Origin: Paracoccus versutus
Lineage (GTDB): Bacteria > Pseudomonadota > Alphaproteobacteria > Rhodobacterales > Rhodobacteraceae
Reading direction: 5' to 3'
NCBI RefSeq assembly: GCF_000763885.1
Contig: NZ_JRKO01000010.1
Span: 1-64,000 of the forward strand
DNA length: 64,000 nucleotides
This document shows positions 1 through 64,000 of this stretch, in pieces. Each line of letters starts with the position of its first letter. Position 1 is the stretch's first letter. The notes under the pieces are model-generated. The model had not been told where the DNA came from, did not search any database, and saw nothing but the letters and a program-made list of their open reading frames with translations. The position numbers and the translations under genes are program-made.

Positions 1-339
1 CCCCCAAACCAGCCCCCCTTTCCCCAGCAAACGCAGGAACAAAAACACGAGAATCAAACCAAATAACAACAAAGGCCAGGAGTCTCAGAGGCTGCAGGCG
101 GCGCCTTCCCCCCATCACCTGGGCCCAAGAAGCACCTCCTTTGTCTCGCCTGATCCGGTCGAACCGCGAACGGTGGGCGGCTTAGTCGGCCTAGCGCCAC
201 GTTGGCAGCCGGATGCGCTTTATCCATGACGGCGATTCTCAGCGGCGAGCCGATGGCCGCCTTAGCAAAACGGGTCCAAGATGAGGATGGCAAAGCCTTG
301 CAGCGCGTCAGGCAATCATCAGGCACATGCAAGGGCTGA
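1..339. other. Intergenic stretch, no gene supported
   Basis: I see no convincing gene between the window edge and tRNA-Arg. Bases 30-75 are clearly richer in A than the surroundings. A 92-codon minus-strand open frame (54-332) has no recognisable motif and reads like a chance frame in GC-rich DNA. The stretch lies just downstream of the 3' end of tRNA-Arg, a common place for integrated elements to begin, but nothing here identifies one. Confidence 0.5.
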
Positions 340-416
340 TGGTGACCCCGACAGGACTTGAACCTGTAACCTGCCCCTTAGGAGGGGGCTGCTCTATCCA
401 GTTGAGCCACGGGGCC
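340..416 (-). tRNA. tRNA-Arg, anticodon CCT
   Basis: Read on the minus strand the bases fold into a full cloverleaf. It has a 7-bp acceptor stem (GGCCCCG with CGGGGTC), D stem GCTC/GAGC, anticodon stem GCCCC/GGGGC around the loop CTCCTAA, and T stem ACAGG/CCTGT with the TTCAAGT loop. The anticodon is CCT, which reads the AGG arginine codon. The terminal CCA is encoded (340-342). No clear U-rich terminator follows it. Confidence 0.95.
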
Positions 417-479
417 GCCTGGGGCCTCTTTTGCCCTCTGGCCGCGAAAATGGCAAGCTTGCCGCGGCCGGGCGGAAAA

Positions 480-491
480 GATAACGGTAAC
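480..491. promoter_or_regulatory. Probable operator of the GntR-like repressor (autoregulation)
   Basis: GATAACGGTAAC matches the palindrome GTTANCGNTAAC at every specified position but one, and the next two bases (AT) extend the right half. It lies 24 bases before the start codon of the LacI-family gene at 515. The same motif, matched perfectly, sits over the zwf promoter (40231-40242) and the edd promoter (42118-42129). Central CG palindromes are the usual binding sites of LacI-family repressors. Autoregulation is inferred. Confidence 0.6.
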
Positions 492-514
492 ATGATTGCG
501 TCCCGGTAGTTGCG

Positions 515-1534
515 ATGAACACGAAAAGACCCCGCCGCCCACTGACCCTGCGCGATGTGTCCGAAGCATCAGGCGTGTCCGAGATGACCGTCAGCCGCGT
601 GCTGCGCAACCGGGGCGACGTCTCGGCCGCCACGCGCGAGAAGGTGCTGACCGCCGCCCGCACGCTGGGCTATGTCCCCAACAAGATCGCAGGCGGGCTC
701 GCCAGCCAGCGCGTGAACCTGGTCGCGGTGGTCATCCCGTCGCTGTCGAACATGGTGTTTCCCGACGTGCTGGGCGGGATCTCGGCCGAACTGGACGATA
801 CCGGCCTGCAGCCGGTAGTGGGCGTGACGAATTACAGCCCCTCGCGCGAGGATGCGGTACTTTACGACATGCTGAGCTGGCGGCCCTCGGGGGTGATCCT
901 GGCCGGGCTGGAACACAGCCGGGCGGCGCGGGCCATGCTGGACAACGCCGGCCTGCCGGTGGTCGAGATCATGGATGTGGACGGCACGCCGATCGACACC
1001 GCCGTCGGCATCTCGCACCGCCGGGCCGGGGCCGAGATGGCCGACGAGATCCTGGCCGCCGGCTATCGCCGCATCGGCTTCATCGGCACGCACATGCCCG
1101 AGGACCATCGCGCCCGCAAGCGGCTCGCCGGCTTCGAGGAACGGCTGGGCGAGCGCGGCGTGCAGCTGGCGGCGCGGGAATATTACCAGGGCGGCTCGTC
1201 GCTGCTGAAGGGGCGCGAGATGACCGAGCGCATCCTGACGCGCGAGCCGGAGCTGGATTTCCTGTATTTCTCCAACGACATGATCGGGGCCGGCGGGCTC
1301 TTGTGGTGCATGGAGAATGGCTACGACATTCCCGGCAGGCTGGGGCTTGCGGGCTTCAACGGCGTCGAGCTGCTGGACGGGCTGCCGATGCGGCTGACCA
1401 CCACCGACGCGCGGCGCATCGACATCGGCCGGCGCGCGGCGCGCATCGTCGCCGGCAAGGAGGCGCGGCCCGAGAACGGCATCATCGCGCTGGCCCCGAC
1501 CATCTTGCCGGGCGAGACCATCCGCAAGCATTGA
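515..1534 (+). CDS. gntR: LacI-family transcriptional repressor, GntR (gluconate)-like
   Basis: This 339-residue protein has the LacI-family layout: an N-terminal helix-turn-helix (about residues 10-31, with the typical TVSRVLR recognition helix) and a periplasmic-binding-protein-like effector domain. Length and sequence style resemble the E. coli gluconate repressor GntR, which controls gluconate uptake and the Entner-Doudoroff enzymes. No gluconate transporter or kinase lies beside it. Its probable targets inside this window are zwf-pgl-pgi and edd, which carry the same palindrome found in front of this gene. The ATG at 515 lacks a strong Shine-Dalgarno. A hairpin with a T run follows it. 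The family is certain; the effector (gluconate or 6-phosphogluconate) is inferred. Confidence 0.85.
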   Translation: MNTKRPRRPLTLRDVSEASGVSEMTVSRVLRNRGDVSAATREKVLTAARTLGYVPNKIAGGLASQRVNLVAVVIPSLSNMVFPDVLGGISAELDDTGLQPVVGVTNYSPSREDAVLYDMLSWRPSGVILAGLEHSRAARAMLDNAGLPVVEIMDVDGTPIDTAVGISHRRAGAEMADEILAAGYRRIGFIGTHMPEDHRARKRLAGFEERLGERGVQLAAREYYQGGSSLLKGREMTERILTREPELDFLYFSNDMIGAGGLLWCMENGYDIPGRLGLAGFNGVELLDGLPMRLTTTDARRIDIGRRAARIVAGKEARPENGIIALAPTILPGETIRKH

Positions 1535-1556
1535 CGCCGCGCCGGCGGGCGGTGTT

Positions 1557-1692
1557 GCATGGGTATTTGCCATACGGTGAAACGGGCGCAGGCCTGGCCC
1601 TTGTACACCGGCCTGCGTTTTTCTCCGTTTCACAAATACCCATGCGGCAGCGACGGTTGCCCGGTCGCATGGGTATTTTCGGAACGAAGAAG
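1557..1692. repeat. Three arms of the dispersed GTATTT element between convergent genes
   Basis: The gap between the repressor gene and map holds three copies of a motif seen elsewhere in the window. These are a forward arm beginning GCATGGGTATTTG (1557-1569), an inverted arm CCGTTTCAC-AAATACCCATGC (1625-1645), and a second forward arm GCATGGGTATTTT followed by GGAACGAAGAAG (1667-1692). The inverted arm can pair with either forward arm, so two alternative hairpins are possible. Related arms lie at 21871, 36442, 46984, 47013 and 57868. Function is unknown. Confidence 0.7.
1587..1622 (+). terminator. Rho-independent terminator of the GntR-like gene
   Basis: Stem CGCAGGCC (1587-1594) pairs with GGCCTGCG (1610-1617) and is followed directly by five T (1618-1622). 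It lies about 50 bases after the stop codon of the repressor gene, in the correct orientation, and nests inside the larger inverted repeat 1557-1645. Confidence 0.75.
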
Positions 1693-1706
1693 CCGGATCC
1701 GGGAAG

Positions 1707-2510
1707 TCAGCCCAGCTCGGGGAAGAACAGGCCCTTTGGCGAAGGCGTGAAGATCTCGCAGCCATCCGCGGTCACGCCGATCGAATGCTCGAACTGGGCC
1801 GAGAGCGACTTGTCGCGCGTCACCGCCGTCCAGTCGTCGGCAAGGATCTTGGTTTCGGGCCGGCCGAGGTTCACCATGGGCTCGATGGTGAAGAACATGC
1901 CTTCCTCCAGCACCGGGCCCTTGCCGGGACGGCCGAAATGCAGCACGTTCGGCGGCGCGTGGAAGCTGCGGCCAAGGCCGTGGCCGCAGAAGTCGCGCAC
2001 CACCGACATGCGGTTCGATTCCACATAGGACTGGATCGCCCAGCCGATGTCGCCGAAGGTGGCGCCGGGACGGACGGCCTCGATGCCGCACATCAGCGCG
2101 TCATGCGTGACCTGGATCAGCCGGCGCGCCTTGACGCTGGGCCTGCCCGCCACATACATGCGCGAGCTGTCGCCGTACCAGCCGTCCACGATCACCGTCA
2201 CGTCGATGTTCAGGATGTCGCCCTCGGCCAGGATCTTGTCGCCGGGGATGCCGTGGCAGACGACGTGGTTCACGCTGATGCAGCTGGCGTGCTGGTAGCC
2301 GCGATAGCCGATGGTGGCGCTGGTGGCGCCCAGTTCCTCGACCCGGCCCCGGATGAAATCGTCCAGGCCGCCGGTGGTGGCGCCGGGCTGCACCAAGGGA
2401 CCGACCTCGTCCAGGATCTGCGCCGCGATCAGCCCGGCCGCCCGCATGCCCTGGAAGTCCTGCGGGTCGTGGATGCGGATTCCCTCGCGGGTCTGGCGTG
2501 CGTCGTTCAT
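1707..2510 (-). CDS. map: Type I methionine aminopeptidase
   Basis: The 267-residue enzyme removes the initiator methionine from nascent proteins in the cytoplasm. All five metal ligands of the family are visible: D103, D114, H177, E210 and E241, plus the substrate-contacting H86 in a CHGIP motif. The start at 2510 was chosen because AAGGGGA lies just upstream and the family N-terminus begins here; the open frame continues upstream to 2606 without homology. The gene is divergent from the CinA-like gene and convergent with the repressor. It is probably transcribed alone. Confidence 0.95.
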   Translation of the reverse strand: MNDARQTREGIRIHDPQDFQGMRAAGLIAAQILDEVGPLVQPGATTGGLDDFIRGRVEELGATSATIGYRGYQHASCISVNHVVCHGIPGDKILAEGDILNIDVTVIVDGWYGDSSRMYVAGRPSVKARRLIQVTHDALMCGIEAVRPGATFGDIGWAIQSYVESNRMSVVRDFCGHGLGRSFHAPPNVLHFGRPGKGPVLEEGMFFTIEPMVNLGRPETKILADDWTAVTRDKSLSAQFEHSIGVTADGCEIFTPSPKGLFFPELG

Positions 2511-2635
2511 GGCGTCCCCTTGGCGTCGTCCTGCTGGTCCGTCCCACAGATAGTCCCATGCCGCCACTTGTTCCAGCCCCTCGGGCGGACCTATACATTT
2601 GCGCAAGGAGCCAGATCGCCAGGAGGAGCGCGCCG

Positions 2636-3376
2636 ATGCAATCCGACAATCCCACCGCCGCCATCCTCGTCATCGGGGACGAGATCCTTTCGGGCCGCAC
2701 GCGCGAGGGCAATGCCCATTACCTGTCGCAGGTCCTGAACAGCATCGGCGTCGACCTGCGCGAAGTGCGCATCGTCGGCGACGACCACGACCAGATCACC
2801 GCCGCGATCAGGGCGCTGGATTGCTCGCTGGGCGGCGCCTGGGACATGCTGTTCACCTCGGGCGGCATCGGGCCGACGCATGACGACATCACCGCCGATG
2901 CCGTCGCCGCCGCCTTCGGCGTGGGCATCGAGATCAACGAGGAGGCGCGGCGCGTCATGGTCGAGCGCTGGCAGGCGCGCGGCGTCGAAGTGACCGGCAA
3001 CCGCCTGCGCATGGCCCGCATCCCGCTGGGCGCGGCGCTGATCCCCAACGCGCATTCCGCCGCGCCGGGTTTCCATATCGGCAACACCTATGTCATGGCC
3101 GGCGTGCCCGAGGTGTTCCGCGCCATGGTCGAGGCGGTGGTGCCGGGCCTGCCGACCGGACGCCCCTCGGTCAGCGAGGCGCTGGAGGTGCTGCGCCCGG
3201 AATCCGACGTGGCCGACGAGCTGCGCGCCGTGGCCGATGCCTTCCCGGACCTGTCGCTCGGCTCCTATCCCTTCCAGAGCGGGCAGCGCTACGGCACCAG
3301 CCTGGTGATCCGCGGGCTGGACGACAAGCGCGTCACCGACGCCATGACCCTGCTGCGCGAAAGGCTGGCCCTGTGA
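2636..3376 (+). CDS. CinA-like molybdopterin-binding (MoaB/Mog fold) domain protein
   Basis: The 246-residue protein begins with the signature of the MoaB/Mog/CinA N-terminal fold: ILVIGDEILSGR near the start and a TSGGIGPTHDD loop near residue 80. It lacks the C-terminal nicotinamide-nucleotide amidase domain of full CinA (about 400 residues), so it is the short competence/damage-inducible A form common in alphaproteobacteria. AGGAGG (2621-2626) lies 9 bases before ATG, which fixes the start. The next gene overlaps its stop (GTGA), so the two are translationally coupled. The substrate is not established for the short form. Confidence 0.85.
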   Translation: MQSDNPTAAILVIGDEILSGRTREGNAHYLSQVLNSIGVDLREVRIVGDDHDQITAAIRALDCSLGGAWDMLFTSGGIGPTHDDITADAVAAAFGVGIEINEEARRVMVERWQARGVEVTGNRLRMARIPLGAALIPNAHSAAPGFHIGNTYVMAGVPEVFRAMVEAVVPGLPTGRPSVSEALEVLRPESDVADELRAVADAFPDLSLGSYPFQSGQRYGTSLVIRGLDDKRVTDAMTLLRERLAL

Positions 3377-4092
3377 TCGGCGATCCCGACATCGCCCGCG
3401 CCTTCGAGACCACCTGGCCCGCCGCCGAATATGCGCCGGCCGGCGGTTTCCTGGTCGGCCGCGGCCGGGGCGGCGGCGGCCGCGTCAGCTCGGCCCGCGC
3501 CGCGCGGCCCGACTGGACCGAGGCCGACATCGCCCGCGCCGAAGCCATCCAGCGCGGCTGGAACGAGCGGCCGATGTTCCGCGTCGCCGATGACGATGCC
3601 GCGCTGGCGCAGGCGCTGGCGGCGCAGGGCTTTCGCCATGGCACGCCCACTGCGATCCTGGCCGCCGATTGCGCCCGGCTGACCGCCCTGCCCGTCCCGC
3701 CGCTGGCCACCTTCGAGATCTGGCCGCCGCTGGCCATGCAGCGCGACATCTGGAGCGACGGCAATGTCTCGGCCGCCCGCCAGGCGGTGATGGAGCGCGT
3801 GGCCCTGCCCAAGACCGCGCTGCTGGGGCGGATGCAGGATCGCGCGGCCGGCGCGGCCTTCGTGGCTCTGGACGGGCCGGTCGCCATGATCCACGCCATC
3901 GAGGTGGTGCCCGCCCTGCGCCGGCAGGGCGTGGCGGGCTGGCTGATCCGCATGGCGGCGACCTGGGCCGAGGTGCAGGGCGCAACCCGGCTGGCGCTGG
4001 CGGTCGGCCGCGCCAATGCCGGCGCCCGCGCGGCCTATGACCGGCTGGGCTTTGCGGAACTCGGCGGCTACGGCTATTGGAGCAAGGACTGA
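3373..4092 (+). CDS. GNAT-family N-acetyltransferase
   Basis: The 239-residue protein carries a C-terminal GNAT fold. The acetyl-CoA loop appears as a V(V)PALRRQGVAGWLI stretch followed by the A(N)AGARAAYDRLGF signature that ends most family members. The N-terminal half is less conserved and may be a degenerate second GNAT repeat. It starts at a GTG that overlaps the TGA of the CinA-like gene by four bases, so the pair forms an operon. The acceptor substrate cannot be told from sequence. Confidence 0.8.
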   Translation: MIGDPDIARAFETTWPAAEYAPAGGFLVGRGRGGGGRVSSARAARPDWTEADIARAEAIQRGWNERPMFRVADDDAALAQALAAQGFRHGTPTAILAADCARLTALPVPPLATFEIWPPLAMQRDIWSDGNVSAARQAVMERVALPKTALLGRMQDRAAGAAFVALDGPVAMIHAIEVVPALRRQGVAGWLIRMAATWAEVQGATRLALAVGRANAGARAAYDRLGFAELGGYGYWSKD

Positions 4093-4101
4093 AGCCGGCG
4101 C

Positions 4102-4488
4102 TCAGGCTGGCGCGGCCGCCAGGCGGCGCAATTCCTTCTTGAGCAGCTCCAGCTCGCCGCGCATCAGGCTCAGCTCGGCATGCAGGTCGCCGTCCAGGAT
4201 CTCGCCCGCGACCAGGGTCAGGCTGGCCAGGCGGCGGGCACCGGGCCGGGGCGGCTCGCCCTCGGCGCCCCCGTCCTCGACCAGAAGGAAGCTTTGCGCG
4301 CCTTCCGACAGCCGCTCGACCGGGATGGCGGCGGCGACGCGCCAGCGGCCGGGTGCTTCGGCGGTCAGCCGAGCCTCGGCCACGCGGCTGCCCATATGCA
4401 CCAGCACCAGCCGGCCCGGCTGGGCGTCGCGGTGGATCACCCCCTGCCAGATCCCGCTTTTCAGCCCCAGGGATTCAAATTCACTCAT
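4102..4488 (-). CDS. Conserved hypothetical protein with C-terminal coiled coil
   Basis: I do not recognise this 128-residue protein. The first two thirds look like a small beta-rich domain, and the last 30 residues (from ELSLMRGELELLKKEL) form a charged amphipathic helix that could be a coiled coil. No signal peptide or membrane segment is present. It is the last gene of a probable minus-strand unit after ilvD and the DUF6478-like gene (gap 27 bases), so it may be co-transcribed with branched-chain amino acid synthesis without being part of it. Confidence 0.6.
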   Translation of the reverse strand: MSEFESLGLKSGIWQGVIHRDAQPGRLVLVHMGSRVAEARLTAEAPGRWRVAAAIPVERLSEGAQSFLLVEDGGAEGEPPRPGARRLASLTLVAGEILDGDLHAELSLMRGELELLKKELRRLAAAPA

Positions 4489-4515
4489 TAAAACATTCCT
4501 TGGTCAGAACCAGGG

Positions 4516-5301
4516 TCAGAACTGGGCCCGCAGGTGGCGCGAGAAGAACAGCTCGCGGATCTCGACCGCATTCATGCGGGGCGCCTCGAAAATCAGGTCC
4601 AGCCAGATCTTTTCCAGCCGCTTCTCGTTCATCGGGATATAGGCAAGGTCGAACTCGGTCACCTGCCGGCTGTAATGGCCCGGCTCGAAGCGGCGCAGTT
4701 GCAGCGTGGCCTGGTCGGTGTTCGGGCCATGGCCGATGTTCAGCCGGGCATAGACCTCCAGCGCGCGCTCGGCGATGATGCCGGTCTCCAGCCGCAGGAC
4801 ATGGCTGCGGGTCAGGCCCTGCAACGCGCTTTCGGGCAGGTCGATGGACAGCGACAGGAAGCTGCCGGCAAAGCCGAACACCTCGAGCCGCATGCCAAAG
4901 GGCGACAGGTCGGTCGCGCCGCCATTGGCCAGTTGTTCGAAGATCAGCGCGCGTTCGGGGCAGTCGTGCCAGACCGCCGCCCCCTCGCCCAGCCGGTCGC
5001 CGGCCTCGGGCCCGGCCAGCCCGCGCGGCGTGACCTGCCCGGCCATGAAGCCGGGGCGCCAGCGCCAGTCGGTGCCGCCAGGCAGGTGCAGCGCATCCAG
5101 CGCCGCACGCGAACGCGCCGCGCGGCGGTCGGCGCCGATCAGGAAGCGGTCGAGGCTGCCGCGCAGCGCGCGCGCCTCCTCGCGCAGGTGGCGCAGGCGG
5201 GCGGAGGGCAGCGTCTCGACGCCTCCGGCCAGCGCCGTCCATTGCCGTGCAGCCCGCTCTCGGGTCTTGCGTTCAAGCCATTTACCAGGGCGTATTGCCA
5301 T
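4516..5301 (-). CDS. Rhodobacterial conserved protein, probably DUF6478 family
   Basis: The 261-residue protein has a basic N-terminus, an alpha-helical first third, and a beta-rich remainder containing a ...EFDLAYIPMNEKRLEKIW block near the C-terminus. It resembles a family I recall from Rhodobacterales as DUF6478; no function is known. The start at 5301 is favoured because the open frame upstream runs into ilvD and lacks similarity. It begins 11 bases after the ilvD stop, so it is probably co-transcribed with it. Confidence 0.6.
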   Translation of the reverse strand: MAIRPGKWLERKTRERAARQWTALAGGVETLPSARLRHLREEARALRGSLDRFLIGADRRAARSRAALDALHLPGGTDWRWRPGFMAGQVTPRGLAGPEAGDRLGEGAAVWHDCPERALIFEQLANGGATDLSPFGMRLEVFGFAGSFLSLSIDLPESALQGLTRSHVLRLETGIIAERALEVYARLNIGHGPNTDQATLQLRRFEPGHYSRQVTEFDLAYIPMNEKRLEKIWLDLIFEAPRMNAVEIRELFFSRHLRAQF

Positions 5302-5312
5302 GCGTCCGCCTG

Positions 5313-7046
5313 TCACTGATCCATGTAGACGTGGGTTTCGGCGGCCGCACCCGGATGGGTCACGGCGCCGTAGCGAGCCTTGCCGACCAGCTGGGCGTAT
5401 TTCCACAGCGCGCCCGAGGCATAATCCGTCTTGCGCGGCCCGGCCCATGCGGCGCGGCGCTGCGCCAGTTCCTCGTCGCTCAGCGCCACGGAAATCTCGC
5501 CCCGGATCGCGTCGATGGTGATCATGTCGCCGTCACGCAGCAGCGCGATGGGGCCGCCATGCGCCGCTTCGGGGCCGACATGGCCGACGCAGAAGCCGCG
5601 CGTCGCGCCGGAAAACCGCCCGTCGGTGATCAGCGCCACCTTCTTGCCCATGCCCTGCCCCGACAGCGCCGCGGTGGTCGCCAGCATCTCGCGCATGCCG
5701 GGGCCGCCGGCCGGGCCTTCGTTGCGGATGACGATCACGCAGCCCTCGGCATAGTCGCGGCGGGTGACGGCATCGAAGGCCTCTTCCTCGGATTCGAAGA
5801 CGCGGGCGGGGCCGGTAAAGACCTGATGCTCGGGCGCCATGCCCGCGACCTTCACGATGGCGCCGTCGGGTGCCAGGTTGCCGCGCAGCCCGACCACGCC
5901 GCCGGTTCGCGACAGCGGCGCCGTCACCGGATGGATGACCTTGCCGTCGATCTCGCGCGCGACAAGGTCCAGTTCCTCGCCCATGCTGCGCCCCGAGGCG
6001 GTCAGGCAATCCTCGTGGATCAGCCCGGCACGGCGCAGCTCGCGCATGACCACCGGCACGCCGCCGGCCTCGAACAGATCCTTGGCAACGTAGTCGCCGC
6101 CGGGACGCAGGTTCACGAAATAGGGCGTGTCGCGAAAGATGTCGCAGACGTCGAACAGGTCGAAGGGGATGCCCGCCTCATGCGCGATGGCGGGCAGGTG
6201 CAGCCCGGCATTGGTCGAGCCGCCGGTGCAGGCCACCACCCGCGCCGCGTTTTCCAGCGACTTGCGCGTCACCACGTCGCGGGCGCGAATGTTCTTCTCG
6301 ATCAGCGCCATCACCGCCTCGCCCGAGGCGAGCCCGTATTGATCGCGCGATTCGTAGGGCGCCGGCGCGCCCGAGCTGTTCATCAGCGCCAGCCCGATGG
6401 CCTCGCTGACGCAGGCCATGGTGTTGGCGGTATATTGCCCGCCGCAGGCCCCGGCCGAGGGACAGGCCACGCGCTCCAGGATCTCCAGCTCGGCATCGGT
6501 CATCTTGCCGGCGGCGTGCTGGCCCACGGCCTCGAACACGTCCTGGACCACCACGTCGCGCCCGTCCAGCTTGCCCGGCAGGATCGAGCCGCCATAGATG
6601 AAGACGCTGGGCACGTTCAGCCGCACCATGGCCATCATCATGCCCGGCAGCGACTTGTCGCAGCCCGCCAGCCCGACCAGCGCGTCATAGCAATGCCCGC
6701 GCATGGTCAGTTCGACCGTGTCGGCGATGGCATCGCGCGAGGCAAGGCTCGAGCGCATCCCCTCGTGCCCCATGGCGATGCCGTCGGTGACGGTGATGGT
6801 GGTGAACTCGCGCGGGCAGCCGCCGCCCTTCTTGACGCCCTGCTTGACCGACTGGGCCTGGCGGGCCAGCGCGATATTGCAGGGCGCGGCCTCGTTCCAG
6901 CAGGTCGCCACCCCCACCCAGGGGGAATGGATCTCTTCGTCCGAGATGCCCATGGCATAGAAATAGCTGCGATGCGGCGCGCGGGCCGGCCCTTCGGTGA
7001 CATGGCGACTGGGCAGGGTCGACTTGTCGAAACGGCTGTTCTTCAT
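5313..7046 (-). CDS. ilvD: Dihydroxy-acid dehydratase
   Basis: The enzyme converts 2,3-dihydroxy-isovalerate and its homologue to the 2-keto acids that lead to valine, isoleucine and leucine. At 577 residues it is full length. The three iron-sulfur cysteines of the IlvD/Edd family are visible at C56, C129 (in GCDKSLPG) and C201 (in CPSAGACGG). A paralogue, edd, lies at 42.2 kb in this window and has an extra N-terminal region. Two unrelated conserved genes follow closely on the same strand. No leader peptide or attenuator was seen in the 70-base gap upstream. Confidence 0.95.
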   Translation of the reverse strand: MKNSRFDKSTLPSRHVTEGPARAPHRSYFYAMGISDEEIHSPWVGVATCWNEAAPCNIALARQAQSVKQGVKKGGGCPREFTTITVTDGIAMGHEGMRSSLASRDAIADTVELTMRGHCYDALVGLAGCDKSLPGMMMAMVRLNVPSVFIYGGSILPGKLDGRDVVVQDVFEAVGQHAAGKMTDAELEILERVACPSAGACGGQYTANTMACVSEAIGLALMNSSGAPAPYESRDQYGLASGEAVMALIEKNIRARDVVTRKSLENAARVVACTGGSTNAGLHLPAIAHEAGIPFDLFDVCDIFRDTPYFVNLRPGGDYVAKDLFEAGGVPVVMRELRRAGLIHEDCLTASGRSMGEELDLVAREIDGKVIHPVTAPLSRTGGVVGLRGNLAPDGAIVKVAGMAPEHQVFTGPARVFESEEEAFDAVTRRDYAEGCVIVIRNEGPAGGPGMREMLATTAALSGQGMGKKVALITDGRFSGATRGFCVGHVGPEAAHGGPIALLRDGDMITIDAIRGEISVALSDEELAQRRAAWAGPRKTDYASGALWKYAQLVGKARYGAVTHPGAAAETHVYMDQ

Positions 7047-7115
7047 GGCTGCATCCTCCGGCTGGATTCTGGATAGGCCCAGCCCGCCCGCGGAGCAAGG
7101 GGCTGCCGCCCGCCC

Positions 7116-7439
7116 TCAGCCCAGGGCCGCGTCCAGCCGGGCGGCCATGATCAGGTCGTTCATGGTCACGCCCCCGGCCGAATGGGTCGCATAGGTGACG
7201 CGGGCATGGCCCCAGCCAAAGGCGATGTCGGGATGGTGCCCGGCGGCCTCGGCCTGCCAGGCGGCCAGGTTGGCCAGCTGCGCCGCCTGCCTGAAGTTCT
7301 TGAAGCGCCATTCGCGCTGGATCGACTTGCCGTCCTCGGCCATGTGCCACTCGGGCAGGTCGGCCAGCGCCTTGCGCAATTCCTCCGGCGACAGCGCGGC
7401 GGCGCCGTCCACGATCTTGTCCTTGCTGCGGTCCGTCAT
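7116..7439 (-). CDS. phhB: Pterin-4-alpha-carbinolamine dehydratase
   Basis: This 107-residue protein has the family core: a W(R)FKNF..A segment, the AEAAGHHPDI metal-independent active-site motif and V..TTHSAGG-like ending (here ATHSAGGVT). It recycles the tetrahydropterin cofactor of aromatic amino acid hydroxylases. The start at 7439 is chosen because GGAGG lies 5 bases upstream; an in-frame ATG at 7454 would put that ribosome site inside the gene. It begins 11 bases after the cls stop and is probably co-transcribed with it. No phenylalanine hydroxylase is in the window. Confidence 0.9.
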   Translation of the reverse strand: MTDRSKDKIVDGAAALSPEELRKALADLPEWHMAEDGKSIQREWRFKNFRQAAQLANLAAWQAEAAGHHPDIAFGWGHARVTYATHSAGGVTMNDLIMAARLDAALG

Positions 7440-7450
7440 CGCGTCCTCCG

Positions 7451-8878
7451 TCACAGGATCGGCGCCGCCAGCGCCAGAAGATTATTGCGCAGCCGGCGCC
7501 GGACCGACCAGCCGCGGATGTCCTCCAGCGCGATCGGCCGGGCGCGGTCGATATAGCCCTGCTGGCGTTCGTCCAGCCGCTCGGTGATGTCGCCGCCCAG
7601 GAACAGCATGTTCATCTCGTAGTTCAGCTCGAAGCTGCGGCGGTCCATGTTGGCGCTGCCCAGCATGGCCATGCGCCCGTCGGCGGTGATGATCTTGGAA
7701 TGCAAGAGCCCGCCCTGGAACAGCATCAGCCTGACCCCGGCCGAAACCAGCCCGTAATAGAACCCTTCTGACGTGGCCTGCACCACCAGCGAATCGTTGC
7801 GCTCGGGCAGGATCACGGTCACGTCCACGCCCCGCCGCGCCGCCGTGCGGATCGCCGAATCGAGCGAGGCGTCGGGCACGTAATAGGGCGTCGTGATCAC
7901 CAGCCGCTCGCGGGCGGCATGGATCATCGTCACCATGCAGTCCGACAGCGAGCCCTGGCGCTCGTCCGGCCCGGTGGCGACGACCTGCGCCACCTCGCCC
8001 GGCGCGGTGACGGGGCGGGTCATGCGCAGCATCTCGCCCAGGTCCTCGCCGGTATAGCTCATCCAGTCCTGCAGGAAGACCGCCTGCATCTGCCGCACCA
8101 CCGGCCCCTCGATGGCCAGGAAGACGTCGATCCAGGGCGCATAGCGCGGCTTGATGGCAAAGGCCCGGTCCGAGCAGTTGCGGCTGCCGGTAAAGCCCAG
8201 CACATGGTCGATCACCACGATCTTGCGGTGGTTGCGCAGGTCCATGCGCTGGAACAGCCCGCCGATCACCGGGATGCTCAGCGGCAGCGCCTCGACGCAT
8301 TCGACCCCCGCCGCCTTCATCCGCGACCAGGATTCGGACCGGCCGAAGGCGCGCGAGCCGAAGGCGTCGATGATCGCCCGCACCTTGACGCCGCGCCCGG
8401 CGGCGCGGATCGCCGCCTCGGCCACCGAACGCCCCGAGGGATCGTCGAGCCAGATATAGAACAGCATGTGGACATGCTCGGTCGCGCCGTCGATCGCCTC
8501 GACCAGCGCGGCGATGGCGCTGTCGTCCTCGGGCAGCAGCGCGGCGCGGTTGCCGGCCACCGCGGCAAAGCCGGTGGTGGCGCGATTCGCCTTGATGACC
8601 GGCTCGGCGAAATCGGGCAGCACCTTCAGCTCTTCGGGGCTGGACTGCCACAGGCCGGACAGGCGCGAGCGGACATTGGCCATGGTCTCGACCTCGGCGC
8701 CCCGCATGCGGATCTCGCCGAACAGCACATAGGCCAGGATGCCGACCAGCGGCACCAGCTCGATCACCAGGATCCAGGACAGGCGGACCGTCGGCTCAAG
8801 CCGCGGACGCAGCAGCACGCGCACCGAAACGGCCAGCGCGGCTGCGTAATGCATGAACACAAGGGCTTCGGTCCACAT
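7451..8878 (-). CDS. cls: Cardiolipin synthase (phospholipase D superfamily)
   Basis: The 475-residue protein has two hydrophobic N-terminal segments (about residues 5-20 and 33-52) and two HKD motifs, NHRKIVVID in the first half and LHSKIITAD in the second, each followed by the G(S)xN signature. It joins two phosphatidylglycerol molecules, or PG with another lipid, at the inner membrane. The start at 8878 was taken because the frame upstream runs antisense through accD without homology. The Shine-Dalgarno is weak (GGCGG). The gene is divergent from accD. Confidence 0.9.
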
Positions 8879-8965
8879 GCCGCCATGAAAGCCCGGACAG
8901 CGCGGAATTGCAATTCGGCACCGCTTTGCATATCTGAGCCCAGAACGCAGCGCAGGGGGCCGCCG

Positions 8966-9898
8966 ATGAACTGGATCACCAATTATGTCCGTCCGCGCAT
9001 CAATTCGCTGTTCTCGCGCCGCGAGGTGCCCGAGAACCTGTGGACCAAATGCCCGGAATGCGGGACCATGCTGTTCCACCGCGAATTGTCGGACAACCTG
9101 AACGTCTGCACGAATTGCGACCATCACCTGGCGATCAGCCCGCGCGGCCGCTTTGCCGCGCTGTTCGACGGCGGCGTCTTCGTCGAGGTCAAGGTGCCCG
9201 AGCCGGTCGCCGACCCGCTGGGCTTCCGCGACCAGAAGAAATACCCCGACCGCATGAAGGCCGCGCAGAAGTCCACCGGCGAGAAAGAGGCGATGCTGGT
9301 CGCCGAGGGCGAGATCGGCCGCACCCCCATCGTCGCCGCCGCGCAGGACTTTTCCTTCATGGGCGGCTCGATGGGCATGTATGTCGGCAATGCCATCATC
9401 GCCGCCGCCGAACGCGCGGTAAAGCTCAAGCGGCCCCTGGTGCTGTTCTCGGCCGCCGGCGGCGCGCGGATGCAGGAAGGCATCCTGTCGCTGATGCAGA
9501 TGCCCCGCACCACCGTCGCCGTCGAGATGCTGAAAGAGGCGCGGCTGCCCTATATCGTCGTGCTGACCCATCCGACCACCGGCGGCGTGACCGCCAGCTA
9601 TGCCATGCTGGGCGACATCCAGATCTCGGAACCGAACGCGCTGATCTGCTTTGCCGGCCCGCGCGTGATCGAGCAGACCATCCGCGAAAAGCTGCCCGAG
9701 GGCTTCCAGCGCGCCGAATACCTGCTGGAACACGGCATGCTGGACCGGGTGACGCATCGCAAGAAGCTGCGCGAGGAGCTGATCTCGATCCTGCGCATGC
9801 TGGGCGGCCTGCCCGCGCCGGTGGTGGGCGACCTGCCCGCGCCCGGCACCATCGCCGCACCGCGCCACGAAAACGCCGCCGACAACGCCTCCGCCTAG
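8966..9898 (+). CDS. accD: Acetyl-CoA carboxylase carboxyltransferase subunit beta
   Basis: The 310-residue protein starts with the four-cysteine zinc ribbon typical of AccD (C29, C32, C48, C51), followed by the crotonase-like carboxyltransferase domain with the [12 protein letters not shown] oxyanion segment and [12 protein letters not shown]. With AccA it transfers the carboxyl group from biotin to acetyl-CoA, the first step of fatty acid synthesis. The start is fixed by the conserved [11 protein letters not shown]-terminus. folC follows after 16 bases, the common accD-folC arrangement of proteobacteria. Confidence 0.97.
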
Positions 9899-9914
9899 GC
9901 CAGACGACATCGCG

Positions 9915-11183
9915 ATGACCTCCTCCGACGCCATTCTCGCGCGGCTCATGCAGCTGCATCCCAAGGTCATCGACCTGTCGCTGGACCGGATACACCGCAT
10001 CCTTGCCGCCCTGGGCAACCCGGAGCGCAGCATCCCGCCCGCGATCCACATCGCCGGGACCAACGGCAAGGGCTCGACCCAGGCGATGATCCGCGCCGGG
10101 CTGGAATCGGCCGGCAAGCGCGTCCATGCCTATACCTCGCCGCATCTGGCGCAGTTCCACGAACGCATCCGGCTGGCCGGGGAGCTGATCTCGGAGGCCG
10201 ACCTGGCCGCGGCACTCGAGGAATGCGAGGCCGCGAACGCCGGCGCGCCGATCACCTTCTTCGAGATCACCACCGCGGCGGCCTTCCTGGCCTTCTCGCG
10301 CACGCCGGCGGATTACACGCTGCTGGAAGTGGGCCTGGGCGGCCGGCTGGATGCGACCAACGTGATCGAGGCGCCGGCCCTGACCATCATCACCCCCATC
10401 AGCATCGACCATACGCAATACCTGGGCGAGACGCTGGCCGAGATCGCCGGCGAAAAGGCCGGGATCATGAAGCGCCGCGTGCCCTGCATCGTCGCCCCGC
10501 AGGAGACCGTCGCCCGCGAGGTGATCGAGCAGAAGGCCGAGCGGCTGTTCGCGCCGCTGCGCATCGGCCGGCAGGACTGGGACAGCCGGCGCGAGGGCGA
10601 CAGCTTGGTCTACCAGGACGAACACGGGCTGATGGACCTGCCCCTGCCCGTCCTGCCCGGCCCGCATCAGATCGTGAACGCCGGCACCGCCATCGCCGCG
10701 CTGCGCGAACTGGGATTCGGCCGCATCGAGGCTCGCGCCGCCGTGACCGAGGCCGAATGGCCCGCGCGCATGCAGCGCCTGGGCCATGGCCCGCTGGTCG
10801 AGGCGGCGGGGGCCTGCGAGCTTTGGCTCGACGGCGGCCACAACCCGGCCGGGGGCGAGGCGGTGGCGGCGACGCTGGCCGCCCTGCCGCGCCGGCCGAC
10901 GCATCTGGTCTGCGGCATGCTGAACACCAAGGACGTGGCGGGCTACATGCGGCCGCTGGCCGGGGTGGCGCACAGCCTGACCGCCGTGGCGATCCCCGGC
11001 GAGCCGAACACCCTGCCGGCCGAGGACACCGCCGCAGCCGCAACCTCGGTGGGGCTTGCGGCCAGCACCGCCCCGGATGCGCTGGCGGCGGTCGGCCGCA
11101 TCGCCACGGATCACCCCGGCGCGCGCATCCTGATCTGCGGCTCGCTTTATCTCGCCGGGCAGGTGCTGCGCCGGAACGGCTAG
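9915..11183 (+). CDS. folC: Bifunctional folylpolyglutamate / dihydrofolate synthase
   Basis: The 422-residue ligase of the Mur superfamily adds glutamate to dihydropteroate and to folates. The ATP-binding P-loop GTNGKGST lies at residues 48-55, the omega-loop/TSPH segment follows near residue 75, and the LDGGHNP motif of the C-terminal domain is present. It directly follows accD and is probably in the same transcript. No terminator was found after it. Confidence 0.95.
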   Translation: MTSSDAILARLMQLHPKVIDLSLDRIHRILAALGNPERSIPPAIHIAGTNGKGSTQAMIRAGLESAGKRVHAYTSPHLAQFHERIRLAGELISEADLAAALEECEAANAGAPITFFEITTAAAFLAFSRTPADYTLLEVGLGGRLDATNVIEAPALTIITPISIDHTQYLGETLAEIAGEKAGIMKRRVPCIVAPQETVAREVIEQKAERLFAPLRIGRQDWDSRREGDSLVYQDEHGLMDLPLPVLPGPHQIVNAGTAIAALRELGFGRIEARAAVTEAEWPARMQRLGHGPLVEAAGACELWLDGGHNPAGGEAVAATLAALPRRPTHLVCGMLNTKDVAGYMRPLAGVAHSLTAVAIPGEPNTLPAEDTAAAATSVGLAASTAPDALAAVGRIATDHPGARILICGSLYLAGQVLRRNG

Positions 11184-11494
11184 ACCGGCCGGCGATTCGC
11201 ACCGGCCCCGGCACGGATTGGCCGCGTCCGGCACCGCCTCGGCGGGAATGCCCGGTCGCGTTGCCGGTGATGATTGCGATAGGCGCGGGGCGACCGCCCC
11301 CCATGTCGGATACGACCCCAGCAGAGGCTGGGCATTCCGGAAACCGCCATCGGGACGACCCGCGCGCAGGATGCAACCCCAGGTCACGAAGGCTTCCCAC
11401 AGGCAGATGCACCGGGCTCTCACAGGGCGGCGGGCCCGCGGGGGGATCGTCCGGCCGCTCGGGCAATGGCCAGGCGACTGGCAGGAAACCTTGG
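11184..11494. other. Intergenic stretch between convergent genes, no gene
   Basis: About 310 bases separate folC from the large minus-strand gene. No frame carries a recognisable motif. An imperfect inverted repeat, GGAATGCCC (11245-11253) with GGGCATTCC (11330-11338), encloses 76 bases and could be a weak hairpin or a remnant of a mobile element. I could not assign it. Confidence 0.4.
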
Positions 11495-14398
11495 TCAGCG
11501 CCCGTCCAGCATCCGCAATTCATGGGTGCGGCCCGCCTTGACATAGGTCAGCCGTCCGTCGCCGATGGAATTGATCGTGCCGCCGTCGATGCGGTCGCCC
11601 AGCCGGACCGTCACCACCTTGCCGCTGCGCAGCCGGATCAGCGCGCGGCTGGCCTTGCCGGCGCCGATGATGCCGATGACCGTGGTGCGGCCCATGTCGA
11701 TGCCGCGCGCCTGGGTCGCGGCCTTGGCCACCGAGGCCGAAGTCGCGCCCTTGGGCAGGGCGTTGGCAGCGATCTCGGGCTCGTTGTCGATCTCGGGCGG
11801 CTTGTAGTCCTGGCGTTGGGCGCGGGCGGCCCGTTCCTCGGCTGCGGCCTGGGCGCGGGCGCGGGCCTCGGCCTGGGCGCGGGCCTCGGCCTCGGCCTTG
11901 GCGTCGGCGGCGGCGCGGGCGCGGATGCGCGCCTCGGCCTGGGCCTGCAACTGCTCGTCAAGCTTGCGGCGGGCGGCCAGTTCGGCCTCGCTGGGTCCGG
12001 GCGCGGCCGCGGGCGCAGCGGCCGGGGCCTCGGCCGTCGGTGCCGCATCGGGGGCCGCGCGCTCGCCGCGCCGGGGCGGCAGGGGCGAGGAAGCCAGCGC
12101 CGAAAGCCGCACCCCGCCCGGCGTGGCGGGCGAAGCCGCGACCGCGGCCGAGATGGCGGCCGACGCGCCAGGACGGGCGCGGGGCCGGGCCGAGCCACGC
12201 AAAAGCCCGCCCGAATCCTGGGCGGGCGCGGCGGCGCTTTCGACATGGTCGGGCTTGTCTGGTGGCGGCGTGGTCGCCGATCTCACCGCGGCGTCGATGG
12301 CCGATGGGCTGGCGGCATCGCTGGCCGAACCGGGCTTGCGCTGCGGCCGCGCCTGCGCCAGCCGCTCGCCGCGGGGCGGGGATTGCTGCACGACCAGCCC
12401 ATCGCGGCCGAGGTCGCGGATAAGGTCGCGCAGATGCCCCTGTTCGGCCGGGGTCAGGTCGTCGGCAGACAGGCCCGCGCTCGGAACCTCGGGGGTCGAG
12501 CCCTCGGGGCGCGACGGCGGCCGGGCCGAGCCGCGCAGCATCGCATTGCCGGTCGCGGCGACGGGCTGGACGGCGGGCTCCTGCGCCGGGGCCGGTGTCG
12601 GCGCCGGCGTCGACGTCGGGGCGGCGGCGGCGGGCGGCGCGGCGCGGCTGCGTCCGGGCGGCCGCGCGCTGCCGACGGGCTGGGCACGGGACTGGCTGGC
12701 CTCATAGGGCAGCGGGTTCGAGGGCACGCGCGGCGCGGTATCGGCCCGCGGCGCCGAAGTCTGCGGCGTGCTGCGGCGCGGCGCAAGCTGCGGCCGGGCC
12801 GAACTGGTCAGACCGGCGGCGACCGGCGCGGGCCGGGGCGGCGCGGCAGCGGGGGCCGAGGTCGCGGCGGGCAGCGTGGCGGCCTGGGCGGCGCTGGCCG
12901 TGGCGTCGTCCGGCGCGGGTGCGGCGGGCTCCGGCGCCGCTGCTGGCGCGGCGCTCTGCGCCGCGGGCGGCACCACGGCAGCTGCGACCGCGGCAGCGGC
13001 GACCATGACCCGGCGCCGTTCCTCCTCGGTCAGGGCCGAAAGCGGCGCGGCTGCAGGCTCGGCCGCCGCGCGCTGCTCCGGCGCCGGGGCAGACGCGGGC
13101 TGGGACGCTGGCTCAGGCGCAGCCTCTGCCGGGGCGGGCTCGGTCGCGGCCGACGGAGAAGCGGTCGGTGCGGGCGTGGGTTCCCGTGCGGGTTCCGGCG
13201 CGGGTTCGGCTTCGGCCGCCGGCACCTGCTCGGCCGGGGCGGCTGCGGCAAGCTGCGCTTCCTGCCGGTCCGGCACCAGGAAGGCCCAGATCAGGATCAG
13301 CCCGACGACCAGCGCGCCCAGCATGGCGATCAGCCCGGCAAGCCCGCCCCGTTCGCCGGGACGGCGGGGCTGGGCCGGGGCGGCGCCCGCCGGTCGGGGG
13401 GCACGGCGGGCATCCGCCGCGCGTTCATGCACGGCGCGGGCCCGCGGGTTCAGCGCGGCGCCTGCCTGCGGCACGGCTTCGGGCCGCGAGCCGGGTCCGG
13501 CCTCCGGCGCAGCCGCGTCAGGCTGGTCCGGCTCTGCCGCTTCGAGCGTCTCCGAAGCATCGCTTTCCGCTGGGGCGGCCTCCTCAGGGGTCGAGGCCGG
13601 ATCAGCCCTCTCAGCTTCCTCAGATTTTTCGATGTTATTTTCGATGAATACCGCAGCTTCCTCGGAAAACCCGACCCTCTCGCCCGGCTCCGCCTGCGGG
13701 GCCGGATCGTCGCCGGCCTCCCCGTCAGCCACCGGCTCGGGCACATTTTCCGCCGCATCCTCCGGCGCCTCGGAACCGTCGCCGTCGAGATCCAGCGCGT
13801 CCTGGGTTTCGGCCGGCTCTTCCTCGATCAGCAGCGCCGAGGCCGTCACGCCGGCCTGCGCCGGATCGACCTGCGGGCGGCTGCGCGGCGCCGCCTCCAG
13901 CACGAAGACCGGCTCGCCCGGATAAAGTCCCGCGGCCGGCGCGGCGCAGTATCCCCGCCCATCGAACCCGTATTGCCGGGCGAAATCGCGGGCCTCGCGC
14001 AGGGTCTGGCGGGCCACGGCGGCGACGCGGACGCTGTCGCCCTCGCCCTGCCAGTCAAAGGCCAGATCCTCGATCGCATAGGGGGTCAGCCCGTCCAGCG
14101 CGCGGCCCACCGCATGGTCGCGATCCGCACCCGGCGCGACCGTCAGCGTCGTGTAGAGGATCTGGTCGTCGGGAATGATCAGCACGACGGGCAGCACCGC
14201 CTCGTCCCCGGTCGCCATGGCGCGCAGCCGCGCCAGCGCGTCGTGAAAGTCGGGCGAGGCGAAATCGACCGAGCCCAGATGCCGCCAAGCCCCCGGCGCG
14301 ACGCCGTCCTGCCCCTGCGGGCCCCGCTCGCGACGTTCCAGATGCACAGCATCCTCGCTGAAGGAGAGTGCGTATTCGGTGACGGAATCAAGCGACAT
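11495..14398 (-). CDS. Bitopic protein: GspL/PilM-like cytoplasmic domain, Ala/Pro-rich linker, PilP/GspC-like C-terminal domain
   Basis: This 967-residue protein has four parts. Residues 1-170 resemble the actin-like cytoplasmic domain of GspL/PilM (a PVVLIIPDDQILYTTLTV strand followed by ..ALDGLTPYAIEDLAFDW). An acidic, low-complexity stretch follows, then one membrane helix at about residues 351-374. A roughly 500-residue Ala/Pro/Arg-rich region contains repeated SARPxxRP motifs and a charged helix of AEARARAQAEA type. The last 70 residues look like the PilP/GspC homology region (GKVVTVRLGDRIDGG). No other type II secretion or type IV pilus gene is near. Such proteins are often misnamed initiation factor IF-2 because of composition; no GTPase motif is present. 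Domain assignments are by eye. Confidence 0.6.
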   Translation of the reverse strand: MSLDSVTEYALSFSEDAVHLERRERGPQGQDGVAPGAWRHLGSVDFASPDFHDALARLRAMATGDEAVLPVVLIIPDDQILYTTLTVAPGADRDHAVGRALDGLTPYAIEDLAFDWQGEGDSVRVAAVARQTLREARDFARQYGFDGRGYCAAPAAGLYPGEPVFVLEAAPRSRPQVDPAQAGVTASALLIEEEPAETQDALDLDGDGSEAPEDAAENVPEPVADGEAGDDPAPQAEPGERVGFSEEAAVFIENNIEKSEEAERADPASTPEEAAPAESDASETLEAAEPDQPDAAAPEAGPGSRPEAVPQAGAALNPRARAVHERAADARRAPRPAGAAPAQPRRPGERGGLAGLIAMLGALVVGLILIWAFLVPDRQEAQLAAAAPAEQVPAAEAEPAPEPAREPTPAPTASPSAATEPAPAEAAPEPASQPASAPAPEQRAAAEPAAAPLSALTEEERRRVMVAAAAVAAAVVPPAAQSAAPAAAPEPAAPAPDDATASAAQAATLPAATSAPAAAPPRPAPVAAGLTSSARPQLAPRRSTPQTSAPRADTAPRVPSNPLPYEASQSRAQPVGSARPPGRSRAAPPAAAAPTSTPAPTPAPAQEPAVQPVAATGNAMLRGSARPPSRPEGSTPEVPSAGLSADDLTPAEQGHLRDLIRDLGRDGLVVQQSPPRGERLAQARPQRKPGSASDAASPSAIDAAVRSATTPPPDKPDHVESAAAPAQDSGGLLRGSARPRARPGASAAISAAVAASPATPGGVRLSALASSPLPPRRGERAAPDAAPTAEAPAAAPAAAPGPSEAELAARRKLDEQLQAQAEARIRARAAADAKAEAEARAQAEARARAQAAAEERAARAQRQDYKPPEIDNEPEIAANALPKGATSASVAKAATQARGIDMGRTTVIGIIGAGKASRALIRLRSGKVVTVRLGDRIDGGTINSIGDGRLTYVKAGRTHELRMLDGR

Positions 14399-14606
14399 CG
14401 ACAGGCTTTGCTTTCGGTTCCGGGCGCCCTGGGCTGTCCCGGACGCATCTTCGTGATTGATGGTTCTGAACTAGCCCAGAACGCGATCCGTGAAAAGCCG
14501 AACACCGGATTGTGACGCATCCCGGAACGCATTTGCGGCGTTATGGGGGCTCGTGAAGACAACCGCGCAAGGGCAAAGCACCCGATGCGCCAAGGAGTAA
14601 GACCCG

Positions 14607-15470
14607 ATGCCCCGATTCCGACCCCTGCTGGCCGCCACGACGCTGATCGTTCTGGGCGCCGGCCCGCTGCTGGCCCAGACCGCCCCGGCCGACGCGCCGC
14701 CGCCGCCCGCGCAGATGGGACATCACATGATGAAACATGCAGCCCCCTTCGCCAAGCTGACCGTGACCGGCACCGGCCATGCCACGATCCAGCCCGACAT
14801 GGCCACGATCACCCTGGGCGTCAGCACCCGCGCCGCCACCGCGGCCGAGGCGATGACGCAGAACGCCGAGCAGCAGGCCAAGGTCATCGAGACGCTGAAG
14901 GCCGAGGGGATCGAGGCGCGCGACATCCAGACCTCGGGGCTGAACCTGTCACCGGTCATGGATTACTCGGACCAGGGCCAGCCGCCGAAGCTGACCGGCT
15001 ATGGCGCGCAGAACAGCGTGACCGTGCGGGTGCGCGACATCGCCGGGCTGGGCGCGGTGCTGGACAAGCTGGTCGCCTCGGGCGCCAACGAGATCAGCGG
15101 CATCGCGTTTTCGCGCGAGGACATGGCCGAGGCCGAGGACCAGGCCCGCAGCGAGGCCGTGGCCGAGGCGCGCCGCCGCGCCGAGGTGATGGCCGAGGCG
15201 GCGGGGATGCGGCTTGGCCGGCTGATCTCGCTTTCCGAGGCACCGACGGGCGGCGGGCCGCGCCCGATGATGGCCATGCGCGCCCAGGCGGCCGGCTCGG
15301 CCGATACGCCCATCGAGGCGGGCGAGTTGGCCGTCAGCGCCGATGTCACCGCGGTCTTCGCCATGCGCCCGGCCGATGCGCCGCAAGGCGGCGAGCCGCC
15401 CGAAGGTGAAATCACACCCGAGGGAGAAATCGCACCCGAGGAGCCCCCGATCGAGGCTCCGGCGAACTGA
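14607..15470 (+). CDS. Periplasmic SIMPL (DUF541) domain protein
   Basis: The 287-residue protein has a signal peptide cut near A23 (LLA-Q) and a SIMPL domain that begins TVTGTGHATIQPDMATITLGV and contains the typical helix pair (AEAMTQNAEQQAKVIETL) and YGAQNSVTVRVRD strand. The C-terminus carries a short acidic repeat (PEGEI twice). SIMPL proteins are oligomeric periplasmic or outer-membrane-associated proteins such as E. coli YggE, linked to oxidative stress; the exact role is unknown. AAGGAG precedes the ATG. A terminator follows. Confidence 0.85.
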   Translation: MPRFRPLLAATTLIVLGAGPLLAQTAPADAPPPPAQMGHHMMKHAAPFAKLTVTGTGHATIQPDMATITLGVSTRAATAAEAMTQNAEQQAKVIETLKAEGIEARDIQTSGLNLSPVMDYSDQGQPPKLTGYGAQNSVTVRVRDIAGLGAVLDKLVASGANEISGIAFSREDMAEAEDQARSEAVAEARRRAEVMAEAAGMRLGRLISLSEAPTGGGPRPMMAMRAQAAGSADTPIEAGELAVSADVTAVFAMRPADAPQGGEPPEGEITPEGEIAPEEPPIEAPAN

Positions 15471-15479
15471 TCCCCCGAC

Positions 15480-15506
15480 GGGCGGCGCAACGATGCGCCG
15501 CCCTTT
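15480..15506 (+). terminator. Terminator between SIMPL gene and metY
   Basis: GGGCGGCGC (15480-15488) pairs with GCGCCGCCC (15495-15503) around AACGAT, followed by TTT. It starts 10 bases after the SIMPL stop codon. The short T run suggests moderate strength. It may also serve the convergent metY gene. Confidence 0.6.
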
Positions 15507-15511
15507 CCGGT

Positions 15512-16798
15512 TCAGGCCGTGGCAGCCGCCAGCGCCTGGTCCAGGTCGGCGATGATGTCGGCCGCGTCCTCGATCCCGATCGAGAGCCGCACCACGTCCG
15601 GCCCGGCGCCGGCCGCGATCTTCTGCTCGTCGGTCAGCTGGCTGTGCGTGGTCGAGGCGGAATGGATCACCAGCGAGCGCGCATCGCCCAGGTTCGCCAC
15701 ATGGCTGAAGAGCTTGAGGTTATCCACCAGCTTCACCGCCGCGTCGTAGCCCCCCTTGATCGCAAAGGTGAACAGCGCCCCCGCCCCCTTGGGATAGACC
15801 CGCCGCGCCGTCTCGTTCCAGGGCGACGAGGCAAGGCCGGCATAGGTGACCGAGGTCACGCGCGGATCGTTTTCCAGCCATTCCGCGACCTCGAGCGCGT
15901 TCTCGACATGGCGGGCCATGCGCAGGCCCAGGGTCTCGATCCCCATCAGCGTGTAATGCGCGGCCTGCGGGTTCATGGTCATGCCCAGGTCGCGCAGCCC
16001 GATGGCGATGCCGTGGAAGGTATAGGCCAGCGCGCCGAAGGTTTCGTGGAACTTCAGCCCGTGATAGGCTGGCTCGGGCTGGGACAGGCTGGGGAACTTG
16101 TCCGAGGCCGACCAGTCGAACCGGCCCGAATCGACGATGGCCCCGCCCGTCACCGTGCCGTTGCCGGTCATGTATTTGGTCAGGCTGTGGACCACCAGCG
16201 TCGCGCCCAGCTCGATGGGCTTGCACAGCCAGGGCGTGGCCAGGGTGTTGTCGACGATCAGCGGCAGGCCGGCCTGCTCCGCAACCTCGGCCACCGCCGG
16301 GATGTCGGTGACATAGCCGCCCGGATTGCTGATCGATTCGCAGAAGATGGCGCGGGTGTCGTCGTCGATGGCGGCGCGCAGCGCGTCCAGGTCGTCCAGG
16401 TCCACGAATTTGCACGACCAGCCGAAGCGCTTGATGGTCTGGCTGAACTGGGTGATGGTGCCGCCGTAAAGCCGGGTCGAGGCGATCAGGTTCCGGCCCG
16501 GCCCCATCAGCGGGAACAGCGCCATGATCTGCGCGGCATGCCCCGAGGAACAGCAGACCGCGCCGGCCCCGCCCTCCAGCTCGGCCACCCGCGCCTGCAG
16601 CGCGGCGACGGTGGGGTTGGTCAGGCGGGAATAGATATAGCCGACCTCTTGCAGGCCAAAGAGCCGCGCGGCATGGGCGGCGTCCTGAAAGACATAGGCC
16701 GTGGTCTGATAGATCGGCACCTGCCGCGCCCCGGTCGCCGGGTCGGGCGCGCTGCCTGCATGGATGGCGGTGGTGTCGAAACCCCAATTCTCGGACAT
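15512..16798 (-). CDS. metY: O-acetylhomoserine (thiol)-lyase, direct sulfhydrylation
   Basis: The 428-residue PLP enzyme makes homocysteine from O-acetylhomoserine and sulfide. The PLP-binding lysine is K208 in HSLTKYMTGNG. The VPIYQTTAYVF and YSRLTNPT motifs and the length (about 430 rather than about 390 residues) separate it from cystathionine gamma-synthase. metH, which methylates the homocysteine, lies 1.2 kb upstream on the same strand. The 245 bases before the gene contain no SAM-II or SAM/SAH riboswitch I can recognise. Confidence 0.9.
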   Translation of the reverse strand: MSENWGFDTTAIHAGSAPDPATGARQVPIYQTTAYVFQDAAHAARLFGLQEVGYIYSRLTNPTVAALQARVAELEGGAGAVCCSSGHAAQIMALFPLMGPGRNLIASTRLYGGTITQFSQTIKRFGWSCKFVDLDDLDALRAAIDDDTRAIFCESISNPGGYVTDIPAVAEVAEQAGLPLIVDNTLATPWLCKPIELGATLVVHSLTKYMTGNGTVTGGAIVDSGRFDWSASDKFPSLSQPEPAYHGLKFHETFGALAYTFHGIAIGLRDLGMTMNPQAAHYTLMGIETLGLRMARHVENALEVAEWLENDPRVTSVTYAGLASSPWNETARRVYPKGAGALFTFAIKGGYDAAVKLVDNLKLFSHVANLGDARSLVIHSASTTHSQLTDEQKIAAGAGPDVVRLSIGIEDAADIIADLDQALAAATA

Positions 16799-16993
16799 GG
16801 AAACTCTCCCCTTCTTCGGGCAGAGACTAGGCGCAAGCGGGCGGCGAAGGGAACAGCAAACCCGCCGCGAAACGCCGGAAAAGCCGGCCGTCCCGCTGGG
16901 CAGGCCCCTGGGGCGCGTGATTTCCCCCGCCGTTTCGCGAAAGGACCGGCTGCGACGACAAGCCCGCCCTTGCGGGTCCGCGCGCGGCGCATG

Positions 16994-17019
16994 AAAAAGC
17001 CCGCCGATGTCCGGCGGGC
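16994..17019 (-). terminator. Rho-independent terminator of the lipoprotein gene
   Basis: On the minus strand GCCCGCCG pairs with CGGCGGGC (17019-16999, loop GACAT), followed at once by five T. It lies 25 bases after the stop of the lipoprotein gene and insulates metY downstream. Confidence 0.85.
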
Positions 17020-17044
17020 CTCGCGCATCGGCCGGGCCGAGGGC

Positions 17045-17425
17045 TCAGCGGCATTCAAGCTGCACGTTGACCGGGTTCGGCACCAGTTCCAGCATCGCCC
17101 CCGAGGAGGCGTCGACGCCCGCGCCGATGATCCCGCCGACCAGCACGTTGCCGGCCATCGCCGCGCCGCCGCCGCCGGCCACGCGGTTGGTCACGCGGAC
17201 CTGCTGCGGCTTGCAGCGGTCCTTCGTCACCGCGACGTTCAGCTCCGACTTGCGCGGAACCTTGAAGCTGCAGGGGGTATTCTCGCAGGTCTGCCCGTCG
17301 CTGAGCCTGACCTGGGCCCCGCCGGGGGTCGAATTGACGACAAGCACGTCCTTCGTCCCGCGGGTGATGGTGGCGCAGCCTGCCAGAGAAAAGGCTGCGC
17401 AAAGCGCAAAAACACGTCCGATCAT
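17045..17425 (-). CDS. Small lipoprotein with PEGA-like domain
   Basis: This 126-residue protein has a lipoprotein signal peptide with lipobox LAGC (Cys17), so it should be anchored to a membrane in the cell envelope. The region after it (VVNSTPGGAQVRLSDG...TPCSF) resembles a PEGA carbohydrate-binding-type domain. A glycine-rich hydrophobic stretch (GGGGAAMAGNVLVGGIIGAG) resembles a glycine-zipper segment. It is monocistronic: a strong terminator follows, and an AT-rich gap precedes it. The function is unknown. Confidence 0.8.
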   Translation of the reverse strand: MIGRVFALCAAFSLAGCATITRGTKDVLVVNSTPGGAQVRLSDGQTCENTPCSFKVPRKSELNVAVTKDRCKPQQVRVTNRVAGGGGAAMAGNVLVGGIIGAGVDASSGAMLELVPNPVNVQLECR

Positions 17426-17815
17426 GGGAAACCTCTCAACAAAGTGAGAAGGCTTTATTGTCTATTTTGTATGATCACAAGGCTTTCCTCGATAGCCGAG
17501 CGTTTCGACAGTATTTCATGGAAACCTGCCATCCCCCCGTACTTCCTGTGATGAAAGAAGGTATCCGGCCGATGAAAACGTCCGAAAAACGCAGAAATAC
17601 GCCAGGAGATAAGGCGATCCCCGACAGAGAAAGCGGCATTATTGTCCATTTTGCGTAAGTATACATCACGGCAGATGGCTGGCCTTCTACCCCGGCTGGC
17701 GCCGCTTGGCGGACCAGGGCGGCCTTGAGCCAAGGCCAAGCGGTGACGCGCCAGCCGCAACCATGAATCGCCACGATGCCGCGACGGTTTCTTCCAGATT
17801 TTCAGGGGATGAAAA
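17426..17815. other. AT-rich intergenic gap with a direct repeat
   Basis: The 390-base gap between the lipoprotein gene and tRNA-Leu holds no gene I can support, though short frames occur on both strands. Bases 17440-17660 are much richer in A+T than the rest of the window. A near-identical direct repeat, TTATTGTCTATTTTG (17455-17469) and TTATTGTCCATTTTG (17639-17653), spans most of this island. It may contain the lipoprotein promoter or a small untranslated RNA; an orphan plus-strand terminator lies beyond the tRNA at 17934-17983. Confidence 0.5.
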
Positions 17816-17902
17816 TGGTGCGGTCGAGAAGACTCGAACTTCCACTCCGGTTAAGGAACAGCGACCTCAACGCTGCGCGTCTACCAATTCCGCCACGACC
17901 GC
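17816..17902 (-). tRNA. tRNA-Leu, anticodon GAG
   Basis: On the minus strand the sequence folds as a class II tRNA. It has acceptor GCGGTCG with CGACCGC, D arm with GGTAGAC, anticodon stem CAGCG/CGCTG around TTGAGGT, a long variable arm (TTCCTTAACCGGAGTGGAA region), and T arm with TTCGAGT. Anticodon GAG reads CUC/CUU leucine codons. CCA is encoded (17816-17818). It lies downstream of metH on the same strand, separated by a strong hairpin. Confidence 0.95.
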
Positions 17903-17933
17903 ACTTTCGTAGGCTCGCGTCTCATAGACGCTT

Positions 17934-17982
17934 GCGCGGCGGATGAAAAGGGCATTTTTTTCACCCGCCGCGCGAATTTTTT

Positions 17983-17983
<1 letters not shown>
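17934..17983 (+). terminator. Strong plus-strand terminator with no plus-strand gene before it
   Basis: A 16-bp stem pairs GCGCGGCGGATGAAAA (17934-17949) with TTTTCACCCGCCGCGC (17958-17973), one mismatch, and is followed by GAATTTTTTT. The T run is correctly placed only for plus-strand transcription, yet the neighbouring genes (metH and tRNA-Leu) are both on the minus strand. It overlaps the end of metH by one base. On the minus strand the hairpin has no T run after it but could still act at the metH 3' end. Confidence 0.7.
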
Positions 17984-21744
<3,761 letters not shown>

Positions 21745-21776
21745 GGTCCAGGGTCCGCGCGTTTCATCAAATGTGC

Positions 21777-21806
21777 TGTATAGCCGCAGACAGGCATTTA
21801 GTGAAA
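21777..21806 (-). promoter_or_regulatory. Candidate metH promoter
   Basis: On the minus strand TTTCAC (21806-21801) and TATACA (21782-21777) are separated by 18 bases, a reasonable sigma-70-like pair 33 bases before the metH start. The match is only moderate, so this is tentative. Confidence 0.3.
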
Positions 21807-21870
21807 TTCAACATCCGCACAATGATCTTGCATCGGATTCATGATCCGGCCCCGCGGATTCGTCATCTGC

Positions 21871-21924
21871 CTCGCTTCTTCGTTGCGGAAATACCCTCGG
21901 GGGCGTGGGGGCAGACAGCCCCCA
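21871..21924 (-). repeat. Dispersed GTATTT element with GC hairpin, between metH and lipB
   Basis: On the minus strand a 7-bp hairpin (TGGGGGC with GCCCCCA, 21906-21924) is followed by GAGGGTATTTCCGC and AACGAAGAAG. This is the same arrangement as the element before pdxA (57839-57891): a C/G hairpin, a C run, then GAGGGTATTT and (A)ACG(A/G)AGAAG. It sits between the divergent genes metH and lipB. Confidence 0.65.
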
Positions 21925-21995
21925 CCGCGAACCGATCCGCCGGAACCGCCCCCGCCCCCTTGCGACGGCCCGCGGGCGGGAATATCTCACCGCCC

Positions 21996-22652
21996 ATGAC
22001 CGAATGGATCACCGCCCCCGGCCTCACCGATTATCTGGAAGCCGTCGCCTTCATGGAGGCGCGCGCCGCCGCCGTCGCCGAGGGCCGGGCGGACGAGCTG
22101 GTCTGGCTGGTCGAGCACCCGCCACTCTACACCGCCGGCACCTCGGCGCGCGCGGCCGACCTGCTCGAGGCGCGCTTTCCGGTGCATGCCGTCGGCCGCG
22201 GCGGGCAATACACCTATCACGGGCCGGGCCAGCGCCTGGTCTATGTCATGCTGGACCTGAACCGCCGCGGCCGCGACGTGCGCGCCTTCGTCAAGGCCCT
22301 GGAATCCTGGGTCATCGACGCGCTGGCCGAGTTCAACCTCAAGGGCGAGATCCGCGACGGCCGCGTCGGCGTCTGGATCGCGCGCCCCGACAAGGCGTCC
22401 CTGCCCGACGGCTCGATGCGCGAGGACAAGATCGCCGCCATCGGCGTCAAGCTGCGCCGCTGGGTCAGCTTCCACGGCATTTCGATCAACGTCGAGCCGG
22501 ACCTGGGCCATTACGCCGGCATCGTGCCCTGCGGCATCCAGGGCCATGGCGTGACCAGCCTGGTGGACATGGGCCTGCCCGTCGGCATGGGCGATCTGGA
22601 CCTGGCGCTGCGCCGCAGCTTCGCGCGCAATTTCCCCCCGCTCGGCGGCTGA
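21996..22652 (+). CDS. lipB: Octanoyltransferase (lipoyl(octanoyl) transferase)
   Basis: The 218-residue enzyme moves octanoate from acyl carrier protein to lipoyl domains of 2-oxoacid dehydrogenases and the glycine cleavage system. The acyl-enzyme cysteine is C179 in [10 protein letters not shown], and the catalytic lysine is K152 in AAIGVK; the [13 protein letters not shown] loop is also conserved. The start at 21996 fits the family N-terminus; the frame is open further upstream through the GTATTT element. No clear Shine-Dalgarno was seen. It is transcribed alone, 144 bases before cycA. Confidence 0.93.
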
Positions 22653-22796
22653 TTTTCGCCCTGCGACATATTCACCCTTCACCGTCCTGCGACCTTTTTC
22701 CGGTGTTCGGACGGCTTGACGCATGATAGCCCTGTCAAGGCGGGAGGCGGAGAGGTCCGCTCCCCCGGAAAAAGCGATTACCCAAGAGGAAACGCG

Positions 22797-23261
22797 ATGA
22801 AGATCAGCATCTATGCCACTCTCGCCGCCCTGTCCCTCGCCCTGCCCGCCGTGGCCCAGGAAGGCGACGCCGCCAAAGGCGAGAAGGAATTCAACAAGTG
22901 CAAGGCCTGCCACATGGTCCAGGCACCGGACGGCACCGACATCGTCAAGGGCGGCAAGACCGGGCCGAACCTCTACGGCGTCGTCGGCCGCAAGATCGCC
23001 TCGGTCGAAGGCTTCAAATACGGCGACGGCATCCTTGAAGTGGCGGAAAAGAACCCCGACATGGTCTGGTCCGAGGCCGACCTGATCGAATACGTCACCG
23101 ATCCCAAGCCCTGGCTGGTCGAGAAGACCGGCGATTCGGCCGCCAAGACCAAGATGACCTTCAAGCTCGGCAAGAACCAGGCCGACGTGGTCGCCTTCCT
23201 GGCCCAGCACTCGCCCGATGCGGGTGCCGAGGCGGCCCCCGCCGAAGGCGCCGCGAACTGA
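22797..23261 (+). CDS. cycA: Cytochrome c550 (soluble periplasmic class I cytochrome c)
   Basis: The 154-residue precursor has a signal peptide cut after A20. It carries a single haem motif CKACH (C35, C38, H39) and the sixth ligand M120 (M100 of the mature protein) in KTKMTFK. In Paracoccus this protein carries electrons from the bc1 complex to the aa3 oxidase, nitrite and nitrous oxide reductases and the cytochrome c peroxidase. The sequence is close to P. denitrificans c550 but differs at several places, matching the P. versutus/pantotrophus form as I recall it. AAGAGGA precedes the ATG; a terminator follows. ctaD lies next, as in other Paracoccus. Confidence 0.97.
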   Translation: MKISIYATLAALSLALPAVAQEGDAAKGEKEFNKCKACHMVQAPDGTDIVKGGKTGPNLYGVVGRKIASVEGFKYGDGILEVAEKNPDMVWSEADLIEYVTDPKPWLVEKTGDSAAKTKMTFKLGKNQADVVAFLAQHSPDAGAEAAPAEGAAN

Positions 23262-23280
23262 CCGGCGACCCCCGGAACGG

Positions 23281-23324
23281 CGCGCCCCTGCCTGCGGCAA
23301 AACCGCGCAGGGGCGCGACTTTTA
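23281..23324 (+). terminator. cycA terminator
   Basis: CGCGCCCCTGC (23281-23291) pairs with GCAGGGGCGCG (23307-23317), followed by ACTTTTA. It lies 20 bases after the cycA stop and separates cycA from ctaD, which must have its own promoter in 23325-23423. Confidence 0.8.
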
Positions 23325-23372
23325 GTCCCTTCTTCGCATTGCGAGGGGTAGGAATGTGGGCTAGAAACTTAG

Positions 23373-25100
<1,728 letters not shown>

Positions 25101-25116
25101 TCCCGCGCATTGAACG

Positions 25117-25608
25117 ATGCCCTACGCATGGCATGACGCGGCCCCGGAGCAATCCGGGGCCGTCTGCTTTCGGCTCGAGATCTGGCCGCACCGCTCGCTG
25201 TCCCGGCGGGGCTTCGTCTGGGTCATCTCGCTGACCGCCGCGGGACTGGCGCTGCCCCTGCTGGCGGTGGTCGGATCGAAGGTGCTTTGGGGGCTCCTGC
25301 CCTTTGCCGCCCTGGCGGTCTGGGGGCTATGGCAGGGCATCGCGCGCAGCTATGGCGCGGCGCATGAGGTGATGCTGGTCGGACGCGACCGCCTCATCCT
25401 GACCCGCAGCGATCCCGGACGGCCGGACCGCATCTGGCAGACCAACCCCTATTGGGTGCGCACCGCCCTGCGCCAGAACGGCCCGGTCGAGGATTACCTG
25501 GTGCTGACCGATGGCCAGCGCGAGGTCGAGCTGGGCGCCTTCCTTTCGCCCGAGGAGCGGGTGGCGCTGCGGGATGATCTGGAGCGGCGGCTGGCCGAGC
25601 TGCGCTAG
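25117..25608 (+). CDS. DUF2244 family membrane protein
   Basis: The 163-residue protein starts 16 bases after ctaD and is probably co-transcribed. Two adjacent hydrophobic helices (about residues 33-54 and 55-72) are followed by a soluble domain with the WQTNPYWVR segment typical of DUF2244. The family is widespread beside alphaproteobacterial oxidase or unrelated genes, and its function is unknown. The ctaD context suggests a membrane role but does not prove one. Confidence 0.8.
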   Translation: MPYAWHDAAPEQSGAVCFRLEIWPHRSLSRRGFVWVISLTAAGLALPLLAVVGSKVLWGLLPFAALAVWGLWQGIARSYGAAHEVMLVGRDRLILTRSDPGRPDRIWQTNPYWVRTALRQNGPVEDYLVLTDGQREVELGAFLSPEERVALRDDLERRLAELR

Positions 25609-25650
25609 ATGGGCCGGCCTGGCCGTCGCAGGCCATGGCTGTGGCACAGG

Positions 25651-26298
25651 TCAGCCGTCGACACGAATCGCCTTGTTTTCCGGGCCATAGGAGCGGTCCC
25701 CGATCACGACCGCCTTCCACAGCGCGCGGCATGCGCAGCTTCAGCCTCGTGCCCGGCTGGGCCAGGTCCGGGCGAACATAGCCCAGGCCGAGGGACTTGC
25801 CAAAGGCCCGCGACCCGCCGCCCGACCCTTTCGCCAGCCGCATAAGGCGCCTGGCGCCCCCAGCGTTAGGCGTCAGGCGGCCGCTCAGCCGGATCACCTC
25901 TTTGCGGCGGATAGCCCCTGCCAGCATCACCCGCTCAGTTGAACGCCTTCTCCAGATCGGCGAAGCGGTCCAGCCCGGAGCGGCACCGCATCGCGGCCGA
26001 GGCGCGACAGCCCCTTTCCTGCCGCGGCCAGTTCTGTACCCGCCGCCGACCCACTTCAGCCCATGCCTTTCGCGACCCGCCGCTCCCGGAGACGGCCGCC
26101 GAACGCGGCTCGATCCCAGTTCGCCCATACAGGCAACGCAGATGGCGCGGACGGGGCACATGCCCGGCGCAATATTGCGCATCGGCCGTCAACACGTCGC
26201 GCTCGACCAGCAGCGTCACCCCACGCGGGCCAGGTGCAGCGCGATGCTGCAGCCCACGGCACCGCCTCCGACCCCAAGGCCAGCACGGCGGTTTTCAC
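25651..26298 (-). pseudogene. Decayed FAD-dependent sarcosine/dimethylglycine dehydrogenase-type gene
   Basis: Pieces of one protein are readable on the minus strand in different frames. At the 5' end is MKTAVLAL (GTG at 26298). A frame change leads to GGGAVGCSIALHLARVG (Rossmann FAD site). A one-base loss near 26219 then leads to TLLVERDVLTA. Near the 3' end KSLGLGYVRPDLAQPGT and VIGDRSYGPENKAIRVDG then a stop (25651) match the C-terminal aminomethyltransferase-like domain. A functional member has about 800 residues, so roughly 1.7 kb of the middle is missing and at least three frameshifts are present. Product identity rests on the two ends. Confidence 0.7.
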
Positions 26299-26419
26299 GG
26301 CGAGCCCCTGCCCCGGCTTCCCCGCCGATCAAATGCCGGAACGACGCGCGGCACTGCCGTTCCCCCCGACACGATCCTGGCAAAGAAACGACATGAGACA
26401 TCCGGGCCGTCAGGCCAAA

Positions 26420-26439
26420 CGCCCCGGAAAACCGGGGCG
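26420..26439 (-). terminator. Possible terminator of the hydroxyacid dehydrogenase gene
   Basis: A perfect 8-bp hairpin (CGCCCCGG, tetraloop, CCGGGGCG) lies 6 bases after the stop codon. On the minus strand it is followed by only TTT, so it is a weak candidate. Confidence 0.45.
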
Positions 26440-26445
26440 CCAGGG

Positions 26446-27456
26446 TCACAGCATCGAGGGCACCACCAGGTCCGGTGGCCGGTGGCCATCGGCGAAGGTC
26501 TTGATATTGATGATGACTTTTTCACCCATCTCGACCCGCCCCTCGATCGTGGCCGAGCCCATATGCGGCAGCAGCACGACATTGGGCAATTCGCGCAGGC
26601 GGGGGTTGATCTCGTGCCCATGCTCGAAGACGTCAAGGCCGGCACCGGCGATCTCGCCCGCGCGCAGCATCCGGGTCAAGGCATTCTCGTCGATCACCTC
26701 GCCGCGCGAGGTGTTGATGATCACGGCCGAGGGCTTCATCAGCTTCAGCCGCCGCGCGTTCAGCAGGTGGAAGGTCGAGGGGGTATGCGGCGCGTTCACC
26801 GAGACGATGTCCATGCGCGCCAGCATCTGGTCCAGGCTTTCCCAATAGGTCGCCTGCAACTCGGCCTCGATCTCGGGGCGCAGGCGGCGGCGGTTGTGGT
26901 AATGCACCTGCATGCCGAAGACATTCGCCCGCCGCGCCACCGCCTGGCCGATGCGGCCCATGCCCAGGATGCCAAGGCGCCGCCCGCCCAGCCGCCCGCC
27001 CAGATGCGCGGTCGGCGACCAGCCGTGCCAGCGGCCGGCCTGCATCTCGGCCATGCCCTCGGGCAGGCGGCGGGTGACGCCCAGGATCAGCGCCATGACC
27101 ACGTCCGCGGTGTCCTCGGTCACCACGCCCGGCGTGTTGCTGACCAGGATGCCGCGCTGGCGGGCGGAATGCACGTCGACATGGTCCACGCCCGCGCCGT
27201 AATTGGCGATCAGCTTCAGCTTGTCGCCGGCCTGGGCCAGCATGGCCGCGTCGATCTGATCGGTGATCGTCGGCACCAGCACGTCCGAGACGCGCATGGC
27301 GGCCACCAGTTCCTCGCGACTCATCCGGTGGTCGTCGGCATTCAGCGAAACGTCGAAAAGCTCGGACATCCGGGTCTCGACCGCCTCGGGCAGCCGCCGG
27401 GTCACGGTAACTTTAAGGCGCGAGCGGGTCGGATCGGTCGCATGAACGGCGGGCAT
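26446..27456 (-). CDS. D-2-hydroxyacid dehydrogenase (glyoxylate/hydroxypyruvate reductase-like)
   Basis: The 336-residue NAD(P)-dependent enzyme has the two-domain fold of the family. It shows a YGAGVDHVD segment, the nucleotide-binding GMGRIGQAVA motif, catalytic Arg in NTSRGEVID, Glu further on, and catalytic His in LLPHMGSAT. This group includes glyoxylate reductase (GyaR) and formate dehydrogenase-like proteins; the substrate cannot be fixed. The start at 27456 is preceded by GAGAGGAG. It is divergent from the SH3 protein. Confidence 0.85.
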   Translation of the reverse strand: MPAVHATDPTRSRLKVTVTRRLPEAVETRMSELFDVSLNADDHRMSREELVAAMRVSDVLVPTITDQIDAAMLAQAGDKLKLIANYGAGVDHVDVHSARQRGILVSNTPGVVTEDTADVVMALILGVTRRLPEGMAEMQAGRWHGWSPTAHLGGRLGGRRLGILGMGRIGQAVARRANVFGMQVHYHNRRRLRPEIEAELQATYWESLDQMLARMDIVSVNAPHTPSTFHLLNARRLKLMKPSAVIINTSRGEVIDENALTRMLRAGEIAGAGLDVFEHGHEINPRLRELPNVVLLPHMGSATIEGRVEMGEKVIINIKTFADGHRPPDLVVPSML

Positions 27457-27547
27457 GGTCGCTCCTCTCTTCCAAAGCCGGGCGGCTTTTGGCAAAGTGC
27501 CCGCGATGCGGGGCAGGCACAAGACCCCGAAAAAGCAGGACGGGCAG

Positions 27548-28150
27548 ATGAAGCAAGGACAGGTCTGGCTTGGCGCCGCGATACTGGCGACGGTGGCGTG
27601 CTTGGGATCGGCGGCGCTGGCGCAAGCCACCGATCCGGGCGAGACGCTGGACGCCAAGCAGATCCCCGGCCTGTCCGCCGATGCGACGATCAGCCGCCAC
27701 CAGGACGGCCGGCGCGACCCGAATCGCGGCTCTGTCACCAACCTGCCGCTGCCGCGCTATGTCAGCCTGAAGGGGGGCGAGGGCAACGCCCGGCGCGGCC
27801 CCAGCCTGTCGCATCGCATCGACTGGGTGTTCCGCCATGCCGGCATGCCCTTGCGCGTGGTGGCCGAGTTCGGCCATTGGCGCCGGGTCGAGGACCAGGA
27901 CGGCGCCGGCGGCTGGGTGCATTATTCGCTGCTGTCGGGCGTGCGCACCGCCATCGTGACCAAGGACATGCTGGACCTGCTGGCCCGCCCCGAGCCGCGC
28001 GCCGAGGTGGTGGCGCGGGCCGAGGCCGGCGCCATCGTCCGGCTGCACGAATGCAGCATCGACTGGTGCCGGGTCTCGGGCGGCGGGGAAAAGGGCTGGG
28101 TGCCCAAGACGACGATCTGGGGCGTCGACCCGGACGAGATCCGCGACTGA
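27548..28150 (+). CDS. Secreted bacterial SH3-domain protein
   Basis: The 200-residue protein has a signal peptide (cut near A25, ALA-Q). A cell-wall-type SH3 region follows, containing the PLPRYVSLKGGEGNARRGPS segment split by variable loops, and WCRVSGGGEKGWVPK near the end. Such SH3 proteins (COG3807/DUF1058 type) are periplasmic and probably bind peptidoglycan. AGGA lies upstream of the chosen ATG; the frame is open further upstream but signal peptide position decides. It is convergent with the methyltransferase. Confidence 0.8.
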   Translation: MKQGQVWLGAAILATVACLGSAALAQATDPGETLDAKQIPGLSADATISRHQDGRRDPNRGSVTNLPLPRYVSLKGGEGNARRGPSLSHRIDWVFRHAGMPLRVVAEFGHWRRVEDQDGAGGWVHYSLLSGVRTAIVTKDMLDLLARPEPRAEVVARAEAGAIVRLHECSIDWCRVSGGGEKGWVPKTTIWGVDPDEIRD

Positions 28151-28166
28151 GACCCGCGCCGGCGGG

Positions 28167-28943
28167 TCAGCCGGCCTTGCGGATCACCACATGGCCCAGC
28201 GAGACGCGCATCCAGGCAAAGCGCGAGGCGCGCGGCGTGCCGGCACCGAAATCGGGATGGGTCATGTCCTCGGCCCCGCATTCGTCGATCAGTTCCTTGA
28301 CGAAGCCGACCATGCCGCGGTCATGGCCGTGAAACCGCCGCCGCACCAGGTTCCAGCGCATCCAGCCGGTCAGCTTGCCCAGCGGGGAAACCGCCTGCGC
28401 CAGCCCCGAACGATGCAGCCTGTCGAGCAGCCTTTCACGGGGAGAAAGCCGGGGCGGCCGGGGGTGATAGGATTTTCCGTCGGGATATTGCCGCCAGTAT
28501 CCGGTGCCCCAATCCTCGATGAAGTAATATCCGCCCGGCTTGAGATGGTTTTCGAAAAGATGCCAGAAACTGATGCGGGACAATTGCCCCACATGCGAGG
28601 CATCGTCGATGATGACATCGAAACCCCGCGGCGCCCGTTCCGCCGCCATCCGGTCCAGAACCGCCCTGTCCTGCTGTTCGCCGACATAGCAGCGCACCCG
28701 GCCGCTTTCGAAACGTGCCTCGCAGGGCTTGATGTCCAGCCCGGTGATCTTGGCATTCGGCAGCCAGGATTCCCAGTGTCTTAGCGAATCGCCGCGCGCT
28801 ATTCCCAATTCCAGCAATCGCAGCGGCTGCATGCGAAGAGGGCCGATATATTTCTCGTAATTGACGAAATAATGTCGAAGCCCCATCTTGTCGATCGGCA
28901 CTTCATCGACGCTTTTCATCGAGGCCGCATTGGAAACCCGCAT
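28167..28943 (-). CDS. SAM-dependent methyltransferase, class I
   Basis: The 258-residue protein has the SAM-binding motif LLELGIARGDSL followed by an acidic end of the next strand (ITGLDI) and a DVIIDDASH motif. These features are found in macrolide O-methyltransferases (TylE/MycE-like) and in some cell-surface modifying enzymes. The substrate is unknown. GGAGG lies 5 bases before the ATG. Codon choice in the first half is less GC-rich than its neighbours (AAA, TAT, ATA codons are common), which may mean later acquisition. A perfect 14-bp palindrome lies 110 bases upstream. Confidence 0.7.
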   Translation of the reverse strand: MRVSNAASMKSVDEVPIDKMGLRHYFVNYEKYIGPLRMQPLRLLELGIARGDSLRHWESWLPNAKITGLDIKPCEARFESGRVRCYVGEQQDRAVLDRMAAERAPRGFDVIIDDASHVGQLSRISFWHLFENHLKPGGYYFIEDWGTGYWRQYPDGKSYHPRPPRLSPRERLLDRLHRSGLAQAVSPLGKLTGWMRWNLVRRRFHGHDRGMVGFVKELIDECGAEDMTHPDFGAGTPRASRFAWMRVSLGHVVIRKAG

Positions 28944-29052
28944 GCCTTCCTCCCGGACAGATCACCGCCTACTTTCTAAAAACTGCCTGGAAAGGATAGG
29001 CCGGGGCTGCCGGGCCATCAAGGAATTGGCACCCCGCCTGCCGGAATAGACG

Positions 29053-29066
29053 GGTTGATATCAACC
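29053..29066. promoter_or_regulatory. Perfect 14-bp palindrome, possible operator
   Basis: GGTTGATATCAACC is a perfect palindrome in the gap upstream of the methyltransferase gene. It resembles a collapsed FNR box (TTGAT and ATCAA with no spacer), so FNR binding is unlikely. Another dimeric regulator could use it. Confidence 0.35.
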
Positions 29067-29197
29067 TGGCAGCGACCAGCCCTCAGGTCATATTTCCTGT
29101 GGTTGTGCAATCCGCCATGGAAGCCGCCGGACCGCGACGAAGCGACGGATTCGCGCAAGCCCTTGCCCAGCGAATCGCGCCTATGCGAAAGCGGCGG

Positions 29198-31234
29198 TCA
29201 GCGGGCCTCGGGCAGAAGCCCACGCCCCTTCAGCAGCGCCTCGACGCCGGGGGTCCGGCCGCGGAATTTCAGCCACAGCTCGTCGGCCGGCTGGGAATCG
29301 CCCTTGGAGAGGATCCATTCCTCCAGCCGCCGCGCGGTTTCCGCGTCGAAGGGATCGCCCTTTTCCAGGAAGGCCGCGAAAGCGTCGGCATCCATCACCT
29401 CTGACCACATGTAGCTGTAATAGCCCGAAGAATAGCCGTCGCCGGAAAACACATGCGCGAAATGCGGCGTGGCATGGCGCATGGGGATCGCGGCGGGCGC
29501 GCCCAGCTCCGCCAGCACCTCGGCCTGCCGCGCCATCGGATCGGCGGGCGGCGCGCCGCGATGAAAGGCCAGGTCAACCAGCGCGCTTTCCAGGTATTCG
29601 GTGGTGGCAAAGCCCCGGTCGGCATTGCCGGCCGCCAGCATGCGGTCGCGCAGCGCGGCGGGCAGCGGCGCCCCGGTCTCGGCATGGCGGGCGTGGCGGT
29701 CCAGCACCTCGGGCCGTTCCAGCCAATGCTCGAAAAGCTGGCTGGGCAATTCGACGAAATCCCGCGCCACCGAGGTGCCCGAGATCGAGGGCCAGGACAC
29801 GTCCGACAGGATGTGATGCAGCGCATGGCCGAATTCGTGGAACAGCGTATGCGCATCGTCCCAGGACAGATAGGCCGGCGCGCCCGCGGCCTCGGGCGGG
29901 GTGAAGTTGCAGACATTGGTGACGATCGGCCGCTGTCCCTCGCCGATCTTGTGCTGCTGTTGCAGCGACGAACACCAGGCCCCCGACCGCTTGCCGGGCC
30001 GGGCGAAGTAATCGCCGACGAAGACCGCCATGCGCCGGCCGTCCCGCGTCACCTCCCAGGCACGGGCATCGGGCGACCAGAGCGGCGCGTCGAATGCCCG
30101 CATCTCGATGCCGAACAGGCGCTGCGCGGTGTCGAAGACCGCGCCCAGCATCGCCTCCAGCGTCAGGTAGGGCTTGACCTCGGCCTCGTCGAGATCGTGT
30201 TCGGCCTTGCGCCGGCGCTCGGCATAGAAGCGCCAGTCCCAGGGCTCCAGCGCGCCGTTCACGCCGTCCTCGCGCAGCATGGTGGTCAGGCGCTTGGCAT
30301 CGGCCTCGGCCCGCGTCTTGGCGGCCGCCCAGACCTGGGTCAGCAGCGCCTCGACATTCTCGGCGCTGCGGGCCATCTCGGGCTCCAGCTTGTAGCTGGC
30401 GAAATCCTCGTAGCCCAGAAGCCGGGCGCGCTCGTGCCGCAATTGCAGGATCTCGGCGGCGATGGGGCGGTTGTCGGTCGCAGCCCCGACGGCCCCTGCG
30501 CCCGAGCCGCGCGCGCCCCAGGCCCGCCAGGCCGCCTCGCGCAGGGCGCGATCTTCGGCATATTCCAGGAAGGGCACGATCAGCGAGCGGTTCAGCGTCA
30601 CCACCTGCCCCGGCATCCCGCGTTCGCGCGCCGCCGCCCGCATGGCGCGGACCAGCCAGTCGGGCAGGCCGGCCAGCTGGTCGTCGGCCACGGCCATGGC
30701 AAAGTCGCGCTCATCCGCCAGCACGTTCTGGGCGAAATCGGTCGACAGCACCGCCAGCAGCTCGCGGATTGCCGCCATGCGCTCGCGCGCCGCGCCGGTC
30801 AGGCCGGCACCCGCCCGGCGCAGCCCGCGCAGGGTCAGCTCGGTCAGGCGGCGGTCCTCGGGCGCAAGCTCGTCGGCGTCCTGCATCACCGCCTCGACCC
30901 GGTCGAACAGCCGCGGGTCCATGCTGACCTTGCTGCCATGCGCGGCCAGGCGCGGGGCGATGCGGCGCTGCAGATCCTCGCGCGCCGGGTTGGAATCGAC
31001 GCCGGCCAGAGTGAAGAAGATGGCACAGAGCCGGTTCAGCGGCTCCTCGGCCGTCTCGAGCGCGGCGACGGTGTTGGCAAAGCTCGGCGGAGCGGGATTG
31101 GCGGCGATGGTCTCGACCGCCTCCTCGGCCATGTTCAGGCAGGCGTCGAAGGCCGGGTCGAAATCCTCGTCGCGGATCAGGTCGAAACGCGGCAGGCCCA
31201 GCGGGCCGGTCCAATGCGTCAGTTCGGGGTTCAT
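29198..31234 (-). CDS. M3-family metallopeptidase, peptidyl-dipeptidase Dcp / oligopeptidase A-like
   Basis: The 678-residue zinc peptidase carries HEFGHALHH at about residues 465-473 and the downstream Glu region, the signature of family M3. It has no signal peptide, so it acts in the cytoplasm on short peptides. The family contains Dcp (removes C-terminal dipeptides) and oligopeptidase A; both have about 680 residues and I cannot separate them by eye. AGGAGG precedes the ATG at 31234. It follows the MoeB-like gene on the same strand after 29 bases. Confidence 0.88.
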   Translation of the reverse strand: MNPELTHWTGPLGLPRFDLIRDEDFDPAFDACLNMAEEAVETIAANPAPPSFANTVAALETAEEPLNRLCAIFFTLAGVDSNPAREDLQRRIAPRLAAHGSKVSMDPRLFDRVEAVMQDADELAPEDRRLTELTLRGLRRAGAGLTGAARERMAAIRELLAVLSTDFAQNVLADERDFAMAVADDQLAGLPDWLVRAMRAAARERGMPGQVVTLNRSLIVPFLEYAEDRALREAAWRAWGARGSGAGAVGAATDNRPIAAEILQLRHERARLLGYEDFASYKLEPEMARSAENVEALLTQVWAAAKTRAEADAKRLTTMLREDGVNGALEPWDWRFYAERRRKAEHDLDEAEVKPYLTLEAMLGAVFDTAQRLFGIEMRAFDAPLWSPDARAWEVTRDGRRMAVFVGDYFARPGKRSGAWCSSLQQQHKIGEGQRPIVTNVCNFTPPEAAGAPAYLSWDDAHTLFHEFGHALHHILSDVSWPSISGTSVARDFVELPSQLFEHWLERPEVLDRHARHAETGAPLPAALRDRMLAAGNADRGFATTEYLESALVDLAFHRGAPPADPMARQAEVLAELGAPAAIPMRHATPHFAHVFSGDGYSSGYYSYMWSEVMDADAFAAFLEKGDPFDAETARRLEEWILSKGDSQPADELWLKFRGRTPGVEALLKGRGLLPEAR

Positions 31235-31263
31235 GCGAGCCTCCTTTTCCGGCCGGGAGTGTT

Positions 31264-32313
31264 TCAGCCTGCGCGGAAATGTCCAGAGCCGCAGGCGGGA
31301 CAATCGGCGCGTCGCGCGATTTTCATCAGCCGGTTTTCGCCATAAAGCCCGTCGAAGATCAGCATCCGGCCGCGCAGGGGCTCGCCGGCCCGCGCGATCA
31401 GCTTGATCGCCTCCAGCGCCATCAGGCTGCCGACGACGCCGGGCAAGGGGCCGACGACGCCCGCCTCGGCGCAGGCGGGCGCAAGGCCGGCGGCCGGGGC
31501 ATCGGGAAAGATGCAGGCCATGCAGGGCGCGCCGTGGCGCGGATCCCAGATCGTCACCTGCCCTTCCCATTGCGCGATGGCGCCGGCGACCAAGGGCACG
31601 CCGGCGGCGATGCAGGCCGCGTTCACCGCGCGGCGGGCGGCGAAGCTGTCGGTGCCGTCCAGCACCAGGTCATGTTCGGCAACCAGCGCGGCATCCTCGG
31701 CCCCGATGCGGCGGTTCAGCGCCGTAACCGCGACATGCGGGTTCAGCGCCAGCATGGCATCGCGCGCGGCCTCGGCCTTGGGGCGGCCGTCGTCGGCGCT
31801 GCGAAAGATCACCTGGCGCTGCAGGTTCGACAGCCCGACCCGGTCGTCGTCGGCAACGGTGATCCGGCCCACGCCGGCGGCGGCAAGGTAAAGGCAGACC
31901 GGCGCGCCCAGCCCGCCTGCGCCCACGACCAGCACGCGGGCGCGCCGCAGCGCCGCCTGCCCCGGCCCGCCCAGCTCGCGCAGCACGATATGGCGGGCAT
32001 AGCGATCCAGTTCCGGGTCCGAAAGCGGGCCGGCCGGCGCGGGCGCGGGCGGGTCAGGCAAGGGGATGGCGCGGCGATGCAGCTGCCGCAGCAGCAGGCG
32101 ATAGCCCAGCCCCAGCGCCACCACGCCGCCGGCCAGCCCCCAGACCCGAGGATCGCCGCCGACCAGTCGCGCCAGGGCGCTGCCGGGCGCCAGCACCAGC
32201 GCGGCGATGGCGGCCAGCCACAGGGCCGCGACCCCCGCCCAGCCGCGCCATTCCGGCCAGCCAAGCAGGCGCGCCGCGACCAGCACGGCAAGCATGAGAA
32301 GAAGGATCAGCAC
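31264..32313 (-). CDS. MoeB/ThiF-family adenylyltransferase with N-terminal membrane segments
   Basis: The E1-like domain (from about residue 100) has the ATP-binding GAGGLGAPV motif, the DDDRVGLSNLQRQ segment and two CxxC zinc pairs (CMAC, CPAC). It should adenylate the C-terminal glycine of a ubiquitin-like sulfur carrier such as MoaD or ThiS. Before it lie about 95 residues with three hydrophobic helices, which are absent from E. coli MoeB. The start is a GTG at 32313, 4 bases after the dut stop; an internal ATG is possible but still keeps the helices. It forms a unit with infC, dut and the peptidase. Confidence 0.8.
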   Translation of the reverse strand: MLILLLMLAVLVAARLLGWPEWRGWAGVAALWLAAIAALVLAPGSALARLVGGDPRVWGLAGGVVALGLGYRLLLRQLHRRAIPLPDPPAPAPAGPLSDPELDRYARHIVLRELGGPGQAALRRARVLVVGAGGLGAPVCLYLAAAGVGRITVADDDRVGLSNLQRQVIFRSADDGRPKAEAARDAMLALNPHVAVTALNRRIGAEDAALVAEHDLVLDGTDSFAARRAVNAACIAAGVPLVAGAIAQWEGQVTIWDPRHGAPCMACIFPDAPAAGLAPACAEAGVVGPLPGVVGSLMALEAIKLIARAGEPLRGRMLIFDGLYGENRLMKIARRADCPACGSGHFRAG

Positions 32314-32317
32314 GGGC

Positions 32318-32779
32318 TCAGCCCCGCCCGGTCGAGCCGAAGCCGCCTTCGCCGCGCGCGGTCTGCTCCAGCGCCTCGGCCATGACATAGGCGGCGCGGG
32401 TCACGGGGGCGATCACCGCCTGGGCGATGCGCTCGCCATGCTGGATCGCATAGGGCTGCGGGCCCAGGTTGATCATGATGACCCCCAGCGGCCCGCGATA
32501 GTCGCTGTCGATGGTGCCGGGCGTGTTGGGCAGCGTCACCCCATGCTTCAGCGCCAGGCTGGAGCGAGGGCGGATCTGCATCTCGTAGCCCTCGGGGATC
32601 TGCACGCGCAGCCCGGTAGGCACCAGGCGGATCTGGCCGGGTTCAAGCAGCAGCTCGGCCCCGCCCAGGTCGGCCCGCAGGTCGGCGCCGGCCGAGCCCT
32701 GGGTCTGGTATTCGGGCAGGGGCAGCGCCGGGTCGGCACCCGGTTCGCGCAGAACCAGAATCGTCACCTCGGCCGCCAT
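32318..32779 (-). CDS. dut: Deoxyuridine 5'-triphosphate nucleotidohydrolase
   Basis: The 153-residue enzyme cleaves dUTP to dUMP and pyrophosphate, keeping uracil out of DNA and supplying thymidylate synthesis. The five trimeric-dUTPase motifs are in order: [15 protein letters not shown], the [12 protein letters not shown] motif with the catalytic Asp, GERIAQ, and the C-terminal arm GEGGFGSTG. The ATG at 32779 follows AAGGGG by about 8 bases; an upstream TTG is less likely. It starts 12 bases after infC. Confidence 0.95.
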
Positions 32780-32791
32780 CCCCAAAGCCCC

Positions 32792-33331
32792 TTATTTCGG
32801 CGAGATCATCATGACCATCTGGCGCCCTTCCAGCTTGGGCATGGATTCGACCTTGCCCGCCTCGCCGACATCGGCGGCGACGCGGTTCAGAAGCTCGACC
32901 CCAAGCTGCTGGTGCGCCATCTCGCGGCCGCGGAAGCGCAGGGTGATCTTGACCTTGTCGCCCTCGGCCAGGAACTTCATGACCGAGCGCATCTTGACGT
33001 CGTAATCATGGGTATCGGTTCCAGGACGGAACTTGATCTCCTTGATTTCGATGATCTTTTGCTTCTTGCGGGCCTCGGCCTCGCGCTTTTGCTGTTCATA
33101 CTTGAACTTGCCCAGGTCCATGATCTTGCAGACCGGGGGCGTGGCATTCGGCGAGATCTCGACAAGATCCAGCCCGGCTTCCTGTGCAAGCTCCAGACCG
33201 CGGGCGGGTGTCACGACGCCGACATTCTCGCCTTCGGGACCGATCAGGCGGATTTCGGCGACTCGGATGCGCTCGTTGACGCGGGGGCCGGTGTCACGGG
33301 TGGGCGGAGCGTTATGCGGTCTGCGGGCTAT
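32792..33331 (-). CDS. infC: Translation initiation factor IF-3, apparent ATA start codon
   Basis: The 179-residue factor binds the 30S subunit and checks start codon pairing. The N-domain begins [23 protein letters not shown], written here from its key block PRVNERIR, and the C-domain ends [12 protein letters not shown]. The frame upstream of this block has no ATG, GTG or TTG before an in-frame TAA 13 codons earlier. AAGGAAG (33344-33338) lies 6 bases before ATA (33331-33329). E. coli infC uses the rare ATT for autoregulation, so ATA is plausible. A GTG at 33214 would remove conserved sequence. rpmI and rplT, usual partners, are not here. Confidence 0.9.
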
Positions 33332-33337
33332 GGCTGT

Positions 33338-33344
33338 CTTCCTT
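33338..33344 (-). promoter_or_regulatory. Ribosome binding site that decides the ATA start of infC
   Basis: AAGGAAG on the minus strand lies 6 bases before ATA. It is the only good Shine-Dalgarno near the conserved N-terminus of IF-3. Confidence 0.65.
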
Positions 33345-33522
33345 GTGTTGCCAGGGGTTCCGGGCGGTTAAATAGTCCTGCGCAGGCAGATTTTCAACCG
33401 GATTCGATGGCTCGGCCCCAGGTTCCGCCGCCGTTTTGCACGGTTTTGCGGGGCCGCTTCCCCCCCTTGGCGCGGCATGGCATAGAAGGGGGCGACCCGC
33501 CGCAGCCCTGACGGAGAGACCG

Positions 33523-34152
33523 ATGAAGAAATTCCTGGCCGTGATCGTGATTCTTGCCCTTGCGCTTGGCGGATTGTGGCTGTGGAGCGGCGGCGATCCG
33601 ATGGGCCGGCTGGCCGGCGACGCGCCGCCCCCGCCGGCCCAGGCACCGGCCGAGCCCCCGCCCCCGGCGCAGCAGGGCGCCAATGCCGCAGCCGACGCCG
33701 CGGCCGATGCGGCGGCCATCGCGGCGGATGCCGCGGCCGAAGCCTCGGCCTCGGCCGGGCAGGCGGCGGTCGGCGGCAGCGCCCGCCGCGCCGACCAGGC
33801 CGAGGCGGCGGCCGAGGCCGCCATCGCCGCCGCCGACCGCGCCGCGGATGCCGCGGCCCAGGCCAACGCCACCCCCGAACAGGCCGAGGCCGCCGCCATC
33901 GCCGCAAGCACCGCCGCCCGCGAGGCGGCCAGCGCCACGCGCGAAGCCGGCGCCGCGGCCGGCGAGGCGGTCGGGATCGATGCCGCCCTGACCCCGCAGG
34001 GCTTCGATGCCGCCAAGGTGCGCGCCATGATCGACGGCTCGTCCCTTGCGCCCAAACGCAAGGCCGAGCTTCTGGCCCTGCTGGATCGCGCGGCGCTGGA
34101 CCCGGCGGCGCTGGCGCAGGCGCTGGAACAGATCAAGGCCGCCCTGCCATGA
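33523..34152 (+). CDS. Membrane-anchored alanine-rich protein
   Basis: I do not recognise this 209-residue protein. Residues 3-22 form one hydrophobic helix (signal anchor). A short Pro-rich linker follows, then about 110 residues that are more than half alanine with regular Glu/Asp/Arg, which should form a long helix or coiled coil in the periplasm. The last 55 residues (ALTPQGFDAAKVRAMIDGS...) look like a small folded domain. GGAG precedes ATG. The stop overlaps the next gene (ATGA), so the two are coupled. Confidence 0.65.
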   Translation: MKKFLAVIVILALALGGLWLWSGGDPMGRLAGDAPPPPAQAPAEPPPPAQQGANAAADAAADAAAIAADAAAEASASAGQAAVGGSARRADQAEAAAEAAIAAADRAADAAAQANATPEQAEAAAIAASTAAREAASATREAGAAAGEAVGIDAALTPQGFDAAKVRAMIDGSSLAPKRKAELLALLDRAALDPAALAQALEQIKAALP

Positions 34153-35024
34153 GCTTTCCCAGCCTGGGGGATTTCCTGAAGGCACCGGGCGGCCGGCTGG
34201 ACAAGGGGCCGGTCGCGGTTTTGCTGATCGAGGACGAGGCGGCGGTGCAAAGGACGCTGGCGCACCACCTTGCGGCCGGTTTCCGGCTGATCCTGGCGCT
34301 GTCGCCCGAGCCGCTGCCCGCCCATGTCCTGCCCGGCGAGGGCGCGGACCGGATCCTCAACCTGCGCCACGATTCCCGCCGCGGCCGGGCCCAGGTCGAG
34401 GCGGTCAATGCGGTGATCGAGACCGCGCCCGCCGATACCTGGCTCTACTACGGCTATAATGCCGAGTTCCTGTTCTATCCCTTCTCGGAAAGCCGCAGCG
34501 TGGGCGAGATGCTGGCCTTTCACGCCGAGGAACGCCGGCGGGCGATGCTGACCTATGTCGTCGACCTCTATGCCCCGGACCTGGAGCGTTTCCCCGATGC
34601 GGTCAGCCTGGACGAGGCGATGTTCGACCGCACCGGCTATTACGCGCTTGGCCGCGTGGACCGCGACGGCCGCCACAAGGAACGGCAGCTGGATTTCCAC
34701 GGCGGGCTGCGCTGGCGATTCGAGGAGCACCTGCCCCAGGATCGCCGCCGCATCGACCGCATCGCGCTGTTTCGCAGCCAGCCGGGACTGCGGCTGCTGC
34801 CCGACCTGCGCTTCAACGTCGAGGAATACAACACCTATGCCTGCCCCTGGCACAACAACCTGACCGCCGCCGTCGCCTCGTTCCGGGTGGCCAAGGCGCT
34901 GGCCAAGAACCCCGGCTCGCGCGGGCATATCCGCAGCTTCCGCTGGCGCAACTCGCATCCCTTCCGCTGGAACGCCCAGCAGCTGATGGACCTGGGGCTG
35001 ATGGAGCCGGGCCAGTGGTTCTGA
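34149..35024 (+). CDS. Glycosyltransferase-like protein, family 2 related
   Basis: The 291-residue protein has an N-terminal alpha/beta region (VAVLLIEDEAAVQRTLAHH) and acidic residues in TWLYYGYNAEFLFYPF, consistent with GT-A glycosyltransferases of the family 2-like group common in Rhodobacteraceae. The Cys/Trp/His-rich block YACPWHNN near residue 235 is notable. There is no membrane helix. The start overlaps the stop of the alanine-rich anchor protein by four bases, suggesting the two act together. The assignment is by general resemblance only. Confidence 0.5.
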   Translation: MSFPSLGDFLKAPGGRLDKGPVAVLLIEDEAAVQRTLAHHLAAGFRLILALSPEPLPAHVLPGEGADRILNLRHDSRRGRAQVEAVNAVIETAPADTWLYYGYNAEFLFYPFSESRSVGEMLAFHAEERRRAMLTYVVDLYAPDLERFPDAVSLDEAMFDRTGYYALGRVDRDGRHKERQLDFHGGLRWRFEEHLPQDRRRIDRIALFRSQPGLRLLPDLRFNVEEYNTYACPWHNNLTAAVASFRVAKALAKNPGSRGHIRSFRWRNSHPFRWNAQQLMDLGLMEPGQWF

Positions 35025-35039
35025 CGCAAGCGGGCCGGT

Positions 35040-36329
35040 TCAGGCCGCGCTGACCCGCCAGATCACGTCGCCCACGTCATCGGCCATCAGAAGCGACTTG
35101 CCGTCCGGGCCGATGGCAACGCCGACCGGGCGGCCATGGGAATATTTCTCGTCCTCGGAAAGAAAGCCAGACAGGATGTCGCGCGGCGGCCCGGCGGGCC
35201 GGCCGTCCCGGAAGGGCACGAAGATCAGCTTGTAGCCCGACAGCGTCGAGCGGTTCCAGGAGCCGTGCTGGCCGATCGCCATGCCGTCGGGGAATCCGGG
35301 CAGCGTGCCCTCGGGCATCCAGCACAGGCCAAGCGAGGCGGTATGGCCGCCCAGGGCGTAATCGGGGGTGATGGCGCGGGCGACCTCGGCCGCGTCCTGG
35401 GGCACGCGGTCGTCCACCACCTGTCCCCAATAGGACCAGGGCCAGCCGTAGAAGCCGCCCTCCTGCACCGAGGTCAGGTAGTCCGGCGGCGTCTCGTCGC
35501 CCAGCCCGTCGCGTTCGTTCACCACGGTCCAGAGCGCGCCGGTCGCGGGCTCCCACGCGAGGCCGACCGGGTTGCGCAGGCCCGAGGCGAAGATGCGGGC
35601 CTCGCCGGTCTCCAGCTCCAGTTCCCAGATCGCGGCGCGGCCTTCCTCGGCCTCCATGCCCTCGTCGGCGATATTGGTCAGCGAGCCGACGCCGCAATAA
35701 AGCCGCTTGCGGTCGGGCGAGACGATCAGGCTGCGCGTCCAATGCCCGCCGGGCTTGAAATCGACCAGCCGGCGGCCCGGCCCGTCCAGCCGCGTGGCAC
35801 CGGGCGCATAGGGAAAGGCAACGATGCCGTCGGTATTGCCGACATAGAAGGTGTCGCCGACCAGGGCCATGCCGAAGGGCTGGCGCTGGCCTGCCAGGAA
35901 AACCTCGCGCGTCTCGGCGACGCCATCGCCATCGCCGTCGCGCAACAGCGTGATGCGGTTGGCGCTGGTGCCCAGCGCGCGGGCGCGGCGCATGGTGGCC
36001 TGGGCGGCGCGGTCGAGCAGGGATTGCGGCGGGCTGGCCTCTTGCAGGGCCTCGGCCACCAGCACGTCGCCATTGGGCAGCACCTCGATCCAGCGCGGAT
36101 GTTGCAGGTCGCGGGCGAAGGCATCGACGCGCAGGCCCGGCGCGGCCTTGGGCCGCTGGCCCGGCGCCCAGCCGCGGGCGGTGGGCATCTTCAGCGTCAT
36201 GATGCCCTGTTTCTTCGCCTCGGGGATGGCGGGGCTTGGCCCGAACGCCGCCGTCCGCGGCGCGCCCATCCGCCGCATCAGCACCATCGCGCCGCCGATG
36301 GCGGCTGTCGCCCTGGCCAGAAGATCCAT
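35040..36329 (-). CDS. PQQ-dependent sugar dehydrogenase-like beta-propeller protein
   Basis: The 429-residue protein has repeated beta-propeller strands with motifs of the soluble glucose/sorbosone dehydrogenase family (HPRWIEVLPNGDVLVAE, SGLRNPVGLAWEP, GQHGSWNRS, HGRPVGVAIGPDG). The family oxidises sugars or aldehydes with PQQ in the periplasm. The N-terminus has a weak hydrophobic stretch (ATAAIGGAMVLM) that could be a signal or anchor. It lies next to pgi but convergent with the glycosyltransferase-like gene; a role in sugar oxidation is inferred. Confidence 0.75.
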   Translation of the reverse strand: MDLLARATAAIGGAMVLMRRMGAPRTAAFGPSPAIPEAKKQGIMTLKMPTARGWAPGQRPKAAPGLRVDAFARDLQHPRWIEVLPNGDVLVAEALQEASPPQSLLDRAAQATMRRARALGTSANRITLLRDGDGDGVAETREVFLAGQRQPFGMALVGDTFYVGNTDGIVAFPYAPGATRLDGPGRRLVDFKPGGHWTRSLIVSPDRKRLYCGVGSLTNIADEGMEAEEGRAAIWELELETGEARIFASGLRNPVGLAWEPATGALWTVVNERDGLGDETPPDYLTSVQEGGFYGWPWSYWGQVVDDRVPQDAAEVARAITPDYALGGHTASLGLCWMPEGTLPGFPDGMAIGQHGSWNRSTLSGYKLIFVPFRDGRPAGPPRDILSGFLSEDEKYSHGRPVGVAIGPDGKSLLMADDVGDVIWRVSAA

Positions 36330-36441
36330 CGCTTTCCTTCCCGTCTGCGCAGGCCAAGGCTAGCCGGGATGCGCCGGCGGTCAATCCCGGAATGCGCAAG
36401 TGGATCGAATCGGCGAGGGCGGCGCTGGTGGCGCCGTCCCT

Positions 36442-36464
36442 GGAGTATTTGGGGAACAGAGAAG
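36442..36464 (+). repeat. Single arm of the dispersed GTATTT element after pgi
   Basis: GGAGTATTTGGGGAACAGAGAAG matches the arm at 46984-47005 at most positions. It sits just beyond the pgi stop codon on the opposite strand. Confidence 0.65.
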
Positions 36465-36467
36465 CGT

Positions 36468-38069
<1,602 letters not shown>

Positions 38070-38070
38070 G

Positions 38071-38745
38071 TCACTCTGCCCAATGCACGGTAATGTCGCC
38101 AAGAAAGGCGCGGATCGGCGCCTCGGTCGGGTCGAGGCCCTGCGCGCGCTCGAATGCCTCGCGCTTGTCGGCCCCGGCGATCAGCAGATGGGTGTTGATC
38201 GCGCCCTTCAGCGCCGAGGCGGTCAGGGTGATCCGCGGCTCGTCCTTGACGCTGTTGATCGCCATCACCACCGGCGCGTCCGGCGCCAGCGCCAGGACGG
38301 TTTCGGAAGCCGCGGGGAACAGGCTTGCCGTATGCATGTCGGTGCCCATGCCCAGAAGCAGCACGGTCAGCGGCAGGTGCGGGGCGATCGCCTCGGCCAG
38401 CGCCGGCACCGCGTCCTCGGGGCGCTCGTCGCCGGTATAGAGGTCGATGTAATGCGCCCCCGCCGCCTTGTCCTTGAGCAGGTGGCGGCGCAACAGCCGG
38501 CCGTTCGAGCGCAGATGCTCGCCATCCACCCAGCGTTCGTCGTTCAGCAGCACGGTGACGCGCGGCCAGTCGATCTCGCTGCCCGAGAGATAGTCGTAAA
38601 GCGGCGCCGGCGTGGTGCCGCCCGGCACGCAGAGGCTGGCGCTGTCGTTCACCCGCAAATGCTGCGACAGTTGCCCCGCCACGCGGTCCGCCAGCGACAA
38701 AAACAGCATCTCGCGGTCGGGATATTCGATGAACTCGAGCGTCAT
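38071..38745 (-). CDS. pgl: 6-Phosphogluconolactonase
   Basis: The 224-residue enzyme hydrolyses 6-phosphogluconolactone to 6-phosphogluconate, the substrate of Edd. It has the family motifs VPGGTTPAPLYDYL, NDERWV and the LLLGMGTDMHTASLFP block. The ATG overlaps the zwf stop (ATGA), so translation is coupled. It is the middle gene of zwf-pgl-pgi. Confidence 0.95.
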   Translation of the reverse strand: MTLEFIEYPDREMLFLSLADRVAGQLSQHLRVNDSASLCVPGGTTPAPLYDYLSGSEIDWPRVTVLLNDERWVDGEHLRSNGRLLRRHLLKDKAAGAHYIDLYTGDERPEDAVPALAEAIAPHLPLTVLLLGMGTDMHTASLFPAASETVLALAPDAPVVMAINSVKDEPRITLTASALKGAINTHLLIAGADKREAFERAQGLDPTEAPIRAFLGDITVHWAE

Positions 38746-40193
38746 GGCCGGATCTCCCTCCAGCGGCGGTTGTCGCGATGCAGCAGGCGCAGCGCCTCTT
38801 CGGGGCCGCTGGAGCCGGCATCATAGGGCTCGGGCCGCTTCGAGCCGGATTCCCAGGCGGCGATGATCGGGTCGGTCCAGGCCCAGGCGGCCTCGACCTC
38901 GTCCCCGCGCATGAACAGGGTCTGGTTGCCGCGGATCACGTCCATGATCAGCCGCTCGTAGGCATCGGGCATGTCGGAGCCCTCGGCCCCCAGCGCATCG
39001 GCAAAGCTCATGTCCAGCGGCACCTGCACCAGGCGCATGCCGCCCGGCCCCGGCTCCTTGATCATCACGGTCAGGTGCATGCCTTCGTTCGGTTGCAGCT
39101 TGATGACAAGCTGGTTGGCCTTGTGCGTGCCGCCGTCGTCGAAGATCGAATGCGGCGGCTCCTTGAAGGTCACGACGATCTCGCTGGTGCGCGCGCGCAG
39201 CCGCTTGCCGGTGCGCAGGTAGAAAGGCGTGCCGGTCCAACGCCAGTTGGCGATCCGCACCTTCAGCGCCACGAAGCTTTCGGTGCGGGACTGCGGGTTC
39301 TCGGAATCCTCCAGATAGCCGGGGCCGTCGGGGCCGGCCAGATACTGGCCGCGCACGATGTCCTGGGGCGCAAGCGGCTCCAGCGCCCGGATCACCTTGA
39401 GCTTTTCGTCGCGCACCGCATCGGGGTCGAAATGATAGGGCGGCTCCATCGCGATCAGGCACAGAAGCTGCATCAGGTGGTTTTGCACCATGTCCCGCAT
39501 GGCGCCGGAATGGTCGTAATATTCGCCGCGCCCGCCGACGCCCACCGTCTCGGCCACGGTGATCTGGACATGGTCCACGTATTGCGCGTTCCACAGCGGC
39601 TCGAACAGGATGTTGGCGAAGCGCACCGCCATCAGGTTCTGGACGGTTTCCTTGCCCAGGTAATGGTCGATGCGATAGATCTGGTTCTCGTCGAAATGCC
39701 GGGCCAGCGTGGCGTTCAGCGCGCGAGCAGTGGCAAGGTCGCGGCCGAAGGGCTTTTCGACAACAATGCGGCTGTCGGCATCGGCGATGCCGTTGCCGGC
39801 CAGGCGCTCGGCGATATCGCCGAACAGCGCCGGCGCCACCGAGAAATAGAAGGCATGGATCACGCCGGGACGCACCCGCGCCTTGAGTTCGGCCCAGCCA
39901 TCGGTGCCGCGCGCGTCGATGGCGACATAGCCCAGCATGTCGAGAAAGGCCGAAAGCTGCGCCTGGTCCTGGCCGGGGCCGATGAATTCCTCGATCGCCT
40001 CGCGCATCTCGGCGCGGAAGGCTTCGTCGTCCTGGCGGGTGCGGGCGGCGCCGATGATGCGCGCGCTGGCCGGAACCTGCCCGGCCACAAAGCGGCGATA
40101 CAGCCCCGGCACGATCTTGCGCCGGGCCAGGTCGCCGGTTGCACCAAAGATCACCAGGTCGAAATCCTCAACCGGAATGACGCGTGAAACCAT
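38742..40193 (-). CDS. zwf: Glucose-6-phosphate 1-dehydrogenase
   Basis: The 483-residue enzyme oxidises glucose-6-phosphate with NAD(P)+, the entry to the Entner-Doudoroff and pentose phosphate routes. It shows the nucleotide motif FGATGDLARRK near the N-terminus and the active-site RIDHYLGKE. AGGAGG (40199-40204) lies 5 bases before the ATG at 40193, which decides the start over an upstream ATG at 40256 that would overlap the operator. The palindrome at 40229-40244 lies over the likely promoter, 36 bases before the start. Confidence 0.96.
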   Translation of the reverse strand: MVSRVIPVEDFDLVIFGATGDLARRKIVPGLYRRFVAGQVPASARIIGAARTRQDDEAFRAEMREAIEEFIGPGQDQAQLSAFLDMLGYVAIDARGTDGWAELKARVRPGVIHAFYFSVAPALFGDIAERLAGNGIADADSRIVVEKPFGRDLATARALNATLARHFDENQIYRIDHYLGKETVQNLMAVRFANILFEPLWNAQYVDHVQITVAETVGVGGRGEYYDHSGAMRDMVQNHLMQLLCLIAMEPPYHFDPDAVRDEKLKVIRALEPLAPQDIVRGQYLAGPDGPGYLEDSENPQSRTESFVALKVRIANWRWTGTPFYLRTGKRLRARTSEIVVTFKEPPHSIFDDGGTHKANQLVIKLQPNEGMHLTVMIKEPGPGGMRLVQVPLDMSFADALGAEGSDMPDAYERLIMDVIRGNQTLFMRGDEVEAAWAWTDPIIAAWESGSKRPEPYDAGSSGPEEALRLLHRDNRRWREIRP

Positions 40194-40228
40194 CGCTGCC
40201 TCCTCATCGCTGCTCTGCCGATTAGCGG

Positions 40229-40244
40229 ATGTTAGCGATAACAT
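40229..40244. promoter_or_regulatory. Operator of the zwf-pgl-pgi operon (GntR-type palindrome)
   Basis: ATGTTAGCGATAACAT has perfect 6-base arms (ATGTTA/TAACAT) and the LacI-family central CG. It covers a candidate -10 box on the minus strand (TAACAT) that stands 16 bases from TTGAAG (40256-40251). Binding there would block transcription. The core GTTAGCGATAAC fits the same pattern as the sites at 480 and 42118. Confidence 0.65.
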
Positions 40245-40268
40245 CAAGTCCTTCAAATCCGTCCCCTT

Positions 40269-40853
40269 TCAATCCTGTTCCCGCGGGGTCGCGCCATGCA
40301 ACGGGAAGGGCGCGGTTTCGGTTGCATCAAGACGCGCCATCGCCTTGGCCAGGCGCGGCAGGCGGGCGCGGCGCATCAGCTCCTTGCGGGTCATGTCGCC
40401 GCCGGCGGCACGGGCGCGCGCCTCGGTCGCCTGCACGGCCGCGAGCACGGTTTCGGGGGCCCGCAGGCAGAGGTCGCGCAGAAATTCGTCGGGATGAATC
40501 GCCCGCAGCCCGACCGGGGCCAGCGCCCTGCGCGGAAAGTCGCGCAGATTGGCGGTAACGATCGCCTGCGCGCCCGCAGCCAGCGCGCATTCCACCACAT
40601 GCCGGTCGGCCGGATCGGGCAGGTCCAGCCCGAAGACCTCCTGCCCCGGCTCGACCAGCGCCTGCGGAAAGCGCGATTCCAGCAGCGCGATCTCGGCCCC
40701 CGCCTCGACGCCCTGGCGGGTTGCGGCATGGCGCCATTCGTCCAGGATGCGGCGCGACCAGAGCGGCTGGAACAGCCCCGCCGCCGCCGTGTCGGCCAGG
40801 ATCTCCCGCAGCACGGTCGGAAACAGCACGCAGGCGTCCAGGACTGCCTTCAT
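40269..40853 (-). CDS. PIN-domain protein (RSP_2648-like)
   Basis: The 194-residue protein has a PIN nuclease fold. An early Asp in VLDACVLFP and conserved acidic residues in DLPDPADRHVVECAL form the expected metal site, and a basic C-terminal extension of about 60 residues follows. It is longer than VapC toxins and has no antitoxin gene beside it. It overlaps the stop of the upstream RlmI-like gene (ATGA). That pair is conserved in Rhodobacteraceae, from memory under the names RSP_2647 and RSP_2648. An RNA-processing role is inferred. Confidence 0.75.
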   Translation of the reverse strand: MKAVLDACVLFPTVLREILADTAAAGLFQPLWSRRILDEWRHAATRQGVEAGAEIALLESRFPQALVEPGQEVFGLDLPDPADRHVVECALAAGAQAIVTANLRDFPRRALAPVGLRAIHPDEFLRDLCLRAPETVLAAVQATEARARAAGGDMTRKELMRRARLPRLAKAMARLDATETAPFPLHGATPREQD

Positions 40854-42046
40854 CCGTCCAGCCGGAAGAACAGCGCCTTGAGATAGCCGGTCTCGGCCAG
40901 CTGCGGCAGCGTGGGATGGTCCGGGCCGGCCTGGCCGGTATGCAGAAGCTGCATCCGCCGCCCGCCGCGGCCGATGCCGCGGGCGCTGGCATTCCGAAAG
41001 GCGTTGAGATCGGCGGCATGGCTGCAGGAACACAGCCCCAGATAGCCGCCCGGCGCGACCAGGGGCGCGGCCAGCTTCGCCACCCGCTCATAGGCGCGCA
41101 AGCCCGCCTCCAGCGCCGGTTTCGAGGGCGCGAAGGCCGGCGGGTCGCAGATCACCAGATCGAACTGCGCGCCCTCGGCGGCCAGCGCCTCCATCTGCTC
41201 GAAGGCGTCGCCCTGGCGGATGGTCAGCCGCGACTCGGCGCGCATGGCGCGCGCGCCGCCCCGTGCCAGCTCCAGCGCGGCGGCCGAGCCGTCGACGCAG
41301 GTGGCATGGGTGGCGCCGGCCGCCAGGGCGGCAAGGCCGAAGCCGCCGACATGCGAGAACACGTCCAGCACCCGCTGGCCCTGGGCCAGCCGCTGCGCAA
41401 AGGCATGGTTCGGGCGTTGGTCATAGAACAGGCCGGTCTTCTGCCCCTGCGTCAGGTCGGCCAGGTAGATCGCGCCGTTCATCGGCACCTCGACCGGGCC
41501 GTCGACGGCGCCCGACAGGATCTCGGTCCGCTCGTCCAGCCCCTCCAGCGCCCGCGCCCGCCCCTGCCCGTTCAGGATCACCGTCGCAACGCCCGCGACC
41601 TCGCGCAGCGCCGCGGCGATCTCCCCGACCATGCGCTCGGCCCAGGCGGCATTGGGCTGGATCACCGCGGCATCGCCGAAACGGTCGATGATGGTGCCGG
41701 GCAGCCCGTCGGCCTCGGCATGGACCAACCGGTAAAAGGGCCGGTCGAACAGCCGCGCCCGCAGCGCCAGCGCCCGGTCCAGCCGCGCCGCGATCCAGTC
41801 GCGGGTGATCCGCGCCTGCGGGTCGGGGTCCATCACGCGGGCGATGATCCGCGAATCGGGGTTGACCGTGACCAGCCCCAGGGGGCGGCGCTCGGCGTCC
41901 TCCAGCACGGCGAAGCTGCCCGGCGGGATCACCCGCGTGCGCCGGTCCGTCACCAGTTCGTCGGCAAAGACCCAGGGAAAGCCGTGGCGGATCGCCTGGG
42001 GCTTGGATTTCGGGCGCAGTCGGATGATGGGCAGATCGGCGGTCAT
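40850..42046 (-). CDS. RlmI-like class I rRNA methyltransferase (RSP_2647-like)
   Basis: The 398-residue protein has an N-terminal PUA-type RNA-binding domain (residues 1-75), a middle beta region, and a SAM-dependent Rossmann domain with VLDVFSHVGGFGLAAL, VDGSAAALELA and the DPPAFAPSK catalytic motif. This is the layout of RlmI/YccW, which makes m5C in 23S rRNA. Target base is not established here. The start at 42046 is the conserved MTADLP site. It is divergent from edd and coupled to the PIN protein. Confidence 0.85.
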   Translation of the reverse strand: MTADLPIIRLRPKSKPQAIRHGFPWVFADELVTDRRTRVIPPGSFAVLEDAERRPLGLVTVNPDSRIIARVMDPDPQARITRDWIAARLDRALALRARLFDRPFYRLVHAEADGLPGTIIDRFGDAAVIQPNAAWAERMVGEIAAALREVAGVATVILNGQGRARALEGLDERTEILSGAVDGPVEVPMNGAIYLADLTQGQKTGLFYDQRPNHAFAQRLAQGQRVLDVFSHVGGFGLAALAAGATHATCVDGSAAALELARGGARAMRAESRLTIRQGDAFEQMEALAAEGAQFDLVICDPPAFAPSKPALEAGLRAYERVAKLAAPLVAPGGYLGLCSCSHAADLNAFRNASARGIGRGGRRMQLLHTGQAGPDHPTLPQLAETGYLKALFFRLDG

Positions 42047-42110
42047 GGCGGCCTCGTGCAAAACGGCGCAGGATTGCCACGCCGCGCGGCCGCGGGCAAG
42101 AGCCGGCCGG

Positions 42111-42139
42111 TTGCCTTGTTAACGCTAACGGCTTACATT
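42111..42139 (+). promoter_or_regulatory. edd promoter
   Basis: TTGCCT (42111-42116) and TACATT (42134-42139) stand 17 bases apart, a good sigma-70-type pair 23 bases before the edd start codon. The palindrome GTTAACGCTAAC fills the spacer. Confidence 0.6.
42118..42129. promoter_or_regulatory. Operator of edd (GntR-type palindrome)
   Basis: GTTAACGCTAAC fits GTTANCGNTAAC exactly and lies between the -35 and -10 boxes of the edd promoter, an ideal place for repression. The same motif precedes zwf (40231-40242) and, with one mismatch, the GntR-like gene (480-491). Confidence 0.65.
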
Positions 42140-42161
42140 GGCGCCAAAGGAGATGCCAGCC

Positions 42162-43964
42162 ATGACCCTGCACGCCACCATCGACCGGGTGACCGACCGT
42201 ATCCGCGAGCGTTCGATCCAAAGCCGCAGCGCCTATCTGGCCAAGATCGCCCGCGCCGCCGAGGAAGGGCCGCGCCGCGCCCACCTGTCCTGCGGCAACC
42301 AGGCCCATGCCTATGCCGCCATGCCCGACAAGCAGGACTTCGCCGAAACGCGCAAGCCCAACATCGGCATCGTCACCGCCTATAACGACATGCTTTCGGC
42401 CCACCAGCCCTATGAGCGTTATCCCGACCTGATCCGCCAGGCCGCCCATGCCGCGGGTGCCACGGCCCAGGTCGCGGGCGGGGTTCCGGCCATGTGCGAC
42501 GGGGTGACGCAAGGCCGGCCGGGGATGGAGCTGTCGCTGTTCTCGCGCGATGTGATCGCGCTGGCTTCGGGCGTGGCGCTGACGCATGACACCTTCGACG
42601 CGGCGCTTTACCTGGGCGTCTGCGACAAGATCGTGCCGGGGCTGATCATCGCCGCCGCCACCTTCGGCCATATCCCCGCCGTCTTCGTGCCGGCCGGCCC
42701 CATGCCCTCGGGCCTGCCCAATGACGAGAAATCCAAGGTCCGCCAGCAATTCGCTACCGGCGAGGTCGGCCGCGAGGCGCTGATGGCGGCCGAGATGGCC
42801 AGCTATCACGCGCCGGGCACCTGCACCTTCTACGGCACGGCGAACACCAACCAGATGCTGATGGAGTTCATGGGCCTGCATCTGCCGGGCTCCAGCTTCG
42901 TCAATCCGAACACGCCCCTGCGCGATGCGCTGACCAGCGCCGCCGTGCAGCGCGCGGCCTCGATCACCCGGCTGGGCAACGACTACCTGCCTGCGGGCGA
43001 GGTGCTGGACGAACGCGCCTTCGTCAACGGCATCGTCGGGCTGATGGCGACCGGCGGCTCGACCAACCTGGTGCTGCACCTGCCGGCGATGGCGCGGGCG
43101 GCCGGCGTGATCCTGGACCTCGAGGATTTCCACAACCTGTCCGAGACCGTGCCGCTGATGGCCCGCGTCTATCCCAACGGCCTGGCCGACGTGAACCATT
43201 TCCATGCCGCGGGCGGCCTTGGCTTCATGATCGGCCAGCTGCTGGAGGCGGGGCTGCTGCACGAGGACGTGCGCACCATCGCCGGCGGCGGGCTGGGGCA
43301 ATATGCGCAGGAACCCCGCCTCAAGGACGGCCGGATCGAATGGGTCGGCGGCGCGCGCGAGACGCTGAACGACAAGATCCTGCGCCCGGCCGCCGATCCC
43401 TTTGCCGCGACCGGCGGGCTGAAGCAGCTGTCGGGCAACCTGGGCCGCGGCGTCATCAAGGTCTCGGCCGTGGCGCCCGAACGCCATGTCATCGAAGCCC
43501 CCGCGCGCGTCTTTGCCGACCAGGAAGAGGTGAAGGCCGCCTTCAAGCGCGGCGAGTTCACCGAGGACGTGGTGGTCGTCGTCCGCTTCCAGGGCCCCCG
43601 CGCCAATGGCATGCCCGAACTGCATTCGCTGACCCCCACCCTTGCCGTGCTGCAAGATCGCGGGCTGCGGGTGGCGCTGGTCACGGATGGCCGAATGTCC
43701 GGCGCCTCGGGCAAGGTTCCCGCGGCGATCCACATCTCGCCCGAGGCGGCCGATGGCGGGCCGCTGGCGCGGCTGCGCGACGGCGATCCCGTCCGGCTCG
43801 ACGCGGTGGCCGGCACGCTGACCTGCCTTGCCCCCGGCTTCGAGGACCGGCCGGCGGCCACGCATGACCCCTCCCATTCGGCCGAAGGGCTGGGGCGCGA
43901 GCTTTTCGCCGCCTTCCGCCGCAATGTCGGCCCCGCCACCGAGGGCGCGGCGGTCGTCGTCTGA
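42162..43964 (+). CDS. edd: 6-Phosphogluconate dehydratase (Entner-Doudoroff)
   Basis: The 600-residue iron-sulfur enzyme converts 6-phosphogluconate to 2-keto-3-deoxy-6-phosphogluconate. The cluster cysteines of the family are visible at C112 (AMCDG), C154 (GVCDK) and C221. Length and N-terminal extension separate it from the IlvD paralogue at 5.3 kb. AAAGGAG lies 9 bases before ATG 42162. It is controlled, by inference, from the operator in its promoter. The partner aldolase gene eda does not follow; a PAS gene on the other strand does. Confidence 0.96.
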
Positions 43965-44001
43965 CCGCCCCCCCTGCGAGACACCCGCCGCACGGCATCC
44001 G

Positions 44002-44538
44002 TCAATGGTCGCGCCGCGCCGGGGCGCACAGGGCGATGCCGGTCCCCGACCGGCCGCATCGGCCCGGCCGCGACCGCGGCTCGGCCAGCCGGCGCGGCGG
44101 CAGGCGGAGGATCTGCGCCATGCCCGCGATCCGCGGCAGGTCCGGGTGCTGCGGCCCCGCCTCTTCCGCCGCTTCGCGCAGGAACAGCACGGTCAGGCAG
44201 ACCCGGCCCCCCTCGTCGCGAATCGGGCAGATGCGGGCATCGACCCGGAAGCGCCGCCCCGACTTGGCCACCTGCGCCAGGTCGTGCAGCCGCGCCTCGC
44301 GCCCATCCGGCGTCTCGAGCATGCGCCACAGCCGGTCCGGCACCTTGTCCACGGGATCCAGAAGCATCACCACCGGCCGGCCGATCAACTCCTCGCGCCG
44401 ATAGCCGCACATGCCCAGGTAGCTTTGGTTCACCGCGACGATATGCCCGGCAAGGTCGAGGATCAGCACCGCGCGATGCGAACCCATCGCCCGCATGGCC
44501 CATTCAAGATCGTGGTGAAGCCGCTGGATTTCGGTCAT
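44002..44538 (-). CDS. Single PAS-domain protein with Arg-rich tail
   Basis: The 178-residue protein has one PAS domain (about residues 18-125: [30 protein letters not shown] and a beta-hairpin [18 protein letters not shown]). About 50 residues rich in Arg and Pro follow, and no output domain does. Such proteins may bind a partner kinase or sense redox or light, but the ligand is not known; no flavin-binding NCRF motif of LOV proteins is present. AGGAGG lies 8 bases before the ATG at 44538, which favours this start over 44556. Confidence 0.7.
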
Positions 44539-44616
44539 CCGGGAAACCTCCTGCAAGGGATTTCCGGCAGCATTGCGCCAATAGGCTAAGATTCCGTTAG
44601 CGCGCGGAAGTTTTCT

Positions 44617-45075
44617 TCAGCCTTCGGTCGGCGGGCCGAAACGCTCGATCATCCGCTTGCGGATCTGGTCGCGCACGGTGCGGTAAAGCGCCAGCTTGGC
44701 TTCGCGCCCCTCGGCCAGGCCGCTGGGGTCCATGATCGGCCAATACTCCACGTCCAGATGCGAAACCCGCGTCAGTTCAAGGGCTTGCCTCTGGCTGGCC
44801 GGCGAAAGGGCGATCACCAGGTCAAAGCTGGTCAGGTCGTCGCCCCAGGCCTTCATCTCTTCGAAGGACCGGGCGCGATGGGTCGAAAGCTCGACCCCGA
44901 TCTCCTTGCAGACGGCGATGGCGAAGCCGTCGATCTCCATGTCGTTCTTGACCCCGGCCGACTGCACATAGGCGGCGCGGCCGTAGAATTTCTTCATCAT
45001 CCCCTCGGCCATGGGGGAACGGATGGCGTTGTGGTCGCAGCAAAACAGCACCGAATGGGGAATCGGTCCGACCAC
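44617..45075 (-). CDS. Low-molecular-weight phosphotyrosine phosphatase-like protein
   Basis: The 152-residue protein has the LMW-PTP/ArsC P-loop: C13-x5-R19 in FCCDHNAIRSPMAE, with an additional adjacent C12. The acid Asp expected in the DP loop appears in PIMDPSG. It may dephosphorylate proteins or act as an arsenate reductase-like enzyme; I cannot decide. It starts with GTG, 3 bases after the UPF0262 stop, and is the last gene of the murA-hisD unit. Confidence 0.8.
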   Translation of the reverse strand: MVGPIPHSVLFCCDHNAIRSPMAEGMMKKFYGRAAYVQSAGVKNDMEIDGFAIAVCKEIGVELSTHRARSFEEMKAWGDDLTSFDLVIALSPASQRQALELTRVSHLDVEYWPIMDPSGLAEGREAKLALYRTVRDQIRKRMIERFGPPTEG

Positions 45076-45078
45076 GAA

Positions 45079-45567
45079 TCACCCCGGAATGAGCGCGCAG
45101 ATCAGGGTGAACAGGCGCCGCGCCGTGTCTATGTCGACCTCGGCCTTGCCCTCCAGCCGCTCTTGCAGGGTGCGGGCGCCCTCGTTGTGGATGCCGCGCC
45201 GGGCCATGTCGATCGCCTCGATCTGCGCCGGCGGCAGGCGCTTGACCGCGTCGAAATAGCTGGTGCAGATCTGGAAGTAATCCTTGACCGTCTGCCGGAA
45301 CGGACCCAGCGACAGGTGGAACTCGGCCACCTTGTCCCCCGCTTCGGTGGCGATGTCGAAGACCAGGCGGCGTTCGCGCACCGCCAGCGCCAGGGCATAG
45401 GGGCCGGCGGGAACCTCCTGCCCCTCGCGGCCGGGCAGGATGAAGCTGTTGTCCTCGAGCAGGTCGAAGACCGCGACGCGGCGGTCCTGCTCGATCTCGG
45501 GCGTGGGCGGCGGCAGGGCGCTGTCGTCGATGTCGATCCGGCACAGCCGGTTCGTGGACTGGCTCAT
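45079..45567 (-). CDS. UPF0262 family protein
   Basis: The 162-residue cytoplasmic protein matches the alphaproteobacterial UPF0262 family as I recall it (blocks DRRVAVFDLLEDNSF, GPYALALAVRERRLVFDI and the FHLSLGPFRQTVKDYF segment). Function is unknown. Its ATG overlaps the hisD stop (ATGA), and this order is conserved in the group. Confidence 0.85.
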   Translation of the reverse strand: MSQSTNRLCRIDIDDSALPPPTPEIEQDRRVAVFDLLEDNSFILPGREGQEVPAGPYALALAVRERRLVFDIATEAGDKVAEFHLSLGPFRQTVKDYFQICTSYFDAVKRLPPAQIEAIDMARRGIHNEGARTLQERLEGKAEVDIDTARRLFTLICALIPG

Positions 45568-46874
45568 GGCTGCCCCCCGTTCAGAACCGCCAGCCGCGCC
45601 GAGACCGAGCGGCCATGCGCCGAAAGCCCCTCGGATTCGGCCAGCCGCACCGCGGCCGGGCCGATCGCCCCCAGCGCCTGGGGCGAGAGCCGGGCGATGG
45701 TGCTGCGCTTGAGGAAATCCATCACCGACAGGCCCGACGAGAACCGCGCCGAGCGCGCCGTCGGCAGGACATGGTTGGGACCGCTGACATAATCGCCCAC
45801 CGCCTCGGGCGTCCAGCCGCCCAGGAAGATCGCCCCGGCATGGCGGGTCTTTTCCGCCAGCGCCTCGGGATCGTCGACGCAAAGCTCCAGGTGCTCCGGG
45901 GCGAGCCGGTCCGAAAGCGCCGCCGCCTCGTCGAGGTCGCGCGTCACGATCACCGTGCCATAATCGCGCCAGCTGGCGCCCGCCACCTCGGCGCGCGGCA
46001 GGGTCGGCAGGATGCGCTCGACCTCGGCCACCACGGCGCGGGCCAAGGATTCGTCGGGGGTGACCAGGATCGACTGGGCATCGGCATCATGCTCGGCCTG
46101 GGCCAGCAGATCCAGCGCCAGCCATTCGGGGTTCTGCGCGCCCTGGGCGATGATCAGCACCTCCGAGGGGCCGGCGATCATGTCGATGCCGACACGGCCG
46201 AAGACTTGCCGCTTGGCCGCGGCGACATAGGCATTGCCGGGGCCGGTGATCTTGTCCACCGGCCGGATGGTCCGGGTGCCATAGGCCATGGCGGCGATCG
46301 CCTGCGCCCCGCCGATGCGATAGATCTCGTCCACCCCGGCCAGTTCGGCCGCCAGCAGCACCAGCGGGTTCACCACGCCGCCCGGCGTCGGCACGCAGAC
46401 CACCAGCCGCTCGACCCCCGCCACCCGCGCGGGAATGGCATTCATCAGCACCGACGAGGGATAGCTCGCCTGCCCGCCCGGCACATAGAGCCCCGCGGCC
46501 GCGACCGGCGTCCAGCGCCAGCCCAGGGTCGCGCCCTCGGGATCGGTCCAGCTGAGATCGTCAGGCATCTGCCGGGCATGATAGGCGCGGATGCGGCTTG
46601 CAGCCATGGCCAAGGCGGCGCGATCCTCGGCCGAGACCTTCGCGGTCTGCGCGGCGATCTCCTCGCGCGAGAAGGCCAGCGTTTCCGGCGTCAGCGCCAG
46701 GCGGTCGAAACGCCCGGTCAACTCGACCAGCGCGTCGTCGCCCCGGCTGCGCACATCGGCGATGATCGCCGCCACCGCATCGTTCACATCGGCCGCATCC
46801 TCGCGCTTCATCGAAAGAAGCGCGGCGAAGCGTTCGGCGAAATCGGGCTGGGCGGTCGAAAGGTGGATGGGCAT
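45564..46874 (-). CDS. hisD: Histidinol dehydrogenase
   Basis: The 436-residue zinc enzyme carries out the last two steps of histidine synthesis. Motifs visible are AGLYVPGGQASYPS, the ITGPGNAYVAAAKRQVFG nucleotide-binding block, DLLAQAEHDADAQ with a zinc-region His, and SGPNHVLPT. The start at 46874 fits the family; the frame upstream crosses the hairpin at 46974-47042. It follows the DUF2948 gene after 207 bases and is coupled to UPF0262. Other his genes are not here. Confidence 0.95.
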   Translation of the reverse strand: MPIHLSTAQPDFAERFAALLSMKREDAADVNDAVAAIIADVRSRGDDALVELTGRFDRLALTPETLAFSREEIAAQTAKVSAEDRAALAMAASRIRAYHARQMPDDLSWTDPEGATLGWRWTPVAAAGLYVPGGQASYPSSVLMNAIPARVAGVERLVVCVPTPGGVVNPLVLLAAELAGVDEIYRIGGAQAIAAMAYGTRTIRPVDKITGPGNAYVAAAKRQVFGRVGIDMIAGPSEVLIIAQGAQNPEWLALDLLAQAEHDADAQSILVTPDESLARAVVAEVERILPTLPRAEVAGASWRDYGTVIVTRDLDEAAALSDRLAPEHLELCVDDPEALAEKTRHAGAIFLGGWTPEAVGDYVSGPNHVLPTARSARFSSGLSVMDFLKRSTIARLSPQALGAIGPAAVRLAESEGLSAHGRSVSARLAVLNGGQP

Positions 46875-46973
46875 GGCTCGAGCCTTCAATGACCCGCCCT
46901 TGTTAGCCGCTGCGGGCAAGGGGCTCAAGCGGCTATGGCAGCGCTGAACCTGCCCGTTCAGCGCGGGATGCAA

Positions 46974-47042
46974 GGCCGGATTCGAGTATTTGTGGAACAG
47001 AGAAGCGCTCGTCTTCTTCGTTCCCCAAATACCCATCCGGCC
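46974..47042. repeat. Long inverted repeat made of two GTATTT arms, upstream of hisD
   Basis: Two arms of the dispersed element face each other: GAGTATTTGTGG-AACAGAGAAG (46984-47005) and, inverted, CTTCTTCGTTCC-CCAAATACCC (47013-47034). Both are extended by GGCCGGAT/ATCCGGCC (46974-46981 and 47035-47042). The arms are about 30 bases and can make a long hairpin. It lies between the stop of the DUF2948 gene and the start of hisD, so it could end or modulate transcription into hisD. Confidence 0.75.
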
Positions 47043-47081
47043 GCGAAACCGGCGTACGCGCACCCTGAAGTGCGCGGCGGA

Positions 47082-47561
47082 TCAAGTGTCGGAATGCTGG
47101 GGCGCGCAGCGCGAGGGGGCGACATAGGGCCGCGTCACGTCGCGCAGCTCGACGTTCAGGCATTCCGCGTCGATGGCCAGCGTGCCGTCGCCGGCGAACT
47201 CCAGCAGCAGACGGCCGGTGCCATCCTCGCCCGCCTGCCATGTCAGGGCCAGCAGTTCCAGGACCAGATCCTTGTCCTTGCGGTCGATGCCGTCGCTCAG
47301 CACCCGCTGCACGTCCGAGATCAGCAGCACCGAGCGCACCCGCTCATAGGGGCGGCCGTCGCGGCGGGCGAGTTCGGCATCCTCCCAGCGAAAGCGGTTC
47401 AGGAGCAGCGCCAGCTGGCGGTGGCGGCTGTCATAGGCGATCTCGGTCACCGGCAGGATCGCATCCTGCGTAAGCGTCGAGATCACGGTCAGGTCGTCGG
47501 CATCGCCGGCCAGCAGCGCCAGCGGCGCGGGATCGGCATCGGTGAAACGGGCGTCAGCCAT
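47082..47561 (-). CDS. DUF2948 family protein
   Basis: The 159-residue protein fits DUF2948, a family found beside murA and hisD in Rhodobacteraceae. Blocks are [17 protein letters not shown], a [18 protein letters not shown] segment and [12 protein letters not shown] near the end. Function is unknown; it has no signal or membrane helix. It overlaps the end of murA by 8 bases. Confidence 0.75.
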
Positions 47562-48837
47562 CGGCGGGGGTCTCCTTGATGCGTTCGATATCGGCGCCGA
47601 CGCCGCGCAGCTTGCGCACCACCTTCTCATAGCCGCGATCCAGGTGATAGACGCGGCTGATGATGGTTTCGCCCTCGGCGGCGAGCCCGGCGAGGATCAG
47701 GCTGACCGAGGCGCGCAGGTCGGTGGCCATCACCGGGGCGCCGCGCAGCTTTTCGACGCCGTGGACGGTGGCGTGGCCGCCGTGAACCTCGATCCGGGCG
47801 CCCATGCGCGCCAGTTCCGGCGCATGCATGAAGCGGTTCTCGAAGATCCGCTCCTCCAGGACCGACGTGCCCTCGGCGGTGCAGAGCAGCGCCATCATCT
47901 GCGCCTGAAGGTCGGTCGGGAAGCCCGGGAAGGGTTCGGTCACCACGTCGACCGCGCGGATCCGGCCGTTCTTGCGCGCGACCTTCAGCCCGCGCCCGGT
48001 TTCGACCACCTCGATACCGGCCTCGTCCAGCTTTTCGCAGAAGGCGGCGACCAGGTCGATGCGGCCGCCCAGGCATTCGACCTCGCCGCCGCAGATCGCC
48101 GGGGCCAGCATATAGGTGCCCAGCTCGATCCGGTCCGTCACCACCGGATGCGTGGCGCCGCCCAGCGCCTGCACGCCCTCGACGGTGATGGTCGAGGTGC
48201 CTTCACCCTCGATCTGCGCGCCCATGCGGCGCAGGCATTCGGCCAGGTCCACGATCTCGGGCTCGCGCGCGGCGTTGTTGAGAACGGTCGTGCCCCGCGC
48301 CAGCGTCGCCGCCATCAGCGCGTTCTCGGTCGCCCCGACCGAGACCAGCGGGAAGTCGATCACCGCGCCCCTGAGGCCGCCCGAGGGTGCCTTGGCATGG
48401 ACATAGCCCTCGCGCAGGTCGAGTTCCGCCCCCATCGCCTCGAGCGCGCGCAGGTGCAGGTCCACCGGCCGGGCGCCGATGGCGCAGCCGCCGGGCAGGG
48501 ACACGACGGCATGGCCGTCGCGCGCCAGCATCGGCCCCAGCACCAGGATCGAGGCGCGCATCTTGCGCACGATGTCGTAATCGGCCCGGTGGCTGGTCAG
48601 GTCGTGGCTCGACAGCGCCAGCACCTGCCCGTCCTGGAGGCTGGCGACCTCGGCCCCCAGCGATTGCAGGAGCGCGGTCATGGTGCGGATGTCCGAGAGC
48701 CGCGGCGCATTGGTCAGCGTAAGCGGCTGGTCGGTCAGCAGGGTCGCCGGCATCAGCGCCAGGCAGGCGTTCTTGGCGCCGGCGATCGGGATCTCGCCCT
48801 TGAGCGGCCCGTTCCCCCTTACAATGATCTGGTCCAT
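47554..48837 (-). CDS. murA: UDP-N-acetylglucosamine 1-carboxyvinyltransferase
   Basis: The 427-residue enzyme makes the first committed peptidoglycan precursor and is the target of fosfomycin. K22 (GAKNAC) and the active-site C118 ([14 protein letters not shown]) are present, the latter meaning the usual fosfomycin-sensitive form. It starts directly after the stop of a 62-codon gene and overlaps the DUF2948 gene, so all three are probably co-transcribed. Confidence 0.97.
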
Positions 48838-49026
48838 CTATTCCTCGTTCGTGGGCACTTGCCGGCTTGGCGGCATCCCTGGCCCATGCTGCTCGTTCGT
48901 CGTTTCCGCCGATGTCCCGGCCCGCGCGCGCCCCTGCGCCTTGCGCCGCGCGAGATTGGCCCGCAGCGCGGCCTTGAGCCGCGCTTCGCGTGTATCGTCC
49001 TGGGGATCGCGGGGTGTTCTTGTCAT
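48838..49026 (-). CDS. Small basic hypothetical protein
   Basis: This 62-residue, charged protein (DTREARLKAALRANLARRKAQ helix, then a flexible tail) has no recognised domain. Its TAG stop directly abuts the murA ATG, which supports it as a real, coupled gene. Similar short Arg/Lys-rich proteins precede murA in related genomes, from memory. Confidence 0.6.
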   Translation of the reverse strand: MTRTPRDPQDDTREARLKAALRANLARRKAQGRARAGTSAETTNEQHGPGMPPSRQVPTNEE

Positions 49027-49170
49027 GCCTTTCTGTTAGCGTCCTTGCCGGCTTGCGTCCAGCGGCGGCGCCCTGGCCGCGCGGCGATCGGCAACGATCG
49101 GCGAAATGCATTTTTCCCGATCTTCCCCCTTGCACGCCCGGCACAGTCGGTCTAAAGCCCCGTCCACGGC

Positions 49171-49245
<75 letters not shown>

Positions 49246-49666
49246 TCCCATCCCTTCAGATCCTGGCCTTCAGACCCTGGGACTTCCTGCATTGCAGCGG
49301 CTTGCCGGTGCAGTTGATGCGTGCCGGGGCGCAGTTTGCGGATTAGCCGTGCGAGCCTGCCGACCCTGTCGCAGCTGCCGACGGGCGGCCCGGAAACGCA
49401 AGCGGTGCCCGCTCGCAGGCCCGTTTCCGAGTTGGTTCCGGGGCAGGAAGCCCCCGGCCCTCTGCCACGATCTCCTCGACGGAAAAGCGCCGCGATTTCC
49501 AGCGTGTCCTGTGGGTTACGCAGCCCCTTGAAGACGGCCGCCTCGCCCTTGCGCGACCTTGTGGCGGCGAGGCCGCGGGGATGCTGTTCCCGCCCCTGAG
49601 CCCTGTCCGTCGCGTCGGCGCCAGGGCGGATGGTCCGGCGAGAAGCTCGGAGGCGTCCGCCCCGCC
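49246..49666. other. Gap after tRNA-Thr, nothing identified
   Basis: About 420 bases between tRNA-Thr and holC hold frames on both strands, none with a motif I recognise. It could be remnant sequence from an integration next to the tRNA. I found no duplicated tRNA end within it. Confidence 0.4.
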
Positions 49667-50116
49667 CTACTGCTTGCGTTCCCAGCGGCCGCCGGCCTCG
49701 GACCAGTATTCCGCGGCGACATCCTCGGCCTTCAGCGCCCGCCATTGCGTCCGGGCGCGCTCCAGCGCCTCTGCGTCATTGCCGTCGAAGACGATGCAGG
49801 CGCGTTCCAGCGCCAGGCATTCGGCAGCCGACACCCCGGCCCCGTCCAGCGCGATCAGGCAGCGCGGGTCATTGGCGGCCGCCTGGCCCTCGACGGTCAG
49901 CAGCACCGGCTGGCGGGCGTCATGCGGCCCGCCGGCCAGGCCATGCGGCAGGAAGCCCTCGCCCAGCCACAGCCGTTCGTCCAGGGCCACCTGCCGCGCC
50001 CGGTCCCTGCCCCGCAGCTCGACCCGCCAGCCCGCCTGCAGGCTCTTGCCGATCAGCATCGGCAAGAGCTGCACCGGGCCCGAGCGGGTCAGGTGATAGA
50101 ACAGGGCCGAGCCCAT
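49667..50116 (-). CDS. holC: DNA polymerase III chi subunit
   Basis: The 149-residue protein fits HolC: FYHLTRSGPVQLLPMLIGKSLQAGWR at the start, DERLWLGEGFLPHG in the middle and a RWRALK-like region (RTQWRALKAEDV) near the end. With psi it links the clamp loader to single-stranded DNA-binding protein. Its ATG overlaps the pepA stop by one base (TGATG), the usual pepA-holC pairing. Confidence 0.9.
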   Translation of the reverse strand: MGSALFYHLTRSGPVQLLPMLIGKSLQAGWRVELRGRDRARQVALDERLWLGEGFLPHGLAGGPHDARQPVLLTVEGQAAANDPRCLIALDGAGVSAAECLALERACIVFDGNDAEALERARTQWRALKAEDVAAEYWSEAGGRWERKQ

Positions 50117-51717
50117 CAGCCCCGCCTTTCGAAACGGTCGCGCACCAGCCGGTCCAGCGTCATCACCCCCCAGCCGGATGCGCCCTTGGGCGCAAGCCCG
50201 GTCTCGGCGGGCGGCAGCGCCACCCCGGCAATGTCCAGATGGACCCAGGGCAGGCCCTCGCCCACGAAACGCTGCAGGAACTGCGCCGCGGTGATCGAGC
50301 CGGCCGCGCGACCGCCGGTATTCTTGATGTCGGCCAGGCGCGAATCGATCAGCTTGTCATAGGCCGGGCCCAGCGGCAGGCGCCAGGCGCCCTCGCCCTC
50401 GGCCTTGGCGGCGTCCAGCACCGCGGTGGCGAAGGCGTCGTCGTTGGAAAACACGCCGGCATTCTCATGCCCCAGCGCGATGATGACGGCGCCGGTCAGC
50501 GTCGCCAGGTCGACCAGTGCGGCGGGCTTGAAGCGTTGCTGCGCATACCAAAGCACATCGGCCAGCACGAGCCGGCCCTCGGCATCGGTGTTGATCACCT
50601 CGATCGTGTCGCCCTTCATCGAGCGGACGATGTCGCCCGGACGCTGGGCGCGCCCGTCGGGCATGTTCTCGACCAGGCCGACCAGGCCCACGACATTGGC
50701 CTTGGCCCGGCGCAGCGCCAGCACCCGCATGACGCCGGCGACCACGCCCGCGCCGCCCATGTCCATGGTCATCTCTTCCATGCCGGCGGCGGGCTTGATC
50801 GAGATGCCGCCGGTGTCGAAGACCACGCCCTTGCCGACCAGCGCCAGCGGCGCGGCATCGCCGCCGCCGTTCCAGCGCATGACCACGACCTTGGACGGGC
50901 TTTCCGAACCCTGCCCCACGGCCAGCAGCGCGCGCATCCCCAGCTTGGCCAGTTCGTCCTCTTCCAGCACCTCGACCTCGAGGCCCAGCTCGCGCATGGC
51001 CAGCAGCCGGTCGGCGAAATCGCCGGTGGTCAGGACGTTGGCGGGCTCGTTCACCAGGTCGCGGGTGAAGAACACCCCCTCGGCCAGGGCGGCGCCATCG
51101 GCCGCGGCGCGGGCCAGCGCCTCGGGGTTCTGGTGCATGAAAATCACCCGGCCGCGCGGCGTGGCGCCCTGGGTCGGCTCGGATGCCGGATCGTCGGTGC
51201 CTGCCGCATCGGACAGCCGCGCATCCTGGGGCGCGCCGGTGCGGCTGGTGGTCGCGGCGGGCTCGGCCGGGGCCTCTCCCTCGGCGGCGGCGCCATTGCC
51301 GGATTTCTTCGTCTTGTAGGCCGAGAAGTCATAGGCCCGCAGCGCCAGCCCCAGCGCGACCTCGGCCGCGCGCGCATGGTTGCCGGCCAGCACCAGCGTC
51401 TCGGCCTTGCCCAGCTTGGCGCCGATGCTGGCGCCCGCCGCCCGCGCCGTCGCCACGTCGGCATCGGCCGGCAGCAGCACGACCTGCAGCGATTCGGCCT
51501 TCAGCCCGGCGGGAAAGGCCAGTTCCAGCGCCTTGCCGGGCTTGACCGCCTTCCATGCCTCCGAGGCGAAGGCGCGCCCCAGCGCCTCGCGCGTGGCGCG
51601 CGGCAGTCCGGCGGGCAACCGCCCCGCCTTGGGCACCAGGATGGCGACGCGGCCGGGCCGCTCGGCCAGCCCCGCGACATCCGTCGCCGTAAAGGAAATT
51701 TCGACCGGATGAGTCAT
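50116..51717 (-). CDS. pepA: Leucyl aminopeptidase (M17 family)
   Basis: The 533-residue protein is a two-zinc cytoplasmic aminopeptidase. The metal and catalytic motifs are visible: GKGVVFDTGGISIKP (Lys, Asp) and NTDAEGRLVLADVLWY (signature, with Asp and Glu). Between the N-terminal domain and the catalytic domain (about residues 138-189) is an Ala/Pro/Thr/Ser-rich insert that makes it longer than the usual 490-500 residues. It is coupled to holC and divergent from lptF. Confidence 0.95.
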   Translation of the reverse strand: MTHPVEISFTATDVAGLAERPGRVAILVPKAGRLPAGLPRATREALGRAFASEAWKAVKPGKALELAFPAGLKAESLQVVLLPADADVATARAAGASIGAKLGKAETLVLAGNHARAAEVALGLALRAYDFSAYKTKKSGNGAAAEGEAPAEPAATTSRTGAPQDARLSDAAGTDDPASEPTQGATPRGRVIFMHQNPEALARAAADGAALAEGVFFTRDLVNEPANVLTTGDFADRLLAMRELGLEVEVLEEDELAKLGMRALLAVGQGSESPSKVVVMRWNGGGDAAPLALVGKGVVFDTGGISIKPAAGMEEMTMDMGGAGVVAGVMRVLALRRAKANVVGLVGLVENMPDGRAQRPGDIVRSMKGDTIEVINTDAEGRLVLADVLWYAQQRFKPAALVDLATLTGAVIIALGHENAGVFSNDDAFATAVLDAAKAEGEGAWRLPLGPAYDKLIDSRLADIKNTGGRAAGSITAAQFLQRFVGEGLPWVHLDIAGVALPPAETGLAPKGASGWGVMTLDRLVRDRFERRG

Positions 51718-51846
51718 GGTCCCGCCCCTCGCGTTGCTCTGTCTTGGCGGAAACTAGTCACGCCCGCGCGGCTTGACCAGAGCCGGGGCTTTCCCAACCG
51801 CCGCGCAGCGGCTAATCAGGCGGGGTCCGAGCCCGCGAAAGCCCCC

Positions 51847-52995
51847 ATGCCCCGCATCGACCGCTACATCCTGTCGCAACTGCTGACCCTGTTCGGGTTC
51901 TTCGCGCTGGTGCTGGTTTCGGTCTATTGGATCAACCGCGCCGTCTCGCTGTTCGAGCAGCTGATCTCGGACGGGCAGACGGCGCTGGTGGTGCTGGAGT
52001 TCACCGCGCTGACCCTGCCGCTGGTGATCTCGGTCGTGCTGCCGATCGCGGCCTTCGCGGCCAGCGCCTATGGCACCAACCGGCTGGCCTCGGAATCCGA
52101 GCTGGTGGCGATGCAGGCGACGGGCATGTCGCCCTGGCGGCTGGCGCGGCCGGTGCTGGTCTTTGGCGTGCTGGTCGGGCTGATGGTGGCGCTGCTGGTC
52201 CATGCCGTGGTGCCGATGGCGCGCGGACGGCTGGCCGACCGCCAGGCCGAGATCGCGCAGAACGTCACCGCGCAATTCCTGCGCGCCGGCGCCTTCCAGT
52301 ATCCGGTGCAGGGGGTCACGCTTTACATCCGCGACATCGCGGCGGACGGGCGTCTGGTGGACTTCTTCCTCGAGGACGCCCGCGACCCCGGCAGCCAGAC
52401 CACCTATACCGCGGCCGAGGCGCTGCTGGTCAGGACCGACGAGGGGCCGCGGCTGGTGATGATGCAGGGCATGGTGCAGGACCTGCGCCATGCCGGCGAC
52501 CGGCAAAGCCTGTCGGTGACGCGGTTCTCCGAACTGGCCTATGACCTCGGCACGCTGATCGACACGGGTGCCAGCCGCAAGCGCGACCTGCGCGCCTATT
52601 CGACGCCGCGGCTGCTGGACCCCGACCCCGAGTTGCTGGCCGCGACCGGCGCCACCCCCGACCGCGCCCTGGCCGAGGCGCATGAGCGGCTGGCCAAGCC
52701 CTTCCAGGCGCCGGTGGCGGCGCTGCTGGGCTTTGGCATGCTGCTGCTGGGCGGCTTCAGCCGCTTCGGCGTCTGGCGGCAGGTGATCTGGGCGGTGGTG
52801 GCGCTGATCGTGGTGCAGTTCCTCAGCACGGCGGCCGAGAACCAGGTCGCCGGCAATGCCGCGCGCTGGCCGCTGATCTATGTCTCGCCCCTGGTCGGCG
52901 CTGCGATCTGCGCCGCGGTGCTGTGGCTTGCCGCCCGGCCGCGGCGGCTGCGCGGCGCCGCCAAGGCGACCGCGGCAAAAGGGGGCGCGGCATGA
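51847..52995 (+). CDS. lptF: LPS export ABC permease LptF
   Basis: The 382-residue protein has the YjgP/YjgQ layout: about three helices at each end around a large periplasmic beta-jellyroll. Visible are the N-terminal YILSQLLTLFGFFAL helix and ESELVAMQATGMSPWRL coupling segment. With LptG and the ATPase LptB it extracts lipopolysaccharide from the inner membrane. lptG starts within its stop. This is the first gene of the lptF-lptG-lptD-surA-pdxA-rsmA run. Confidence 0.93.
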   Translation: MPRIDRYILSQLLTLFGFFALVLVSVYWINRAVSLFEQLISDGQTALVVLEFTALTLPLVISVVLPIAAFAASAYGTNRLASESELVAMQATGMSPWRLARPVLVFGVLVGLMVALLVHAVVPMARGRLADRQAEIAQNVTAQFLRAGAFQYPVQGVTLYIRDIAADGRLVDFFLEDARDPGSQTTYTAAEALLVRTDEGPRLVMMQGMVQDLRHAGDRQSLSVTRFSELAYDLGTLIDTGASRKRDLRAYSTPRLLDPDPELLAATGATPDRALAEAHERLAKPFQAPVAALLGFGMLLLGGFSRFGVWRQVIWAVVALIVVQFLSTAAENQVAGNAARWPLIYVSPLVGAAICAAVLWLAARPRRLRGAAKATAAKGGAA

Positions 52996-54113
52996 TCCTG
53001 TCCACCTATGTCGCGCGGCGCTTCCTGCGCATGCTGGTGATGATCGCGGCGATCTTTGGCGCCATCCTGTTCCTGATCGACGTGGTCGAGCAGATCCGCC
53101 GCTTCTCGGACGAGAATATCGGGCTTTCGGGCGCGGCGGGCCTGTCGCTGCTGAACATCACCGCCAGCTTCTATTCCATCCTGCCGCTGATCACGGTGCT
53201 GGCGGGGATCGCGCTGTTCCTGGGCCTGTCGCGCAGCTCGGAACTGGTGGCGATCCGCGCCTCGGGGCGTTCGGGCATCCGGGTGCTTTGCGCCCCGGCG
53301 ATCACGGCGGCGCTGGCCGGGATGCTGGCGGTCGCGGTGCTGAACCCGATGGTGGCGGCGACGACCAAGCGCTATGACGACGCGGTCGCGCAGATGCGCA
53401 GCGGCGGCGGCCAGACCGTCAGCGTCGGCGACAATGCGGTCTGGCTGCGCCAGGCCCTGCCCGAGCTGGACGCGAACGGGGCCGAGACCGCGGGCCAGGT
53501 CGTCATCCGCGCCAGCCGCGCCAGCCCCGATGCCACGACGCTGTATGACGCGACCTTCATGGTGTATTCGCCCGAGATCGGGCCGACCCGCCGTATCGAC
53601 GCCGCCACCGCGCGGCTGACCCAGGGCGCATGGGAGCTGACGGACACCAAGGAATGGCCGCTGACCCAGCCCAACCCCGAGGCCATGGCCCGCACCGCGC
53701 CGCGGCTGGAGCTGCCGACCGACCTGACCGCCGCCCGCATCCGCGACAGCTTCGGCCGGCCCGAGGCGATCCCGGTCTGGCAGTTGCCTGCCTTTATCCA
53801 GGGGCTGGAGCGGGCGGGCTTTTCCGCCCAGCGCCACAAGGTCTGGTTCCAGATGGAACTGGCCCGGCCGCTGCTGATGGCGGCCATGATCGCCATCGCG
53901 GCGGTGTTCACCATGCGCCACATGCGCGGGCGCCGGATGGGGCTTCTGGTGCTGGGCGCCTTCGGCTGCGGCATCGCGCTGTTCTTCCTGCGCAACCTGG
54001 CGCAGGTGCTGGGCGACAACGGCGGCATCCCGCCGGCGCTGGCCGGCTGGGCGCCGCCCGTCGTGGCGCTGCTTTTCGCCCTCGGGGCACTCTTGCGGCT
54101 GGAGGACGGTTGA
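52992..54113 (+). CDS. lptG: LPS export ABC permease LptG
   Basis: The 373-residue partner of LptF has the same architecture. Helices at both ends flank a periplasmic domain, and SSELVAIRASGRSGIRVL is the cytoplasmic coupling helix contacting LptB. The ATG overlaps the lptF stop (ATGA), and lptD starts inside its own stop, so the three are translationally coupled. Confidence 0.93.
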   Translation: MILSTYVARRFLRMLVMIAAIFGAILFLIDVVEQIRRFSDENIGLSGAAGLSLLNITASFYSILPLITVLAGIALFLGLSRSSELVAIRASGRSGIRVLCAPAITAALAGMLAVAVLNPMVAATTKRYDDAVAQMRSGGGQTVSVGDNAVWLRQALPELDANGAETAGQVVIRASRASPDATTLYDATFMVYSPEIGPTRRIDAATARLTQGAWELTDTKEWPLTQPNPEAMARTAPRLELPTDLTAARIRDSFGRPEAIPVWQLPAFIQGLERAGFSAQRHKVWFQMELARPLLMAAMIAIAAVFTMRHMRGRRMGLLVLGAFGCGIALFFLRNLAQVLGDNGGIPPALAGWAPPVVALLFALGALLRLEDG

Positions 54114-56518
54114 TGGCGCGCAGGCACAAGGGACGCAAGACTGCGAAAACGGCGCGCGCGGCGCTGCTGGCGGCCATGCTGCCCGGCATGGCGCTGGGAC
54201 AAAGCCTGACGCCCGAGGGCCAGACCCTGCCGGTCTATGACCAGCCCGAAGAGGTGCCGCAGGGCCCCGCCGGCCCGGCGCTGGCCCCGACCGAAAGCCC
54301 CGATGACAGCGCCCGCTTCGCCGACGGCACCGAGGCGTCGCAGACGCCCCGCGTCGCCGCCCGGCCCGGCGGCCTGCGCATCACCGGCAGCGAGGCCGAG
54401 GGCACCGGCAGCCCGGCCACGCTGCTGGCCGACCAGGTCACGCTGGGCGCGGACAACCGGCTGACCGCCTCGGGCGGGGTGGTGATCTGGTATCGCGGCG
54501 CGCGGCTGGTTGCCTCGCGCGTGGTCTATGACAACGAAACCGGCTCGGCGGTGATCGAGGGGCCGATCCACCTGACCGAACCGGCCCGCGCCGGCACGCC
54601 CCAGGAAACCATCCTGATCGCCGACAGCGCCCAGCTGGACCCGAACATGCAGGACGGCATCCTGCGCGGCGCCCGGCTGGTGCTGGCGCGCGAGATGCAG
54701 ATGGCCGCGCGCGAGATGCGCCGCAGCGAGAATGGCGCCGTCACCCGGCTGGACAATGTCGTCGCCTCCAGCTGCCAGATCTGCGCCGAGAACCCGATCC
54801 CGCTGTGGGAAATCCGCGCCCAGGCCATCACCCATGATGCGCGCACGAACAAGCTGCATTTCGACCGTCCGCAGCTGCGCGCGCTTGGCCTGCCCATCGC
54901 CAGCCTGCCCTGGCTGACCGCGCCCGATCCCAGCGTCGAGCGCATGACCGGATTCCTGCGGCCGCAGTTCCGCACCACCTCGGGGCTGGGGTTCGGCATC
55001 AAGCTGCCCTATTTCGTCACGCTGGGCGATCATGCGGACATCACGCTGACGCCCTATGTCGCCGTTTCGCGCACCCGCACGCTGGAGCTGCGCTATCGCC
55101 AGGCCTTCAGCAACGGCGCGATGGAATGGAACGGCGCCATCTCGCGCGACAGCATCGAGCAGGGTCGCACCCGCGGCTATCTGTTCGGCGGCGCGCGGTT
55201 CGAGCTGCCGCGCGGCTACATGCTGGGCTTGCAGATCCAGATGGCCAGCAACCGCGCCTATCTGCTGGATTACGACATCTCCAGCGCCGACCGGCTGTGG
55301 AGCGGGCTGACGCTGGACCGCGTGCGCCGCGACCGCATGATGATGGCGCGGATCGGCAATTACGAATCGCTGCGCGAGGACGAGGCCGATGAGTTCACCC
55401 CCTCGGTCGTCGCCGATGCGCTGTGGAAGCGGCGCTGGACGCCCGGCCGGATCGGCGGCATCGCCAGCCTGGAATGGTCGCTGCACGCCCACCGCCGCTC
55501 GTCCTCGCTGGATCGCGACGGCCGCGACATGGCGCGGGGCTCGGTCGCGCTGGACTGGTATCGCAGCGCGATTCTGCCCGGCGGGCTGGTCGGCGCGGTC
55601 GAGACCCGGCTGGACGCCGATTTCTACCGCATCAACCAGGACAGCGATTATGACGACTGGGTGGTGCGGGCCGATCCGGTGCTGGCGGCCGAGCTGCGCT
55701 GGCCCTTCGCCCGCCATTCCGGCGGCATCACCCATATCGTCGAGCCGGTGGCGCAGCTGGTCTGGTCGCCCGAACGCGACGCCGAGGACAAGGTGCCGAA
55801 CGAGGACAGCCAGCTGATCGAATTCGACGAGGGCAACCTGTTCGCGCTGAACCGCTTTCCCGGCTGGGATGCGCGCGAATCGGGCTGGCGCGCCAACCTG
55901 GGCATCGGCTGGACCCGGATCGACCCGGCCGGCTGGTCCATCGGCCTGACCGCCGGGCGCGTCTTTCGCGACGAGGCCGACGCGGCCTTCGAAAGCGGCG
56001 CCACCGATCCGGGGTTCTGGGACGGCGGCCCCCTGGGCGGCAAGCGCTCGGACTGGCTGCTGGCGGCACATTACTCGGGGTCGAACGGGCTTGCCATCGC
56101 CAACCGCGCGCTGTTCGACGACGGTTTCTCGATCAGCCGCAACGAGCTGCGGCTGGGCTGGTTCAGGCCGGGACTGCAGGTCTCGGCCGGCTATCTCTGG
56201 CTTGATTCGGATGAAGGCGAAAGCCGCGACAAGGATGTGTCGGAACTGACCATGGCCGGGGGCTGGCAGGTCGCGCCCGGCTGGTGGGCCACGACCGAGA
56301 CGCGGTATGACTTCACCGCCGATCGCGCGCAAAAAGCGCAGCTGGGCCTGGAATACCGCAATGAATGCATAACCGTCGAAATGTCGGTCGAGCGGCGCTT
56401 TACCTCATCGGAAGAGGTGCGGCCGGACACCCGGCTGGACCTGGGCATCCGGCTGGGCGGCTTCGGCCAGCAAAAGCCCGGTCCGGGAACGGTGGCGCGC
56501 CGCGCCTGCCTGCGCTAA
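54113..56518 (+). CDS. lptD: LPS-assembly outer membrane protein LptD
   Basis: The 801-residue protein has a basic N-terminus and signal peptide (hydrophobic ARAALLAAMLPGMALG, cut near residue 29). An OstA/LptA-like beta-jellyroll follows (TLLADQVTLGADNRLTASGGV), then a large beta-barrel with alternating aromatic strands ending LRLGGFG. It inserts LPS into the outer leaflet with LptE. Cysteines in ASSCQICAEN and near the C-terminus could form the disulfides typical of LptD. Confidence 0.93.
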   Translation: MARRHKGRKTAKTARAALLAAMLPGMALGQSLTPEGQTLPVYDQPEEVPQGPAGPALAPTESPDDSARFADGTEASQTPRVAARPGGLRITGSEAEGTGSPATLLADQVTLGADNRLTASGGVVIWYRGARLVASRVVYDNETGSAVIEGPIHLTEPARAGTPQETILIADSAQLDPNMQDGILRGARLVLAREMQMAAREMRRSENGAVTRLDNVVASSCQICAENPIPLWEIRAQAITHDARTNKLHFDRPQLRALGLPIASLPWLTAPDPSVERMTGFLRPQFRTTSGLGFGIKLPYFVTLGDHADITLTPYVAVSRTRTLELRYRQAFSNGAMEWNGAISRDSIEQGRTRGYLFGGARFELPRGYMLGLQIQMASNRAYLLDYDISSADRLWSGLTLDRVRRDRMMMARIGNYESLREDEADEFTPSVVADALWKRRWTPGRIGGIASLEWSLHAHRRSSSLDRDGRDMARGSVALDWYRSAILPGGLVGAVETRLDADFYRINQDSDYDDWVVRADPVLAAELRWPFARHSGGITHIVEPVAQLVWSPERDAEDKVPNEDSQLIEFDEGNLFALNRFPGWDARESGWRANLGIGWTRIDPAGWSIGLTAGRVFRDEADAAFESGATDPGFWDGGPLGGKRSDWLLAAHYSGSNGLAIANRALFDDGFSISRNELRLGWFRPGLQVSAGYLWLDSDEGESRDKDVSELTMAGGWQVAPGWWATTETRYDFTADRAQKAQLGLEYRNECITVEMSVERRFTSSEEVRPDTRLDLGIRLGGFGQQKPGPGTVARRACLR

Positions 56519-56549
56519 TGTCCGGCGAAACCATGCGGCGAGGGAGCTG

Positions 56550-57824
56550 ATGCGGCGAATTCTTCTGGGGGCGGCCATGGCCGCGATGCTGGCAGCAGGC
56601 GGGGTGGCCCCGGCCTTTGCGCAGGGCAATCCGTTCCAGCCGCTGGTCTATGTCAACGATTCGGCCGTCACCCGCTATGAGCTGGAACAGCGCATCCGCT
56701 TCCTGCAGATCCTGCGCGCGCCCGATGCCGACCGCGCCTCGGCCGAGCAGGCGCTGATCGACGACCGGCTGCGCCTGTTTGCCGCGAACCAGATGGGCAT
56801 CACCGCCAGCGACGCCCAGATCGACGCCGGCCTGGCCGAGTTCGCCGGCCGCGCCAATCTTGGCGTCGAGGAATTCACCCGCGCCCTGGCCCAGGCCGGG
56901 GTCGAGCAGCAGACCTTCCGCGATTTCGTCGCCGCCGGCATTGTCTGGCGCGAGGTGGTGCGCCAGCGCCTGGTGCCGCAGGTCCAGGTCAGCGACGCCG
57001 AGCTGGACCAGGAAATGCAGCGCCTGATCGAGACGCCGCGCATCACCCATGTCGCGCTGTCCGAACTGATCATCCCCGCGCCGCCCGGCCAGGAGGCGCA
57101 GGCCATGGGCCTGGCGGAATCGCTGGTGCAGAGCGTGCGCTCGGAGGCGGATTTCGCCGCGGCGGCGCGGCAGCATTCCGCGACGCCCTCGGCCGAGGAA
57201 AGCGGGCGGCTGCCCTGGATGCCGCTGGAGAACCTGCCGCCCTCGTTGCGGCCGATCATCCTGTCGATGAAGCCCGGCCAGATCAGCCAGCCCCTGACCG
57301 TCGAGGGCGCGGTGGTGCTGTTCTTCCTGCGCGACAGCCGCGGCGCGCTGCGTCCCGGCGCCAGGGAACAGGTGCTGGACTACGTGCGCTTCCGGCTGGC
57401 CAGCCTGGCCGAGGCGAACCGGATCGCGGCGCTTTCCGACAGCTGCGCCGATCTTTTCGTCCATGCCCGCGGCTTGCCGCCCGAGCAGATCCAGCGCCAG
57501 ACCCTGCCGCAAGGCCAGATCCCGGCCTCCGAAGCGCTGCGGCTGGCGGTGCTGGACGACAACGAGACCTCGGTGGTCAGCCAGGGCGGCGCGGCCGAAT
57601 TGCTGATGCTGTGCAAGCGCCAATCCGCGCTGCTGGCCTCCGGCGCCGCGGCGGAGGCGCCGGTGGCGGTGACGGCCGAGGGCGAGACGGCCGCCGCGCC
57701 CGATCCCGACACGCTGCCGGACCGTGAAGAGATGCGCAGCCAGATCTTCAGCCGCAAGGTCGGCCAGGCTGCCGACAACTACCTGGCCGAGTTGCGGGCC
57801 AATGCAATCATCCGGCGGCCTTGA
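56550..57824 (+). CDS. surA: Periplasmic peptidyl-prolyl isomerase / chaperone SurA
   Basis: The 424-residue protein has a signal peptide cut near A24. It has a SurA N-domain (VYVNDSAVTRYELEQRIRFLQIL) and one parvulin domain (about residues 170-270: ALSELIIPAPPGQEAQ, GRLPWMPLENLPPSL), then a C-terminal helix region. It escorts outer membrane proteins such as LptD, encoded just before. E. coli SurA has two parvulin domains; this has a single recognisable one, common in alphaproteobacteria. Confidence 0.88.
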   Translation: MRRILLGAAMAAMLAAGGVAPAFAQGNPFQPLVYVNDSAVTRYELEQRIRFLQILRAPDADRASAEQALIDDRLRLFAANQMGITASDAQIDAGLAEFAGRANLGVEEFTRALAQAGVEQQTFRDFVAAGIVWREVVRQRLVPQVQVSDAELDQEMQRLIETPRITHVALSELIIPAPPGQEAQAMGLAESLVQSVRSEADFAAAARQHSATPSAEESGRLPWMPLENLPPSLRPIILSMKPGQISQPLTVEGAVVLFFLRDSRGALRPGAREQVLDYVRFRLASLAEANRIAALSDSCADLFVHARGLPPEQIQRQTLPQGQIPASEALRLAVLDDNETSVVSQGGAAELLMLCKRQSALLASGAAAEAPVAVTAEGETAAAPDPDTLPDREEMRSQIFSRKVGQAADNYLAELRANAIIRRP

Positions 57825-57838
57825 GCCCGGTTGAGCCA

Positions 57839-57891
57839 CCGGGGGCGCTTCGCCCCCCGGACCCCCAGAGGGTATTTGGGAAACGGAGAAG
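57839..57891 (+). repeat. GTATTT element with GC hairpin that supplies the pdxA ribosome site
   Basis: A hairpin CCGGGGGCG/CGCCCCC(C)GG (57839-57860) is followed by ACCCCC, AGAGGGTATTTGGG and AAACGGAGAAG, ending directly at the pdxA ATG. GGAG (57885-57888) in the repeat tail lies 3 bases before ATG and is the only Shine-Dalgarno for pdxA. It is the same type of element as at 21871-21924. Confidence 0.7.
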
Positions 57892-58860
57892 ATGACTGAA
57901 GCCCGCCCCATCATCCTGACCTGCGGCGAGCCGGCGGGCGTCGGGCCGGAGCTTGCGCCCAAGGCGCTGGCCTCGGGCGTGCCATTCGTGTTCCTGGGCG
58001 ATCCGCGGCATCTGCGCGAGGGCACCGCCTGGGCCGAGGTCGCGGCGCCGGGCGAGCCGGTGGCCGAGGGCGTGCTGGCCGTGCTGCGCCATGACTTCCC
58101 GGCGCCGGCGGTGCCGGGCCGGCCCGATCCCGCCAATGCGCCGGCGGTGGTCGAGGTCATCGCCCGCGCGGTCGACCTGGCCATGTCCGGCGCGGCCGGC
58201 GGCATCTGCACCCTGCCGATCAACAAGGAGGCGCTGAAGCGCGGCGCCGGCTTCGGCTTTCCCGGCCATACCGAATATCTGGCGCATCTGGCGGGCGACG
58301 TGCCGGTGGTGATGATGCTGGCCTCGACCCGTGTCGAGCCGCCCTGCCGGGTGGTGCCGGTGACGATCCACATCCCGCTGTCCGAGGTGCCGCTGGCGCT
58401 GACGCCCCTGCGGCTGGAGCAGGCGATCCGCATCACCGATTCCGCGATGCGGCGCGATTTCGGCCTGGCGCAGCCGCGGCTGGCCATCGCCGGGCTGAAC
58501 CCCCATGCCGGCGAGAACGGCGTCATGGGCGACGAGGAAGCACGCTGGATGGCGCCCCTGGTCGAGCGGCTGCGGCGCGAGGGGTTCGACCTGCGCGGGC
58601 CGCTGCCGGCCGATACCATGTTCTATCCAGCCGCGCGGGCGCGTTACGACGCGGCGCTCTGCGCCTATCACGACCAGGCGCTGATCCCGATCAAGACGCT
58701 GGATTTCGCCGGCGGGGTGAACGTGACCCTGGGCCTGCCCTTCGTGCGCACCTCGCCCGATCACGGCACCGCCTTCGACATCGCCGGCCAGGGCATCGCG
58801 GATGCGCAGAGCGTCATCGCCGCCCTGCGCATGGCGCATGAGATGGCGGCACGGCGATGA
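57892..58860 (+). CDS. pdxA: 4-Hydroxythreonine-4-phosphate dehydrogenase
   Basis: The 322-residue enzyme takes part in de novo pyridoxal phosphate synthesis. Visible family motifs include EPAGVGPEL near the start, [20 protein letters not shown] with a metal-binding His, the AGLNPHAGE motif and the [11 protein letters not shown] motif with another His. rsmA overlaps its stop by 4 bases. The ribosome site comes from the repeat just before it. Confidence 0.95.
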
Positions 58861-59705
58861 GCGCCATCGACGGGCTGCCGCCGCTGCGCGAGGTGATCGC
58901 GCGCCATGAGTTGCGCGCCAGGAAGCAGCTGGGGCAGAATTTCCTGCTGGACCTGAACCTGACCGCCAAGATCGCCCGCGCCGCCGGCGACCTGACCGGC
59001 TGCGACGTGATCGAGGTCGGCCCCGGTCCGGGCGGGCTGACCCGCGGCTTGCTGGCCGAGGGTGCGCGGCATGTGCTGGCGATCGAGAAGGACGTGCGCG
59101 CCCTGCCCGCCCTGGCCGAGATCGCCGCCGCCTATCCCGGCCGGCTGGAGGTGATCCATGGCGATGCGCTGGAGGTCGACCCGCTGGCGCATCTGTCGCC
59201 GCCGATCCGCATCGTCGCGAACCTGCCCTATAATGTCGGCACCGAATTGCTGATCCGCTGGCTGACGCCGGCAGCCTGGCCGCCCTTCTGGCAGTCGCTG
59301 ACGCTGATGTTCCAGAAAGAGGTGGCCGAGCGCATCGTGGCGCAGCCGGGCGGCAAGGCTTACGGCCGGCTGGCCGTGCTGGCGCAATGGCGCAGCAAGG
59401 CGCGGGTGGTGATGACCCTGCCGCCCGAAGCCTTTGTTCCCGCGCCCAAGGTGCATTCGGCGGTCGTCCACCTGACCGCCCTGCCCGAGCCGCGCTATCC
59501 GGCCGATCCGGCGGTGCTGAACCGGGTGGTGGCGGCGGGCTTCAACCAGCGCCGCAAGATGCTGCGCGCCTCGCTGAAGGGGCTGCATCCCGAGATCGAA
59601 TCGCTGCTGGTCCAGGCCGGCATCGCCCCCACCGCCCGCGCAGAAGAGGTCGGGCTGCAGCAATTCTGCGCGCTGGCGCGGGGCCTGGCCGCCGCGCCGC
59701 GCTGA
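58857..59705 (+). CDS. rsmA: 16S rRNA (adenine(1518)/adenine(1519)-N6)-dimethyltransferase
   Basis: The 282-residue KsgA-type enzyme dimethylates two adjacent adenines near the 3' end of 16S rRNA late in 30S assembly. The [10 protein letters not shown]-terminus, SAM site [16 protein letters not shown] and catalytic NLPYNVGTE are present. It ends the lptF-to-rsmA run and is convergent with the DUF4167 gene 3 bases away. Confidence 0.95.
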
Positions 59706-59708
59706 GCA

Positions 59709-60509
59709 TCATTCGCCGGAGGCGCTTTCGGCCTGGGTCTTTGCCGCCTTGGCACCCTGTCCGCGGCCGGTTTTCGCCGAGGCCTTGGCACCTTCCTCGG
59801 CCGGTTTCTTGCGGCTGCGCGGCGCGGCCGCCCCGGTGGTGCGGCTGCTGCGCCGGCGCGCCGCAGGGGCGGGCTCGGCGGCCGGTTCCCCGGCTGCCGC
59901 GTTCTCGGCGGGGGCCGGTGCGGCCGGGGTCGGTTCGGCAGGGGTTTCGGACCGGACGGCGCTTTCCGGGGTTTCCACCGGGCCGGCGGCATCCTCGTCG
60001 GCAGCGATCACCGGCGGCAGCCCGGAATCGGCGGGCGCGGCGGCGGGCTGGGCGCGTTCTTCCGCGCGGGGGGCGGGCTGCTGGCGTTCCTCGCGGCGGT
60101 CATCGCGACGCTCGTCGCGGCGATCCTCGCGCCGGTCGTGACGGTCCTGGCGGTGGCCGTGATGGCCGTTCTGGCCATTGCCGTTCTCGGACGCAGCCGA
60201 GCCATTGCCGTCCTGGGCATCATCGTCGCGGCCCTGGTGCTGGTGGCCCTGGCGCTCGGCCTGCTCGCGCTGCGCCTCGCCCAGCATGCGGGTGTAATGT
60301 TCTGCGTGCTGAAGAAAGCTCTGCTCGGCCACCCGGTCGTTGGAAAGCTGGGCGTCGCGGGCGAGCGTCAGGTATTTCTCGATGATCTGCTGGGGCGTGC
60401 CGCGCACCTTGCCCTCGGGGCCCGAGGAATCGAAGACGCGGTTGACGATATTGCCCAGCGAACGCTGGCGGTTCGACTTGTTACGCGAACGGGATTTGGA
60501 TGATCTCAT
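59709..60509 (-). CDS. DUF4167 family protein with charged repeats
   Basis: The 266-residue protein starts with the DUF4167 core (residues 1-80: RSRNKSNRQRSLGNIVNRVFDSSGPEGKVRG, then a helical YTRML segment), which is basic and probably binds RNA or DNA. A long low-complexity region follows, including an HRxDR/RRDDRRE-type repeat and an Ala/Pro/Lys tail. Function is unknown. It is conserved in Rhizobiales and Rhodobacterales. It may be co-transcribed with prfA-prmC, whose stop lies 245 bases upstream. Confidence 0.75.
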   Translation of the reverse strand: MRSSKSRSRNKSNRQRSLGNIVNRVFDSSGPEGKVRGTPQQIIEKYLTLARDAQLSNDRVAEQSFLQHAEHYTRMLGEAQREQAERQGHQHQGRDDDAQDGNGSAASENGNGQNGHHGHRQDRHDRREDRRDERRDDRREERQQPAPRAEERAQPAAAPADSGLPPVIAADEDAAGPVETPESAVRSETPAEPTPAAPAPAENAAAGEPAAEPAPAARRRSSRTTGAAAPRSRKKPAEEGAKASAKTGRGQGAKAAKTQAESASGE

Positions 60510-60754
60510 CAGCTTGTTGTCAGTTTATGTCCGGCAAGGGCCGGCTAAGGTTGGGGTCATTCCGAAGGCGGGTGTCAGCGCAGGCGCAGCGTTTGCTCCG
60601 GCTCCCGCGTCACCAGTAAAACTGGATTATCTGAGTATGACTGACCCGTGCGCGGGCGGTGCGCCCCCGTCACAATTGCGAATAAACACGCCGCAGCGCC
60701 GCTTACAAGCGAAAATTTCGTCAAAAGCCGCGAAAGGCGCGGAAGCTTGCCGGA

Positions 60755-61582
60755 TCAAAGCGGCTTGCGGGCGGCGACGACCCGGTCGCGCCCGTCCAGG
60801 TCGGGCAGGATCCGGGGCTCGGCCAGACCGGCTGCGCGCATCAGCGCCGCCACGGCCGCGCCCTGCGTGGGGCCGATCTCGACCATCAGCCGGCCGCCGG
60901 GCGACAGATGCGCGGGCGCCCCGGCGGCGATGGCGCGATAGGCGGAAAGCCCGTCCGCCCCGTCGGTCAGGGCCTGCCGCGGCTCCCATTCCCGCACCTC
61001 GGGCGCAAGCTGCGCCATCTCGTCCAGCGCGATATAGGGCGGGTTCGAGACGATCAGGTCGAACTGCCCCGTGACCGAGGCGAACCAGTCGGATTCAAGG
61101 AAATCCGCACAAACCCCCACGGTCCTGGCATTTTCTCGCGCCACCTCCAGCGCGGCGGCCGAGATGTCGGTGCCAAGCCCGCGCGCGCCCGGCCGCTCGG
61201 CCAGAAGCGAGATCAGGATCGCCCCCGTGCCGGTGCCCAGGTCCAGCACCGAGGCAAAGGGCCCGGCCAGCGCCGCCTCGACCAGGGTCTCGGTTTCCGG
61301 GCGGGGATCGAGCGTGTCGCGGGTCACGCGGAACTCGTGCTTCCAGAAGGCGCGGCGGCCCAGGATCTGGCTGACCGGCTGGCGCGCGGCGCGGGCGGCC
61401 AGGGTTGCGTCGAAACGTCGCAGAGCCTCGGGCGGCAGCGGCGCAGCCAGCGCGGCGGCCAGGTGGTGGCGCGGCAGGTCCAGGGCATGGGCCAGGAGCA
61501 GCCGGGCATCCTCGGCCGCGCCGGGCACGCCGGCCTGGGCGAGTCGTGCGGCGCCTTGCCGCAGGGCCTCGGCCCCGGTCAT
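60755..61582 (-). CDS. prmC: Peptide chain release factor N(5)-glutamine methyltransferase
   Basis: The 275-residue enzyme methylates the glutamine of the GGQ motif of release factors. SAM motif VLDLGTGTGAIL and the catalytic NPPY (in LIVSNPPYIA, about residue 181) are visible. It starts 4 bases after prfA, whose product is its substrate, the classical prfA-prmC arrangement. Confidence 0.95.
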   Translation of the reverse strand: MTGAEALRQGAARLAQAGVPGAAEDARLLLAHALDLPRHHLAAALAAPLPPEALRRFDATLAARAARQPVSQILGRRAFWKHEFRVTRDTLDPRPETETLVEAALAGPFASVLDLGTGTGAILISLLAERPGARGLGTDISAAALEVARENARTVGVCADFLESDWFASVTGQFDLIVSNPPYIALDEMAQLAPEVREWEPRQALTDGADGLSAYRAIAAGAPAHLSPGGRLMVEIGPTQGAAVAALMRAAGLAEPRILPDLDGRDRVVAARKPL

Positions 61583-61586
61583 GGAA

Positions 61587-62642
61587 TCACGCGCCCTGCG
61601 CGGCCAGGCGCGCGGCCTGGTCGTGCGCGGTCAGCGCCGCCACGATCTCGCCGATCTCGCCCTGCATGATGCGGTCGAGCGCATAGAGCGTCAGGCCGAT
61701 GCGGTGATCGGTCATCCGGCCCTGCGGGAAGTTGTAGGTGCGGATGCGTTCCGAGCGGTCGCCCGAGCCGACCTGGCTCTTGCGGTCGGCGGCGCGCTCG
61801 GCATCGGCGCGCGACCGCTCCATGTCGTAAAGCCGCGCGCGCAGCACGGCCATGGCATTGGCGCGGTTCTGGTGCTGGGACTTTTCCGAACTGGTCACGA
61901 CGATGCCGGTCGGCAGGTGGGTGATGCGCACCGCCGAATCGGTGGTGTTGACGTGCTGGCCGCCGGCGCCGCTGGCGCGCATGGTGTCGATGCGGATGTC
62001 GCTGGCGGGGATGTCGATATCCACCGCCTCGGCCTCGGGCAGCACGGCGACGGTGGCGGCGCTGGTATGGATGCGGCCACCCGATTCCGTCTCGGGGACG
62101 CGCTGGACGCGGTGGACGCCCGATTCGTATTTCAGCTTGGCGAAGACCCCCTCGCCCTCGATCCGCGCCACCGCCTCGCGCACGCCGCCCAGGTCGGATT
62201 CGGCCAACTCGAGCATCTGGAACTGCCAACCCTGCGATTCGGCAAAGCGGCGATACATGGCCAGCAGGTCGCCGGCGAACAGCGCCGCCTCTTCCCCGCC
62301 GGTGCCGGGGCGAATCTCCAGGATGGCCGGGCGGGCATCGGCGGCGTCGCGCGGCAACAGCGCGATGCGCAGCGCATGTTCCAGCTCGGGAAGCGCGGCG
62401 CGCAGGCGCGACAATTCGTCCTGCGCCAGCTCGCGCATCTCGGGATCGGCCAGCAGGGCCTCGGCCTCGCGGATGCCGTCCTGCGCGGCGCGCCATTCGC
62501 CGATCTGCGCGACCACGGGCTTCAATTCCGCATATTCGCGGCTGATCGCGGCGATTTCCTCGGCCGCCGGCCCGGCGTGCAGCCGCGCTTCGAGATATTC
62601 GAAACGCGCGACGATCTGGGCAAGGCGGTCTTCCGGCAGCAT
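61587..62642 (-). CDS. prfA: Peptide chain release factor 1
   Basis: The 351-residue factor reads UAA and UAG stops. The GGQ motif ([15 protein letters not shown], about residue 230) and the PxT recognition tripeptide ([10 protein letters not shown], the RF1 type) identify it as RF1, not RF2. The ATG at 62642 is taken as start; a TTG at 62651 is possible. No clear Shine-Dalgarno was seen. It lies 4 bases before prmC. Confidence 0.95.
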
Positions 62643-62696
62643 TTGATGCAATTAGCTGTTGAGCCGCGGGCCGACAAGGCGGAACCTTGCAGGCAT

Positions 62697-62710
62697 CTGA
62701 CCCAGATCAA
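62697..62710. promoter_or_regulatory. FNR-type box upstream of the cytochrome c peroxidase gene
   Basis: CTGACCCAGATCAA matches TTGATNNNNATCAA except at two positions of the left half; the right half is perfect. It is centred about 73 bases before the GTG start of the peroxidase gene. Cytochrome c peroxidase is induced at low oxygen through FNR-type proteins in Paracoccus, which makes FnrP the likely binder. Binding has not been shown by sequence alone. Confidence 0.5.
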
Positions 62711-62776
62711 AGCAAGGCCGGCCGTCTTGGTGCAGATTGCTGCAAGACGCGCCCACCAAGCCAAAGGAGGCCCCAC

Positions 62777-63856
62777 GTGAAACTCGTCCCCTTTCTGACA
62801 GCGACGAGTCTTGCCCTGTCCGCTCTGCCGGTCATGGCGCAGACTGAAGCCATCGACAACGGCGCCCTGCGCGAGGAAGCCAAGGGGGTGTTCGAGGCGA
62901 TTCCCGAAAAGATGACCGCCATCAAGCAGACCGAGGACAATCCCGAAGGCATCCCTCTGACCGCCGAGAAGATCGAACTGGGCAAGGTGCTGTTCTTCGA
63001 CCCGCGCATGTCCAGCTCCGGGCTGATCTCGTGCCAGACCTGCCACAACGTCGGCCTTGGCGGTGTGGACGGCCTGCCGACCTCGATCGGGCACGGCTGG
63101 CAGAAAGGGCCGCGCAACGCCCCCACCATGCTGAACGCGATCTTCAACGCCGCGCAATTCTGGGACGGCCGCGCCGGCGACCTTGCCGAACAGGCCAAGG
63201 GTCCGGTCCAGGCCGGTGTCGAGATGAGCAACACCCCCGACCAGGTGGTCAAGACCATCAACTCGATGCCGGAATATGTCGAATCCTTCAAGGCCGCCTT
63301 CCCCGACGAAGCGGACCCGGTGACCTTCGACAATTTCGCCATCGCGATCGAGCAGTTCGAGGCCACGCTGGTCACGCCCAACAGCGCCTTCGACCGCTTC
63401 CTTGCCGGCGACGATGCAGCGATGACCGACCAGGAAAAACGCGGGCTGCAAGCCTTCATCGAAACCGGCTGCACCGCCTGCCACTATGGCGTGAACTTCG
63501 GCGGGCAGGACTATCACCCCTTCGGCCTGATCGCCAAGCCCGGCGCCGAGGTGCTGCCCGCCGGCGACAGGGGCCGCTACGAGATCAGCCAGACCGTTGA
63601 CGACGAATATGTCTTCCGCGCCGCGCCGTTGCGCAACGTCGCGCTGACCGCGCCCTATTTCCACTCGGGCGTGGTCTGGGATCTGGCGGAAGCGGTGCAG
63701 ATCATGTCCTCGGCGCAGCTTGGCACCGAGCTGACCGATGAGCAGGCCGACGACATCACCGCCTTCCTGGGCACGCTGACCGGCGATCAGCCGGTGATCG
63801 ACCACCCGATCCTGCCGGTGCGCACCGACTCCACGCCGCTGCCCACGCCGATGTAA
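62777..63856 (+). CDS. ccpA: Di-haem cytochrome c peroxidase
   Basis: The 359-residue periplasmic enzyme reduces hydrogen peroxide with electrons from cytochrome c550. A signal peptide is cut near A21. The low-potential haem is CQTCH (C86, C89, H90) and the high-potential haem is CTACH (C232, C235, H236), the two-haem layout of bacterial CcpA/MauG relatives. It starts with GTG, 6 bases after AAAGGAGG. A strong terminator follows. Its likely donor gene, cycA, is 40 kb away. Confidence 0.93.
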   Translation: MKLVPFLTATSLALSALPVMAQTEAIDNGALREEAKGVFEAIPEKMTAIKQTEDNPEGIPLTAEKIELGKVLFFDPRMSSSGLISCQTCHNVGLGGVDGLPTSIGHGWQKGPRNAPTMLNAIFNAAQFWDGRAGDLAEQAKGPVQAGVEMSNTPDQVVKTINSMPEYVESFKAAFPDEADPVTFDNFAIAIEQFEATLVTPNSAFDRFLAGDDAAMTDQEKRGLQAFIETGCTACHYGVNFGGQDYHPFGLIAKPGAEVLPAGDRGRYEISQTVDDEYVFRAAPLRNVALTAPYFHSGVVWDLAEAVQIMSSAQLGTELTDEQADDITAFLGTLTGDQPVIDHPILPVRTDSTPLPTPM

Positions 63857-63876
63857 GGCGCGGCAGGCGAGACACG

Positions 63877-63903
63877 AAAAGGGGCCCTCGCGGGGCCCCT
63901 TTT
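63877..63903. terminator. Bidirectional terminator after ccpA
   Basis: AAAAGGGGCCC (63877-63887) pairs with GGGCCCCTTTT (63893-63903), so U runs appear on both strands. It separates the convergent peroxidase and YceI-like genes. Confidence 0.85.
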
Positions 63904-63924
63904 GCTTGCGGTCCGGCCGGCGGA

Positions 63925-64000
63925 TCACTCGGCCTTGACGGCCTCGACGGTGATCTTGATCTCGACCTCGTCCTCGACCGCCGGGGCGAACTTGCCCAGG
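63925..64000 (-). CDS. C-terminal end of a YceI-like protein (partial)
   Basis: Only the last 24 residues lie in the window. GKFAPAVEDEVEIKITVEAVKAE followed by TGA (63927-63925) resembles the end of YceI-family lipid-binding periplasmic proteins. The rest is beyond the window edge, so the call is provisional. Confidence 0.5.
   Translation of the reverse strand, partial: LGKFAPAVEDEVEIKITVEAVKAE

Follow-up and report, generated by a model that had tools for sequence, protein, structure and literature searches.

The window (the whole 64,000-nucleotide stretch of Paracoccus versutus DNA analysed here) contains a gene, P0001, whose 967-residue product joins a GspL/PilM-like end to a PilP/GspC-like end, an observation of the initial annotation that our analysis confirmed. 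The parts of the protein and two neighbouring genes are listed in Table 1. Conservation of the Paracoccus homologs and low dN/dS values establish the open reading frame as a real gene: across eight named Paracoccus loci the identity is 69–86% in the N-domain and 79–95% in the C-domain, and dN/dS (NG86, against Paracoccus sp. MKU1, locus L006) is 0.19 and 0.24 in these domains, 0.46 in the cytoplasmic linker and 0.29 in the periplasmic one. Residues invariant across the family are found in both domains (alignments A3 and A4). The immediate neighbours in the window are the genes for a Cys/Met PLP-dependent enzyme (metZ-like), a SIMPL/DUF541 protein and a Mur-ligase-type protein, the last read as folC, and the contig (C10) gave no match of PF11356, PF00263 or PF00437 in the genome search, in agreement with the earlier statement that no secretion genes lie nearby.

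Table 1. Features of the P0001 locus, with positions in the window.
Feature	Position	Strand	Basis
GspL/PilM-HR fusion protein gene (P0001), 967 aa	11495..14398	(-)	ORF, ATG start, translation; homologs; purifying selection
GspL/PilM-like N-terminal domain, residues 1-167, cytoplasmic	13898..14398	(-)	Alignments A1/A3, model, Foldseek, VIA, hhalign
Acidic low-complexity linker, residues 168-356, cytoplasmic	13331..13897	(-)	Topology scan, composition
Transmembrane helix, residues 357-375, N-in/C-out	13274..13330	(-)	Hydropathy scan, flanking charge
Ala/Pro-rich periplasmic stretch, residues 376-902	11693..13273	(-)	Topology scan, composition; ends in conserved ASVAKAAT segment
RPxxRP motif 1, residues 626-631, within GSARPPSRPEG	12506..12523	(-)	
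RPxxRP motif 2, residues 738-743, within GSARPRARPGA	12170..12187	(-)	
PilP/GspC homology-region (HR)-like fold, C-terminal, residues 903-965	11504..11692	(-)	PF04351 in relatives, model, fold matches
SIMPL/DUF541 gene, divergent neighbour	14607..15470	(+)	Pfam PF04402; in 35/49 loci
Cys/Met PLP-dependent enzyme gene, read as metZ	15512..16798	(-)	Pfam PF01053; in 45/49 loci

The two ends of the protein

The model of the N-domain (mean pLDDT 70.5, built on nine close sequences) points to the actin-like fold of GspL and PilM. Eight of the nine best Foldseek chains belong to GspL or PilM entries (best E 3.1e-5), with one FtsA at rank 7, and VIA gave Z 8.3 to GspL 4pht_Y (141 residues, 4.6 Å) and 8.2 to EpsL 1yf5 (137 residues, 4.2 Å), values near 8 being modest by the tool's own note. 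Five of the six PilM rows in VIA align only about residues 4–215, while 5eou_B spans 10–365. Profile–profile comparison leads to the same assignment: hhalign of the N-domain alignment (A3) scored 91.9% with 25 PilM, an independent comparison (frames taken by pattern from 25 of 30 loci, five being dropped), and 97.1% with two GspL-type proteins, which is not independent because both had been found by the same profile. Against 12 control clusters of neighbouring open frames it reached at most 0.6%, three of these clusters (asmetZ, c5 and c6) being antisense shadows of other frames and c9 possibly another. Pfam matches are weak: of the 54 members, 8 match T2SSL (best E 0.011) and 5 match PilM_2 (best 0.033). 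The window's own N-domain matched neither, and with E values as high as 10 allowed the whole protein still matched no Pfam family, the PilN-like periplasmic domain included. The PDB profile search with the N-domain returned designed TPR repeats (E 3e-14 and weaker) and CENP-S, which we rejected as artefacts; the TPR matches are sums over many copies of about 3–6 bits each. The column aligned with the PilM aspartate is occupied by S in 32, N in 8 and D in only 3 of the 54 members, so that the use of ATP by the N-domain looks unlikely.

The C-domain model (mean pLDDT 64.8, also built on nine close sequences) resembles the HR fold. Of the 12 best VIA rows, spanning Z 9.7 to 5.9, 11 belong to GspC, PilP, GspB or type IV pilus entries and one is a Dot/Icm chain, and the row after them falls to Z 4.4. 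The best is GspC-HR 3oss_C (Z 9.7, 60 residues, 1.5 Å), and the PilP chains follow at Z 8.4–7.6; we infer that chains 3jc8_Pa and 4av2_M are PilP. Foldseek gave no match with E under 0.001. PF04351 (PilP) matches 48 of 49 family members (best E 1.7e-6), the window's member scoring 12.4 bits, under the cut-off of 25.6, and the NCBIfam pilP_fam match of the window's protein is likewise below cut-off; Pfam T2SSC is found in only 4 of 49. In the PDB profile search GspC and PilP appear at E 0.013–0.09, with uL2 and an aminotransferase below them. For this end the fold comparison decided where the PDB profile search was weak. The proposal that the protein fuses two platform-type ends is thus borne out by predicted folds and profiles on both sides: the GspL/PilM-like N-domain is supported by fold and hhalign, and the PilP/GspC HR-like fold by the predicted structure and the per-member Pfam PilP matches.

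A separate small HR-only protein of 84–145 residues is found in 34 of 81 family genomes, in a recurrent purF–SDR context (19 of 21 and 20 of 21, with identity down at 34–37% for three of the 19). This relative looks cytoplasmic, so a periplasmic location cannot be assumed for every HR-like fold.

Membrane helix and periplasmic stretch

Topology and motifs were analysed in 47 proteins, namely the window's and those from the 46 of 48 loci read in which both domains lie in one open frame. Lys and Arg are more numerous in the 20 residues before the helix than in the 20 after it in all 47, which indicates the N-in/C-out orientation, and a simple hydropathy scan shows a single hydrophobic segment in 43 and more in 4. 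The first residues resemble neither a signal nor a lipobox by eye, and the anchor is the internal helix. The initial annotation's one membrane helix was thus recovered, as was its periplasmic linker of roughly 500 residues, which measures 488 residues if it is taken to end where the C-domain alignment begins and 527 if it is taken up to the HR fold. A conserved ASVAKAAT segment begins at residue 886 (A2 and A4 consensus).

The periplasmic stretches are rich in an RPxxRP repeat, with 101 copies in 44 of the 47 proteins against a shuffled mean of 1.6 and a maximum of 6 in 100 shuffles, although the copies are not independent, since the proteins are related. The cytoplasmic linkers of the same proteins contain one copy. 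The spacing is specific: 101 RP pairs are separated by two residues, while any other spacing up to 12 gives at most 13. Outside Paracoccus there are 82 copies in 36 of 39 proteins. RP pairs as such number 377 in the periplasmic stretches versus 98 in the cytoplasmic ones.

Distribution and absence of a secretin

In a panel of 196 genomes sampled from the order, all under one family label (the family that includes Paracoccus), the N-domain was found in 194 and the C-domain in 195, so the fusion is a core gene of the family, near-universal and no oddity of one genome. Two genomes (G140 and G171) gave no N-domain match and weak C-domain matches, and G019 is the sole genome of the genus panel without a match. 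For architecture and neighbourhood we used 40 loci, one for each genus label, picked among the stronger matches of the listing, and weaker ones are therefore under-represented. Of the 289 genomes of the class, 285 were searched outside the family, with up to 12 candidates scored in each, and the N-domain profile matched in two (loci L107 and L108). Both proteins are GspL-type, with PilN PF05137 at about 1e-12, over cut-off, and PilM_2 under cut-off; the L107 match lies within a row of gsp genes, and the one at L108 has a secretin gene about 1 kb away.

Domains of the GspL/PilM and GspC/PilP types are usually regarded as parts of secretin machines, carried on separate proteins. The initial annotation had considered that the rest of such a system might be encoded elsewhere in the genome, or that the fusion might be a one-protein platform component. 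The genome search gave no support to the first idea. The genome is 99.93% complete and has no secretin match, although the same search found one in 187 of 196 family genomes and in 6 of 14 control genomes. Of the ATPases of the T2SSE family that were found, we rejected the four full-length ones as secretion ATPases, because all of them are TrbB conjugation ATPases; there are two lesser T2SSE matches besides (C56 and C35). The only PilM_2 match in the genome is a 451-residue frame on C22, taken for a putative FtsA.

The second idea, in its full form, is of a one-protein platform for a Tad pilus or T2SS, whose N-domain docks an ATPase and whose HR docks a secretin, and which lingers in genomes where the system was lost recently. 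It can draw on the secretin found in most of the family, to which the fusion protein may be linked in those species, and on GspC, GspB and PilP, which bind secretins in the systems described (PMC3169554, PMC9239104, PMC3724824). Nevertheless, it appears unlikely, as does a platform component in the usual sense, since the nine secretin-less genomes, the window's included, keep the N-domain in all nine and the C-domain in eight; in the remaining one (G215) the contig ends about 1.2 kb from the N-domain, and the C-end may therefore be cut off. In the window's own genus 6 of 11 panel genomes are without a secretin, yet all 11 have the N-domain. In the surroundings of the gene at 49 loci, no secretion or pilus family was recognised among the clusters that recur, most of them labelled by eye. 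The TrbB identity of the full-length ATPases also argues against a platform, and the purifying selection seen when the window is compared with L006 may do so too. A secretin is therefore unlikely to be an obligatory partner of the fusion protein.

Comparison with known systems

With GspL (PulL, EpsL) and PilM the protein shares the actin-like cytoplasmic N-terminal domain, and with GspL also the single membrane helix that follows it. In contrast to the two GspL-type proteins from outside the family, it shows no PilN-like periplasmic domain in Pfam, and its gene does not belong to a gsp operon that also encodes GspD and GspE. In GspC, as described in PMC3169554, a cytoplasmic part of short length is followed by one helix, then by a linker rich in Pro and lastly by the HR. 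The order of helix, Pro-rich linker and HR is common to the fusion and to GspC, but in the fusion 356 residues, including the folded GspL-like domain, take the place of GspC's short cytoplasmic part, the linker runs to several hundred residues with RPxxRP, and the genome has no secretin match. In addition, GspC continues after the HR with a PDZ domain or coiled coil, whereas the fusion protein ends two residues past it, and PilP has a lipoprotein anchor instead of an internal helix. Fused platform proteins have been described, namely GspA–GspB in Vibrio vulnificus and others (PMC9239104) and PilO–PilP in Pseudomonas putida (PMC3169554), but within a T2SS or type IV pilus, whereas here the fusion stands outside such a locus. 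The GspL/PilM–HR pairing was not found in the open-licence papers searched, and a search by term of the Rhodobacter sphaeroides Tn-seq text (PMC5513736) gave no match, the locus tag of the orthologue lying outside that search.

TolA crosses the inner membrane once and has a long periplasmic stretch rich in Ala. The fusion protein shares both traits but differs in its HR-like C-terminal fold, and TolA membership was rejected, as NCBIfam tolA_full scored 36 bits against a cut-off of 59.45, with the best stretch (residues 780–911) of low complexity.

Proposed role

What could such a protein do? Sequence comparisons and models support a predicted single-pass inner-membrane protein combining a GspL/PilM-type scaffold domain with a GspC/PilP-type HR. 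Since it is kept where a secretin was not found, its job in the envelope is probably different from that of secretin machines. The reading we prefer, to which we give an even chance, is that of a stand-alone trans-envelope scaffold or tether, of secretion-platform descent but uncoupled from the secretin. The N-domain, without use of ATP, would offer a cytoplasmic partner a surface on which to dock, and the flexible periplasmic stretch would allow the HR domain to extend across the periplasm, with the RPxxRP repeats as possible docking sites along the way. The HR would then bind a periplasmic or outer-membrane partner, one other than a secretin at least where genomes have none, and the whole protein would act as a tether or signal link across the envelope, descended from a secretion or pilus platform.

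A role as a division or polar scaffold, with the FtsA-like actin fold organising the envelope at the septum or pole, seems quite unlikely to us. FtsA chains do come next behind GspL and PilM as matches of the N-model, with Foldseek E from 1.6e-4 and a VIA Z of 7.1, and a near-universal gene, mostly in a single copy per family genome, is what a core process would have; but GspL comes first in both Foldseek and VIA, the profile matches outside the family are GspL-type only, and no division gene was recognised among the recurrent neighbours in the 49 loci. Very improbable is an accessory or sensor of the KefB-type cation/proton antiporter, whose gene (Pfam Na_H_Exchanger and TrkA_N in L001, the locus for which domains are shown) follows downstream in the same orientation in 29 of 49 loci, at a distance of up to 400 bases in 16 of them, and in five of the eight named Paracoccus loci has a start codon that overlaps or directly follows the fusion stop codon. 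In 20 of the 49 loci, the window included, it was not found in the 2.7–8.9 kb downstream, and the ancillary KefB proteins are, to our knowledge, soluble oxidoreductases. The lack of a secretin match would also fit a functionless relic of a lost secretion system, which we give next to no credence, as the near-universal presence, the low dN/dS and the invariant residues of both domains stand strongly against it.

The tether that we prefer would offer for study a bridge of only two domains across the inner membrane. That a gene so nearly universal in the family persists also where no secretin is recognisable suggests that domains of this kind can work outside secretin machines and hints at a core function in the envelope that awaits characterisation. 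More tentatively, the fusion may belong to a family-wide, secretin-independent core envelope system with docking at RPxxRP, in which the HR-only protein near purF could be a cytoplasmic regulator or competitor; the repeats and this relative offer concrete handles on function. A search of a plasmid collection gave a single match, in an unannotated record.

Domain architecture and conservation of the fusion protein

The window's fusion gene encodes a GspL/PilM-like N-terminal domain, one membrane helix and a C-terminal domain resembling the homology region (HR) of GspC/PilP-type proteins. This is a new combination of known domains, conserved across one family, and we found no description of a GspL/PilM-HR fusion protein in the open-licence literature. 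Judged by codon substitution, it is a real gene under selection, since a comparison with the Paracoccus sp. MKU1 relative gives dN/dS values of 0.19–0.46 across the four parts (N-domain 0.19, C-domain 0.24, periplasmic linker 0.29, cytoplasmic linker 0.46). The charge rule places the N-terminus inside and the C-terminus outside in all 47 fusion proteins, the window's included, with a periplasmic linker of 287–574 residues.

Features of the fusion protein and of a stand-alone HR-like protein from another extracted locus (L100)
Feature	Position	Strand	Remark
Fusion protein gene	11495-14398	-	967 residues
N-domain, conserved	residues 1-167		
Linker, acidic, low-complexity	residues 168-356		
Membrane helix	residues 357-375		
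Ala/Pro-rich stretch	residues 376-902		
C-terminal small beta domain	residues 903-965		
Stand-alone HR/PilP-like protein	L100 9085-9522	-	relatives in L159-L178

The window's species is probably a Paracoccus, judging from the eight named loci with the gene, all of that genus. Paracoccus belongs to the Paracoccaceae, order Rhodobacterales, in the NCBI taxonomy. Of the 31 genomes in the genus panel, 30 have the N-domain. In the order panel it was found in 194 genomes out of 196, with two matches in two of the 194, and the C-domain in 195; all 196 carry a single family label, the genome search's own. Of 48 loci, 40 from genomes that each represent one chosen genus label and eight named Paracoccus loci, 46 hold both domains in a single open frame; in L008 and L097 the two ends sit in different frames, which we read as a frameshift or sequencing error.

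A Pfam search of the window's fusion protein matched no family. For the predicted N-domain (mean pLDDT 70.5), Foldseek placed GspL and PilM entries at the top (best E 3.1e-5), FtsA first appearing at rank 7, and VIA, a second structure comparison, gave Z 8.3 with GspL 4pht_Y (141 residues, 4.6 Å), 8.2 with 1yf5 (137 residues, 4.2 Å), 7.2 with PilM 5eou_B and 7.1 with FtsA. Since a Z near 8 is modest on its own, sequence tests carry weight for this assignment. In hhalign the 54-member N-domain alignment reached 91.9% with 25 PilM sequences, an independent comparison, and 97.1% with two GspL-type proteins, which came from the same N-domain profile and hence are not independent; the control set gave at most 0.6% and consisted of 12 clusters of open frames from the neighbourhood, three or more of which are antisense shadows. 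Over 289 class genomes, with at most 12 candidates scored per genome, the profile matched four of the family and two others (L107 and L108). In each of the latter the encoded protein has a PilN domain and scores below cut-off against PilM_2, by these matches a GspL layout; the L107 gene stands in the same row as secretin, T2SSE, T2SSF, T2SSG and T2SSM genes, and a secretin gene is about 1 kb away in L108.

The C-domain model (mean pLDDT 64.8; block means 74–84 over model residues 51–110) matched GspC-HR in VIA with Z 9.7 over 60 residues at 1.5 Å, followed by PilP (8.4–7.6), one Dot/Icm chain (7.5) and GspB (6.3), the first unrelated row appearing only at Z 4.4. Foldseek alone gave no E below 0.001 for this model, its best matches being a type IV pilus model chain (3.4e-3) and then GspC (4.5e-3). 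The window's protein has a sub-threshold PilP match in NCBIfam, and PF04351 (PilP) matches 48 of 49 family members (best E 1.7e-6). The initial annotation, which had read the two ends as GspL/PilM-like and PilP/GspC-like, was right, by predicted folds for both ends, hhalign for the N-end and PF04351 for the C-end.

Gene neighbourhood and a proposed role without secretin

Near the fusion gene a Cys/Met PLP enzyme gene recurs in 45 of 49 loci, a SIMPL gene in 35 and a KefB-type antiporter gene in 29 (within 400 bases in 16 of these). No secretion gene was recognised in the recurrent clusters around the 49 loci, where the remaining labels were assigned by eye. The suggestion that the rest of a secretion system is scattered elsewhere is unsupported, as a search of the window's genome found neither secretin (the outer-membrane pore of such machines) nor a T2SSC match, and its T2SSE-family matches are four TrbB ATPases and two lesser, untyped ones. 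The four full-length TrbB conjugation ATPases lie on four contigs (C1, C27, C39 and C51), which suggests, from gene content, several conjugative elements in this genome. Separately, at 60029-60118 (+) of the window, ARAGORN calls a tRNA whose anticodon has two bases and whose type is undetermined.

Secretin is present in 187 of the 196 family genomes. The nine without it (the window's genome G000, G052, G084, G193, G198, G215, G085, G169 and G202) all keep the N-domain, and eight keep the C-domain, which is missing only from G215, where about 1.2 kb separates the N-domain from the end of a contig. It is possible that each of these genomes recently lost its machine, but the uniform spread of the fusion gene and the purifying selection on it disfavour this reading and speak for a role independent of secretin.

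Proposed scaffold and linker motifs

The partner of the fusion protein must, in at least some genomes, be other than secretin, and the mechanism of the fusion protein we can only infer. We propose that the N-domain would serve for docking, as a scaffold of the GspL kind that does not use ATP, because the column paired by hhalign with the Asp near the PilM N-terminus, part of the phosphate site in actin-like folds, holds Asp in only 3 of 54 family members, and because the VIA matches to GspL chains extend across almost all of the cytoplasmic domain, whereas for most PilM and FtsA chains they cover about the first 180–220 residues.

The periplasmic stretches of 44 of 47 proteins contain RPxxRP 101 times in all (shuffle mean 1.6), and the cytoplasmic linkers of the 47 contain a single copy; the window and Paracoccus loci (n = 8) hold 19 copies and 36 of the 39 others hold 82. 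In 101 cases RP pairs stand exactly two residues apart, and no other spacing up to 12 occurs more than 13 times. Because the motif is far above the shuffle mean and a spacing of two is strongly preferred, the stretch, as far as its sequence tells, is not plain filler, and the repeats would be putative short docking motifs. Other short patterns are also shared between several genera in the periplasmic linkers (L059-L098), among them GL[VL]..T..G and DG[IVFL].V..G.P, found in 21 and 12 of the 47 proteins, respectively, and in no cytoplasmic linker; such shared patterns may be small structured elements.

A stand-alone HR-like protein

By row count, 34 of 81 family genomes have a second match in a short frame (at most 137 aa in 33 of the 34), with none in the five genomes of the window's genus among the 81. 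The stand-alone frames of L100 and L159-L178, 84–145 aa long, contain a VAxxAT-like segment similar to the fusion's, show no hydrophobic N-terminus by eye and, in three searched with Pfam, match no family. Such a protein suggests that an HR-like fold may also exist in the cytoplasm. Across 21 loci (L100 and 20 chosen from these genomes, with neighbours identified by Pfam on L100 only), 20 have a short-chain dehydrogenase gene nearby and 19 a purF-like gene, which in three reaches only 34–37% identity.
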